Assembly (NCBI GenBank): GCA_937873445.1
Contig: CALMWF010000012.1
Location: forward strand, 1-38,515
DNA: 38,515 nucleotides
Direction: 5' to 3'
Origin: an uncultured Alphaproteobacteria bacterium
Lineage (GTDB): Bacteria > Pseudomonadota > Alphaproteobacteria > Rhizobiales > Aestuariivirgaceae
The position numbers and the translations under genes were made by a program. Positions 1 to 38,515 of this stretch are shown in pieces (position 1 is the first letter of the stretch; each line of letters begins with the position of its first letter). The notes beneath the pieces are model-generated. The model did not search any database. It was not told the origin of the DNA and was given only the letters and a program-made list of their open reading frames with translations.

Positions 1-115
1 GGGCGATCCTGACTGCGGTTCGGGACCGAGAACAAAGAACTTGTCGTCTCCATCCTGTAGCGCGACTGAAGTTTGGCGCGGCGTTGACACAAACTTGGCA
101 CCAGATTTTTTGCCT
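1..115. other. Left edge, probable phage terminus region
   Basis: No convincing gene lies between the window edge and the methylase stop. The stretch contains a 7-bp inverted repeat, AAGTTTG at 70-76 and CAAACTT at 90-96. The motif TTTGGCGC at 73-80 recurs in inverted orientation near the other end of the window (38321-38328). In Mu-like phages the transposase binds inverted end sites, so this is where such sites would be expected, but the match is only 8 nt and the true end (TG...CA) cannot be placed. Confidence 0.3.
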
Positions 116-967
116 CTATGCCCCTTTGGGCGGTTTTCTCTTCCCCTCCTTGTTGGGTTTACGGGTGATGATGATTTCCCGGGCGGCGACCGGCCTGCCA
201 CCCACCGAGTAGTTAAGACCTACCGGCGTCAGCTTGGCCCAGGCAAACAGCTGGCGCACCGGTTCCACATCATTGAGCGTGAGGATGAAGTCGCCCTTCA
301 GGGCCTTGAGCCGGGCTGCAAGCTCCTCAAAATCCGCTCTCTCAAACTGCCCACGGCCGTAATAATGCTCACTCCCCCAATAGGGCGGGTCGCAGAAAAA
401 CAGCGCATGGGGCCGGTCCCACCGGGTCATGAATTCCTGCCACGGCAGGCACTCGATATAAACCCCCGACAGGCGCTCATGCGCCGCCTCCAGAACCGGC
501 ACCAGCTTACCCACATCAAATCGTGCCGGCTGGTTCATATTAGCGCCAAAGGAGGGTGAGATGACCTTCCCACCGAAACCAGCCTTCTGGAGGTAGAGGA
601 ATCGGGCCGCACGCTCCAGATCAGTCAGGGTGTCGGGGTCCGTGGCGGTCAGGCGCTCAAACTCTGCCCGGCTGGCGATCTGCCACTTGAGCATATCGAG
701 GAACGCCTGGTGGTGGCGTTGCAAGACCCTGAACAAAGTCACAACATCCCGTGAGCGGTCATTGACGGCCTCCACCTTGGGGCGGGACGGTCGCCGGAAA
801 AATACCCCGCCCATGCCAAGAAATGGCTCACAGTAGAGGCCGTGGGGCCTTTCGGTGATGAGTGGGATGAGATGCTTGGCCAGGGCGCGCTTGCCGCCGA
901 CATAGCCCGCAACAGTGGGAATGGGCCTGACAGCCGTCAGGCGGGTTGTCCGGGAAAATGAGTCCAC
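116..967 (-). CDS. Dam-family DNA adenine N6-methyltransferase
   Basis: Predicted to transfer a methyl group from S-adenosylmethionine to adenine N6 in a short DNA target. The protein is 283 aa, close to the usual Dam/M.DpnII length. Motifs visible are YVGGK at residues 22-26, the SAM-binding motif EPFLGMGG at 47-54, and the catalytic DPPY at 193-196 followed by WG. It is the last gene of the late transcription unit, the place where Mu carries the DNA-modification gene mom, so an anti-restriction role is likely by inference. The start is a GTG with only a distant GAGG upstream; no in-frame ATG exists before the conserved GGK motif, and an in-frame stop lies about 50 bp upstream. The family call is firm; the target sequence is unknown. 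Confidence 0.9.
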   Translation of the reverse strand: MDSFSRTTRLTAVRPIPTVAGYVGGKRALAKHLIPLITERPHGLYCEPFLGMGGVFFRRPSRPKVEAVNDRSRDVVTLFRVLQRHHQAFLDMLKWQIASRAEFERLTATDPDTLTDLERAARFLYLQKAGFGGKVISPSFGANMNQPARFDVGKLVPVLEAAHERLSGVYIECLPWQEFMTRWDRPHALFFCDPPYWGSEHYYGRGQFERADFEELAARLKALKGDFILTLNDVEPVRQLFAWAKLTPVGLNYSVGGRPVAAREIIITRKPNKEGKRKPPKGA

Positions 968-1084
968 GACTCGTATGACCTCTGCTTTGATCCCCCTGCC
1001 GTGGCGTCACGGTGGCGGGGTGGCCGCTGATCGGCCGGTCTGTGGTCATGGGCGTTGACGCGCCCGGTTCGGGGTGTTGATACC

Positions 1085-1130
1085 ACCCCTGCCCCCGCCC
1101 CTATTCAGGCGGGGTATTCACCCCTTTACA
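1085..1130 (-). terminator. Candidate terminator hairpins at end of hydrolase gene
   Basis: On the minus strand two stems follow one another: ACCCC...GGGGT, then CCCCGCC with loop TGAATA closing on GGGGCGGGG. They surround the stop codon of the hydrolase gene. There is no clear T-run, so this could be an attenuator between the hydrolase and the methylase rather than a strong terminator. Confidence 0.35.
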
Positions 1131-1829
1131 GGGGTTTAGAAGGGGTTTTGACGGCCTTTTCATCTGGGTGAAGGCCTCGGTGGTGGCGTGGGCCAGCCGG
1201 GTCTGGGCACTGGCCAGAACCTCATCGCGCCAGCCCTCAAAAAGCGCCTCGATGGCATCGGCCGAGACCAGCACGGCACCGTCCTGGGTGATGGTGGCGG
1301 GGCCGGTCAGGCGCCCGGCCGCCTGGGCCGCCTCGATGAGGGCAACGGCCAGGCCATGCGGCAGCAGAAAGGTGACGCCGGTGCGCAAGGAAGCCCCCTG
1401 CCCGGCCAGCGCCTTGTGCAGTGCGCCTGGTGAATAGGACCATGGGTTGGGCAGGCCGAGGGCCGCCGCGCACAGTTCGGAACAAAACCAGCGCTGCTTG
1501 CCGTGGAGGCTTAACCAAGGCGAGCCGAAGGTCAGAACGCCCAGCACATCATAGGGCTTGGTGGCCTCGCGCTTCATGGCCGCCAGATGGCCGTCGATGA
1601 CGGCGTTGCGGGGCACGGCCACCAGGTCCCAGTCCTCCGGCCGAAGCGTGATGGTCTTGACCCTGACCCCGTGGCGATAGGTGGCTGAAAAGCAGGTGGA
1701 CGCCTGCCCCAGCCCTCCATCCAGCACCAGTTCGACGTGTGAATAAGGCGATCCGGTGCGGCGGCGGATGGCCCAGCCCAGCGGCGACTCCCAGCCCTTG
1801 TAGAAGGCCAGATGCAGGTCGCCGGTCAT
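1101..1829 (-). CDS. YiiX/permuted NlpC-P60-type cysteine hydrolase
   Basis: A 242-aa protein starting at an ATG preceded by AAGGA. It looks like a permuted papain-fold (YiiX/YebB-like, NlpC/P60 superfamily) hydrolase. The histidine comes first, in SPYSHVELVLDGG (His31), and the cysteine later, in WFCSELCAAALGL (Cys116), with PYDVLGVLTFG between them, as in that family. Members cleave amide or ester bonds in peptidoglycan or lipids; the substrate here cannot be told. It overlaps the stop of the kinase-like gene upstream by 4 nt, so the two are probably translationally coupled. The last 60 aa are less conserved-looking and include a 30-bp DNA repeat shared with 19025-19054. A tail-associated role or host-envelope cargo are both possible. 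Confidence 0.65.
   Translation of the reverse strand: MTGDLHLAFYKGWESPLGWAIRRRTGSPYSHVELVLDGGLGQASTCFSATYRHGVRVKTITLRPEDWDLVAVPRNAVIDGHLAAMKREATKPYDVLGVLTFGSPWLSLHGKQRWFCSELCAAALGLPNPWSYSPGALHKALAGQGASLRTGVTFLLPHGLAVALIEAAQAAGRLTGPATITQDGAVLVSADAIEALFEGWRDEVLASAQTRLAHATTEAFTQMKRPSKPLLNPCKGVNTPPE
1125..1154. repeat. 30-bp dispersed repeat, copy 1
   Basis: Matches 19025-19054 at 27 of 30 positions in the same orientation, with a 19-nt identical core GGGTTTAGAAGGGGTTTTG. This copy lies inside the 3' coding end of the hydrolase gene, while the other copy is non-coding. Confidence 0.7.
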
Positions 1830-2236
1830 GGCCAGCTTTCCTTGACCAGGCGCCAGGTCTGAAGGGGGATGAACCCGTAATCGAGGCAGACCGGCCGACC
1901 CTGAAACAGTCCCCAATTGGATATCTTGAGATCGGTCAGGATGGAAGGCACCCGACCCGGCAGTTCGCTCACCCGCAATGGCTCGCAGCGGCGCTGAAAC
2001 AACACGCTGCCCTGCGGTGAGATGGCCACGCACGGGGCGAGCCAGCGGCGCAGATTGTCGGTAGCCTCCTGCCAGACCGACCACTCGATGATATTTTGAA
2101 AACAGCGCGCGCCAGCCTCCACCTTGACCACCAGCTCCGGGTCCATGGCGTGGGCATAGACCCGGCGAAACGCGCCCTCGCCCAGCATGTCGCCCATGAT
2201 GGCATTGGCAAGCTCTCGATCAGTGTGATTATTCAC
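1826..2236 (-). CDS. Miniature protein kinase-like phage protein
   Basis: A 136-aa protein from a GTG start that overlaps the upstream stop (GTGA). Read in order it carries a compressed kinase fold: a glycine-rich loop LGEGAFRRVY (about 18-27), VVKVE with Lys38, an alpha-C-like stretch NIIEWSVWQEA with Glu51, a catalytic-loop motif DLKISN (Asp102, Lys104, Asn107) and DYG (119-121) in place of DFG. These match protein kinases in order, but the protein is about half the usual kinase length and lacks most of the C-lobe. Similar small proteins are common hypothetical genes in phages as far as I recall. Activity is not proven; it may be a kinase, a nucleotide-binding pseudokinase or an APH-like remnant. 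Confidence 0.6.
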   Translation of the reverse strand: MNNHTDRELANAIMGDMLGEGAFRRVYAHAMDPELVVKVEAGARCFQNIIEWSVWQEATDNLRRWLAPCVAISPQGSVLFQRRCEPLRVSELPGRVPSILTDLKISNWGLFQGRPVCLDYGFIPLQTWRLVKESWP

Positions 2237-2505
2237 ACGGGCCTCCAGAAAAATCCGAGGCCGGCATGAGCCGCCCAGGCCCCGCCCAGGGCGGTGGCGA
2301 TCACCAGCGGCACCATCCATTCCAGTTGCTTGTGCAGCGGCCATCGTGGCAGATCGCGCAGGGCCGCCAGCAGGTTGCCACGGTTGGCCTGGGCGGCCTC
2401 GCGCAACAGCCAGCCAAGTCCAATAGCTATTCCGGCCCCGGCCGGATGAAGGATAGCCAATCCAATCTGCAGAGCGGCGGCGAGAGAATGAAGAAGAGCA
2501 TCCAT
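2233..2505 (-). CDS. Small membrane protein
   Basis: A 90-aa protein starting at an ATG 4 nt after the stop of the glycine-rich adhesin gene. It has hydrophobic stretches at about 5-33 (an alanine/leucine/glycine-rich segment) and 67-86 (VPLVIATALGGAWAAHAGLGFF), so two or three membrane segments, with a basic linker between them. It could be a holin or superinfection-exclusion type protein, but nothing diagnostic is visible. It sits far from the lysis genes, which makes the holin idea only a possibility. Confidence 0.55.
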   Translation of the reverse strand: MDALLHSLAAALQIGLAILHPAGAGIAIGLGWLLREAAQANRGNLLAALRDLPRWPLHKQLEWMVPLVIATALGGAWAAHAGLGFFWRPV

Positions 2506-2509
2506 CGGC

Positions 2510-3403
2510 TTACACCGTGATCGACTGGTCTGCGCCAGTGTATGAGAACACCCGCTTGACACCATCGACATAGAGGACAATCAACCCATTTCCGCCCAGA
2601 ACCATCTTGCCTCCGCCTTGGCCGACGCCGGCCACGTAGTCCGCATCCAAGGCGTTTGGCGCAGCTATATTGGATGATGAGCTGCCTGTCGCAGGACCAT
2701 TGTTACCCTGGTTAGACGAGAACGACACCACAGTCATATTTGCATTTGTTGACGCAACGAATCCGCTGCCGCCGCCGCCACCACCGGCAACATTTCCGGT
2801 GTTTGACCAGCCTCCGCCACCACCATAGTAGCCGCCACCACCACCACCTGCGCCGGTAGAATTGGCAGTTCCACCTCGACCGCCCTGCAGGGCCGATCCA
2901 GCTGTTGGGGTGGTAGTCGCTCCAGCTGCCCCGGTTCCAGCAGCACCACCAGCGGACTGAGTGCCACCGCCACCAGCCATTGCATTAGATGACGATAGCG
3001 ACCCACCGGTGTTTCCCCCGCCACCACCGCCACCTGTTCCTGTGCTGTAATAAGCAGCCCCGCCGCCGCCGCCAGCAACGCCTATGCCATTTGCTTGCGC
3101 TATTGATTCAAGGAACACGCCGGATAATCCGCCACCACCGCCGCCGCCGTGTGCAGAGTTAAAGCCGGATGCGCCGCCTCCGCCATATGCTGGGGTTCCT
3201 TGAGATCGACCACCTTGGCCGACGACAATTTTTAAAACAGACCCCTTTGCCACCTTGAATGTGACAGTCAGATAACCTCCAGAACCGCCACCAGGAGATG
3301 AAACAGCGTAGAATCCGCCAGCACCACCAGCAGCCCAAATCTTGGCGACTATAGTCACATCTTGCAGAGCAGACGATGCAAGCATCCCCATCGTAAGGCT
3401 CAT
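2510..3403 (-). CDS. Glycine-rich tail tip adhesin
   Basis: A 297-aa protein whose ATG overlaps the fibre stop (ATGA). A short N-terminal segment, MSLTMGMLASSALQDVTIV, is followed by a beta-rich domain of the kind VTFKVAKGSVLKIVVGQGG, then a long region with many runs of 4 to 7 glycines (about residues 70-240) separated by short polar or aromatic segments, and a C-terminal strand region. Polyglycine-rich domains of this sort form receptor-binding tips (as in T4-like gp38 of phage S16) or Gly-rich fibre domains. Its position directly after the long tail fibre supports a role as the adhesin capping that fibre. The receptor is unknown. Confidence 0.65.
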   Translation of the reverse strand: MSLTMGMLASSALQDVTIVAKIWAAGGAGGFYAVSSPGGGSGGYLTVTFKVAKGSVLKIVVGQGGRSQGTPAYGGGGASGFNSAHGGGGGGGLSGVFLESIAQANGIGVAGGGGGAAYYSTGTGGGGGGGNTGGSLSSSNAMAGGGGTQSAGGAAGTGAAGATTTPTAGSALQGGRGGTANSTGAGGGGGGYYGGGGGWSNTGNVAGGGGGGSGFVASTNANMTVVSFSSNQGNNGPATGSSSSNIAAPNALDADYVAGVGQGGGKMVLGGNGLIVLYVDGVKRVFSYTGADQSITV

Positions 3404-5262
3404 GACTTGAGAGCTCCGATAAGCACCCAAACATTTGTTGCCTGCTTCCACAGCGTGGCTCCGGCGTATTGGCCCCCGAGCTTCAGCTTTGCACCAAGAG
3501 ACTGGACAGTAACTCCGACGTCTCCAGCCACTGACACATCGCCTGCACCAAGCGACAGGATGTCGATGCGTGTGCCAATTGGGTATGAGACAGAGGCATT
3601 GGTAGGAACCGTCAACGTGACTGCTGTTGCACTCGCCATAGTCACCATCTTGCCAGCATCACCAATTTCAAGGGTGTATGCCGACGTCTTGGCATTCTCT
3701 GTGACCTCTGCAAAGTCTGTGATCGATGACTTGGTGTGGGTGTGAGTGTCGGGCGGATAGGTTGACGGCTTACCGATGATGCCGAACCATGGTGCAGTCT
3801 CTGCCGCATCCACAACTCCATCAGAGTCTGTGTCATAGATGGACATGGACATATCACCGCTGCCAGAGCCTCCACCAACAACCAGGTTTCCAGGCCCCAT
3901 GATTGATAACCCGTTGACGGTTTTGATGTTGGTCCCAGAGACGAGAATTTCCTGCTTGGCGTTAAGGGCAGCTTGTGTTGCTGTGCTCACCGGCTTGTTT
4001 GCATCGGACGTGTTGTCCACGCTGCCAAGTCCAACCTGTGTCTTGGTCACAGCATGCGGGTTGTCGGTGCGGGCGGAGTGCGCCGATAGAGCTGCCGTCG
4101 TGGCATAGGTGGCTGCAACCTCTGATTCCAGCGCGTATTGTGCATGAGGGTCAGCAGTTTCCACGTGAGCCGTAATCCATCCAGCAGCCGTTCCAGCCAC
4201 CTCCTTCCCATCGAGCGCAGCCTGCAGGCCGGTGATGGTGGAGATGGCTTGTTCACCGGTGTGGTTTACTCGCTGGACAGAATGAGCCTTGGCAGCCGCC
4301 TCGGCGTCATCCGCCTCCTTCTTGGCAAAGGATGTGGTTGCCAACTGCGTGGTGTTGGTGTCAGGAACTGCTGTTGGTGCAGTTGGGTGGTCAGTAAAAA
4401 CAGGGCTTGCCAACGGTGCTTTAGCGGCCAGTGCGTTAGTCATTGTGGCTGCAAAATTAGGGTCATCACCAAGAGCTGTCGCTAGCTCGTTTAGAGTGTC
4501 GAGTGCTGCGGGTGATGAGGCAACAAGATCGGCAACCGCCGTCTTCACGAACCCTGTGGTGGCAATCTGGCTGGTGTTGGTGCCGGCGGCCGCCGTGGGT
4601 GCGGTGGGGGTGCCGACGAGCACCGGACTATCCAACGGGGCCTTGGTGGCCAGGGCCGCCGTGGCGGCCGTCAAATTGGACGTTATCTGCGCCTGCAGTC
4701 GGCCGAGTGCCGAGAGCACGGTGTCGGCAGCGGAAACAACGCCGTTTACTGCCGCTGAAAAGCCCGTGAGAACCGTGATCAAAACCCGGCCAGGGGTAAA
4801 ATATTGATTGGAGCTTCCCTCGGCCACCATGTCGGTTGTCGCGTTCTGAAGGATATCGACCACCACCACAACCTGCTCCGCCCACACGGTGAATTTGCGG
4901 CCGAATTCTGCTGCATACGGTGTACCTGGAGAGACGATGCGCAGAGGAATGACCGCCACCGGCCTGTCGGCCGACAGGTCCACAATTTCTGCTGAACCAT
5001 ACCCAATGGGGGCCGGGCTGAGATCAGCGGCGGACAGAGTAACGGTGACGGACGCTGCCGGCGAACCATCTCCCTGAACGCCCGAAACCTTGCCGTTGGC
5101 CTGGTTGGCAACGGCAAAATCAGATGAGGCTTTGAACCCGCGAAACCTCACCTCAATGGCCGATGGCAAGGAAATCGGCCCGCCGTTCTTTGCGCGAAAT
5201 TCAATGGGCAGAACCAGCGGCCTGCCTTGGAACACGGTTACTTCGGTGGCGGGCGCGCTCAT
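3400..5262 (-). CDS. Tail fibre protein
   Basis: A 620-aa fibre. The N-terminal 150 residues resemble a baseplate attachment domain. The shaft contains two repeats of the phage_fiber_2 type (KAPLDSPVLVGTPTAPT and KAPLASPVFTDHPTAPT, each ending in QIATTGFV or QLATTSFA). Later come repeats containing NPHAVTKTQVGLGSVDNTSD and KPVSTATQAALNAK, typical of trimeric fibres. The C-terminus (about 530-620) is a beta-rich domain. It overlaps both neighbours by 4 nt, so fibre, adhesin and upstream tail protein form one coupled unit. Base composition is visibly less GC-rich than in the head genes, as is common for exchanged host-range genes. Confidence 0.85.
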   Translation of the reverse strand: MSAPATEVTVFQGRPLVLPIEFRAKNGGPISLPSAIEVRFRGFKASSDFAVANQANGKVSGVQGDGSPAASVTVTLSAADLSPAPIGYGSAEIVDLSADRPVAVIPLRIVSPGTPYAAEFGRKFTVWAEQVVVVVDILQNATTDMVAEGSSNQYFTPGRVLITVLTGFSAAVNGVVSAADTVLSALGRLQAQITSNLTAATAALATKAPLDSPVLVGTPTAPTAAAGTNTSQIATTGFVKTAVADLVASSPAALDTLNELATALGDDPNFAATMTNALAAKAPLASPVFTDHPTAPTAVPDTNTTQLATTSFAKKEADDAEAAAKAHSVQRVNHTGEQAISTITGLQAALDGKEVAGTAAGWITAHVETADPHAQYALESEVAATYATTAALSAHSARTDNPHAVTKTQVGLGSVDNTSDANKPVSTATQAALNAKQEILVSGTNIKTVNGLSIMGPGNLVVGGGSGSGDMSMSIYDTDSDGVVDAAETAPWFGIIGKPSTYPPDTHTHTKSSITDFAEVTENAKTSAYTLEIGDAGKMVTMASATAVTLTVPTNASVSYPIGTRIDILSLGAGDVSVAGDVGVTVQSLGAKLKLGGQYAGATLWKQATNVWVLIGALKS

Positions 5263-6089
5263 GCGATGCTCCTGATGTCGAGAAAGCCATATTGTTCAGG
5301 AATGGCCGGGCTGGTGGCATTGAGCGGCGGCCCGAGGCTGGCCACGGCATTGGCGGCCACCCGCAACTCAATGATCTTGGTGGCGGCCAGGGTGATTTTT
5401 CCCGCGCACTGCAGGAACGTGTAGTTGTTGCTGACCACCCGCGCGATTCCGGCCAGCATCTGATTGTCCGACACATTCCACGGCACCAGAACACCAGTGT
5501 ATTGCCCGAAGTAGGCCGAGGCCATGAGGTCATAGGTTCCCGCCGGCAGGGTCAGCTGTTGGGCCACGCCATCAAAGACCAGACCGGCGATCTCGTTCAG
5601 CACCTGGGTGTTGAGCGGGTAGCGCGACCAGCCGTTGATGGAGTTCTGGCCGGCCGTGCCGGCAGGCATCTGATAGGCGAAGATGGCGCGGCTCGCGCCA
5701 CTGGTTGTGGGTGGCTTGTCCTGCAACAGCCGGAATGCGGCACCGTCATTCTCGACCGTCTCCATGCGGCCCGCGATGAGACGGCCTGCGCTCAGCACCG
5801 ATCCATCGCGATTGATGATGGGCAGAGCGCCACGGTCGTTGACGTTCAGGGTGGCCGCGCCGGTGTTGGCAGCGGTGGGGGTCAGGGTGAATTTCTGGCC
5901 CTTGCGGTTCTGGTCCAGGGCCACATCACAATTGGCCGTGATGGCATTGGCGGTGCCAGCGACATCCGACAAGGGCACCTGCACATATTGCCAGAGGCCC
6001 GTCACCTCGGTGTTGATGGCCTCCATGACATCCGGCCCCGGAAAGGGCGCCTGGGCGTTGGAGGGTGCCGGGGTTTTGCGAAGGGGCAT
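5259..6089 (-). CDS. Tail tip/baseplate-associated protein
   Basis: A 276-aa protein between the J-like tip protein and the tail fibre, coupled to the fibre by ATGA. A proline-rich start is followed by a region rich in Ala, Asn and Thr, compatible with a beta-structured virion protein. The C-terminal half (about 150-276) has strand-like hydrophobic alternation, as in small fibre head domains. I do not recognise a named family. The position suggests a connector between tip and fibre. Confidence 0.6.
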   Translation of the reverse strand: MPLRKTPAPSNAQAPFPGPDVMEAINTEVTGLWQYVQVPLSDVAGTANAITANCDVALDQNRKGQKFTLTPTAANTGAATLNVNDRGALPIINRDGSVLSAGRLIAGRMETVENDGAAFRLLQDKPPTTSGASRAIFAYQMPAGTAGQNSINGWSRYPLNTQVLNEIAGLVFDGVAQQLTLPAGTYDLMASAYFGQYTGVLVPWNVSDNQMLAGIARVVSNNYTFLQCAGKITLAATKIIELRVAANAVASLGPPLNATSPAIPEQYGFLDIRSIA

Positions 6090-6092
6090 TGA

Positions 6093-8810
6093 TCAGCTCT
6101 CCTGCCAGATTTCCGGTGCCTCGGGCACCACGGTGAGGGTGAAGGCGTAGTTCTCGGCCGGATCGACGCTCACCACCTCAAACCGCTGGCGCTCCTCGCC
6201 CTGGCGGCCCAGCAGCACCAGCTGGCCGGGGGCCACATCCGGGTTGGTGAAGGGCGCGGTGAAGGTGATGGTCTTGCTGGCCAGTGCCAGTCCCGCCACA
6301 GGCTGGGTCACCGGCCCATCCGCCGTCACAATGGCGGCGGCCAGAAGAATGCCCTGCGCCGCCACATCGGCAAGCGCCGAAAGGTCGGTTATCGCTTCCA
6401 GGCCATCCTCGGCATTGGCCGCCGCCACGCTGTCCAGCACCAGAGCCGTCACATCGCCGGTTTCGTTGCGCATCACCTCGGAAATGCGCGCGGCGGTCAT
6501 GAGTTGCGCCAGCTCGATGTGGTTGATGCCCACCACGTCACCCACCTCCGACGCCAGGCCCTCAAACCACGTTTCAAAGGAAAGCGTCCAGTCGCGGTGG
6601 TGCGCGACGGCGAGATAGAGCGAGAAATATTCGTCGATCTGGTCAGGATCATCGATGGCCACGGCATCCAGGCTGATGATGCGGCTCACCTCGGCCAGGG
6701 TGAGGCCGGGCCGCACCACCAGGCGTTCATCCTGATCCCAGTTCAGAAATCGGTTGCGGAACGACACCCGCACCGCGTCAGGCACGGTGTTGCCGGCCTT
6801 GGTCCAGCGCAGGGCGCGGGCGTTGAGGTGGGTGAACACCTGACGCTCCACCGGCACCTCAAGGGCGGTATTGCGCTGCCGCGCCACCCCCCACAGGCGG
6901 CCCTCCTTGCGGGCGGCCAGACCGGCAGCACAGATGGCATCGAGGGTTTCACGCCAGTCCCGGCCGTCGAACACGCCCGCTATGGTGCGCCCCGCCTGGG
7001 CATTGCTGACATGCCAGGCCGACAGCGATGGCAGGTCAACCAGCTTGCTGTCCACCGCATCGAGGGTGAGCGGCCCGGTGAGCACATGGTGAAAATGATC
7101 AGCCGGATTGGATGACGGCGCCAGACCCGTAAAGCCGGTGCCGTCATAGCAAGGCACCAGGGCCGAGGCCTCGACCGAAAGCTGCGACACATTGAGGTTG
7201 CGGCCACGCACTTCGATGGTGGCATCACCCGGCAGCGGCAGCGGCGGCCGGTTCCACACCGTGGCGAAGCGCATGAGCAGGCAGGATTCCACGATGGTGG
7301 CCGTGTAGAAGCCGCCAGAGAGAACAAGCCGCGTCAAGCCAGTGTTATAGTAGTCAAAAGCACTTCCCACATTCATTAAAGAGACATTGCCATAGTAGTA
7401 GGTTGGGGGATTGAAGGAAGTTGGCGGCAGCAGGCAGCCGCGCATCTGCCAGACGCGCCACTGCCGACCGCGCGGGAATACGGCAGGGTCCAGATAGATG
7501 ATGAAGCCATCGGCTCGCCGCTCCACCCGCGCCGTGGCATTACAGGCCGCGCCGCCAATGAATGAGGGGTGTGCATTCCACCCACCGACGACAGGCGGGA
7601 TGTTCTGCGCGGGCACGGTGTGGAAGGAATGCCAGGGGCCGTTTTCCATTGGCACATCGGCAATGGCCGAGGGCGGATTGCCCCACACCAGCTTCACATA
7701 CTTGCTGATACGGCCCAGCAGGTTGGAATGAAACATCAGCTCAGGCAGGTTGATGTAGCTGTCGCTGCCCACCGCCTGCAGCTTGATGCGCAGCGGCATG
7801 ACGGCGGCGGGGGTGCCGTTCTGGTCGGTCATCCCTGCAGGCCACAGATACTGCAGCCAGATTTCGTCGGGGTCGGCCTTGCTGGTGAGAATATAGGGCT
7901 TGGGCAGGTCGGTTTCAGGAAAACCCGGAGTGCGCAGTTGAGCTGGACTGGTCCGCGAGCGCCGATGGGCCTTCAGTTCATACTGCGGGGTGATCTGGTG
8001 GCCATAGCGGGCCAGCAGGCTCTGGGGCCTGGCTTCGGTGCCCTGGTTCACCACCCAGGTCAGCCCGTCAATGTCACCCAGCGGCGTGTCCTCGGCGCAG
8101 GGGTTGTCGAGCTGGTGCGGCCCGGCCAGGGCATAGGCCGCCTCCACCAGTTCGTCCTCGCCCTGCAGATCAACCAGCGGCAGGCTGGCCAGGTGAGGGA
8201 AAACCTTTGACCGTCCGGCGCAGTAATAGAAGGTGCCGCCGGGGCTGGCCAGATTGCCGCTGGCCCCCGCCTGGCCCAGCGGCGGCGCCTGGTTTTCGTT
8301 GCCATTGGAGGTGGCGGCCGGTTTCAGCGCCATGGTGAGCGCCAGACGTCCCAGGAAGGTCACCGCCAGGGCAATGCCCTGGGCGCCCACAGACCCCGCC
8401 GCCGCAAAGGACCCCAGCAGCGGCGCCAGGCCGCCGCCGGTGATGAAGGTGCCCACCGCCACCAGGGCAATGGAGGCAATGATGGCCAGCACGGATTTGC
8501 CGCCCTTGCCCCGGCCGCCTGCCGGTGTGTGATGCAGGCGGATCACCACCGCCGGGGCCGTGGTGGCCTTGAGCCTGAGTGCTGCTGTGACGCGGCCGCG
8601 CGCCCAATGGCAGGGCGGCACCACCCACACTTTTCCCCCCTGCTCCAGCGTCACCTGGCCGTGGCGGTGAAAGGCGTCCGGCAGGTCAGGCACGGCGGCG
8701 ATGATTTCCGCCAGCGTCAGATTGTCGGGGGCCTGATAGTGGGCCACCTCACCCATGACCGGGTGCTGGATCACCAGTCGGGCTGGAACGGTGAACGGGC
8801 GATCCATCAT
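6093..8810 (-). CDS. Tail tip / host specificity protein J-like
   Basis: A 905-aa protein; the start ATG overlaps the stop of the peptidase gene (ATGA). Near the N-terminus is a small domain with CHWARGR, then a long hydrophobic glycine-rich stretch (about 100-170) that looks membrane-interacting, as in J/TipJ proteins, which often carry a helical hairpin there. Next comes FYYCAGRSKVFPHLASLPLV, then tail-tip beta domains. The C-terminal part (about 640-860) carries a phage-tail_3-type domain including LDAICAAGLAARKEGRLWGVA and YFSLYLAVAHHRDWTLSFETW. It is the central tail tip that contacts the fibre and the host. Gene order (DUF1833, NlpC/P60, this) is that of lambda-type tails. Confidence 0.8.
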   Translation of the reverse strand: MMDRPFTVPARLVIQHPVMGEVAHYQAPDNLTLAEIIAAVPDLPDAFHRHGQVTLEQGGKVWVVPPCHWARGRVTAALRLKATTAPAVVIRLHHTPAGGRGKGGKSVLAIIASIALVAVGTFITGGGLAPLLGSFAAAGSVGAQGIALAVTFLGRLALTMALKPAATSNGNENQAPPLGQAGASGNLASPGGTFYYCAGRSKVFPHLASLPLVDLQGEDELVEAAYALAGPHQLDNPCAEDTPLGDIDGLTWVVNQGTEARPQSLLARYGHQITPQYELKAHRRSRTSPAQLRTPGFPETDLPKPYILTSKADPDEIWLQYLWPAGMTDQNGTPAAVMPLRIKLQAVGSDSYINLPELMFHSNLLGRISKYVKLVWGNPPSAIADVPMENGPWHSFHTVPAQNIPPVVGGWNAHPSFIGGAACNATARVERRADGFIIYLDPAVFPRGRQWRVWQMRGCLLPPTSFNPPTYYYGNVSLMNVGSAFDYYNTGLTRLVLSGGFYTATIVESCLLMRFATVWNRPPLPLPGDATIEVRGRNLNVSQLSVEASALVPCYDGTGFTGLAPSSNPADHFHHVLTGPLTLDAVDSKLVDLPSLSAWHVSNAQAGRTIAGVFDGRDWRETLDAICAAGLAARKEGRLWGVARQRNTALEVPVERQVFTHLNARALRWTKAGNTVPDAVRVSFRNRFLNWDQDERLVVRPGLTLAEVSRIISLDAVAIDDPDQIDEYFSLYLAVAHHRDWTLSFETWFEGLASEVGDVVGINHIELAQLMTAARISEVMRNETGDVTALVLDSVAAANAEDGLEAITDLSALADVAAQGILLAAAIVTADGPVTQPVAGLALASKTITFTAPFTNPDVAPGQLVLLGRQGEERQRFEVVSVDPAENYAFTLTVVPEAPEIWQES

Positions 8811-9298
8811 GCAGCCCTCGCCATCATGTCCTGGTGGCGGAACAGGCGCAGGTTGTCGGGCCGCAGCGTGACCAGCCCGCGCGCCTCGGCCGTGTCGCGG
8901 AACGGCTGCTCCACCACCCCCATGGCGGCATCCATGTGCAAGAGGTGGCCCGGCCGGGTCACCACACCCACATGCCACCAGCCCCGGCGCAACCGGCCCT
9001 CGACCGGATAGGGGCGGCGGATCACCACCGCGTCAAAGGCCTGTTCAAAGCCGTTTTGAACCGGGAAAAAGGCGGTTGTGAAGGGTGGGCAGGTGAGGTC
9101 GGCATGAGACGCCACGGCAGTCTCAAGCGTCAGGGCGGGCCAGGGGGTCAGGGTAATGCCCAGCTGATCGGCATAGACCTGGCACAGCAGGCCGAAGCAA
9201 TCGACCAGGTTGGCCGCGCGGCCGCCATCAACAAAACGGCATTCGCGCATGTAGCGCGCCCACCATGGCGTGGCGATGGGGCGGCGGGTCCGGGTCAT
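8807..9298 (-). CDS. NlpC/P60 tail-tip peptidase
   Basis: A 163-aa cysteine peptidase-like protein that probably cuts peptidoglycan cross-peptides during DNA entry or assists tip assembly (lambda gpK-like). The catalytic cysteine is in VDCFGLLCQVY (Cys34) and the histidine in GWWHVGVV (His109); a further polar residue is near LLHMD. Its place between the DUF1833 tail protein and the J-like tip is the lambda L-K-J arrangement and also that of gene transfer agents. It overlaps both neighbours by 4 nt. Confidence 0.85.
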   Translation of the reverse strand: MTRTRRPIATPWWARYMRECRFVDGGRAANLVDCFGLLCQVYADQLGITLTPWPALTLETAVASHADLTCPPFTTAFFPVQNGFEQAFDAVVIRRPYPVEGRLRRGWWHVGVVTRPGHLLHMDAAMGVVEQPFRDTAEARGLVTLRPDNLRLFRHQDMMARAA

Positions 9299-9771
9299 GA
9301 CACAAACAGCCCCGGCGTGCGGGCCGGTGTGGCGCGGGTCACCGGCCAGCTCTGGCCATCCGGGGCGGTGCCCACCACTTCGGCGGTGACCGACAGGTCA
9401 TCGCCCTCGAAGTTCCGCAGCCGCAGACCCTCATGCAGGTAGATCACCTCATCCAGATCATCGTGTGAGACATATTCAAAGGTGCAGGACACCGCGCCAT
9501 CAAGGCCCCGGAGGGTGCGGCCAATGCGCGGGTCCACCGCCTGAATGGTGATGCTGCCGCGCTTGGGCTGGCTGCCCAGGCTGGGCAGGCGGGCCAGCAC
9601 CGGCCAGGCCACAAATGCAGCGCCGCGCGAGGTGACTGAAACCGTCCCTGAAACAATCCTGATGGGTTCACGCAGGTCGGGGTGATCGAGGGTGATGAGC
9701 AGCAGGCCGAGGTCATCAGCCACCAGATCACCGGCCCGCCGCCACCAGACGGGAGACATGGTTTCGGTCAT
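9295..9771 (-). CDS. DUF1833-like minor tail protein
   Basis: A 158-aa protein with the pattern of DUF1833 tail proteins: LGLLLITLDHPDLREPIRIV near the start, then a central beta-rich region and GAVSCTFEYVSHDDLDEVIYL. It lies directly before the NlpC/P60 peptidase, where lambda has gpL. Likely part of the tail-tip complex. It is coupled at both ends by ATGA overlaps. Confidence 0.65.
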   Translation of the reverse strand: MTETMSPVWWRRAGDLVADDLGLLLITLDHPDLREPIRIVSGTVSVTSRGAAFVAWPVLARLPSLGSQPKRGSITIQAVDPRIGRTLRGLDGAVSCTFEYVSHDDLDEVIYLHEGLRLRNFEGDDLSVTAEVVGTAPDGQSWPVTRATPARTPGLFVS

Positions 9772-10169
9772 GCTGGAAGCCTCATCAGGGCCAGCGTGAT
9801 GATCCAGCCCGCGCCGTCACGCTTCGGTGTGGCCAGGCCACCGTTTTCCTGCCGCATCCATTTCCACGGCAGGCGCAGACCGCGCGCATCGCGGTGAATG
9901 GGGTCTCGCAGCCAGAAGGGCAGCACGCCATTGGCACAGCCGCCGCTGGCGGCCGGCCCCAGCCACCAGGGCAGAAACAGCGCGTTGAACTGGTAATCGC
10001 TCATCGGGTAGTCGGCGGTCATGTTGACCGCCACACCCGTGTCGAAGGGGGCCGCCCGCACCCGGCCCGGCCCGGTGGAGAAATAGAGGCCGGTTTCAAC
10101 TGGTGCCCAGATCAGCGTCTCGGCCAGAGGATCATCCGGCACGCCAGCCGGCCAGAACAGCTCAGCCAT
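9768..10169 (-). CDS. Minor tail protein, unknown family
   Basis: A 133-aa protein rich in Trp, Pro and Gly, overlapping the tape measure stop by 8 nt and the next gene by 4 nt. Motifs such as YQFNALFLPWWLGPAASGG and PFWLRDPIHRD suggest a compact beta domain. No family recognised; the position immediately after the tape measure matches lambda gpM or the distal-tail-type slot. Confidence 0.6.
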   Translation of the reverse strand: MAELFWPAGVPDDPLAETLIWAPVETGLYFSTGPGRVRAAPFDTGVAVNMTADYPMSDYQFNALFLPWWLGPAASGGCANGVLPFWLRDPIHRDARGLRLPWKWMRQENGGLATPKRDGAGWIITLALMRLPA

Positions 10170-12945
10170 AGCGGTCCATCCTGCGGTTGATGCCGGTGAA
10201 GCGGCCCGCCAGCGCCTGGTCCGCGCCGCCGCGCCCGATGTGCCGGTTGACCGCCTGGCCGATCATGGTCTCGATGTCGACAGACCCATCGCTGCGCCGG
10301 GTGGCCTTCGATGTCACCGGCTCGCTGGAGCGGTTGGTGATGTTGTTGTTGATGACCAGACCGCCACTGCCGCCACCACCGGCCCGTGCGGCGGCAATGC
10401 CCGAGGCAAAGACATCACCATCGGCAAAGGCGCTGACCCCAAGCTTGCCAGAGGGCAGGCGCATGAGCGGCAGGGTTTCCTCGCCCCGGCTGCCGCGCGC
10501 CAGGATGGACAGGCCCTGCGGGCCGCGCACCAGCGGCATGATGGCCTCCGGCCCGGCCTCACCCATCACCCCGAGCCGCCCCTGGCCAAAGCGAAATAAG
10601 GTGGGCCGACTGACCACGCCCGACCCGAAGGTGCCGCCACCGGCAAAGGCCGCCACACCGGGTCCGAAGGCCCCGCCCGTGGCATAGAGGGTGGGGGCGG
10701 TGTGGGGGGGCGACAGCAGGCTGGTGAAGCCGCCCAGCAGCCCGCCCAGCAACCCGCCACCAGCCGTGCCCTGCTTGCCGAAAAGCAGGTTGTCGATCAG
10801 CGTGTCGAGCAGCGACATCACCTTGCCGCGCAGGTGATCGAGGACGGATGACAGCGAGCCTCCCCAGCTTTCCCCCTGCTCGCGGGCCTGGAAGAAGGAA
10901 CTGGCCAGGCCGCCGAAGGTTTGCCGCATGTCGTCCATGCGCTTCACCTGGTCACGCTCGGCCTCGGCCGCATTGCGGCTCTGCTCGGCCGCCAGCTTTG
11001 CCATGGCCGCCTGCTCGCCATAGGCCTGGGCCGTGGCCTTGATGTCGGCAATCACCTGTTTTGACAGCACCTCGCCATAGATGGCATGGGCCTGGGCGGT
11101 GAGTTCCGCCTCCTTGCGGGCGCGCGCCATTTCCAGGGTGCTCCTGCCGGTGGCAGCCGTGATTTCGCTGATGGCGTTTTTGCTGTCGCGCATCACGTCT
11201 GACCACCGTTGGTCCTGGGCCGTCTGCCGGTTCATCACCTCCTGGTGGGCCTCGGTGGCGGCGGCATCCCTGATGATGCCCTGCGTCCTGGCCGACAGCA
11301 TTTCGCCGAACTTGGCGTGGGCCTGGGCGGTCAGTTCCGCCTGGCGCCGTTCGCGGATTTGTGCCTCGGTCGCAAAGCCAAGCCCAGTTGTGGACTGTTT
11401 CAGAGCCGCCTGCCGGTCCTTCAGGGCGAGGGCAAAATCCCGTTCGGCCTCGGCCGCCTTGCGGCTTTCGTCGGCCATGCCCTGGGCAACCCCGGCGCGC
11501 GCGCCCTGGGATTTGTCCCAGGCGGTGGTGATGGCCGTGTCATCCTTGACATGCTTGAGGCCTTCCCAGCGGCCCCTGAGCTTGTCGACATTGCCGCCGG
11601 TCGAATTGGCGATGGCCAGCGCCAGCCTGTCCTGCACCTCCTTTGAAAAGAGAGTGTCGCCCGTCAGACCCAGCTTTGGCATGAAGTCAAGCAGGGTCTG
11701 GCGGGTGATCTGATAGCGACCCACCGCCGATGAGTGTGCCGTGTTGGCCGGATCGGCGAGCATGCGCTTCTGAAGGTCAAGCACCTCGCTCATCTTCATG
11801 GTCACAAGGTCCACCGGCCCACCGGTGAACTTGCCGTAGCCCAGCGTCTCGTTATAGCCCCGGCCCTTGTCGGTGCCTTCGGCATAGCCGATGAGGTCGA
11901 GAAGGCCGCGCCCGGCCGCCTTGGACAGTGCCTCGGTCGGTGCCCAGTTGTTGCCCGACAGGGTGAGGCTCATATCGCGGTCCTTCGCCCACGCCTGAAA
12001 CAGCGGCAGCACATCCGTCATGCCGTCGCGGATGGCCTGGGCAATCTCCTTCACCTGGGCATCGGCAGAACGGTTCTGGATGTCCGCCAGCCGTTCTAGG
12101 AAGCCCTTGAGATCGAGATCGTTCTGGCCGCGCTTGAACCCCTCGATGCTGCCGCCGAAGGCGCGCACCAGGTTGATCAGCTCGCGGTTCTGGGTTTCCT
12201 CCACCTGGCTCATGGTGGCGCCGCCCCGGCCCCACAGCGTGCCGCCGAAGGCGGTGATGCTGTTGCCGCCCATGCGCATGCCGCCGGTGGCATCGCGCGA
12301 CCAGAAGCGCCCCAGGGCCCCCTCCAGCAGTGTCCTGGTGTCGGCCTGCGACCTCCGGGCATCCCACAGCAGCAGCGCCCGGCTTTCCAGCCCATAGGTC
12401 TTGGCCTTGCCGGTGGCCTCGTCATAAGCGGCTGCCACCCGCTTCACCAGTTCCTCGTGGCGCGTCAGAACGCTCTCGGCATCATCGGCATGATCGGTGA
12501 GCGCCCGAAACAGGCCCACCGCCGCCGTGGCCGCCAGGCCGAAACCCACCGTGGCGAGATTGAGCGGGTTGAGCAGGAATGAACCGATGCCCTCGCCCAC
12601 GCTCTTCAGGGCGCCGCCAATGCCGGTGCCGGGCTTGAACAGCTGGGCCACCTGTGATCCCTGCTGCATCATCACCACGAAGGGCGACTGGCCGGAGGTG
12701 AGGCCCACCGCCATGTCGGAAAGCTGATACTGCAGATTGGCGAGCTGCGAGGAAGCCAGCCGCACCGGGTCCCTGGCCTGGTGGGCCGCCTGGCCGATCT
12801 GGCCCAGGCCCTGGGCTGCCTTCTGGCCCGCCGCCTGAACCTGGCCGCCCGCCTTGATGACTTCCTGCTCAAGCCGTCGAACGGCGGCAATGGCCTCGGT
12901 GTTGTCGCCGTCAATGATGAAGGCAAGGCGCAGCGGCGTGGTCAT
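10162..12945 (-). CDS. Tape measure protein with muramidase-like domain
   Basis: A 927-aa protein that sets tail length and is injected with DNA. The N-terminal part has the TMP_2 signature LANLQYQLSDMAVGLTSGQSPFVVMMQQGSQV (about 69-100), followed by a hydrophobic stretch at 118-148. A domain around residues 347-450 resembles a GH104/GH24-like muramidase: GLLDLIGYAEGTDKGRGYNE with Glu356 as candidate acid, then SSAVGRYQITRQTLLDFMPK. Long Ala/Glu/Arg-rich coiled segments follow (about 490-690). The C-terminus has the usual GGxxxPG and LGVMGEAGPEAIMPL motifs. It overlaps the chaperone extension by 4 nt. Confidence 0.9.
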   Translation of the reverse strand: MTTPLRLAFIIDGDNTEAIAAVRRLEQEVIKAGGQVQAAGQKAAQGLGQIGQAAHQARDPVRLASSQLANLQYQLSDMAVGLTSGQSPFVVMMQQGSQVAQLFKPGTGIGGALKSVGEGIGSFLLNPLNLATVGFGLAATAAVGLFRALTDHADDAESVLTRHEELVKRVAAAYDEATGKAKTYGLESRALLLWDARRSQADTRTLLEGALGRFWSRDATGGMRMGGNSITAFGGTLWGRGGATMSQVEETQNRELINLVRAFGGSIEGFKRGQNDLDLKGFLERLADIQNRSADAQVKEIAQAIRDGMTDVLPLFQAWAKDRDMSLTLSGNNWAPTEALSKAAGRGLLDLIGYAEGTDKGRGYNETLGYGKFTGGPVDLVTMKMSEVLDLQKRMLADPANTAHSSAVGRYQITRQTLLDFMPKLGLTGDTLFSKEVQDRLALAIANSTGGNVDKLRGRWEGLKHVKDDTAITTAWDKSQGARAGVAQGMADESRKAAEAERDFALALKDRQAALKQSTTGLGFATEAQIRERRQAELTAQAHAKFGEMLSARTQGIIRDAAATEAHQEVMNRQTAQDQRWSDVMRDSKNAISEITAATGRSTLEMARARKEAELTAQAHAIYGEVLSKQVIADIKATAQAYGEQAAMAKLAAEQSRNAAEAERDQVKRMDDMRQTFGGLASSFFQAREQGESWGGSLSSVLDHLRGKVMSLLDTLIDNLLFGKQGTAGGGLLGGLLGGFTSLLSPPHTAPTLYATGGAFGPGVAAFAGGGTFGSGVVSRPTLFRFGQGRLGVMGEAGPEAIMPLVRGPQGLSILARGSRGEETLPLMRLPSGKLGVSAFADGDVFASGIAAARAGGGGSGGLVINNNITNRSSEPVTSKATRRSDGSVDIETMIGQAVNRHIGRGGADQALAGRFTGINRRMDRYG

Positions 12946-13313
12946 GGCCGGAACCTCCGGTTCAGCGCCTCGGCGGCGGCGGCCTCCATGGTTCTGAGGC
13001 GGGTCCAGCCCGCCCCGTCAAGGCCCCTGCCCTCGGCCGTCAGCACCGCCTGGCAGGCGGCATAATCCAGACCAATGAACAGCGGCACCCCAAGCCCCGC
13101 CACGGCGGTGCGCCATTGCGTGGCGCAGGTCAGAAAGGCCTGCACGGCAGGCCAGTTTTCCGGCCAGACTGCAAACCCGTCAGCGCGCTCCGCCATAGCC
13201 GTCATCCTGCTCACCCACTCGACCGGCACACCCAGTGCAGCCGCTTCCTTCTCGATCTCCGCGCCGTCCGCCTGGCCGCTTTCCCCGGCCCAGATGCGGG
13301 CGGCCTCGGTCAG
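12942..13313 (-). CDS. Tail assembly chaperone, frameshift extension (DUF1799-like)
   Basis: This frame has only a weak GTG (13229) as an independent start, but it continues upstream without a stop to the slippery site at 13313-13319, where it joins the preceding chaperone by a -1 shift. The extension is 123 aa, making a 233-aa fusion analogous to lambda gpGT. The DUF1799-like signature is WPENWPAVQAFLTCATQWR followed by GLDYAACQ. The T-like part would bind the tape measure, whose gene follows with a 4-nt overlap. Confidence 0.8.
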   Translation of the reverse strand: MTEAARIWAGESGQADGAEIEKEAAALGVPVEWVSRMTAMAERADGFAVWPENWPAVQAFLTCATQWRTAVAGLGVPLFIGLDYAACQAVLTAEGRGLDGAGWTRLRTMEAAAAEALNRRFRP

Positions 13314-13642
13314 TTTTTTGCGGCGGCCCCGGCCATGGCCTGGCGGTAATGCTGCAACACCGCCAGGGTGACGAAGGGCAGCTTGAGCACACTCGTCTTG
13401 ACCCGGTCGTTCATCGCCACCGTCTGGCCATCCCCGTCCACCACCCCGTCAATGCTCTCGACCAGCGCCATGGCGAGATCGGGGGCCGACATCTCCGTTT
13501 CCATGCGGGCCAGCTCACTGGTGTCGAGCACCCTGTAGGTGACGCCGAGGGTCTGTTCCTCGCTGCCGCCGTCAACCGGTGCCATGATTGGAACGAGGTG
13601 GCGGAAGGTGGGGTTTGAAACCAGTTTGAAGGGGGCTTTCAT
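13310..13642 (-). CDS. Tail assembly chaperone (gpG-like)
   Basis: A 110-aa protein between tail tube and tape measure, the invariant place of the tail chaperone. It begins MKAPFKLVSN and ends GAAAKN, with the stop directly after the slippery heptamer. It is acidic and largely helical in its second half. Together with the frameshifted product it should coat the tape measure during tail assembly. The class is assigned from position, size and the recoding signal rather than from a strong sequence motif. Confidence 0.8.
   Translation of the reverse strand: MKAPFKLVSNPTFRHLVPIMAPVDGGSEEQTLGVTYRVLDTSELARMETEMSAPDLAMALVESIDGVVDGDGQTVAMNDRVKTSVLKLPFVTLAVLQHYRQAMAGAAAKN
13313..13319 (-). promoter_or_regulatory. 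Programmed -1 ribosomal frameshift site A AAA AAC
   Basis: The zero-frame codons GCA AAA AAC TGA place a classical X XXY YYZ heptamer (A AAA AAC) immediately before the stop codon. Slipping back one base reads CTG ACC GAG and continues open through the DUF1799-like extension. The arrangement is that of tail G/GT genes. Confidence 0.85.
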
Positions 13643-13656
13643 GGCGTGTTTCCGGA

Positions 13657-14589
13657 TCAGGTGAGGGTGAGGGTGAAGGCGTCATTGCCGATGGTCGGCA
13701 TGGCCACCATGGTGAGCGGCCACTCCACGATGTTGTCCTGCTCGGTGGGCGTGCCGGGGCGGCTCATGCGGCAGCTGGGGGCGGAAAGGGTGACCACCCG
13801 GCCGTTGCCGACACCATGCACCAGCGTCACGCCGAAGGGCGTCTGGTTCCTGGCCAGCGCAAAGGGGTTGAGGGTGGCCATGGGCACGGCCTCCACCTGG
13901 GCGGCGATTTCGGGTGCCGCATCGGTGATCAGCACCTGGCGGGAATTGACCAGTTCACGATAGACCACCTCATTGCCGAGATTGAGACTGAAGTTGCGCG
14001 CCACCGTGGCCACCCCATTGATGGTGAGGCTCGGCGTGTTGGTGTAATTGGCCACCAGCGGTTCCTGCCAGGCGGCGTAGCTCATGCCCGCCGGATTGGC
14101 GCTGTCCACCGGCTCCGAATAGATGCCGGTCAGGCGGCATGACAGCACCGGGATGCCATGCACATTGAGCTTCAGTTCCGCCGTGCCACGGCAGCCGGTC
14201 AGGGCCTGCTTCACACCATCGAGGAAGTAATAGAGGGTGACGGAAGAATGCCCGGTGGAAACCGGATTATAAGCCACCGATGTGCCGCCGGTGATCACCT
14301 CGGCAAGGCCGCAGGCCCTGGCAATGGCAGACCAGGCCGGCGCCGTGCCCTTGGCGGCGTTGCCCACGGCCTCGATGTCGAAGCTGATGACGCCATAGAG
14401 GCCGGTGGGGATTTTCTGCGCGGCCGAGAAATAACCCCGGTCAAAGTCGCGGCTCGCCTCCTGCCCTTCCATGGGCTGGGCCTTGAGGTTGGACACCAGC
14501 ATGGCATTGACGGCGGTGGGCACGGGGTCGACGGCATAGGCGGCCTCGATCTTGGCCAGGAGAACGGAATTACGGGCGTTCAGAGCCAT
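13657..14589 (-). CDS. Major tail tube protein
   Basis: A 310-aa protein starting ATG-GCT (MALNARNSVLLAKIE); an upstream in-frame GTG would add two residues. The sequence is beta-rich with few charged runs (for example FSLNLGNEVVYRELVN), as expected for a siphovirus tail tube subunit. The opening region includes DPVPTAVNAMLVSNLKAQPMEG, a pattern seen in tail tube proteins of Mu-like siphophages. It lies between the DUF2635 peptide and the tail chaperones. No sheath gene is adjacent, which supports a non-contractile tail. Confidence 0.8.
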   Translation of the reverse strand: MALNARNSVLLAKIEAAYAVDPVPTAVNAMLVSNLKAQPMEGQEASRDFDRGYFSAAQKIPTGLYGVISFDIEAVGNAAKGTAPAWSAIARACGLAEVITGGTSVAYNPVSTGHSSVTLYYFLDGVKQALTGCRGTAELKLNVHGIPVLSCRLTGIYSEPVDSANPAGMSYAAWQEPLVANYTNTPSLTINGVATVARNFSLNLGNEVVYRELVNSRQVLITDAAPEIAAQVEAVPMATLNPFALARNQTPFGVTLVHGVGNGRVVTLSAPSCRMSRPGTPTEQDNIVEWPLTMVAMPTIGNDAFTLTLT

Positions 14590-14591
14590 GG

Positions 14592-14723
14592 TCACTTGCC
14601 TTTCTTGGTGATGGGCCGCTCATCGGCGACCGTATCTTCAGCAGGAGCCGGAACGAGGGTGCCGTCCGGCTGGCGCACATAGGACCCGCCGGATTGCGGC
14701 AGGGGGTGTTTTTCGTCCGTCAT
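14592..14723 (-). CDS. DUF2635 small tail protein (Mu gp38-like)
   Basis: A 43-aa peptide starting at an ATG that overlaps the tail terminator stop (ATGA). The signature GGSYVRQPDGTLVPAPA is that of the DUF2635 family found at this place in Mu (gp38) and relatives. It ends with a basic ITKKGK tail 2 nt before the tail tube start. Role unknown, virion assembly by context. Confidence 0.75.
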   Translation of the reverse strand: MTDEKHPLPQSGGSYVRQPDGTLVPAPAEDTVADERPITKKGK

Positions 14724-15154
14724 GACATGATCCTCAGCTGGCGGGTGGTGGAGAAATCGGCCTTGTAGAAAACCGTGCCGTGCTCGATGCCGAGCAGCGC
14801 GGCGGCGGAAAATTCCAGGGGCGTGTAGTCGCCGAAGCTCTGCCCGGCCAGGGCGTCAATCACCTCAGGCCCCAGGGCAATGGCCGCCGGAGCCGCCCGC
14901 GCCCCGGCCGCATCGTCAGTCACCGTCACCACCAGCACCACCGTCACCTGCTCGGTGATGGTCTGACGGTGGGCACCGGTGATGGTCTGCGCCCGGTCGC
15001 CCCGCGCCCCCTGAAAATAGACATAGGCCGCCGGTGTCTCGCCAGGCAGGCGGTTGTCGCGCTGCAGCACCGACAGTTCGGCCACGCCGGAAACCCGGCC
15101 CTCGAGCGCGGGCAACCGTTCCTTGAGGCGTGCCATGATGGCGTCAATGAGCAT
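14720..15154 (-). CDS. Tail terminator-like protein (Mu gp37 family)
   Basis: A 144-aa protein beginning MLIDAIMARLKERL, the typical amphipathic N-terminal helix of Gp37/tail terminator proteins. The start has GAGG about 7 nt upstream and overlaps the gpG-like stop by 11 nt; an upstream in-frame start would be less well supported. The middle is beta-rich (ITEQVTVVLVVTVTDD). It would cap the tail tube and join it to the head. Gene order gp36, gpG, gp37, gp38, tube supports the call. Confidence 0.75.
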   Translation of the reverse strand: MLIDAIMARLKERLPALEGRVSGVAELSVLQRDNRLPGETPAAYVYFQGARGDRAQTITGAHRQTITEQVTVVLVVTVTDDAAGARAAPAAIALGPEVIDALAGQSFGDYTPLEFSAAALLGIEHGTVFYKADFSTTRQLRIMS

Positions 15155-15653
15155 CGCTGATCCTCGCCACATAGCGTTCGGCAATGGTCATGATCTCGGT
15201 CTCGTCGGCATCGGACAATCCGAGAAAGGCGCGGCGCGGAATCGTCACCTGTTGTGGCCGCCTGATCTCGCTCTTGTTGCTGCCCCGGTGCTTGAACTTG
15301 ATGAACAGGCCCTTGGCGGTCTTTGCCTTGATGGTCGCGCCGAACTGGTGGGTGGCGGCGAATTCAACATTGGTGCCGACCGCCACACCGGAAGGCCAGG
15401 CATTATGCGTGACCGACTGATAGAGCCGGGCCGAGTCCACCAGGGTCTTGCCGCCCTGGTTGATGACCCGCAGCGACTTGGGCCACAGCGCCCCTTCGGG
15501 GTCGGTGCCGGTGTCAAACCGGTTATGGGTGGAAAGCTCCAGCTTGCCGCCGATCTCGTCCCACATCCGGGTTGCGTCCGTCAGGCCGCGCGCGATCTCG
15601 GCCAGCCGTGGAACGACCGTGCCGGTTTCCAGTTTGAAGCCCACCACCGCCAT
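15144..15653 (-). CDS. Phage virion morphogenesis protein (Mu gpG-like)
   Basis: A 169-aa protein of the phage virion morphogenesis (Mu gpG / Phage_tail_S, PF05069) family. Features: MWDEIGGKLELSTHNRFDTGTDPEG and WPKSLRVINQGGKTLVDSARLYQSVTHNA, typical of this family. It probably works in head completion or head-tail joining. In Mu this gene lies between the F and I genes; here it is downstream of gp36, as in other Mu-like siphophages. The start overlaps the gp36 stop by one base (TGATG). Confidence 0.85.
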   Translation of the reverse strand: MAVVGFKLETGTVVPRLAEIARGLTDATRMWDEIGGKLELSTHNRFDTGTDPEGALWPKSLRVINQGGKTLVDSARLYQSVTHNAWPSGVAVGTNVEFAATHQFGATIKAKTAKGLFIKFKHRGSNKSEIRRPQQVTIPRRAFLGLSDADETEIMTIAERYVARISDAH

Positions 15654-16084
15654 CAGATATATCCATCCATGGGGCCGCCCTTCAGCGGCCGGTGCGGGTT
15701 ATTGGTGATGACCGACACGCCACTGGTGGTCTGGGCCGGGGCCGTGCCGGCCACCGGCAGCATCACCTGGCCCCGTGCGATATCGCGCAGCAGGCTGAGC
15801 GCCTGGTCATAATCGCGCACCACCTTCTCCACCGGGGTCTGGCGGTGCAGCTTGTAGAAGGCGATGGCGGCGGCGAGATCGGCGAGGAGCGGCGGCAGCG
15901 AGGTGAGCGGCAGGGCATAGCGCCCGGCCAGGTAGCCGTCGATCACAGCATCGGCATCGGCAATGGCCTGGGCCACCACGGCAGCGTCAATCGCCCCGGC
16001 GGGCGGGGTGCCCCGGTCCGTGAGATCACGCAGGGTCTTGGTCCCGAAGCGTGTTTCAAGGTGTTGTTGCGTGGTGTAGCTCAT
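15653..16084 (-). CDS. DUF1320 family head-completion protein (Mu gp36)
   Basis: A 143-aa protein, MSYTTQQHLETRFGTKTLRDLTDR at the start, then a helical segment DAVIDGYLAGRYALPL and LADLAAAIAFYKLHR, the hallmark of DUF1320/Mu gp36 proteins. Probably an adaptor at the head-tail connector. The ATG was preferred over a GTG two codons upstream. Confidence 0.85.
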   Translation of the reverse strand: MSYTTQQHLETRFGTKTLRDLTDRGTPPAGAIDAAVVAQAIADADAVIDGYLAGRYALPLTSLPPLLADLAAAIAFYKLHRQTPVEKVVRDYDQALSLLRDIARGQVMLPVAGTAPAQTTSGVSVITNNPHRPLKGGPMDGYI

Positions 16085-16265
16085 CTGCACAGTCCGGTGT
16101 GGTGGGGGCGGCGAGCCGGGCGCACCCGGTCAAGCTTGCGTGACGCCGCCCCTCTCTCTGGTATTGGGTTGGGGGTGGTAGAAAACCGACTAACCACCAC
16201 CCCCTGCTTCCGGCAAGGCGACGACCGGAGCGTAATCATGGGGCCGGTGCAGCGGCCCCGATGGT
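16085..16265. other. Gene-free gap with two stable hairpins
   Basis: No supported gene here. On the minus strand the capsid-side transcript first meets GGGGCCG-CTGCAC-CGGCCCC (16240-16259) and then a 9-bp stem GGGGGTGGT...ACCACCCCC (16171-16204). No T-run follows either, so they look like RNA-processing or attenuation structures that could lower tail gene expression relative to the capsid. Confidence 0.4.
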
Positions 16266-16472
16266 TCAGGTATGGACTCCGCCAGTTTCCAGAACAGTCA
16301 GGACAGGATCGTCTTTGATCCGCTCCAACTGCTGCGGCGTGACCTGCACCGTGGCGCCGCCAACCGGGAAAAACATCCCGCAGCGCCAGCGGCCCTGACT
16401 TTGCCGCGACTTGACGGTCGCCGTCACAGTCTCGGTGGTTTCACCAGGCGGCGATTTGTTCTTCTTGGCCAT
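16266..16472 (-). CDS. Mu gp35-like (HI1506-related) head protein
   Basis: A 68-aa protein starting MAKKNKSPPGETTE, 4 nt after the capsid stop. The C-terminal half, RWRCGMFFPVGGATVQVT then LERIKDDPVLTVLE, fits the gp35/HI1506 family, which follows the major capsid gene in Mu-like phages. Function unknown, likely head-related. Confidence 0.7.
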   Translation of the reverse strand: MAKKNKSPPGETTETVTATVKSRQSQGRWRCGMFFPVGGATVQVTPQQLERIKDDPVLTVLETGGVHT

Positions 16473-16476
16473 GGCA

Positions 16477-17379
16477 TCACTCCACGATCCACGGACACAG
16501 CATGAATTCTGCCGTGCCCTCCCATTCGTTGGTTGCCCCCTGGGCAGTGTTTTCACTGAGCACGATCTTGCGCCCGGCGCTCTCCAGAGCCGGAGGAACG
16601 ATCAGCAGGTTGGGAGTGATGCCAAGAGGCGTCCCGGCATCGTTACGGAAACTGCCCATGGCGGCGCGCGCCGCCGCATAGCTTTCCGGGGTCAGCGGCT
16701 GACGAGACCCCCAGCACAGCTGAGGCAGGCCATAGCCACCGTTCCCGAAGGCATCGACGCCATACTGGAACTCATCCAGGCTGAAGACGTTGCTGTCCGT
16801 CACCTTGTCCTTGGCGACAAAGCGCGGCTTGATTGCCTCCTGGAACACCAGCGGCATGATCGGCTTGGAAACATCCATGAGGAACCAGGCCGGCCCGGCG
16901 CCACCATCCGTGTTGGCATAAGTGCTCATGCCGCCCTTGCCATCGCCCACCGGATGATCGGTATCGAAGAAATTCTGGCCATCATGGCAGGGCGAATTGA
17001 AGCCTGCCAGCAGGGCGCCAAACACCAGTTCGTTGGGCCAGCGGGCGGCGGCGTTACCCATCATGCTGAAGCGCGGCGCGTAGGTGCCGATCTTGTCGAA
17101 CTGGATGGCCTTGGACGAAACGCCGATGGTGTATTCAAACGACCTGTTGGGCACCCAGTAGGCGTTCTCCGACAGGCTCTTGACCATGCGCGGCCCCAGC
17201 CATTCGCGCATCTTGGCGTCATCCTTGAGCCAGCCATAGGTTTCGCGCAGGTCGTTCGACGGCACATAGGTGGCAATACGCTCATACTGCGAGCGTGCGA
17301 CCGCAGCATCAAAACCCTGCTGATAGAGAGTCTGGAAACCCGTGCGCAGGGAGACCAGTGTCTGATTGTCCAATTGCAT
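16477..17379 (-). CDS. Major capsid protein (Mu gpT-like)
   Basis: A 300-aa Mu-like major head subunit (gpT, PF10124). Recognisable features include MVKSLSENAYWVPNRSFEYTIGV, FNSPCHDGQNFFDTDHPVG and, near the end, PNLLIVPPALESAGRKIV with NEWEGTAEFM. Length equals that of Mu gpT (about 300 aa). It forms the icosahedral shell, following the protease/scaffold and decoration genes in the usual order. A good ribosome site (AAGGA) precedes the ATG. Confidence 0.95.
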   Translation of the reverse strand: MQLDNQTLVSLRTGFQTLYQQGFDAAVARSQYERIATYVPSNDLRETYGWLKDDAKMREWLGPRMVKSLSENAYWVPNRSFEYTIGVSSKAIQFDKIGTYAPRFSMMGNAAARWPNELVFGALLAGFNSPCHDGQNFFDTDHPVGDGKGGMSTYANTDGGAGPAWFLMDVSKPIMPLVFQEAIKPRFVAKDKVTDSNVFSLDEFQYGVDAFGNGGYGLPQLCWGSRQPLTPESYAAARAAMGSFRNDAGTPLGITPNLLIVPPALESAGRKIVLSENTAQGATNEWEGTAEFMLCPWIVE

Positions 17380-17399
17380 GATATGGTCCTTCCTTCAGA

Positions 17400-17819
17400 T
17401 CAGATGTGCGGGCCGATGGCGACGATCACGCCGTCATCGTCAGAGACAAAGAGGACGCGCCCAGCCCGCGATCTGGTGCCGCCACCATCGGTCTTGGCCA
17501 CCGTCTGGTCATCCACAATGAAACAGTCCTTGCCGATATCAGCGAGGGTGATTTCATCAGCACCGGCGGAGTTTGCCCAACCGAAGGCGCCACAACGCAC
17601 CGTGACGAAGACATCACCATCCGCCCCGAGACGGTTGTCGATACCCCGTTCACAGCGCCCGAAAGCCATGAGGGACAAAGCAGTGCGGCCGGGGGCGGCA
17701 AAACCGCCATCCATGGTCGCGATGGCACCAGCAAAAAGCTGCACGCCAGCCTTGACCGGCAGCACGAACTGCAAGTCCAGGGCCTGGGCCGTATTACGAT
17801 GGGAAGAGAGGGAAGCCAT
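17400..17819 (-). CDS. Capsid decoration/cement protein (DUF2190-like)
   Basis: A 139-aa protein between protease and capsid. The ATG sits 7 nt after GGAGG and overlaps the protease stop by one base (TGATG). It is beta-rich with motifs PVKAGVQLFAGAIATMDGGFA and DIGKDCFIVDDQTVAKTDG, then GRVLFVSDDDGVIVAIGP, as in DUF2190/cement proteins that stabilise the capsid surface. Confidence 0.75.
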   Translation of the reverse strand: MASLSSHRNTAQALDLQFVLPVKAGVQLFAGAIATMDGGFAAPGRTALSLMAFGRCERGIDNRLGADGDVFVTVRCGAFGWANSAGADEITLADIGKDCFIVDDQTVAKTDGGGTRSRAGRVLFVSDDDGVIVAIGPHI

Positions 17820-18412
17820 CACATCACCTCCGCCGCTTCAGCGGTTTTGATTTTCTTCATGTCTTCAGTCTTGATGCCGAGCAGGCTCGCCACGCGGTTG
17901 TCGACACTGTTCAGCACCACCTCGCCCTCCTTCGGGGCGGCGGCGGGGGCGGTCATTTCGCCGGTCATCACGGGCATGCCCTCAATGATGGCCCTGGCAT
18001 TGGCGGGATCGGCCATGTGCATTTGGACAAACCGGTCACGCGACGGCTTGAGGCCGACGCGGCCCCTCTTGATCTCGCCATCCACAAAGGCCTCGGCCTT
18101 TTCGCGCGCCCCGGCGGCCTTCACCGTGTTGAGTTCGACGGTGATTTTGGTCAGCTCGTCGCGCAGGCCCTCGATTTCCTTCTCGGCGGAACCCTTGTCA
18201 CCAGCCCTGGCGGCACCGGCCTTCACGGCGTTCAGCACCACCTCATGACCGGCGTCATCGGCCTGACCGGCAGCCTTGGCCAGGGCAGCCAGCTGGCCCT
18301 TGCGGGTTGCGGCCTCGGTCTTCAAAGTCTCGATGCTGTTGAGGACAACATCCTCACCCGCATCGTTCTTCAGGCCGAGCGCGGCCCGAAGCTGTTCCAG
18401 CAATTTTTCCAT
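17819..18412 (-). CDS. Internal in-frame scaffold (Mu gpZ-like) start
   Basis: Inside the protease gene an ATG at residue 163 (MEKLLEQLRAALGLK) has AGGA just upstream (CAGGACAACATG). It would give a 197-aa helical protein identical to the protease C-terminus, the same arrangement as Mu I/Z, where the scaffold is made from an internal start. Supported by position and ribosome site only. Confidence 0.5.
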   Translation of the reverse strand: MEKLLEQLRAALGLKNDAGEDVVLNSIETLKTEAATRKGQLAALAKAAGQADDAGHEVVLNAVKAGAARAGDKGSAEKEIEGLRDELTKITVELNTVKAAGAREKAEAFVDGEIKRGRVGLKPSRDRFVQMHMADPANARAIIEGMPVMTGEMTAPAAAPKEGEVVLNSVDNRVASLLGIKTEDMKKIKTAEAAEVM

Positions 18413-18898
18413 GTTGTCCTGTTCCTGGGTGTTGAAGAGCGGGGTCAGCCCCCGCAGGTTCGGCGCGTTGGTGAGGGACGCCCCCTGGATGCCCAGGATG
18501 ACGCCGTCACTGCGGCGCACGAAGACTTCCGGTGAGATGCCCCGGTATTCCCGATTTTCCAGTGCATCACGGCCGCGCCGGTTCCATTCGACCCGACCCC
18601 ACAGGCCGGTGTCACGGCTCTGCAACTCGACGATCCAGCCAATGGCGGGGGTTTCATGCCCGGCCCCGCCGCGCTTGGCATTGGCGTGGTTGATATCGAC
18701 CGGCACCCGCGCCGCCCTGTCGCCGCCCACCGCAAACATCTGGGGCACCACGTCCGGTGCCAGGTGGCCACTGGCGCGGCCGTCAACGGTTTCGGTCTTG
18801 CCGGCCGGGATGAGGTGCAGCCATTCGGGCACCGCCCCCTCCTGGGGCAGGGCCATGGCGTGGAGGATGACAAGGGGGCTTGCGCCGGGGCGGTTCAT
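17819..18898 (-). CDS. Prohead protease, Mu gpI-like, with scaffold domain
   Basis: A 359-aa protein of the Mu phage I family (PF10123). The N-terminal half (about 1-160) is the protease: PEWLHLIPAG, VPVDINHANAKRGG and EYRGISPEVF. The C-terminal half is Ala/Lys/Glu-rich and helical, as in a scaffold. It processes the scaffold during capsid maturation. It is the first gene of the unit behind the 17-bp dyad at 18934-18950. No strong ribosome site precedes the ATG. Confidence 0.9.
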   Translation of the reverse strand: MNRPGASPLVILHAMALPQEGAVPEWLHLIPAGKTETVDGRASGHLAPDVVPQMFAVGGDRAARVPVDINHANAKRGGAGHETPAIGWIVELQSRDTGLWGRVEWNRRGRDALENREYRGISPEVFVRRSDGVILGIQGASLTNAPNLRGLTPLFNTQEQDNMEKLLEQLRAALGLKNDAGEDVVLNSIETLKTEAATRKGQLAALAKAAGQADDAGHEVVLNAVKAGAARAGDKGSAEKEIEGLRDELTKITVELNTVKAAGAREKAEAFVDGEIKRGRVGLKPSRDRFVQMHMADPANARAIIEGMPVMTGEMTAPAAAPKEGEVVLNSVDNRVASLLGIKTEDMKKIKTAEAAEVM

Positions 18899-18933
18899 GG
18901 GTGCACTATTGCTGCCGCGAACTGCGTTTAATA

Positions 18934-18950
18934 GAGAGACACTTGTCTCC
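18934..18950 (-). promoter_or_regulatory. Late-promoter dyad, copy 1 (capsid operon)
   Basis: The 17-bp sequence GAGAGACACTTGTCTCC contains the inverted repeat GAGACA-CT-TGTCTC. It starts 36 bp upstream of the protease ATG and is identical to 26536-26552 upstream of the lysozyme gene. A short AT-rich tract follows on the downstream side in both. The likely binder is the Mor/C-family protein encoded at 26564-26980 (inference). Confidence 0.7.
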
Positions 18951-19024
18951 TCGATTCAGGGTGCCAGTCCCTGAAAACCGCCGTCAAATGCCGCCCCTCC
19001 GTCCGTCCCCGCCTCAAACCCGGC

Positions 19025-19054
19025 TTTGCAAGGGTTTAGAAGGGGTTTTGGCGG
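19025..19054. repeat. 30-bp dispersed repeat, copy 2
   Basis: Matches 1125-1154 at 27 of 30 bases. This copy is non-coding and lies within nested stems that could form a structured RNA or terminator downstream of the MuF gene. Confidence 0.7.
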
Positions 19055-19167
19055 GGTTTTTGACCCTGGGAGCTACCACCATGGCCCCTAGGGGGGTAAA
19101 AACGGCCAGCGGCCAATTAAACGGCACTTGGTGTTTGGCGGTAATATTGCTAGACTGGATTTGGTAT

Positions 19168-19201
19168 CAGGTGGCCGGACCGCATCTCCACAGGCCACCT
19201 G
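19168..19201 (-). terminator. Candidate hairpin after head packaging operon
   Basis: Perfect 9-bp stem CAGGTGGCC/GGCCACCTG with a 16-nt loop, about 30 nt downstream of the MuF stop. There is no T-run, so factor-independent termination is uncertain. Confidence 0.35.
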
Positions 19202-19231
19202 GTATACGCAGCTGGTTGCGGCAGTCTGTGG

Positions 19232-20452
19232 TCACTTCCGATAAAGCAGGTAGCCCTGCCGCAGGCCTTGGGCGCGGCCCTTGCGGCCAATGAAGAATGT
19301 CAGGCCGCTGCTGAAACCGCCATCCACGTCGCAGACCAGACCAATCACCCGCCCGTCCCCGATCTCCACAAGCTTCACATATCGACGGCGGAGTGTAACC
19401 CGCCCGGTCACATCAGACTGCGAAAATCCGATCCAGATTTCCTCCGGGTCTGTGATCAGCTCAGGAATAAGCGGTATATACCCCTGCCTGCCCTCAAGGC
19501 GGCTCTCATCCTCCAGCCAATGATCGACAATGGCCTGTGTGATCGCTGTTCTGGAGCCTGTTGGATCAATGAATATCTTTGCATCCGCACCACCCAGCGT
19601 GGTCCGTAACAAATTTCTGATCCAGGCTTCATCCTTGGGCGGTTCGGCAATGCGTTGCGCCACCGGCTGGCGGAGTGGCAGGTCAGGCAGATTATCCTGA
19701 GGCCGCCACCCGGTGAGTGCTTTCCATTTCCCGTGTTTCTCCAGTGCCACCTGTTCAGCCCCCTGCCCCCAGGCTGCAACGCCGGTGTTGTAGGCAAAGC
19801 CGGGGTCCACGCCCTTTGGCACGTCCACAAAAATGCGCCCCTGGGGCGTGGTCACCGCGCGGGTCACCATGGGCGTCATGGGCGGCTCGGGGGAAACCCT
19901 GAGCCCCATCTGCACCAGGTCACGGTCGGAAAGCTGTTGCACGGTGCAGCGGCAGTTCCAGCCGTTGGGTGGATAGAATGTCTGCCACCATGGGTGATCC
20001 CAGCGCAGCACGGTGTCATGCCATTGCCGGTGCAACGGCCGGGTGCGCTCATCCATCACCGCCACATAGCGCAGCCACGGCCGCCGATCCGCCAGGCGCA
20101 TGATCTTCTGCCATCGTCCTGCCGCATAGGCCATGCGCAGGTTGGTGTTGAAGATGATGGCCGACCGCCAGCCTCGGCTGCCTTTGTAGGACCAGCCATG
20201 GGCGGCAACGATGCGGTCGAACTCCTGGCGGAACCAGCCCAGGCTCTTGCCCTCGCTCAGGGCGCGGTCCACCGCCTGGCGAAAATCCGCCACCAGGGCG
20301 TCACGGTTGGCCCCCGCCACCACGAAGGCGCGGGCATGTTGCCCCTCCCACAGATCGGTCCAGGCCTCGGTGGTGATGTTTTCCTTTTGCCGGAAATATT
20401 CAATCGCCTCGGTGGGATTGACCGCGAAGGCCTCAGGCGTCGGGGTTGTCAT
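19232..20452 (-). CDS. MuF head morphogenesis protein with C-terminal PBECR2-like nuclease domain
   Basis: A 406-aa protein starting MTTPTPEAF inside the portal 3' end (20-nt overlap). The central part is the phage Mu F / SPP1 gp7 domain: SLGWFRQEFDRIVAAHGW, NTNLRMAYAAGRW, YVAVMDERTRPLHRQWHD and PPNGWNCRCTVQQLS. The last 120 residues form a separate domain, from KIFIDPTGSRTAI through YIPLIPELITDPEEIWIG and RRRYVKLVE to LTFFIGRKGRAQGLRQGYLLYRK, which fits the PBECR2 (barnase/EndoU/colicin/RelE-like nuclease) pattern. MuF proteins bind the portal inside the prohead; the fused toxin-like domain would be packaged and delivered with the DNA. RNase activity is inferred. Confidence 0.85.
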   Translation of the reverse strand: MTTPTPEAFAVNPTEAIEYFRQKENITTEAWTDLWEGQHARAFVVAGANRDALVADFRQAVDRALSEGKSLGWFRQEFDRIVAAHGWSYKGSRGWRSAIIFNTNLRMAYAAGRWQKIMRLADRRPWLRYVAVMDERTRPLHRQWHDTVLRWDHPWWQTFYPPNGWNCRCTVQQLSDRDLVQMGLRVSPEPPMTPMVTRAVTTPQGRIFVDVPKGVDPGFAYNTGVAAWGQGAEQVALEKHGKWKALTGWRPQDNLPDLPLRQPVAQRIAEPPKDEAWIRNLLRTTLGGADAKIFIDPTGSRTAITQAIVDHWLEDESRLEGRQGYIPLIPELITDPEEIWIGFSQSDVTGRVTLRRRYVKLVEIGDGRVIGLVCDVDGGFSSGLTFFIGRKGRAQGLRQGYLLYRK

Positions 20453-22013
20453 CGGCGCGTCCTGCCAGCTCGGCAAAGATCAGGGCCTTCTGCATGGCCT
20501 CGGCCAGCGCCGTGTCGGAGAGCTTGGGATAGAGCGCCAGCAACCCGTCGCGCACATCCTCCAGCGTCACGGCCGATTGCACGAGGCCCCGCACCGCGCC
20601 GATCAGTTCATCCATGGCCGGTTGCGCCAGGCTTTCTGCCGCCGCCGCCATCCGGTCAACCATATCGCGGGGCGGCGGCAAGGCCGTGTGAAGGGCGGTG
20701 GACCCGGTGGGCAATGCTGCCGGGGCTGGCAGCGTGCCGGTGATCTGATCAAGGTTCAGGGGCTGGCCACCGCCGGTGGCCAGCACCTCCTCATCGGGAT
20801 CGGGATCGGAGAGGCCGAGCTTGTCGCGCACCTCGGCCATGGACACCTTGAGACCGAGTGGCACCAGCTTGGCCAGGGCATCGGCCATGATCGGAATGTC
20901 GGTTTCATCCGGCTCCTCGATGACCAGACGCGGATAGGCCTTCTGCGGGCCGAATTCCAGGTTGATCCATGGGCGGATCAGCTGATCGGTAAGGCAGGCC
21001 GCCAGGGCCTCGCGGTCGGCGGTGGCAATGTCCTGTTGAACCTGCCGATGCTCGCGCCCCACCGCATGGCCGCCGGCAATGGCGTCGGTGGTGGCGGTCT
21101 GGCCCAGCACCGCCTTGGAAATCTGCTGGTCGATATGATCGATCCGGGCCTTGTAGTTGGCCGCCGACTTGTCGGTGGTATTACTCTCAACAAAGGTGAT
21201 GTCGGTGCCCTGCTCAATGATGGCCGCGCAGTCCGAGGCAATATTGGCCACCGCCTGAAACAGGCGGCGCTTGGCATCTTCAGAGGCACCCGAGGGATAT
21301 TTTCCGAGCCGGATGGGCTGGCCATAGGTCTGCACAAAGATGGCCCAGTCCTTGTCCGCATAGGCCTTGAACATCCAGCCCCAGGCGGCCACGCGGGCAA
21401 GGCCCGAGCGCGTCGTCAGGCCCGACTTGGCCACAATGCGCGGCACGATGAACTTGCCCCACGGCAGGGGCGTTCCCGCCGCACCATCGCGCAACAGCGG
21501 CGTTTCAAGATTGATAGGGTCCGGCATGAACCAGCGCTGCGGGCGGTGAATGATTTTGGCAGGGGTCCACTGCCCCTCCGACACCTCCCAGACGATTTCG
21601 TTATAAGACGCCCCCTTGCCGATGGCGTCCAGCATGTCGAACAGGGCCAGCCGCAACACTCCGGTCTGAAGCCAGGCCCGCACCATGTCGGCATGGCGCA
21701 CATGGGCGGGGTCATCGCTTGCCGCCTCCACCCGCACCGGCGTCTGGGCCACAATGCGCTTGCGGGTGCCGAGAACGCCCAGATAGTGGCCATCGCGCTC
21801 CTCGATCTGCTCCGCCAGATCGTAGTAGTCGAAGGGGTTGCCCTGATCGGCGGCACGCATGATGGCGGCCAGGCGCTCCGGTGTCAGGCCATCGCCCGGA
21901 TAGGTTCCCAGGGGTTGGCGCACGCCGGTCAGCGTCGGCCCCGCCATTTCCGAGATCAGCACATCCTTGCTGATCGGCCTGCCGAATTGATCCGTGAGTG
22001 ACCAGGTGGCCAT
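20433..22013 (-). CDS. Portal protein (DUF935, Mu gp29)
   Basis: A 526-aa portal of the DUF935 family that forms the dodecameric DNA channel at a capsid vertex. Recognisable parts: LTPERLAAIMRAADQGNPFDYYDLAEQIEERDGHYLGVLGTRK (about 53-95), GKGASYNEIVWEVSEGQW, DWAIFVQTYGQPIRLGKYP and ISKAVLGQTATTDAIAGGHAVGREH. Length matches Mu gp29 (about 510 aa). It begins 3 nt after the terminase stop. The C-terminal 130 residues are Ala/Pro-rich. Confidence 0.95.
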   Translation of the reverse strand: MATWSLTDQFGRPISKDVLISEMAGPTLTGVRQPLGTYPGDGLTPERLAAIMRAADQGNPFDYYDLAEQIEERDGHYLGVLGTRKRIVAQTPVRVEAASDDPAHVRHADMVRAWLQTGVLRLALFDMLDAIGKGASYNEIVWEVSEGQWTPAKIIHRPQRWFMPDPINLETPLLRDGAAGTPLPWGKFIVPRIVAKSGLTTRSGLARVAAWGWMFKAYADKDWAIFVQTYGQPIRLGKYPSGASEDAKRRLFQAVANIASDCAAIIEQGTDITFVESNTTDKSAANYKARIDHIDQQISKAVLGQTATTDAIAGGHAVGREHRQVQQDIATADREALAACLTDQLIRPWINLEFGPQKAYPRLVIEEPDETDIPIMADALAKLVPLGLKVSMAEVRDKLGLSDPDPDEEVLATGGGQPLNLDQITGTLPAPAALPTGSTALHTALPPPRDMVDRMAAAAESLAQPAMDELIGAVRGLVQSAVTLEDVRDGLLALYPKLSDTALAEAMQKALIFAELAGRADDNPDA

Positions 22014-22016
22014 GGC

Positions 22017-23711
22017 TCAGATACTCCCGTGCAATTGATGGCCGAGGGGGAAGCGCCAGCCCTCGCCCTCCGTTCCGAAGCCTTCCCGTTCCGAAGGCGG
22101 CCTGTTCCAGCTGTCTTGGCCCTGGTGGTCATGGCCCTGGCTCACCGGCGTGTAGGCGATGTTGCCCGCGTTCATGAGCGTGGCGAAATAGGCCAGCACC
22201 AGCGACACCGCCGAGTCACCGTGGCGCTTCAGGCCGCGCGTGCCGGTGCGCACATCGGGAATGATGGCAACCCCCTTCACCATCTTCACCAAGGCAAGGT
22301 CGCCGAGGTGTTCAAGGTCCTTGACCAGCCACAGCCGGCCGTCTTCCAGGGCGGCCTTCACCTTGGGCATGTGGGTGCGGTAGAAATCGAGGCTCAGGTG
22401 GATTTGGGCAATCATGCCGCCCTCCTCCTTCGCCACGTCATAGGCGCCGAACAGCCGCGCCATGCCCTCCGCCACGAAACCGCCAGCGCCGGTGGCGTCA
22501 AAGGCCCCGCCACAGGGGTTGGGAAGCGCCTTCCAGAGGTGTTTTACAATGGCCAGTTGTTCCTCGTAGGGAGCGGTGCGCATTTCCAGCGTCAAGGCCC
22601 TGTTCCGGCCCAGCATCTGGTCAACGGCCAGCACATCCACCACCGACAGGTCGGCCACCCGGCCAAAGTCGAAGCCGAGGCCGTGGCGTTCCTTGGTTGA
22701 AAGGGCGGCAAGGGCAACATCCAGCTCCCTCAGGCGTTCGCCGAGGTGCTTCTGCTGCCGCGCCGGGTCCCAGCTGAGATAATCGGCAGGCCAGGTCCAG
22801 CGGATGATCCGGCCATCCCGCGCCACCATCTGGCGCTCGATCAGCTCCGTGCCGAGCCAGCGCCCGCTGCCGCGCGCGGGGATGCAGAACAGTTCCTCGT
22901 CCGCGCCGTCGCCATAGAAGGCGACGATCTCGGCTCGCCATGCCGCCTCGGCTTCAGCCGACCAGCTCTTGCCGGTTACCCGGCAGATGCGCTGATACAG
23001 CCCGTCGCGCAGTGCCTGATCAAAGTCCACCCGCATGTGGTCATAGCGCGAGCGCCCGGCCAGAATATCCTGAACCAGCTGGTTGAACGGGTTTTCAGCC
23101 CCGTCATGGGTGGAACAGACCACCACCTGGCCGCCCCACATCAGGAAGGCCAGCGCCGCCTTCAGAAGTTCCGGCAGGCTTTCCACAAAGGCGGCCTCAT
23201 CGATGATCACCAGACCCTGCTTGCCGCGCAGGGTGCGCGGGGCCGACGACAGACCGACAATCTCGAAGCCCGAGGCGAAGCGGATGCGGAAGGCCTGAAT
23301 GGCTCGTGTATCCTCCCCTTCCTTTTCATCGGCAAAGACGAATTCGTCCATGTCGGAGGCGGCCAGCGAAAACACCTTGGCCCACATGGCGCAGGCGTCG
23401 ATGAACTCCCGCGTCATGTCCTGCGAGTAGGAAATATACATGGCGTCCATGCCGCCATGGGCCTTTGCCTTGGCCGCCACCAGCACGGCATAGGCGGCAA
23501 GTGCCCAGGTCATGCCGATGCGGCGGCTTTTTTCGATGACCAGCACATTGCTGCCGCTGGACAGCTTCAGCACCGCCTTCTGCTGATAGGCGAGCAGCGC
23601 CCGTTCGGGGCTGGCCTTGCCTGCCATGTCGCGGGCAATGGCGATGATCTGATCGGTGGTTTCGTCGCTGCGCTTTTCCAGCCAATCCTTAGCCGTCAGA
23701 ACCTGGGCCAT
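22017..23711 (-). CDS. Terminase large subunit (Mu gp28-like)
   Basis: A 564-aa packaging motor. The ATPase half has a Walker A-like motif EKSRRIGMTW (60-69) and Walker B LVIIDEAAF (167-175), with the coupling motif near VVCSTHDGAENPF. The nuclease half starts around HGLGFDFGRVADLSVVDV and continues with GGAFDATGAGGFVAEGMARLFG. It overlaps the DUF3486 gene by 23 nt, so small and large terminase-like genes are coupled. In Mu-type phages it cuts packaged DNA by a headful mechanism, taking flanking host DNA. Confidence 0.95.
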   Translation of the reverse strand: MAQVLTAKDWLEKRSDETTDQIIAIARDMAGKASPERALLAYQQKAVLKLSSGSNVLVIEKSRRIGMTWALAAYAVLVAAKAKAHGGMDAMYISYSQDMTREFIDACAMWAKVFSLAASDMDEFVFADEKEGEDTRAIQAFRIRFASGFEIVGLSSAPRTLRGKQGLVIIDEAAFVESLPELLKAALAFLMWGGQVVVCSTHDGAENPFNQLVQDILAGRSRYDHMRVDFDQALRDGLYQRICRVTGKSWSAEAEAAWRAEIVAFYGDGADEELFCIPARGSGRWLGTELIERQMVARDGRIIRWTWPADYLSWDPARQQKHLGERLRELDVALAALSTKERHGLGFDFGRVADLSVVDVLAVDQMLGRNRALTLEMRTAPYEEQLAIVKHLWKALPNPCGGAFDATGAGGFVAEGMARLFGAYDVAKEEGGMIAQIHLSLDFYRTHMPKVKAALEDGRLWLVKDLEHLGDLALVKMVKGVAIIPDVRTGTRGLKRHGDSAVSLVLAYFATLMNAGNIAYTPVSQGHDHQGQDSWNRPPSEREGFGTEGEGWRFPLGHQLHGSI

Positions 23712-24288
23712 TGCCCGTCTCCTTCGGCTTGCCGAGAATTTTCTCGATGATCTCGGCCTGGGTGTCGCTGGAAATGCCCTTGATCTTGCCCACTTCCTTC
23801 ACCGCCTCGGTCACCTTGGCCTTGGCCCGGTCCTCGATCTCACGACGCCGCTTGGTGGAAATGGACCCCGCCTGTTCTAGTCGGAACACGGCCAGTGAAA
23901 TGTCTTTGGCCATCTTGGCCGACACCTCGATGTTTTCGACCGACGCCCTCTCCGTCAGGTCATAAAGCAGGGTCTTCACCATCTCGTTGATGAGCATGCC
24001 CACATCTCCTTCAGGCATGTCATTGAGCTTTTCGGCGAAGACCGCCGCCATCTCGCGGGTGCGGGCAATGTCCGCCCCGATCTTCGCCAGGGCGAGTGAC
24101 CGGCGATTGAACGAGGATTTGGAAACGGGAGTGAGGCCGAGCGCCAGAAGATGGGTGTTCAGCTCATCGCGGATTGCCTCCTGGGTGCGGCGGTTTTTGG
24201 CCAGCGCATCCAGTGCGGCGCGCACATGCGGCCAGGCCTCCTCCGGCAGAAGATCAATTGACGACAGATGGCCCCTGCCCTGTGCCAT
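23689..24288 (-). CDS. DUF3486 protein, small terminase-like (Mu gp27)
   Basis: A 199-aa helical protein of the DUF3486 family. The N-terminus SSIDLLPEEAWPHVRAALDALAKNRRTQEAIRDELN is a typical helix-turn-helix-like segment, followed by a long coiled helical region. It takes the place of the terminase small subunit before the large one and probably recognises the phage end to start packaging. Confidence 0.85.
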   Translation of the reverse strand: MAQGRGHLSSIDLLPEEAWPHVRAALDALAKNRRTQEAIRDELNTHLLALGLTPVSKSSFNRRSLALAKIGADIARTREMAAVFAEKLNDMPEGDVGMLINEMVKTLLYDLTERASVENIEVSAKMAKDISLAVFRLEQAGSISTKRRREIEDRAKAKVTEAVKEVGKIKGISSDTQAEIIEKILGKPKETGNGPGSDG

Positions 24289-24289
24289 G

Positions 24290-24586
24290 TCAGGCCTCCG
24301 GCGACGGCTTGTTGATACCCTCGATCTCGGTCAGGCCCTGCACATGCTCCAGACCGCGACGGCTGAGCCGGGCGACCATGACAGACCCGGCATCGGTCAG
24401 CCTGACGGCCCCCACCTCATCGAGCCAGCGCAGCTCGGCCCGGATCACATCGCGGGAACGCTCCAACCCGAAGCGGTTAGCCTCGATCTGGAGAATGCGG
24501 TCGTTGGCGACATAGCCCGGCTGATCGGCAAGGCTGCGCAGCAGCACCAGCCGCAGGTCGCGCTTGAGATAGTCGGAATAACTCAC
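24290..24586 (-). CDS. Mu gp26-like winged-helix phage protein
   Basis: A 98-aa protein from a GTG start overlapping the DUF2730 stop (GTGA). It reads VSYSDYLKRDLRLVLLRSLADQPGYVANDRILQ, then SRDVIRAELRWLDEVGAVRLTDAG, a winged-helix pattern typical of the VpaChn25_0724/gp26 family in this operon position. Role unknown, possibly DNA binding in packaging. Confidence 0.75.
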   Translation of the reverse strand: MSYSDYLKRDLRLVLLRSLADQPGYVANDRILQIEANRFGLERSRDVIRAELRWLDEVGAVRLTDAGSVMVARLSRRGLEHVQGLTEIEGINKPSPEA

Positions 24587-24882
24587 CGCTGCCTCCCCTT
24601 GCTCGCCTGCTCCAGTAAAAAGTGATCGATCCGGGCCACCGTCGCGGCAATGGTTTTCATCTGCTGTTCCATGATCCCCATCGTCACCTGCATTTTGTGA
24701 AACTCGCTCGATGTCGGCATGGCCTTCAGCTGGGTTTCGATAACCGTCAGCCGGTCGCCGTGGCCTTGCACATCCTTGTCCCGCGCCAGCTTCGCCTGGC
24801 TGATCCAGGTGTAAAGGATGTTGGCCAGCGTCACCGCCATGATGATCCCCGAAAACACCCAGCCCCAATTCACGTCACCCAT
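24583..24882 (-). CDS. DUF2730 membrane/coiled-coil protein (Mu gp25-like)
   Basis: A 99-aa protein with one N-terminal membrane helix (WVFSGIIMAVTLANILYTWI) followed by a coiled coil (GDRLTVIETQLKAMPTSSEF). It fits DUF2730, found between the lysis and packaging genes of Mu-like phages. Start ATG overlaps the TraR-like stop by one base (TGATG). Confidence 0.75.
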   Translation of the reverse strand: MGDVNWGWVFSGIIMAVTLANILYTWISQAKLARDKDVQGHGDRLTVIETQLKAMPTSSEFHKMQVTMGIMEQQMKTIAATVARIDHFLLEQASKGRQR

Positions 24883-25085
24883 CAAATCCCCCGCTCGTGT
24901 TCCGCCTGGCACCGCACACACCGCCGCGCCGAAGGCAGGGCTTGCCGCCGCGCCGCCGGAATTTCCTCGCCACAGGCCTCACAGCTCATCAGGCCGTGGC
25001 CATGGAGGGGCCGCAGGGCCGCCGCCACGGCTCCGGCGCGGTCCCGCTCCTCCACATCCTGAGCCATATCCAGGGGGTCACTCAT
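24882..25085 (-). CDS. TraR/DksA-type zinc finger protein
   Basis: A 67-aa protein with a four-cysteine finger: CEACGEEIPAARRQALPSARRCVRCQ, spacing C-x2-C and C-x2-C. Such phage proteins resemble TraR and can bind RNA polymerase through its secondary channel, changing transcription like DksA with ppGpp; whether this one does so is inferred. It lies 9 nt after the o-spanin stop. Confidence 0.8.
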   Translation of the reverse strand: MSDPLDMAQDVEERDRAGAVAAALRPLHGHGLMSCEACGEEIPAARRQALPSARRCVRCQAEHERGI

Positions 25086-25094
25086 GCCGCGCCC

Positions 25095-25394
25095 TCACGG
25101 CCGCCGCCCGCGCGCCAGCCTTCGGCGCAGGTCGGCCCACAGTTCCATGCCCTGGGCCTTGTCAGTCTCGCACTGCGCCAGCGCCAGCCGGGTGCGGGCC
25201 AGGGCTTCCTTGGCGTTCTCGCCGGTGCGCAGACCGGGATCTGGCCTTGGCCGCAGGACGGCAGGCGGCTGAGGCAGGATGACGACCTCATTTTGCACCA
25301 CCGGCCTGGGCTGGGGTGGTGATGTGGCGCAGCCGCTCAACATCGGCAGCGCTAAGGCGGCAACCACCATCACCCAGGGGTAACTGTGCCACAT
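25095..25394 (-). CDS. Outer-membrane spanin lipoprotein (Rz1-like)
   Basis: A 99-aa lipoprotein with a signal peptide ending in the lipobox LPMLSGC (Cys22), followed by a proline-rich stretch PPQPRPVVQ...LPQPPAVLRPRPDP typical of Rz1. Its first third overlaps the end of the i-spanin gene in another frame, the classical nested Rz/Rz1 layout. Together they fuse inner and outer membranes in the last step of lysis. Confidence 0.8.
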   Translation of the reverse strand: MWHSYPWVMVVAALALPMLSGCATSPPQPRPVVQNEVVILPQPPAVLRPRPDPGLRTGENAKEALARTRLALAQCETDKAQGMELWADLRRRLARGRRP

Positions 25395-25725
25395 AGCTCT
25401 CGACCTCCCTGCTCAACTCATCAATTTTGATCTGCGCCGCTGCCTCTCGCCCCTGGGCGGCGGCCAGCGCCTCGTCGGCCATCGTCTGCCGCCACCGCAG
25501 GCCGTCCACTTCGGCCTGCAGCGCCGCCCTGTCCTGTTCCATCTGTGCAGTGGAGCATTTGATCTTCTCGGTCTCGACTCCGGTGGAATGGCCGCGCCAA
25601 TAGAGCCCCGCCGCCAACGCGCAAAGGGCGGAGAAGGCGAGCGCATCAACCACCGCCGCCGCAAGACGCGGGCTGGCGGGCCGTCCCATCATGCCGAGAA
25701 CGAGGCGGGTCAGCAGGCTAAACAT
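25288..25725 (-). CDS. Inner-membrane spanin (Rz-like)
   Basis: A 145-aa protein. The chosen ATG (MFSLLTRLVLG) has GAGG 6 nt upstream and overlaps the lysozyme stop by 8 nt. One membrane helix at about 22-46 (VVDALAFSALCALAAGLYWRG) is followed by a coiled coil (QMEQDRAALQAEVDGLRWRQ...KIDELSREVE) reaching into the periplasm. It pairs with the out-of-frame o-spanin. Confidence 0.75.
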   Translation of the reverse strand: MFSLLTRLVLGMMGRPASPRLAAAVVDALAFSALCALAAGLYWRGHSTGVETEKIKCSTAQMEQDRAALQAEVDGLRWRQTMADEALAAAQGREAAAQIKIDELSREVESYVAQLPLGDGGCRLSAADVERLRHITTPAQAGGAK

Positions 25726-26488
25726 CGTCATCCTCAGCATGTCGCTGCCGCTCACGGATGATCCAGAAGGCCGCCGTGCCAATGATGACGATAGCCGTCA
25801 TGGCCACATAGGTGCGGGGCGGAATGGTGAACACCGAGGTAAAGTCCTGCAGCCGCCACAGGGCCGATTCCACCGCGCCATAGATGCCCGCCGCCGCCGA
25901 GGTGACGGAAGCCCAGGCCGTTGTTGAAAACCGCAACGGCGTTCCGGTGGGCGCGTCGATCATCCCGCGCGCCGCATCCATTTCCCGGCGCTCCGCCGAA
26001 CTGAAGCGCGGCAGAATGGCTGAAATCAGAGTGGCAGCCTCCGGCGTCAGGTAAAGCAGCGCTTCGGCGTGCCGCCGCTTGACGAGGCCAGGAAGTGTTC
26101 TGCCCCCGGCCCGGCTCCACTGCGCCAGGCGGCGCGGCACCAGCTCGTCCTGCCCGGCATTGACGGCCCTCAGTACCGATGAACCACGAAAGGCCCCCAG
26201 CCCGACATTGTAGGCGAATGACACCAGCGCCGAGAATTGATTATCCGTCAAATCGCGTTTGAGGGCGCTTTTGACGCCGTGGGAAAAGGTCTCCAGATCA
26301 CGGGCCAGAACTGCGCGCGCCTGGCTTTCGGTCATGGTCATGCCGGATTTGACCGGCGGTGGCCCCGCCATGCTGGTGTGGCCATGGCCGATGGTCCAGA
26401 TACCGGCCGGGCAACGGTAGGCGCGGCCACGGAACCCTTCACTGTCCTCGACCAGCTTCAAACCGGCAGCATTGATCTTCATGATCAT
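25718..26488 (-). CDS. Endolysin, GH24 lysozyme with C-terminal membrane segment
   Basis: A 256-aa muramidase. The GH24 catalytic region reads EDSEGFRGRAYRCPAGIWTIGHGHT: Glu17, then Cys26 where T4 lysozyme has Asp, then Thr32, with T4 spacing (9 and 6). The rest of the fold follows (TDNQFSALVSFAYNVGLGAF, LVKRRHAEALLYL). After residue 155 comes an extra region ending with a membrane helix, YVAMTAIVIIGTAAFWII, and an acidic tail. No separate holin gene is evident, so the membrane tail may matter for release. First gene behind the dyad at 26536-26552. ATG at 26482 (third codon) suits the AAGGA better. Confidence 0.9.
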   Translation of the reverse strand: MIMKINAAGLKLVEDSEGFRGRAYRCPAGIWTIGHGHTSMAGPPPVKSGMTMTESQARAVLARDLETFSHGVKSALKRDLTDNQFSALVSFAYNVGLGAFRGSSVLRAVNAGQDELVPRRLAQWSRAGGRTLPGLVKRRHAEALLYLTPEAATLISAILPRFSSAERREMDAARGMIDAPTGTPLRFSTTAWASVTSAAAGIYGAVESALWRLQDFTSVFTIPPRTYVAMTAIVIIGTAAFWIIRERQRHAEDDDV

Positions 26489-26535
26489 TCATCCTTGCTG
26501 GCGGCAAGGATGATGGCTAAAGGCGAGATTAAAAA

Positions 26536-26552
26536 GAGAGACACTTGTCTCC
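26536..26552 (-). promoter_or_regulatory. Late-promoter dyad, copy 2 (lysis/packaging operon)
   Basis: Identical 17-bp sequence to 18934-18950, with the dyad GAGACA-CT-TGTCTC, starting 48 bp upstream of the lysozyme start and directly after the Mor/C-like gene. On the minus strand it is followed by TCTTTTTAATCTC. Predicted activator site for the late lysis and packaging operon. Confidence 0.7.
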
Positions 26553-26563
26553 CTTCGCCTGGG

Positions 26564-26980
26564 TCAATCAAAGAGATCGCGCTGTCTGAGGGTTGCCTTG
26601 ACAGTCGGTGCAGCACCTGTCCGGTGCCTCTGCACAGTGCGGATATGCACACCACAGGCGCTGGCAATTTGCGTCCTGGGCCGCTTTTCGTCAATCATCG
26701 CTTTAACCCGCCGCCAGCGCGTCACGCGGCTGGCATAGGGCCCCATGGGAATGAGCACACGGCAGCCGTTGCCGGTTTTGATGGCATTGGCCACGGCGCA
26801 GGCCTTCTCCCACCCCAGGGCACGCGCCAGCGGGTGGTCCTCTCGCAGTTTCTCCGGCAGATAGATTTCCCTGCCACCAAAATGTCCCGCCACCGCCGCG
26901 GCCGTCCGATAGTCCGTCGCCGCCGCGATCTCGCGCAGCAGCTCCGGCAGGTCATCAATCAGACTTTGAAGGTCGCGCAT
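26564..26980 (-). CDS. Mor/C-family transcription activator
   Basis: A 138-aa protein (a GTG 24 nt upstream is an alternative start). It matches the Mor family: RDLQSLIDDLPELLREIAAATDYRTAAAVAGHFGGREIYLPEKL, then LGWEKACAVANAIKTGNGCRVLIPMG, and a C-terminal helix-turn-helix KRPRTQIASACGVHIRTVQRH. Mor activates the Mu middle promoter and its paralogue C the late promoters. Here a single family member lies immediately before the lysis operon and its dyad site, so it probably plays the C role or both. Confidence 0.85.
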   Translation of the reverse strand: MRDLQSLIDDLPELLREIAAATDYRTAAAVAGHFGGREIYLPEKLREDHPLARALGWEKACAVANAIKTGNGCRVLIPMGPYASRVTRWRRVKAMIDEKRPRTQIASACGVHIRTVQRHRTGAAPTVKATLRQRDLFD

Positions 26981-27058
26981 GTCAGGCACCAGGTCACGGC
27001 CCACGGTGCAGCGCGGGTAATGGGCGCTGAATAAGGCTTCAGAGACTCATCTGTCAAT

Positions 27059-27085
27059 GGCCCCGCCCTGTGCCGGACGGGGCCA
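27059..27085 (-). terminator. Candidate hairpin before the mor-like gene
   Basis: Stem TGGCCCCG.CC / GG.CGGGGCCA between a small unknown gene and the mor-like gene. No T-run follows on the minus strand. It could stop middle transcription or shield the mor-like leader. Confidence 0.4.
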
Positions 27086-27090
27086 CCCGT

Positions 27091-27342
27091 TCATATCGTG
27101 CCCAGTTGCATGTCGCGTCCGGCGGCGGCCTCGGCCTCAATGAGGCCGAGCAGTGCTGCCAGTTCAACCCCGCGCACGTCCATTTGCCCATCCGCATGGG
27201 CCGCCAGCGTGGTAACGGCCCTGAGGGCCAGCACCGCGTTGTCGATGGCGTCGCCGCCGTCTGTCACGCGCATTTCGGCGTTGGACAGTCTGGCCTCCAA
27301 TTCCCGGATGCGCCGGCGCCGGCGTTTTTCCGCCCCGCTCAT
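27091..27342 (-). CDS. Small protein with basic coiled-coil N-terminus
   Basis: An 83-aa protein whose ATG overlaps the antirepressor stop (ATGA). It begins with a strongly basic stretch, MSGAEKRRRRRIRELEARL, then becomes Ala-rich and helical. Not recognised. Translational coupling suggests it works with, or is regulated like, the antirepressor. Confidence 0.55.
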   Translation of the reverse strand: MSGAEKRRRRRIRELEARLSNAEMRVTDGGDAIDNAVLALRAVTTLAAHADGQMDVRGVELAALLGLIEAEAAAGRDMQLGTI

Positions 27343-27971
27343 GCTTCACCGCCCAGCAGGTCGCCCTGCTTCATCAGGCTGGCATCCTCCAGCGAGCGGT
27401 CCAGGGCCTCGGTCCATTGATTCCGCAGCAGCAAGCCCGACTGGTGCATGGCATCGAACAGGTTGAAGGCCTCGTCCCAGCTTTTTCCGATCATGATCTT
27501 GACGGTGGCCCGCCGGTAGCCGCCCTCGGCCAGCGTGCGGATGCGGTTCAGGAGCGGGTTGGACGCCAGCGCCATGGCCTTCAGGGCCGCGTTGTGGCGG
27601 CGCAGGGTTGCCACTTCCTCCGTATGGCTGCCGGTCAGGTAGGCGTCGATCACCAGATCAAGCTCCTGCTGATAGCGGATCAGGCAGTCGCGGGCCTCAG
27701 GCTTCACCCTGTTGGGGTTGATCGAATAGAGCCAGCCGCCCAGCCGGACGCGCGGAATGCAGGTCATTTCCTGCATGCCGCCAGCAGAGGTGCCCACCAT
27801 AAGGTGGATACCCCACCGTTCTTTTTGAGCCTGCAGACGACTGTGAACAGCCTTCCACACCATTCCAAATCGCTCACAAAGCGGCTTCAGCGGCACATAT
27901 TCGCTGCCGTCATCACTGATGATCAGGCGAATTCCCTCCTCGTGGAAGGGAACGGTCAGTTCCTTGGTCAT
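27339..27971 (-). CDS. Phage antirepressor (P22_AR_N domain)
   Basis: A 210-aa protein with the P22_AR_N antirepressor domain: YVPLKPLCERFGMVWKAVHSRLQ, then CIPRVRLGGWLYSINPNRVKPEARDCLIRYQQELDLVI (about 20-110). The rest is helical and lacks a known C-terminal domain. Such proteins inactivate phage repressors. Its leader (27981-28175) carries two sense-oriented copies and one antisense copy of a CTAGAAA...CGGTAAG element, one overlapping the ribosome site, so translation is probably held off by an antisense RNA of the C4 type. Confidence 0.85.
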   Translation of the reverse strand: MTKELTVPFHEEGIRLIISDDGSEYVPLKPLCERFGMVWKAVHSRLQAQKERWGIHLMVGTSAGGMQEMTCIPRVRLGGWLYSINPNRVKPEARDCLIRYQQELDLVIDAYLTGSHTEEVATLRRHNAALKAMALASNPLLNRIRTLAEGGYRRATVKIMIGKSWDEAFNLFDAMHQSGLLLRNQWTEALDRSLEDASLMKQGDLLGGEA

Positions 27972-27980
27972 GGAAAATTC

Positions 27981-28000
27981 CTTACCGTTGACGTTTCTAG
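27981..28000 (-). promoter_or_regulatory. Target site of the C4-like RNA at the antirepressor ribosome site
   Basis: CTAGAAACGTCAACGGTAAG on the minus strand ends in the Shine-Dalgarno-like TAAGGA, 10 nt before the ATG at 27971. Two 7-nt blocks, CTAGAAA and CGGTAAG, are perfectly complementary to the antisense element at 28032-28050. Confidence 0.6.
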
Positions 28001-28029
28001 ATTTCGCCAGTTTCCAGGCTGGCGCCGGG

Positions 28030-28175
28030 CGCTAGAAAACCTGCGGTAAGACAGGCCCCTGGGCTTTTCCCCTTGCGGGGTCTTGTATGGCCGAGGGACA
28101 CCCGACATAGCGTCGAGGCATGGAAAAACCGCCATGCGGGGCGGGGCCGCTTACCGTCAGGTGTTTTCTAGGCAC
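28030..28175 (-). ncRNA. C4-like antisense RNA in antirepressor leader
   Basis: On the minus strand the leader holds CTAGAAAACACCTGACGGTAAG (28171-28150), a stem-loop CCGCC-loop-GGCGG followed by TTTTT (28144-28124), a small stem CCCC-TTGC-GGGG type (28069-28080), then CTTACCGCAGGTTTTCTAG (28050-28032), which is the near reverse complement of the first element. The same element recurs in sense orientation at 28000-27981 over the antirepressor ribosome site. This matches the logic of P1/P7/P22 C4 RNA, in which an upstream leader RNA pairs with the ant ribosome region. The Rfam match was not tested. Confidence 0.65.
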
Positions 28176-28270
28176 CGTGGCGAGGACCATACCCTGATTT
28201 GTGGCGGTTGAAAAGATCATGGTTAACGACACATAAAATTCGCGCTAGGCTTGCCGAAAAGGAGATCAAG

Positions 28271-28702
28271 ATGGTTCGAAAATTGCTTCTGTTCGCTCTG
28301 CTCTTCTCGTCTCCTGCCCACGCCTATGATTGGAACAGGATTGAGCGCTACTGCGCTAAGACAAATCAAAACACCAAGGATCGTGAGTGGTGCCAAGTTC
28401 TGGAAATAAGTGCCGCCAAGACAATTGATGACGCCTTGAAGAGCAGTCCATCGCCAGAATTCACCCAACTCGCCAAGGGTTGTGTGAAGCGTATTCCCGC
28501 CTACACAGATGCACTTCCCTGTGTCACAAACGCTTATTCCGCCATCCGCCCTGCCGAACTGAGCACAGATCAGCCATCCGGTCCGCAGTTTGACAGCGAA
28601 GCATATTGCAACAAAGTTGCAGCTACGGTCGGGGGCAGTTACCAGATCTATGAAGCCTGTTTGCAGCAGGAAAACGAGGCAAGAAATCGGATCGGAAAGT
28701 GA
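28271..28702 (+). CDS. Secreted six-cysteine protein, probable moron
   Basis: A 143-aa protein on the plus strand, against nearly all its neighbours. The ATG follows AAGGAG; a signal peptide (MVRKLLLFALLFSSPAHA, cut before YDW) leads to a mature 125-aa protein with six cysteines in the contexts RYC, EWC, KGC, LPC, AYC and EAC, suggesting three disulfides in the periplasm. Base composition is clearly less GC-rich than the flanking phage genes. It ends 4 nt from the gemA stop (convergent). A possible promoter is TTGAAA-17-ACATAA near 28208-28236. No family recognised; likely lysogenic cargo. Confidence 0.7.
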   Translation: MVRKLLLFALLFSSPAHAYDWNRIERYCAKTNQNTKDREWCQVLEISAAKTIDDALKSSPSPEFTQLAKGCVKRIPAYTDALPCVTNAYSAIRPAELSTDQPSGPQFDSEAYCNKVAATVGGSYQIYEACLQQENEARNRIGK

Positions 28703-28706
28703 CATC

Positions 28707-29396
28707 TTAACGGTCTCCACCCCTAATCCTTTTCCCCAGCCCCTTTGAAACCCGTGCCCATTCCCCATGGGTCCACTCGTCAAAGTCATTGTTGCCCACC
28801 ACCTTGGCGGCATAGGCATAAAGCCCCTCGTCCGGGTGACGGTCACCGCCGCTCCACGTCTTGCCAGTGCTCACCAGCCCCGCCGTCAGCAATCTGCGCC
28901 ATTGCGCCTGGCACACCCTGAACCCTGGCATGTTGGTGTGGGCGGTAAAGCCCCGCCCCCTGGTGGACCAGTCCACCCCGCCGTCGCGCGCCAGCCAGGC
29001 GCGCAGTGCGCCGATCACGGCACTGGCCTTGTCAGCCTCCCGCAGCCAGCTTGCCCGCTCAATGCCCGTCTGGCGGCGGATAAAGGCCTCCATGGCGGCA
29101 TCGCTGGGATCGTGGATGATGCCGAGATTGAAGCCCGACACCCACAGCGCCTGAACCTTCTTCACAACCGCCTTTGCAGGGCCTGAAACAGCCCTTTGCG
29201 GCATGGTGAAGCCACGGTGCTCCAGATGGCCGATCACCACCTTAAGCTGGTGCACCGAACATTCCTTTGCCGAGCGGAGGCCGGTCTTGGCCTCCAGCAT
29301 GTCACGGTAGGTGTCATCATCCAGCCCGGCCTTGGACCGGGCCATATGAATGCGCGCCAGAAGGCCGCGCCGCTCGTCGAAGGCTGCCTGGGCCAT
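28707..29396 (-). CDS. GemA-like regulatory protein (Mu gp16, DUF1018)
   Basis: A 229-aa protein of the GemA/DUF1018 family. The N-terminus LARIHMARSKAGLDDDTYRDMLEAKTGLRSAKECSVHQLKVVIGHLEHRGF is the family signature. The second half includes LWVSGFNLGIIHDPSDAAMEAFIRRQTG and ends KGLGKRIRGGDR. In Mu, GemA affects host gene expression and supercoiling during early infection. It overlaps nothing but starts 3 nt after the hydrolase stop. Confidence 0.9.
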   Translation of the reverse strand: MAQAAFDERRGLLARIHMARSKAGLDDDTYRDMLEAKTGLRSAKECSVHQLKVVIGHLEHRGFTMPQRAVSGPAKAVVKKVQALWVSGFNLGIIHDPSDAAMEAFIRRQTGIERASWLREADKASAVIGALRAWLARDGGVDWSTRGRGFTAHTNMPGFRVCQAQWRRLLTAGLVSTGKTWSGGDRHPDEGLYAYAAKVVGNNDFDEWTHGEWARVSKGLGKRIRGGDR

Positions 29397-29399
29397 GAA

Positions 29400-29840
29400 C
29401 TACCTCCTGCAGGTCAGGATTTTGGCGCGGGCCACCCGCTTCTCGGTGACGCCATTGCGCTGATTGCCGCCGATCACCCACACCCAGCGCCCGTCAGTTC
29501 TGGTCACAATGGCCACATGGCCACGAAACACCGCCACGGCATTGCGGCTGCAGGTGGAGGGCCGCCGCCAGCTGCGCCAGGATCGCGCGGCAGGAAATGC
29601 CGCTGGCGGCACCACACCGGCGCGCCGTGCCACAACCCCGGCAAAGCCGCCGCACCAGGGTGTCCGCACCGGATCAAAACCCATGAGGCGGCGCAGATAG
29701 GCGCGGTTCCGTTGTTCCGACAGGCCCACATACTGCCGGGCGACATTGGCAAGTTCGGCCGAATGGCCACGCCCCATGATGCCAGGTGCCGACAGCCACG
29801 CCAGTGCCAGCAGCGCGAGGATGAGGGCGCGCCGCATCAT
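29400..29840 (-). CDS. Secreted NlpC/P60-type peptidoglycan hydrolase (TIGR02594-like)
   Basis: A 146-aa protein with an N-terminal signal or anchor helix (ALILALLALAWLSAPGIMG) and a TIGR02594-like papain-fold domain: TPWCGGFAGVVARRAG with Cys63, FRGHVAIVTR with His108, and VIGGNQRNGV with Asn125. It probably cuts peptidoglycan peptides in the periplasm. It lies in the early operon between a Myb-like gene and gemA, away from the lysis cassette, so its role may be in lysogeny, exclusion or entry rather than timed lysis. Confidence 0.75.
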   Translation of the reverse strand: MMRRALILALLALAWLSAPGIMGRGHSAELANVARQYVGLSEQRNRAYLRRLMGFDPVRTPWCGGFAGVVARRAGVVPPAAFPAARSWRSWRRPSTCSRNAVAVFRGHVAIVTRTDGRWVWVIGGNQRNGVTEKRVARAKILTCRR

Positions 29841-30244
29841 TTCTTCAGTTCCACCAGGGTGAGCGTCAGGCCGACACAGTTGGCCAGGGCTTCAAAATTT
29901 TGCAGGCTCGGCGTGTTAAACCTCAGCGACACGACCGCCTTTGAGCAAAGTCCGGCTTCAGCACACAGATTTGGGATATTGCAGTTCAGCTCCGCAATGC
30001 GCTCCACAAGAGAGCACACCAGCGGGTGCATGTGATGGCGAGCCTGATAAGTCTTGCTCGACCGAAAATCCATCGCTGGTTGTGCTAGGCGGATGCCCAT
30101 GCTCATGGCACGCTGTTTGACCGCATTTCTGCTCCGCCCCTTGATCTCAGTCATCGCGGCCGTAGAGCCGCCCGTGGGATAGAGTTTTCGCAGCGAGCGA
30201 TCCTCCTCCTCGCTCCAGGCCCTGCCATCTCCGTTCCGGTTCAT
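29837..30244 (-). CDS. Myb/SANT-like DNA-binding protein
   Basis: A 135-aa protein; ATG overlaps the preceding stop (TCATGA layout). The N-terminus GRAWSEEEDRSLRKLYPTGGSTAAMTEIKGRSRNAVKQRAMSMGIR has the spaced Trp/Leu pattern of a Myb/SANT or GcrA-like helix-turn-helix. The C-terminal half (NIPNLCAEAGLCSKAVVSLRFNTPSLQNFEALANCVG) looks like a second, XRE-like helix-turn-helix. Probably an early transcription regulator. Confidence 0.65.
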   Translation of the reverse strand: MNRNGDGRAWSEEEDRSLRKLYPTGGSTAAMTEIKGRSRNAVKQRAMSMGIRLAQPAMDFRSSKTYQARHHMHPLVCSLVERIAELNCNIPNLCAEAGLCSKAVVSLRFNTPSLQNFEALANCVGLTLTLVELKK

Positions 30245-30369
30245 GACCGCCTCCGGTGCCGCGCCCGCCAGCGCCGCCAGGCACTGTCCATGACCGCCGC
30301 GCCAACCATCATGCCCACCAACGCGCCAATCCCCATCAGCGCCACCTGATCCCATAACCAGTTGTTCAT
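30241..30369 (-). CDS. 42-aa membrane peptide
   Basis: Reads MNNWLWDQVALMGIGALVGMMVGAAVMDSAW and ends in a very basic tail RRWRARHRRRS. One membrane helix. The start and stop overlap both neighbours (ATGA), which supports real translation. Function unknown. Confidence 0.6.
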   Translation of the reverse strand: MNNWLWDQVALMGIGALVGMMVGAAVMDSAWRRWRARHRRRS

Positions 30370-30899
30370 GACGCCGCCTCCAGGCCCTGGGGGCTGAACG
30401 GCTTGACGCTGAAAGCCTCGTGGCCGCCACCGATCTTGATGCCGGGAATGCTGGCGGCCGTGTCCGGGTCATCCAGCAGCGCCGCCCGGTTGATTTCCTC
30501 GATCACGCGCACGAAACGGTCCAGACCATTGGCCTTCATCCAGCTGATCACCGCCTCTGGCGCGGTGATCCGTCCGATGGAGGGCCGCTGCGTCATCCAT
30601 GAGATTTCGCCAGCGGGGAATGAGACCGTCTTGGTCCTGCCGCCTTGCGTCAGTTCGGCGCGATGGGCCTCCGCCCAGGCACACAGGCCCTCGGTGATCT
30701 GTGCCCGCTCCTGCACCAGCGGCGCGGCAAGGCGCTCGAACTCATCCTTGACCTTGGCCAGGGCATCCTTGAGGCCAATATCCATTTCGGAAATGCGGCG
30801 CTCCAGATCGCCGATCCTGAAGATGGCCTCATTGGCCTCCTCGCGGCTCTGCGGCACTGAAACAATGGCAGCGGTTTTAGCTCTGGGCGTCTTGGCCAT
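30366..30899 (-). CDS. gam: Gam-like host nuclease inhibitor
   Basis: A 177-aa member of the Mu Gam family (PF07352). It has an N-terminal coiled coil (ANEAIFRIGDLERRISEMDIGLKDALAKVKDEFERL) and the core SFPAGEISWMTQRPSIGRI followed by VISWMKANGLDRFVRVIEEINRAALL. Gam binds double-stranded DNA ends and protects linear phage DNA from exonuclease; it is related to Ku. Length equals Mu Gam (174 aa). Early operon position matches Mu. Confidence 0.95.
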   Translation of the reverse strand: MAKTPRAKTAAIVSVPQSREEANEAIFRIGDLERRISEMDIGLKDALAKVKDEFERLAAPLVQERAQITEGLCAWAEAHRAELTQGGRTKTVSFPAGEISWMTQRPSIGRITAPEAVISWMKANGLDRFVRVIEEINRAALLDDPDTAASIPGIKIGGGHEAFSVKPFSPQGLEAAS

Positions 30900-31200
30900 G
30901 GATGATCTCCGAAAGCTGGGGCAGGTTGCCGTTGATGTAGTCGGCCATGGTTGCGGCGCTGAGGCACTGGCCCTGTTGCGCGGCGGCCATGGCGTGGTTG
31001 CGGATGTCGATCAGCAGGTCCGTTGCCACCAGCGACAGTTGCGCCATGGCATGGATATCGTCGGCGGAAAGAAAGGTGATGGCGGCGCGTTTGGATTGTG
31101 CCGCCAGCCGGGCGCGGCGGATGAATTCCTCCAGGCGCGCTGTGCGTGCGCCCGGCGTTCCCATGTGCCCCATGATCTGATGGGTGGAGAGTGTGGTCAT
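30877..31200 (-). CDS. Conserved early protein, unknown
   Basis: A 107-aa mostly helical protein, coupled by ATGA to the upstream gene and overlapping Gam by 23 nt. It contains ARTARLEEFIRRARLAAQSKRAAITFLSADDIHAMAQ. Not recognised. Confidence 0.6.
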   Translation of the reverse strand: MTTLSTHQIMGHMGTPGARTARLEEFIRRARLAAQSKRAAITFLSADDIHAMAQLSLVATDLLIDIRNHAMAAAQQGQCLSAATMADYINGNLPQLSEIIHGQDAQS

Positions 31201-31436
31201 GGCAGGTTGGCCTCCCGCCTCGCCGCCACCGGGAACAGGTGAACATTGCTGTTCATGTGTTCCACCGTCAGCCTCTGCCGCCGTGGCACCTGCGCGCCCT
31301 CCAGGGCCATTACCTCCTCGCGGATGCCCTGCATTGACACCGCCATGGCACTCAGAAACTTGCGCGGGATTGTGACCTCTCCGCTCGCCGCCAGTTCCAG
31401 CGACTTGATCATCGTTTTGATTTTGTCACTGGTCAT
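31197..31436 (-). CDS. Small early protein, unknown
   Basis: A 79-aa protein, MTSDKIKTMIKSLELAASGEVTIPRKFLSAMA..., with the start overlapping the preceding stop (ATGA). Helical, no recognised domain; the IPRKFL stretch is reminiscent of swapped-hairpin regulators but too weak to name. Confidence 0.55.
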   Translation of the reverse strand: MTSDKIKTMIKSLELAASGEVTIPRKFLSAMAVSMQGIREEVMALEGAQVPRRQRLTVEHMNSNVHLFPVAARREANLP

Positions 31437-31867
31437 GACGCCTTCTCCTCGGAGTTGATGTTCATGCGGCTGTGCGGGCACGTTCCACGGCACGCCCGAT
31501 AAAGTTCAACTGCCAGCCGTGATGTGGCCATGAATTGGGCCGCCTTCTTCTGGTAGCGAAGGCACTGATCGCGCCGGATCGACCCGGTCACCGGGCAATC
31601 GACGTGTTCCCCCATCAGTGCGCCCCGCACCGCCTGTTCCACCACGGCAATGGTTCCCCGGTAGCGGCGGCGAAGAACGGCCGAGATGACCGAATTCGAG
31701 TATCCGATCCGTTCAGCTATGGCAGTCTGGCTGGAGCGGTCACAGGCTTCGCCGAGCACCATGATCCAGTCGGGCATTTCTTCCCCCCACGCCTCCCGCG
31801 CGTTCTTGAGGGATTGCTGGGGGGCATAGGTGCCCTTTGCTGGTCCACGTCTTTTCTCACGCGACAT
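31433..31867 (-). CDS. HTH DNA-binding protein
   Basis: A 144-aa protein. The ATG of MSREKRRGPAKG has GGAGG upstream and overlaps the previous gene by 11 nt. A helix-turn-helix is seen in SSQTAIAERIGYSNSVISAVLRRRYRGTI (about 50-78). The C-terminal part has four cysteines (CPVTGSIRRDQCLRYQ and RACRGTCPHS) that could bind metal. Probably an early regulator. Confidence 0.65.
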   Translation of the reverse strand: MSREKRRGPAKGTYAPQQSLKNAREAWGEEMPDWIMVLGEACDRSSQTAIAERIGYSNSVISAVLRRRYRGTIAVVEQAVRGALMGEHVDCPVTGSIRRDQCLRYQKKAAQFMATSRLAVELYRACRGTCPHSRMNINSEEKAS

Positions 31868-32489
31868 GGAATACCTCCCGAGCCAGTGCAACGCCGTAAA
31901 AGGTCCGGGTATTGAGATCATAGGCCAGGGTTGCCTCGCACAGGCGCGGCGGCAGTGGTCCGGTGTCCATCAGGCGGCGAAGCCGCAGCTGCTCCTCACC
32001 CCGTGGGGTGTCACCGAAAAGGCTTTCAAGATAGCCGGCGGCACGCAGAAACCCGACAATGCCACTGACTTCCCGCAGCCGCGCATCGGCAATGGTGGGC
32101 CGCACATCATCCCACAGGAGCCGCACTGTAAACTCCTTGCGGATGCGTATAGCCTTCCACACCGCTTGGCGCAGGGTAAACCAGCGGTCAGGCTGTGATC
32201 TGGTATTCAGCACCACCACCGATGACGGCAATCGGGTGATGGCGTATAGAATTTGACGGTCAGTGGTAGAGCCAGCAACCAGGGCTATCCCGGCACGGAC
32301 TAGCCGAGCGAGATAGTAGTCGGCACTGGTGGTGCTGCCGCCACTCACTCTTGCCAGATCACCAGCGGTGAACCCGGTGCGGAGGTTGGCAATCTCGCGC
32401 AGGGCCAGAAACATTTCCTCCTGGCCTGGTTCGATGGTGATGCTGAAATGGTCATGCACGGGGCGCTTGAGAGGCACAACAACGCTCAT
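31857..32489 (-). CDS. Winged-helix-like early protein, unknown
   Basis: A 210-aa protein directly after the MuB gene (4-nt overlap). GFTAGDLARVSGGSTTSADYYLARLVRAGIALV (about 39-71) fits a winged helix-turn-helix, and a second such segment may lie around ARLREVSGIVGFLRAAGYLE. Not recognised by name. The position after MuB suggests a role in replication control or early regulation. Confidence 0.6.
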   Translation of the reverse strand: MSVVVPLKRPVHDHFSITIEPGQEEMFLALREIANLRTGFTAGDLARVSGGSTTSADYYLARLVRAGIALVAGSTTDRQILYAITRLPSSVVVLNTRSQPDRWFTLRQAVWKAIRIRKEFTVRLLWDDVRPTIADARLREVSGIVGFLRAAGYLESLFGDTPRGEEQLRLRRLMDTGPLPPRLCEATLAYDLNTRTFYGVALAREVFHVA

Positions 32490-33250
32490 TTGCCCGCCCT
32501 CCGCAGAGTGCGTGGCGGGTTGCCCGCGTAAGTGTCTTCAATGACCCATGATTGCAGGTCGATGGTGGTCAGCTGCTCGCGGATGGCCTTTACCCGCGCC
32601 CGGTCAATATTCGATACGATGTAGCGCGTGACGCCGTGGCATTGCTCAACGAAGTGTTTCAGAAGGTCGTCGGCCAGCTTGACCTCGGGGGCGTTTGCCT
32701 CCGCCAGTGCCCGCGCATCCTCAGGACGACAATATTCGGCGGCAACCCATTTTGAAACACGGCTGTGCGCCCGGTCGTAGGGGATCAGCTTGGCGTGGAT
32801 ATTTTCTTCGCCGATAAGGACTATGGGTGACAATGTTTTGAGGTGAATGTAGCGCACCACATCCACCAACCGCTTGTCGATCAGGAAGTTGGCCTCGTCG
32901 AAAATCAGCGGGCGCGGGCTTTCAGACAGAATGTTGATGATCCTGTCCAGCTTCTTGTTCACGGTGCCACGCAGGTCCCGCTCCATCAGCTCGTGCAGGA
33001 TGTTGTCCATCAGCGTGCTCGAATTCCAGGTTGGACCGCATTCGATGTAGATGCAGTCGAGATTGATTGCGGTGCGCGTGGCTGCGACGGTCTTTCCCAG
33101 CCCGGCACGGCCATAGAAAACACCCCAGCCCGGCAAGAAGGATGAACGCTCCATCAGGCCTAGCACCAGTTCATAGAACGCTGTGACATTCGGCAGGCCA
33201 AGAATGCTCCCTGCCTTGCCTGCATTGACTCTCGGCTCGTTTTTCGCCAT
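32486..33250 (-). CDS. MuB-like AAA+ target-selection ATPase
   Basis: A 254-aa ATPase that by family binds DNA, picks transposition targets and stimulates the transposase. Walker A is GRAGLGKT (47-54) and Walker B is LIFDEA (115-120). The C-terminal part (ALAEANAPEVKLADDLLKHFVEQCHGVTRYIVSNI) resembles the AAA lid. It is somewhat shorter than Mu B (312 aa) and seems to lack the extended N-terminal domain. It follows the transposase gene after a 60-bp gap. Confidence 0.92.
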   Translation of the reverse strand: MAKNEPRVNAGKAGSILGLPNVTAFYELVLGLMERSSFLPGWGVFYGRAGLGKTVAATRTAINLDCIYIECGPTWNSSTLMDNILHELMERDLRGTVNKKLDRIINILSESPRPLIFDEANFLIDKRLVDVVRYIHLKTLSPIVLIGEENIHAKLIPYDRAHSRVSKWVAAEYCRPEDARALAEANAPEVKLADDLLKHFVEQCHGVTRYIVSNIDRARVKAIREQLTTIDLQSWVIEDTYAGNPPRTLRRAGK

Positions 33251-33278
33251 TTTAACCACCGTTCGATATTTGGGTTGC

Positions 33279-33312
33279 GCGCTTCCCCGTTACAGCGGGG
33301 AGCGCTTTTTTT
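33279..33312 (+). terminator. Rho-independent terminator oriented on the plus strand
   Basis: GCGCTTCCCCG-TTACAG-CGGGGAGCGC followed by seven T on the plus strand (33306-33312). The T-run overlaps the transposase stop codon on the other strand. For the minus-strand operon the T-run is on the wrong side, so this would stop antisense transcription rather than the early operon. Confidence 0.7.
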
Positions 33313-35455
33313 ACGCCTGGTTGAGCCACTCACTGCCAAAGCTCAGCACCATCTCGGCGCACGCTTTGAATTCTGCGTCCTTTTCGTAACCGCCAAGCCA
33401 GCGCGCGTCCTCGGCGCTGACGGCATCACCCGCGTCGATGCGCGCCCGTATATCCAGCGCCCGGCGATAGCGTTGTTGTTTTGTCTCGCGCATTGGCACG
33501 ATGTTGGCCGTCGCGGCTCTGGGCATCGCAGGTCGCGATTCCTCTGCCCGCATTGCCATGGCCTCTGCCGCCTGCTCCAATGCTCTGCTGCTGTGACCCT
33601 CCACTGGCTTGGGAAAGGCGGTCACGCTGGCGCTCTTGCGCGCGCCGAGGTCAAGCACCGCGTCCACCATGTCGCGCGGTTTGATCCGCGCCTTCAGTCG
33701 GCGCATTTCGGCCCGGCCTTCCCTGGTGATGGCCTCATGCTCGGCCCGCACGGCGGCAATCGCCTTACGCGGATCAACCCCGGCCAGGCGCGGGCAGATG
33801 GCTTCGCCGATGAATTCGCCCAGCTCGTCGGCAAACACATAAAGCCTGCCCATGTCCGTGCCGTCGCGGCGGCAAAAGACCCGCTGCCCGGCAAAAATCC
33901 TGCCGGAAACAAAATAGTCGTGCTCAATGCGGATGCCGCGCTTGGTCACTTGGCGCCACCCGCCCGGAACCGGCGACAGCAGCATGTCCAGAGCGTGAAC
34001 ATTGGCCACCTGTTTCACGGTTCCGGGCGAAGCTGCAGCCTTGGCAAAGGGGGTTATGTTGCCAAGGCCGCCATGGGCACGGTGGGCATAGACATCGCGC
34101 GCCCACGCATCGAGTTTTTCTTGAAGCTCGTTGGCTGTCAGGTTGACGGCAAAGGCCTTTTCATCGCTCTCACCAAGCCGGTTGGCAAAGCTGCGCCGAG
34201 CCTCGATCTGTTTTCGATCTTCAACATTATGACCGATGAAGCCGGGCAGAAGCGGCATGAAACCCCGCTGCATGGTGCCGATCATCCGCTCCACGATGCC
34301 CTTTTGCTCCGGCGAAAAGGGGTCGCTCACCTCGTGGCGGATGCCAACCAATGCCATGGCCTGAACGAAGGCGCGGCTCTTGAAATCGGAGCCATTGTCG
34401 GTGCGGATCGTGTCCGGCACGCCCCAGGCCAGAATGGCCTTGCGCACCAGTGTCAGCGTGGCCTCGGTGCGCGCCACCTTGGACACGTGGAAAAGAGCGC
34501 GGCGTGAATAGACATCCACACAGGCATAGACCGATTGCCTCCCATCCAGGGTGAGCGCATCGGACGGCGATGCGTCGATCTCCCAACACTGGTTGACCTG
34601 CCCCACATGCGCATAGGCGTTATGGCCAGCCAGTCGCATGTGAGATTTGTAGCGGTCAGGGTCATGGAAGGCCGTCAGTGACCGCCGATTTTCGTTCTTC
34701 CAGGCCGTCATGAAGCGGTTGAACGAGGCCTCGTGTGGCAGTGCCACCTCGCGCGCACCATCGCTCAGCGTGGCACCGAATTTGGCTTCCACCAACTGCC
34801 GCACATGCGCGGCGGTGAGAAACGGCTGATGCACGATAAGGGCTTTGATGTGTTCTGCCACCGCCCCGTCATTCACCCGCTCGATGAGCGGCCGGACCTT
34901 TCGGCCATCTCCGCGAATGGCGTGAAAGCGGCCCTGGTCGCGGGCCTTGCGCCACCGCGCCAAAGAACGCGTGGAAACCCTGGGAAGCGCCAGTTTCAGC
35001 CAGTCAGGAACGTCGATTTCACGCCTGTTGAAACGCCGTGCAAAGTCGTCGTCTGCCCCCTTGCGGCCCAGCGCCCGATTGGCGCGGTAGTGCTCATCGG
35101 CCATGGTCAGCACGGCCAGCCCTGCATCACGGCGCAGCGTCTGCCCCTTGCTGAGGGCGATGGGCGGCGATGCAGTCAGGGCCGAAGGTGTAGCGGGCTT
35201 GATGGGAGTGGGTGAAACCTTGGCACGCTGCGCCGCCAGCGCAATGCGCGCATCGGAGGGCAGCAGCGAGGTGTGATACTCAATGCCGCCGCCGCCATCG
35301 CGGCCGGCGCGCCTCCGTGCCAGGGCTTCGCCGGTCGGCGCCTTGCGGTCGGCCCACCCCTCGGCCATGGCCACTCTGTTCACATTGCGCTTTGTGCCGG
35401 GCATGCCCGGCAAAGCCAGCTCGGCAATCTCGCGCGCGGTGAGCCAGTGGGTCAT
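33311..35455 (-). CDS. MuA-type DDE transposase
   Basis: A 714-aa transposase that by family assembles on the phage ends and carries out integration and replicative transposition. The N-terminal Mu-type HTH is HWLTAREIAELALPGMPGT...NRVAMAEGWADRK (about 3-38). The catalytic core has Asp294 (WEIDASPSDA), Asp353 (RTDNGSDF) and Glu389 (QKGIVERMIG). A Mu_transpos_C beta domain follows (RGIRIEHDYFVSGRIFAGQRVFCRRDGTDMGRLYVF, about 510-545), then a basic helical tail likely to contact MuB. Length is close to MuA (663 aa). Confidence 0.95.
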   Translation of the reverse strand: MTHWLTAREIAELALPGMPGTKRNVNRVAMAEGWADRKAPTGEALARRRAGRDGGGGIEYHTSLLPSDARIALAAQRAKVSPTPIKPATPSALTASPPIALSKGQTLRRDAGLAVLTMADEHYRANRALGRKGADDDFARRFNRREIDVPDWLKLALPRVSTRSLARWRKARDQGRFHAIRGDGRKVRPLIERVNDGAVAEHIKALIVHQPFLTAAHVRQLVEAKFGATLSDGAREVALPHEASFNRFMTAWKNENRRSLTAFHDPDRYKSHMRLAGHNAYAHVGQVNQCWEIDASPSDALTLDGRQSVYACVDVYSRRALFHVSKVARTEATLTLVRKAILAWGVPDTIRTDNGSDFKSRAFVQAMALVGIRHEVSDPFSPEQKGIVERMIGTMQRGFMPLLPGFIGHNVEDRKQIEARRSFANRLGESDEKAFAVNLTANELQEKLDAWARDVYAHRAHGGLGNITPFAKAAASPGTVKQVANVHALDMLLSPVPGGWRQVTKRGIRIEHDYFVSGRIFAGQRVFCRRDGTDMGRLYVFADELGEFIGEAICPRLAGVDPRKAIAAVRAEHEAITREGRAEMRRLKARIKPRDMVDAVLDLGARKSASVTAFPKPVEGHSSRALEQAAEAMAMRAEESRPAMPRAATANIVPMRETKQQRYRRALDIRARIDAGDAVSAEDARWLGGYEKDAEFKACAEMVLSFGSEWLNQA

Positions 35456-35661
35456 GTCTCGCCTCGCGCCAGAAGCATGGCATCAGCAACTTCGTATGAT
35501 TGTGCCACCACCACCCGGAATATTTCTTCCTTGGGCAGCACCCCCACCTGGCCAACCATCACCCGCAATACCTCGGGCATGGCCACCGCCGCGAAATGAT
35601 CCCTAAGGCTGATGCCCTCGCCATGGCTCCCCACCCTTTTTTCAGGTGTCCAGCCCATCAC
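35452..35661 (-). CDS. Small early protein with GWTxEKR start
   Basis: A 69-aa protein beginning MMGWTPEKRVGSHGEG. Its N-terminus (GWTPEKR) and upstream DNA repeat those of the gene before it (GWTHEKR), so the two starts look duplicated. It overlaps neighbours at both ends by 4 nt. Function unknown. Confidence 0.55.
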   Translation of the reverse strand: MMGWTPEKRVGSHGEGISLRDHFAAVAMPEVLRVMVGQVGVLPKEEIFRVVVAQSYEVADAMLLARGET

Positions 35662-35915
35662 CGCCCCTCCTGCTTCTTGATCTCGGCGTCAATGGCGGCG
35701 CGTAGATCATCACCCCGGATGCCACACGAGCGCAGCTTGGCCGCGTATTTCTTGAGGTGCGGTGGCACATCAACAAACCCGCACGCCGCCCTGAACTCCG
35801 GGTCGGCATGGAGGGCCTTCATCCGCGCTGCCACCGCCGCCCTGAACTCCGGGTCGGCATGGCGGGCCTTCATCCGCGCCGCCGCTTCCGCCCGTTTTTC
35901 ATGTGTCCAGCCCAT
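35658..35915 (-). CDS. Small early protein with 17-aa tandem repeats
   Basis: An 85-aa protein starting at an ATG that overlaps the ParB-like stop (TGATG). After GWTHEKRAEAA come two near-identical 17-aa units of the form RMKAxHADPEFRAAxAA (51-bp DNA tandem repeat). The C-terminal part GIRGDDLRAAIDAEIKKQEGR is helical. Short Arg/Lys-rich repeats of this sort resemble NUMOD-like DNA-binding modules, but this is only a resemblance. Confidence 0.6.
   Translation of the reverse strand: MGWTHEKRAEAAARMKARHADPEFRAAVAARMKALHADPEFRAACGFVDVPPHLKKYAAKLRSCGIRGDDLRAAIDAEIKKQEGR
35785..35886. repeat. 51-bp tandem repeat, two copies
   Basis: CTGAACTCCGGGTCGGCATG recurs at 35791 and 35842 with a 51-bp period; flanking bases match with few changes. 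It encodes the two 17-aa units of the overlapping minus-strand gene. Confidence 0.8.
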
Positions 35916-36715
35916 CACATCCCATCCTCTTTGGTGATGTGGTTCTTGATCTGCCGCTTCACCTTCCGGCTGGCCCGCGCCCACAGTTTCAGAAAAGCCG
36001 CGAAGTCGCGCTCGTCGGGGGCCTTGATGTCCACCTTGTTGTCGATGATCGAAAGCGCCGCCGACACGGTGGTGGCCTGGGGGTTGTCGGCCATCAGCAG
36101 GTCCAGGGCGCGGGCTTGCCCATTCGCATCCAGCTTGGACAGGGCCACCAGCTGTGCCCGGTTGTCGGCCAGCGGATGCCCCGCCAGGCGTGACCGCGTG
36201 TCGGCGGTCAACTTGTTGTGCAGATCGGCATCGGCAAAGATAGTGCGCCGCGACAGGCCCATTTTTCCGGCCACATCGTCGCCCAGGGAAAAAAGTGCAA
36301 TGTTTGCACTTTTTTCGTGCCTGCCCTTCCGGCCCCGCGTTTCACCATGAAGTTGCAGGTAAACTTCCTTCAGTTCCGCCACATGGGCGGCCCGGTCCAG
36401 CGCCGAAAGCTCGCGGCGGCCAACATTCTCGGCAATCTCGTGAAGGCGTAACTCCAGTTCCGGCTTGTCGGTGTCCGGGCTGATGATCCGGGCCGGAATA
36501 TCCTTCCGCCCCAACAGCTGGAAGGCCGCCAGCCGGTGGGCACCCGAGGCCAGCCGATAACTATTACCGATCAGCATGATTTCGACGGGGTGCTGCAGCC
36601 CCGTGGCCTCGATCACCTTTGCCAGACCTTCAACCCACCCGGCGTCAACCTGGCGCAACCGGTCACCCACCTCAATGTCAGCGATGGGAAAGGCTCCGCT
36701 CTCGATCAGCGCCAT
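35915..36715 (-). CDS. ParB/Srx-like domain protein
   Basis: A 266-aa protein. The ParB-like N-terminal domain reads PIADIEVGDRLRQVDAGWVEGLAKVIEATGLQHPVEIMLIGNSYRLASGAHRLAAFQLLG, including GAHRLAA in place of the usual GERRxxA box, followed by ELRLHEIAENVGRRELSALDRAAHVAELKEVY. A helix-turn-helix comes near DDVAGKMGLSRRTIFADADL. ParB proteins use CTP and bind DNA; in phages they act in regulation, replication or partition. The ATG has GGAG upstream. Confidence 0.85.
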   Translation of the reverse strand: MALIESGAFPIADIEVGDRLRQVDAGWVEGLAKVIEATGLQHPVEIMLIGNSYRLASGAHRLAAFQLLGRKDIPARIISPDTDKPELELRLHEIAENVGRRELSALDRAAHVAELKEVYLQLHGETRGRKGRHEKSANIALFSLGDDVAGKMGLSRRTIFADADLHNKLTADTRSRLAGHPLADNRAQLVALSKLDANGQARALDLLMADNPQATTVSAALSIIDNKVDIKAPDERDFAAFLKLWARASRKVKRQIKNHITKEDGM

Positions 36716-36852
36716 GATTGTGCTCCATTTGGTAAAGGCGAGGGGATCAGCCGACCTGCACGCCGACTGATCCCCCCTTGCGTGGTTGGGGCACCACACA
36801 CCCGCCGTGGCGTCACCAGCGGCGGAACAGAATGATTGAGCCAGCTCACCAT
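36706..36852 (-). CDS. Possible 48-aa peptide between membrane peptide and parB-like gene
   Basis: The frame opens with ATG overlapping the previous gene by 7 nt and closes inside the start of the parB-like gene. The composition (Pro, Arg, Ser-rich) and missing ribosome site make it doubtful; it may simply be leader sequence. Confidence 0.25.
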   Translation of the reverse strand: MVSWLNHSVPPLVTPRRVCGAPTTQGGISRRAGRLIPSPLPNGAQSWR

Positions 36853-36965
36853 GGCAGACCCCCGAAGCCGTTCAGGGCAACCGCAATGAGGGCCAGGGCC
36901 ATATTGGCCGCATAGAGGGTCAAGACACGCTGGCGGAGCCGGGCGCGGGCAAGGTGGTCAATCAT
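36846..36965 (-). CDS. 39-aa membrane peptide
   Basis: MIDHLARARLRQRVLTLYAANMALALIAVALNGFGGLPW: a basic start followed by one membrane helix. ATG overlaps the Ner-like stop (ATGA), which supports it as a real member of the operon. Unknown function. Confidence 0.55.
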   Translation of the reverse strand: MIDHLARARLRQRVLTLYAANMALALIAVALNGFGGLPW

Positions 36966-37273
36966 GATGCCCTCGCCATGGATTCAGGACTCGCGCACAG
37001 GTGCCGCTTCCTGCTAAGCTTCCGCCTGTATTTGGCCGGGATCAGTTCGCCGTCATCGTCGAACCAGTCCGGCCACAGTTCGTGAGCGGGTATATTGAGC
37101 ACCTTGGCAATGTGCAGGTTCACCCGAGTTGAGGGTTTGACGAGCGCCGCGCGCAGCGACGAGGCGCTGAACCCGGATTCCTCCGCCATCACCCTGAAGG
37201 TCTGGCCCCGGCGCCGCAGCTCGGCCCGAATTCCCCACTCGTCAAGACGCGGTTTGCGCAGTTTCAGGTTCAT
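36962..37273 (-). CDS. Ner-like DNA-binding protein
   Basis: A 103-aa protein, first in the early operon and divergent from the repressor, like Mu ner. Family features: RLDEWGIRAELRRRGQTFRVMAEESGFSASSLRAALVKPSTRVNLHIAKVLNIPAHELWPDWFDDDGELI, a lambda-repressor-like HTH of the Ner/Nlp/SfsB group ending in WPxWF. It probably represses early and repressor promoters in the intergenic region. ATG chosen over an upstream TTG. Confidence 0.88.
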   Translation of the reverse strand: MNLKLRKPRLDEWGIRAELRRRGQTFRVMAEESGFSASSLRAALVKPSTRVNLHIAKVLNIPAHELWPDWFDDDGELIPAKYRRKLSRKRHLCASPESMARAS

Positions 37274-37408
37274 TGTGGCCCATGGCAATCAGTTGGAGCG
37301 CTGCCTAGAAAATAAGTCAGTGCTGCCATTTATAACTAGAAATATAGCTGAAAGCAACAGCAATCGCTGCTTGTTTAGTCGCGGCGACAGCCTGAATGGA
37401 CGGTCACG
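37274..37408. promoter_or_regulatory. Divergent early/repressor control region
   Basis: Sits between the ner-like and repressor starts. It contains AT-rich promoter-like boxes (TATAAC at 37331, TATAGC at 37343 on the plus strand; TATTTT on the minus strand) and two direct repeats CTAGAAA at 37305-37311 and 37336-37342, about 31 bp apart, which are candidate operators for the repressor or Ner. Confidence 0.55.
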
Positions 37409-37789
37409 ATGAAAAGTGGCTGGGGTCAAAGGCTTAGAGAGGTTCGGGGTAGGATCGCACAGGAATTGTGGGGGCCACTGGTGGGCGTCAGCCGGGCCGC
37501 CTGGGCCAATTATGAGGCTGAGAAGTCGTCCCCGTCGCTCGATCTGTTGATTCGTCTCCAGAAAGAATACGGTGCTGATCTCAACTACATTGCCAGCGGG
37601 GCATTACACCGTTCGTTCGATGTGACCGTCCTGGCTGATGTCATACGAGGCGTTGAGGAATCGAATATAGAGATTGACCCACTTTCGCGTGCAAAACTCA
37701 TCGCTGCCCTTTACGCCGATAGGATAAAAACCCTAGAACAGGACGAGAACGCAAGGCCAGCCATTAAAGGCAAGGGTTCGCGTTTTTAA
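37409..37789 (+). CDS. XRE-type phage repressor
   Basis: A 126-aa protein on the plus strand, divergent from the early operon. The N-terminal HTH is WGQRLREVRGRIAQELWGPLVGVSRAAWANYEAEKSSPSLDLLIRLQKEYGADLNYIASG (about 5-65). The C-terminal half is helical and has no peptidase (LexA-like) domain, so antirepressor rather than self-cleavage would lift repression, which fits the antirepressor at 27339-27971. Fits the place of Mu c. Confidence 0.8.
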   Translation: MKSGWGQRLREVRGRIAQELWGPLVGVSRAAWANYEAEKSSPSLDLLIRLQKEYGADLNYIASGALHRSFDVTVLADVIRGVEESNIEIDPLSRAKLIAALYADRIKTLEQDENARPAIKGKGSRF

Positions 37790-37836
37790 CCGGGGGCCGT
37801 GCCATTATAGTCCTGCCCCCAATTTTGGGGGATCAC

Positions 37837-38109
37837 ATGAACAGAGATATCATCACCGAGGTGCGTGAGATCATCGCCATGGCCAGGCCGGCCAATCAAA
37901 ACCAGCCTCAGCCTTTACGCCTGCTGCCTCAACGCGATGTTGACGAGCTCGTCCGCCGCCTCGAAGCGGTGGGAGTGAGGGGGGTAATTGGTCGGCCTCA
38001 GGTGGAGCCCATTGAGTTTGATCAGGATGTTTTCCCCGGCTTCGCCGAGGCCGCAACACCTTCCGTCAGCGTCCCACCTCGACTGGCCAGAAAACGGGCG
38101 CGGGTATAA
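37837..38109 (+). CDS. Small plus-strand protein, unknown
   Basis: A 90-aa protein, ATG 5 nt after GGGGGA (MNRDIITEVREIIAMARPANQ). It is helical at the start with a Gln/Pro linker, then LPQRDVDELVRRLEAVGVRGVIG, and a basic end RLARKRARV. A TATAGT box lies just upstream near 37807. It is co-oriented with the repressor and may belong to lysogeny control. Not recognised. Confidence 0.55.
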   Translation: MNRDIITEVREIIAMARPANQNQPQPLRLLPQRDVDELVRRLEAVGVRGVIGRPQVEPIEFDQDVFPGFAEAATPSVSVPPRLARKRARV

Positions 38110-38128
38110 TCTAAACCATTGGTTTAGA
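38105..38128 (+). promoter_or_regulatory. TATAAT box with adjoining 19-bp palindrome
   Basis: A perfect TATAAT at 38105-38110 overlaps the palindrome TCTAAACCATTGGTTTAGA (38110-38128, 9-bp arms). It looks like a repressible rightward promoter; no clear gene follows within the window. Confidence 0.5.
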
Positions 38129-38515
38129 ACATACATTTCTGTTTACAACAAGGTGGGATAAGGTGGGACGCATTTGTCCCACCTTGACGCCTATGGTGGG
38201 ACATGGAAGGCTCAGCGAATGAGCCTGAAAACCGCAAAAAACCCTGTATTGAAGCGGTTCTGCGCAGATTTTACGCTGCGACCTCCCAGAGCCACGAATT
38301 TGCAGCCTGCAGGCGTCATAGCGCCAAATTGTTGCTCTTTTTGCATGCCCGCGCAGCCGCCCATGCGTCCATCTTAAGCCCTTATAATCCCGAGGCTTCC
38401 CGTGAAATCCCGTCAATTCCCGCCACTCGCCACCGGTGCCACCGTAGATGTCGAATTACAGCAAAGTCAGGAAGACCTCCCCCCGCACCCACCCGGCGGC
38501 GGCCAAGGCTAAGGC
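38110..38515. other. Right edge, repeat-rich region without a firm gene
   Basis: After the last plus-strand gene there is a cluster of GGTGGGA motifs, a 10-bp perfect inverted repeat (38160-38185), and then about 300 bp without a supported gene. A 36-codon frame from a GTG at 38402 (GAGG 6 nt upstream) to TAA at 38510 is possible but weak. The phage end and host junction probably lie here. Confidence 0.4.
38152..38202. repeat. GGTGGGA repeat cluster with 10-bp inverted repeat
   Basis: GGTGGGA occurs at 38152 and 38162, as the reverse complement at 38177, and again at 38195; AAGGTGGGAC (38160-38169) and GTCCCACCTT (38176-38185) form a perfect inverted repeat with a 6-nt spacer. One more GTCCCACC is at 38071-38078. 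Confidence 0.75.

Follow-up and report, generated by a model that had tools for sequence, protein, structure and literature searches.

The window, by which we mean the whole stretch of 38,515 nucleotides analysed here, carries a Mu-like transposable phage, as a preliminary description of the same DNA had proposed: a transposase, a transposition protein, GemA and a late activator are all recognized by matches within it (Table 1). The antirepressor gene on the minus strand encodes a protein whose P22_AR_N identity, also named in that description, is borne out by a PF10547 match of 97.8 bits (cut-off 30.7; E 5.7e-28), and the protein matches the PHROG anti-repressor Ant as well (E 8.6e-33). The putative repressor, said to lack a self-cleaving domain, is indeed a small protein of 126 aa in which no such domain is seen, since Pfam gives nothing for it at E up to 0.001. 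A divergent ORF (28271-28702, plus strand) situated between gemA and the leader of the antirepressor has a signal-peptide-like start and no PHROG match; the longer ORF that encloses it (28199-28702) has no Pfam match, and the gene is perhaps a moron. A ParB-like partition protein (35915-36799, minus strand; PHROG E 1.9e-48) is encoded near the transposase gene.

Table 1. Features of the antirepressor leader and of the surrounding phage genes, in window coordinates.
Feature	Position	Strand	Remarks
Promoter-like pair	TTTTCA 28214-28209, 17 nt, TATGGT 28191-28186	minus	-10 ends 14 nt before sense1
Sense copy 1 (sense1)	28171-28150	minus	CTAGAAAACACCTGACGGTAAG; counterpart of P1 a1/b1
Intrinsic-terminator-like hairpin	28144-28129, TTTTT 28128-28124	minus	CCGCCCCGCATGGCGG; directly after sense1
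sRNA-Xcc1-type (RF02221) structured RNA	28016-28106	minus	covariance match; MFE fold shows three stems
Antisense element	28050-28032	minus	CTTACCGCAGGTTTTCTAG; P3 loop CUUACC (28050-28045), P3 3' arm and linker
Sense copy 2 (sense2)	28000-27981	minus	CTAGAAACGTCAACGGTAAG; counterpart of P1 a2/b2; runs into GAATTTTCC
Shine-Dalgarno TAAGGA	27984-27979	minus	overlapped by sense2
Antirepressor start codon ATG	27971-27969	minus	
Antirepressor gene	27971-27339	minus	210 aa, P22_AR_N domain
Late-activator-like gene	26564-27004		
GemA gene	28707-29396		
Transposition protein gene	32486-33259		
Transposase gene	33311-35455		Pfam/PHROG matches
Putative repressor gene	37409-37789		126 aa; PHROG matches to phage repressors/regulators, E 3.9e-6 and 6.6e-5

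Read 5' to 3' on the minus strand, the antirepressor leader consists of a promoter-like pair, sense1, the terminator-like hairpin, a folded RNA that bears the antisense element, and sense2 lying on the Shine-Dalgarno sequence. The three copies upstream of the antirepressor gene, with the antisense one between two sense ones, the second sense copy on the ribosome site and the T-tailed stem-loop had each been described from the sequence and could each be located; the extent proposed at that time (27971-28175) holds these parts, but the unit is wider and reaches 28214 with its promoter-like pair. The folded RNA is built of a closing stem (P1), a hairpin with an AUACAA internal loop and a GNRA-type tip (P2), a second hairpin (P3) and a linker, and when 28106-28016 is folded to its MFE structure, the second hairpin exposes CUUACC in its loop, complementary to GGUAAG at the ribosome site. 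The promoter-like pair agrees with the consensus at 8 of 12 positions, which is weak taken alone, and a stricter sigma-70 scan called no promoter in 27800-28800.

The match between sense1 and the antisense element (score 29) was reached by none of 5000 dinucleotide shuffles, and none of 500 had a duplex energy as low as the -40.1 kcal/mol of this pair. The match of sense2 (score 17) is weak taken alone because it is split into two halves: 144 of 5000 dinucleotide shuffles reached it, and 3 of 500 were as low as its duplex energy of -20.5 kcal/mol. When both halves are required (CTAGAAA, 0-12 nt, CGGTAAG), a pattern composed after the sequence had been seen, none of 50,000 shuffles contains them. 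That the three copies are chance repeats in a GC-rich leader, for which the 144 shuffles are the one point to be made, is scarcely credible in view of the result for sense1, of covariance matches at E about 1e-6 and of the same wiring in relatives, and it is these relatives that make the stronger case against chance than the statistics of the window.

The whole leader folds more stably than most of its shuffles (MFE z = -2.78; 1 of 200 as low), and in this fold 18 of the 19 antisense bases are paired with sense1 and none with sense2. Such pairing, together with the position of the antisense RNA directly upstream of its target on the same strand, fits a switch that acts only in cis, in which sense1, the antisense element and sense2 are alternative partners in one transcript and no free trans-acting RNA exists. 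We consider this improbable, with a small share of the probability left to it: the RNA has a closed and covarying fold of its own, the founding member of its family is described in the available passages of its report as a mapped 88-nt RNA in Xanthomonas (PMC2996969), and the annotation of phage P1 treats C4, which is wired in the same way, as an RNA by itself.

As to the family of this RNA, a cmscan search at permissive settings aligns RF02221 (sRNA-Xcc1) with it over the full length of the model (positions 1-87 of 87) at 44.1 bits and E 1.5e-6, under the curated cut-off of 53 bits, and the next-best RF02221 matches in the genome have E values of 4.5 and 7.2. The conserved AUACAA/ACCC/GGG core is shared. 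A model of our own, R1, whose 41 source RNAs are all viral and exclude the window, finds the RNA at 28108-28022 (E 7.8e-7) as its single match in the 38.5 kb, and it also finds five named phage pieces and three SymE loci. Judged by these covariance matches, the window RNA is a diverged sRNA-Xcc1 RNA. The curated cut-off is passed by all 20 viral loci scanned (from at least 120 fetched) and by four of five named phages, and two loci from the window's genus, L125 (51.9 bits) and L126 (43.1 bits), lie under it. Among 69 genomes of the same family, the window's own included, RF02221 finds the RNA in three and R1 in two, all of them in the window's genus.

For a 12-pair structure given by hand, read from the same sequences on which it was evaluated and leaving aside the outer part of P2, 94.3% of the cells are paired versus 76.9% in shuffles, and the covariation score is 0.490 versus 0.181 in shuffles and at most 0.106 in slid versions; pairs changed on both sides number 7 versus 5.9 in shuffles (131/500), which is no excess. 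This structure replaced the output of RNAalifold on a MAFFT alignment, which recovered only six pairs of the closing stem because the hairpins were shifted between rows.

The preliminary description had called the RNA a C4 RNA and had proposed a search with the Rfam C4 covariance model, a missing match counting against the idea. That search finds no match to RF01695 in the window at the gathering threshold, nor in 27800-28400 at E up to 10, and P1 c4 scores 68.8 bits with the same tool as a positive control; R1, conversely, does not find P1 c4 at E up to 1. A whole-genome C4 search also gave no match and shows little, its control genomes having likewise given none. Membership of the Rfam C4 family was thus dropped in favour of sRNA-Xcc1, a result that bears on the family label and not on the mechanism. 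It would be possible to argue that a true C4 RNA was overlooked by the model, since the topology is the same, with a closing stem, two hairpins and the antisense lying in P3 and linker, and so is the wiring, yet with models that fail in both directions, a control that succeeds and P2 domains that differ, this is very unlikely.

The likeness to the C4 system of P1 and P7 (RF01695; c4-a1b1, RF03163) is one of design. In both, an upstream sense copy is followed by a structured RNA and a two-part downstream sense copy that reaches the start of the antirepressor operon, and the antisense lies in the second hairpin and the linker (its place within C4 being read from the model). The differences, besides the missing model match in either direction, are that the first hairpin of the window RNA has an AUACAA internal loop and a GNRA-type tip, as opposed to the plain UUCG hairpin of C4, and that the window RNA stands directly before the antirepressor gene, whereas in P1, annotated in the order a1, b1, C4 RNA, a2, b2, icd, ant1, icd intervenes. 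The window RNA thus very likely works like C4, as far as a comparison of sequences can tell, without being a member of RF01695.

The same wiring is found in many relatives. The core pattern occurs in at least 120 viral stretches and at least 119 named genome stretches. The viral set comprises 112 distinct cores, the window included, of which 92 could be examined (a closing stem of 7 or more pairs and flanks of adequate length), and the genome set comprises 95 distinct RNAs from at least 120 genome matches; among the matches listed, the merged set holds 192 distinct RNAs (101 viral, the window and 90 genomic), 180 of them with an ORF. When each RNA was compared with its own and with foreign flanks, with ties scored in favour and among the matches listed, the own flank came within the top 5% in 76 of 92 cases upstream and 51 of 92 downstream for the viral set with the window, and in 83 of 95 and 41 of 95, respectively, for the genome set. 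A test confined to the ribosome window placed 110 of 180 in the top 5%, against about 9 expected, again with ties in favour and among the matches listed; when ties are counted against, as in the per-class test, the sums over the classes are 84 of 180 at the ribosome site and 147 of 180 upstream among the same matches. These alignments of the element took the place of RNAduplex on 250-nt flanks, where own and foreign medians differed modestly (-29.35 vs -25.6 downstream, -33.0 vs -27.1 upstream), probably because GC-rich stems dominate there.

Shared ancestry was handled by comparing pairs of RNAs with a similar scaffold and a different element. In non-overlapping pairs of such look-alike RNAs, taken as one random draw, the cognate element beats the swapped one upstream in 65 of 67 pairs (no losses, two ties) and at the ribosome site in 47 of 58 (eight losses, three ties); when all look-alike pairs are taken, the cognate element wins 1163 and loses 13 of 1188 comparisons upstream, and wins 894 and loses 136 of 1110 at the ribosome site. 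These changes can be followed clearly in L076, L080 and the second copy at L098, whose scaffolds are near-identical: the loop differs and both sense copies differ accordingly, and in L098 a change in the linker is also matched by a change in both sense copies. By eye, the same-genus loci L125 and L126 likewise have the three copies, in a different sequence. The sequences compared thus show directly the parts and their order, the recurrence of both and the concordant change of loop and targets.

At the level of DNA similarity, phage records searched by BLAST with the window unit yielded one match of note, to a Pseudomonas phage, over 51 bases that lie within the gene of the unit; the others had E values of about 1. 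Leader DNA resembling that of Rac-SA53 is present in 158 of 5,426 E. coli genomes, in 38 of them with at least 80% of the query.

The upstream sense copy is also framed in a recurrent manner. In 110 of 156 loci (among the matches listed, with the window counted) a terminator hairpin separates sense1 from the RNA, where 8.8 are expected from dinucleotide shuffles and control stretches (their number not recorded) gave 5, under a rule relaxed to loops of up to 14 after the hairpins had been seen and applied equally to the shuffles and to the controls; the strict rule (loops of up to 8) gives 26 of 156 versus 3.4 by mononucleotide shuffles. Within the 60 nt that precede sense1, sigma-70 matches at 9 or more of 12 positions occur in 76 of 140 loci versus 3 of 135 control stretches, and 72 of these 76 end 6-16 nt ahead of sense1, both counts being among the matches listed. 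With a promoter before it and a terminator after it in so many loci, a short terminated RNA would tend to begin with sense1. The terminator loops of the relatives contain a recurrent CCCGTCAG/CCCGACAG/CCCGATAG string in many of the loci viewed (every fifth one), which exceeds what a plain terminator would need.

The genes behind these RNAs are often of the kind found in the window. From 96 downstream ORFs among the matches listed, 74 were kept by dropping by eye the duplicates, odd loci and starts far from the RNA, a trimming that favours clean cases, and in these 74 the Pfam families are P22_AR_C (12), Bro-N (12), Phage_pRha (11), KilA-N (9), AntA (7), ORF6N (7), P22_AR_N (5), ORF6C (4), ORF11CD3 (2) and three general HTH families (1 each), one protein possibly counting twice. 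We take nearly all of these families to be of antirepressor type. A PHROG scan of 30 of the 74 proteins, chosen by hand and not drawn at random, gave 16 matches with an anti-repressor name, 13 proteins with none and one HNH endonuclease. BLAST clustering of the 180 genes (among the matches listed) yields a largest cluster of 81, named antirepressor from the Pfam and PHROG scans and not scanned gene by gene, in which, with ties counted against, the upstream match passes in 66 of 81, the ribosome-site match in 48 of 81 and both in 36 of 81. Among five phage records hand-picked from 27 listed, the RNA precedes the annotated antirepressor in Rac-SA53, VHML, IFTN1 and Aaphi23, and in Smp131 it lies inside an annotated antirepressor whose annotated start is upstream of the RNA.

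Other genes are found behind the RNA as well. Fifteen loci (L144, L155, L191, L196 and L198 among them) precede 'GYFLPEDSQLRL' proteins, which are presumably XAC0095-like, and have sense1 in 15 of 15 and sense2 in 0 of 15, with terminators present in the examples printed. Six L005-type metagenomic loci are without the wiring (upstream 0 of 6, ribosome site 1 of 6), ten L010-type loci with 80-aa proteins pass 10 of 10 upstream and 5 of 10 at the ribosome site, and 65 loci with other small or unassigned genes pass 53 and 27 times, respectively. In view of these groups, a reading as antisense on the ribosome site does not cover all RF02221-like RNAs. Several loci (L206, L193, L121, L114, L116, L125:1621-1938 and others) encode products of 70-110 aa without a family match that look helical by eye; they are possibly new small antirepressors or Icd-like proteins.

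Taken together, the leader from 28214 to 27972 on the minus strand is in all probability a C4-type RNA switch built on an sRNA-Xcc1-family RNA. The earlier proposal of antirepressor control by antisense RNA thus keeps its wiring and function, which are strongly supported by 191 other distinct RNAs and by P1 c4, and loses its assignment to the C4 family. How the switch would operate, namely its transcription and processing, the direction of regulation, the competition by sense1 and the action on the repressor encoded at 37409, we infer from this arrangement. Transcription would begin directly upstream of sense1 and many transcripts would end at the terminator, giving a short leader RNA that bears sense1. 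Read-through transcripts would carry the folded RNA, either freed or acting in place, whose P3 loop CUUACC and linker would pair with sense2 and cover the Shine-Dalgarno sequence, so that no antirepressor would be made and the prophage would stay silent. Sense1, in the leader RNA or in cis, would compete for the antisense element, such that sense2 could be freed and the antirepressor could then disable the repressor, leading to phage induction. Silencing in trans would extend to an incoming related phage that shares the element and not to one whose P3 loop differs.

This picture differs from how sRNA-Xcc1 has been presented so far. In its literature, as represented by the passages available, it is an integron-cassette RNA tied to HrpG/HrpX, with one paper discussing a symE cassette (PMC12444791), and those passages do not present it as an antisense RNA of antirepressors. 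Publications found to name sRNA-Xcc1, within a scope that covered few subscription journals, include none that also names an antirepressor or anti-repressor and one that also names symE; among the matches listed and in the text available, the broader literature holds nothing that contradicts this absence, and a review of phage sRNAs covers c4 and IsrK, with no occurrence of Xcc1 in its available text (PMC12197685). The role of a trans-acting regulator of host genes, which the accessible parts of the Xanthomonas and Xylella papers give to sRNA-Xcc1, has on its side the target predictions made there for it and for the Xylella homologues (PMC2996969, PMC12189769). We regard this as a most unlikely role, given that the variable loop tracks the flanking sense copies, also between look-alike RNAs, which is not what a fixed host target would cause, and that the copy in Xanthomonas arboricola has sense2 on the ribosome site of symE.

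SymE (PF08845) stands behind the RNA at three loci among the matches listed, in Xanthomonas arboricola (L186), a Lysobacter MAG (L197) and a gammaproteobacterial MAG (L147). All three carry sense2 on the symE ribosome site and pass both the upstream and the ribosome-site tests, which recalls the SymE/SymR pair, although E. coli symR is cis-encoded according to the passages available (PMC12444791) and the RNA here lies upstream on the same strand. The same passages describe symE with sRNA-Xcc1 as the most widespread Xanthomonas cassette and name 'a divergent regulatory mechanism' without giving one (PMC12444791).

Known prophage RNAs resemble the sense1 half of the unit. IsrK of Gifsy-1 is a terminated leader RNA; in a reporter, according to the available part of its report, it increased translation of the antirepressor anrP 139-fold (PMC4825925), and the IsrK-orf45-anrP leader (RF01394) shares with the window a short terminated leader RNA and a read-through antirepressor mRNA, as far as that text describes it (PMC4825925). 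IsrK is reported there to activate by refolding the mRNA. The isrK model has no match in the window; against the a1/b1 leader of P1 with its terminator (L249:181-262) it scores 35.1 bits (E 7.5e-6, under the cut-off of 50), which suggests that IsrK is the same kind of RNA as the P1 leader. The anti-sRNAs of E. coli O157 prophages are given, in the excerpts available, as 51-60 nt long, of which about 42 nt on the 3' side are conserved and 14-18 nt on the 5' side vary (PMC4104026). The design of the sense1-terminator leader is like that of these RNAs (AgvB, AsxR); Rfam gives no match to AgvB or AsxR in the eight loci scanned at E up to 0.1, so that the link to them is a likeness of design only.

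A joint reading of these findings, in which we place about even trust, is that sRNA-Xcc1 forms a second large class of phage immunity RNAs beside C4, with a hypervariable P3 loop and the two sense copies that match it setting the immunity groups. From its one promoter each unit would then yield a pair of small RNAs that oppose each other, a terminated sense leader that serves as a "sponge" (e.g., IsrK, and perhaps AgvB/AsxR) and the antisense RNA, and integrons would have captured the unit with symE. Were this capture to have occurred, Xanthomonas would have in its 'virulence-linked' sRNA-Xcc1 the antisense half of a pair that resembles a toxin and its antitoxin.

The proposed C4-type switch would provide a concrete job for an orphan Rfam family hitherto viewed mainly through integrons and virulence regulation, and it would place the wiring known from C4 in a Mu-like phage, in phages of the Rac, P2, VHML and other types, and in many genomes, most of them proteobacterial. 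It would also offer a possible induction route for phages whose repressor is without a self-cleaving domain, a loop of a few bases that predicts which co-resident or incoming phages silence each other, and a possible explanation for short prophage leader RNAs studied as stand-alone regulators. Both kinds of unit can be found side by side: the viral contig L047 (2422-3753) contains two isrK/C4 pairs and one sRNA-Xcc1 RNA within 1.4 kb, and one C4 and the sRNA-Xcc1 RNA stand there in series before the same ORF (2876-3511).
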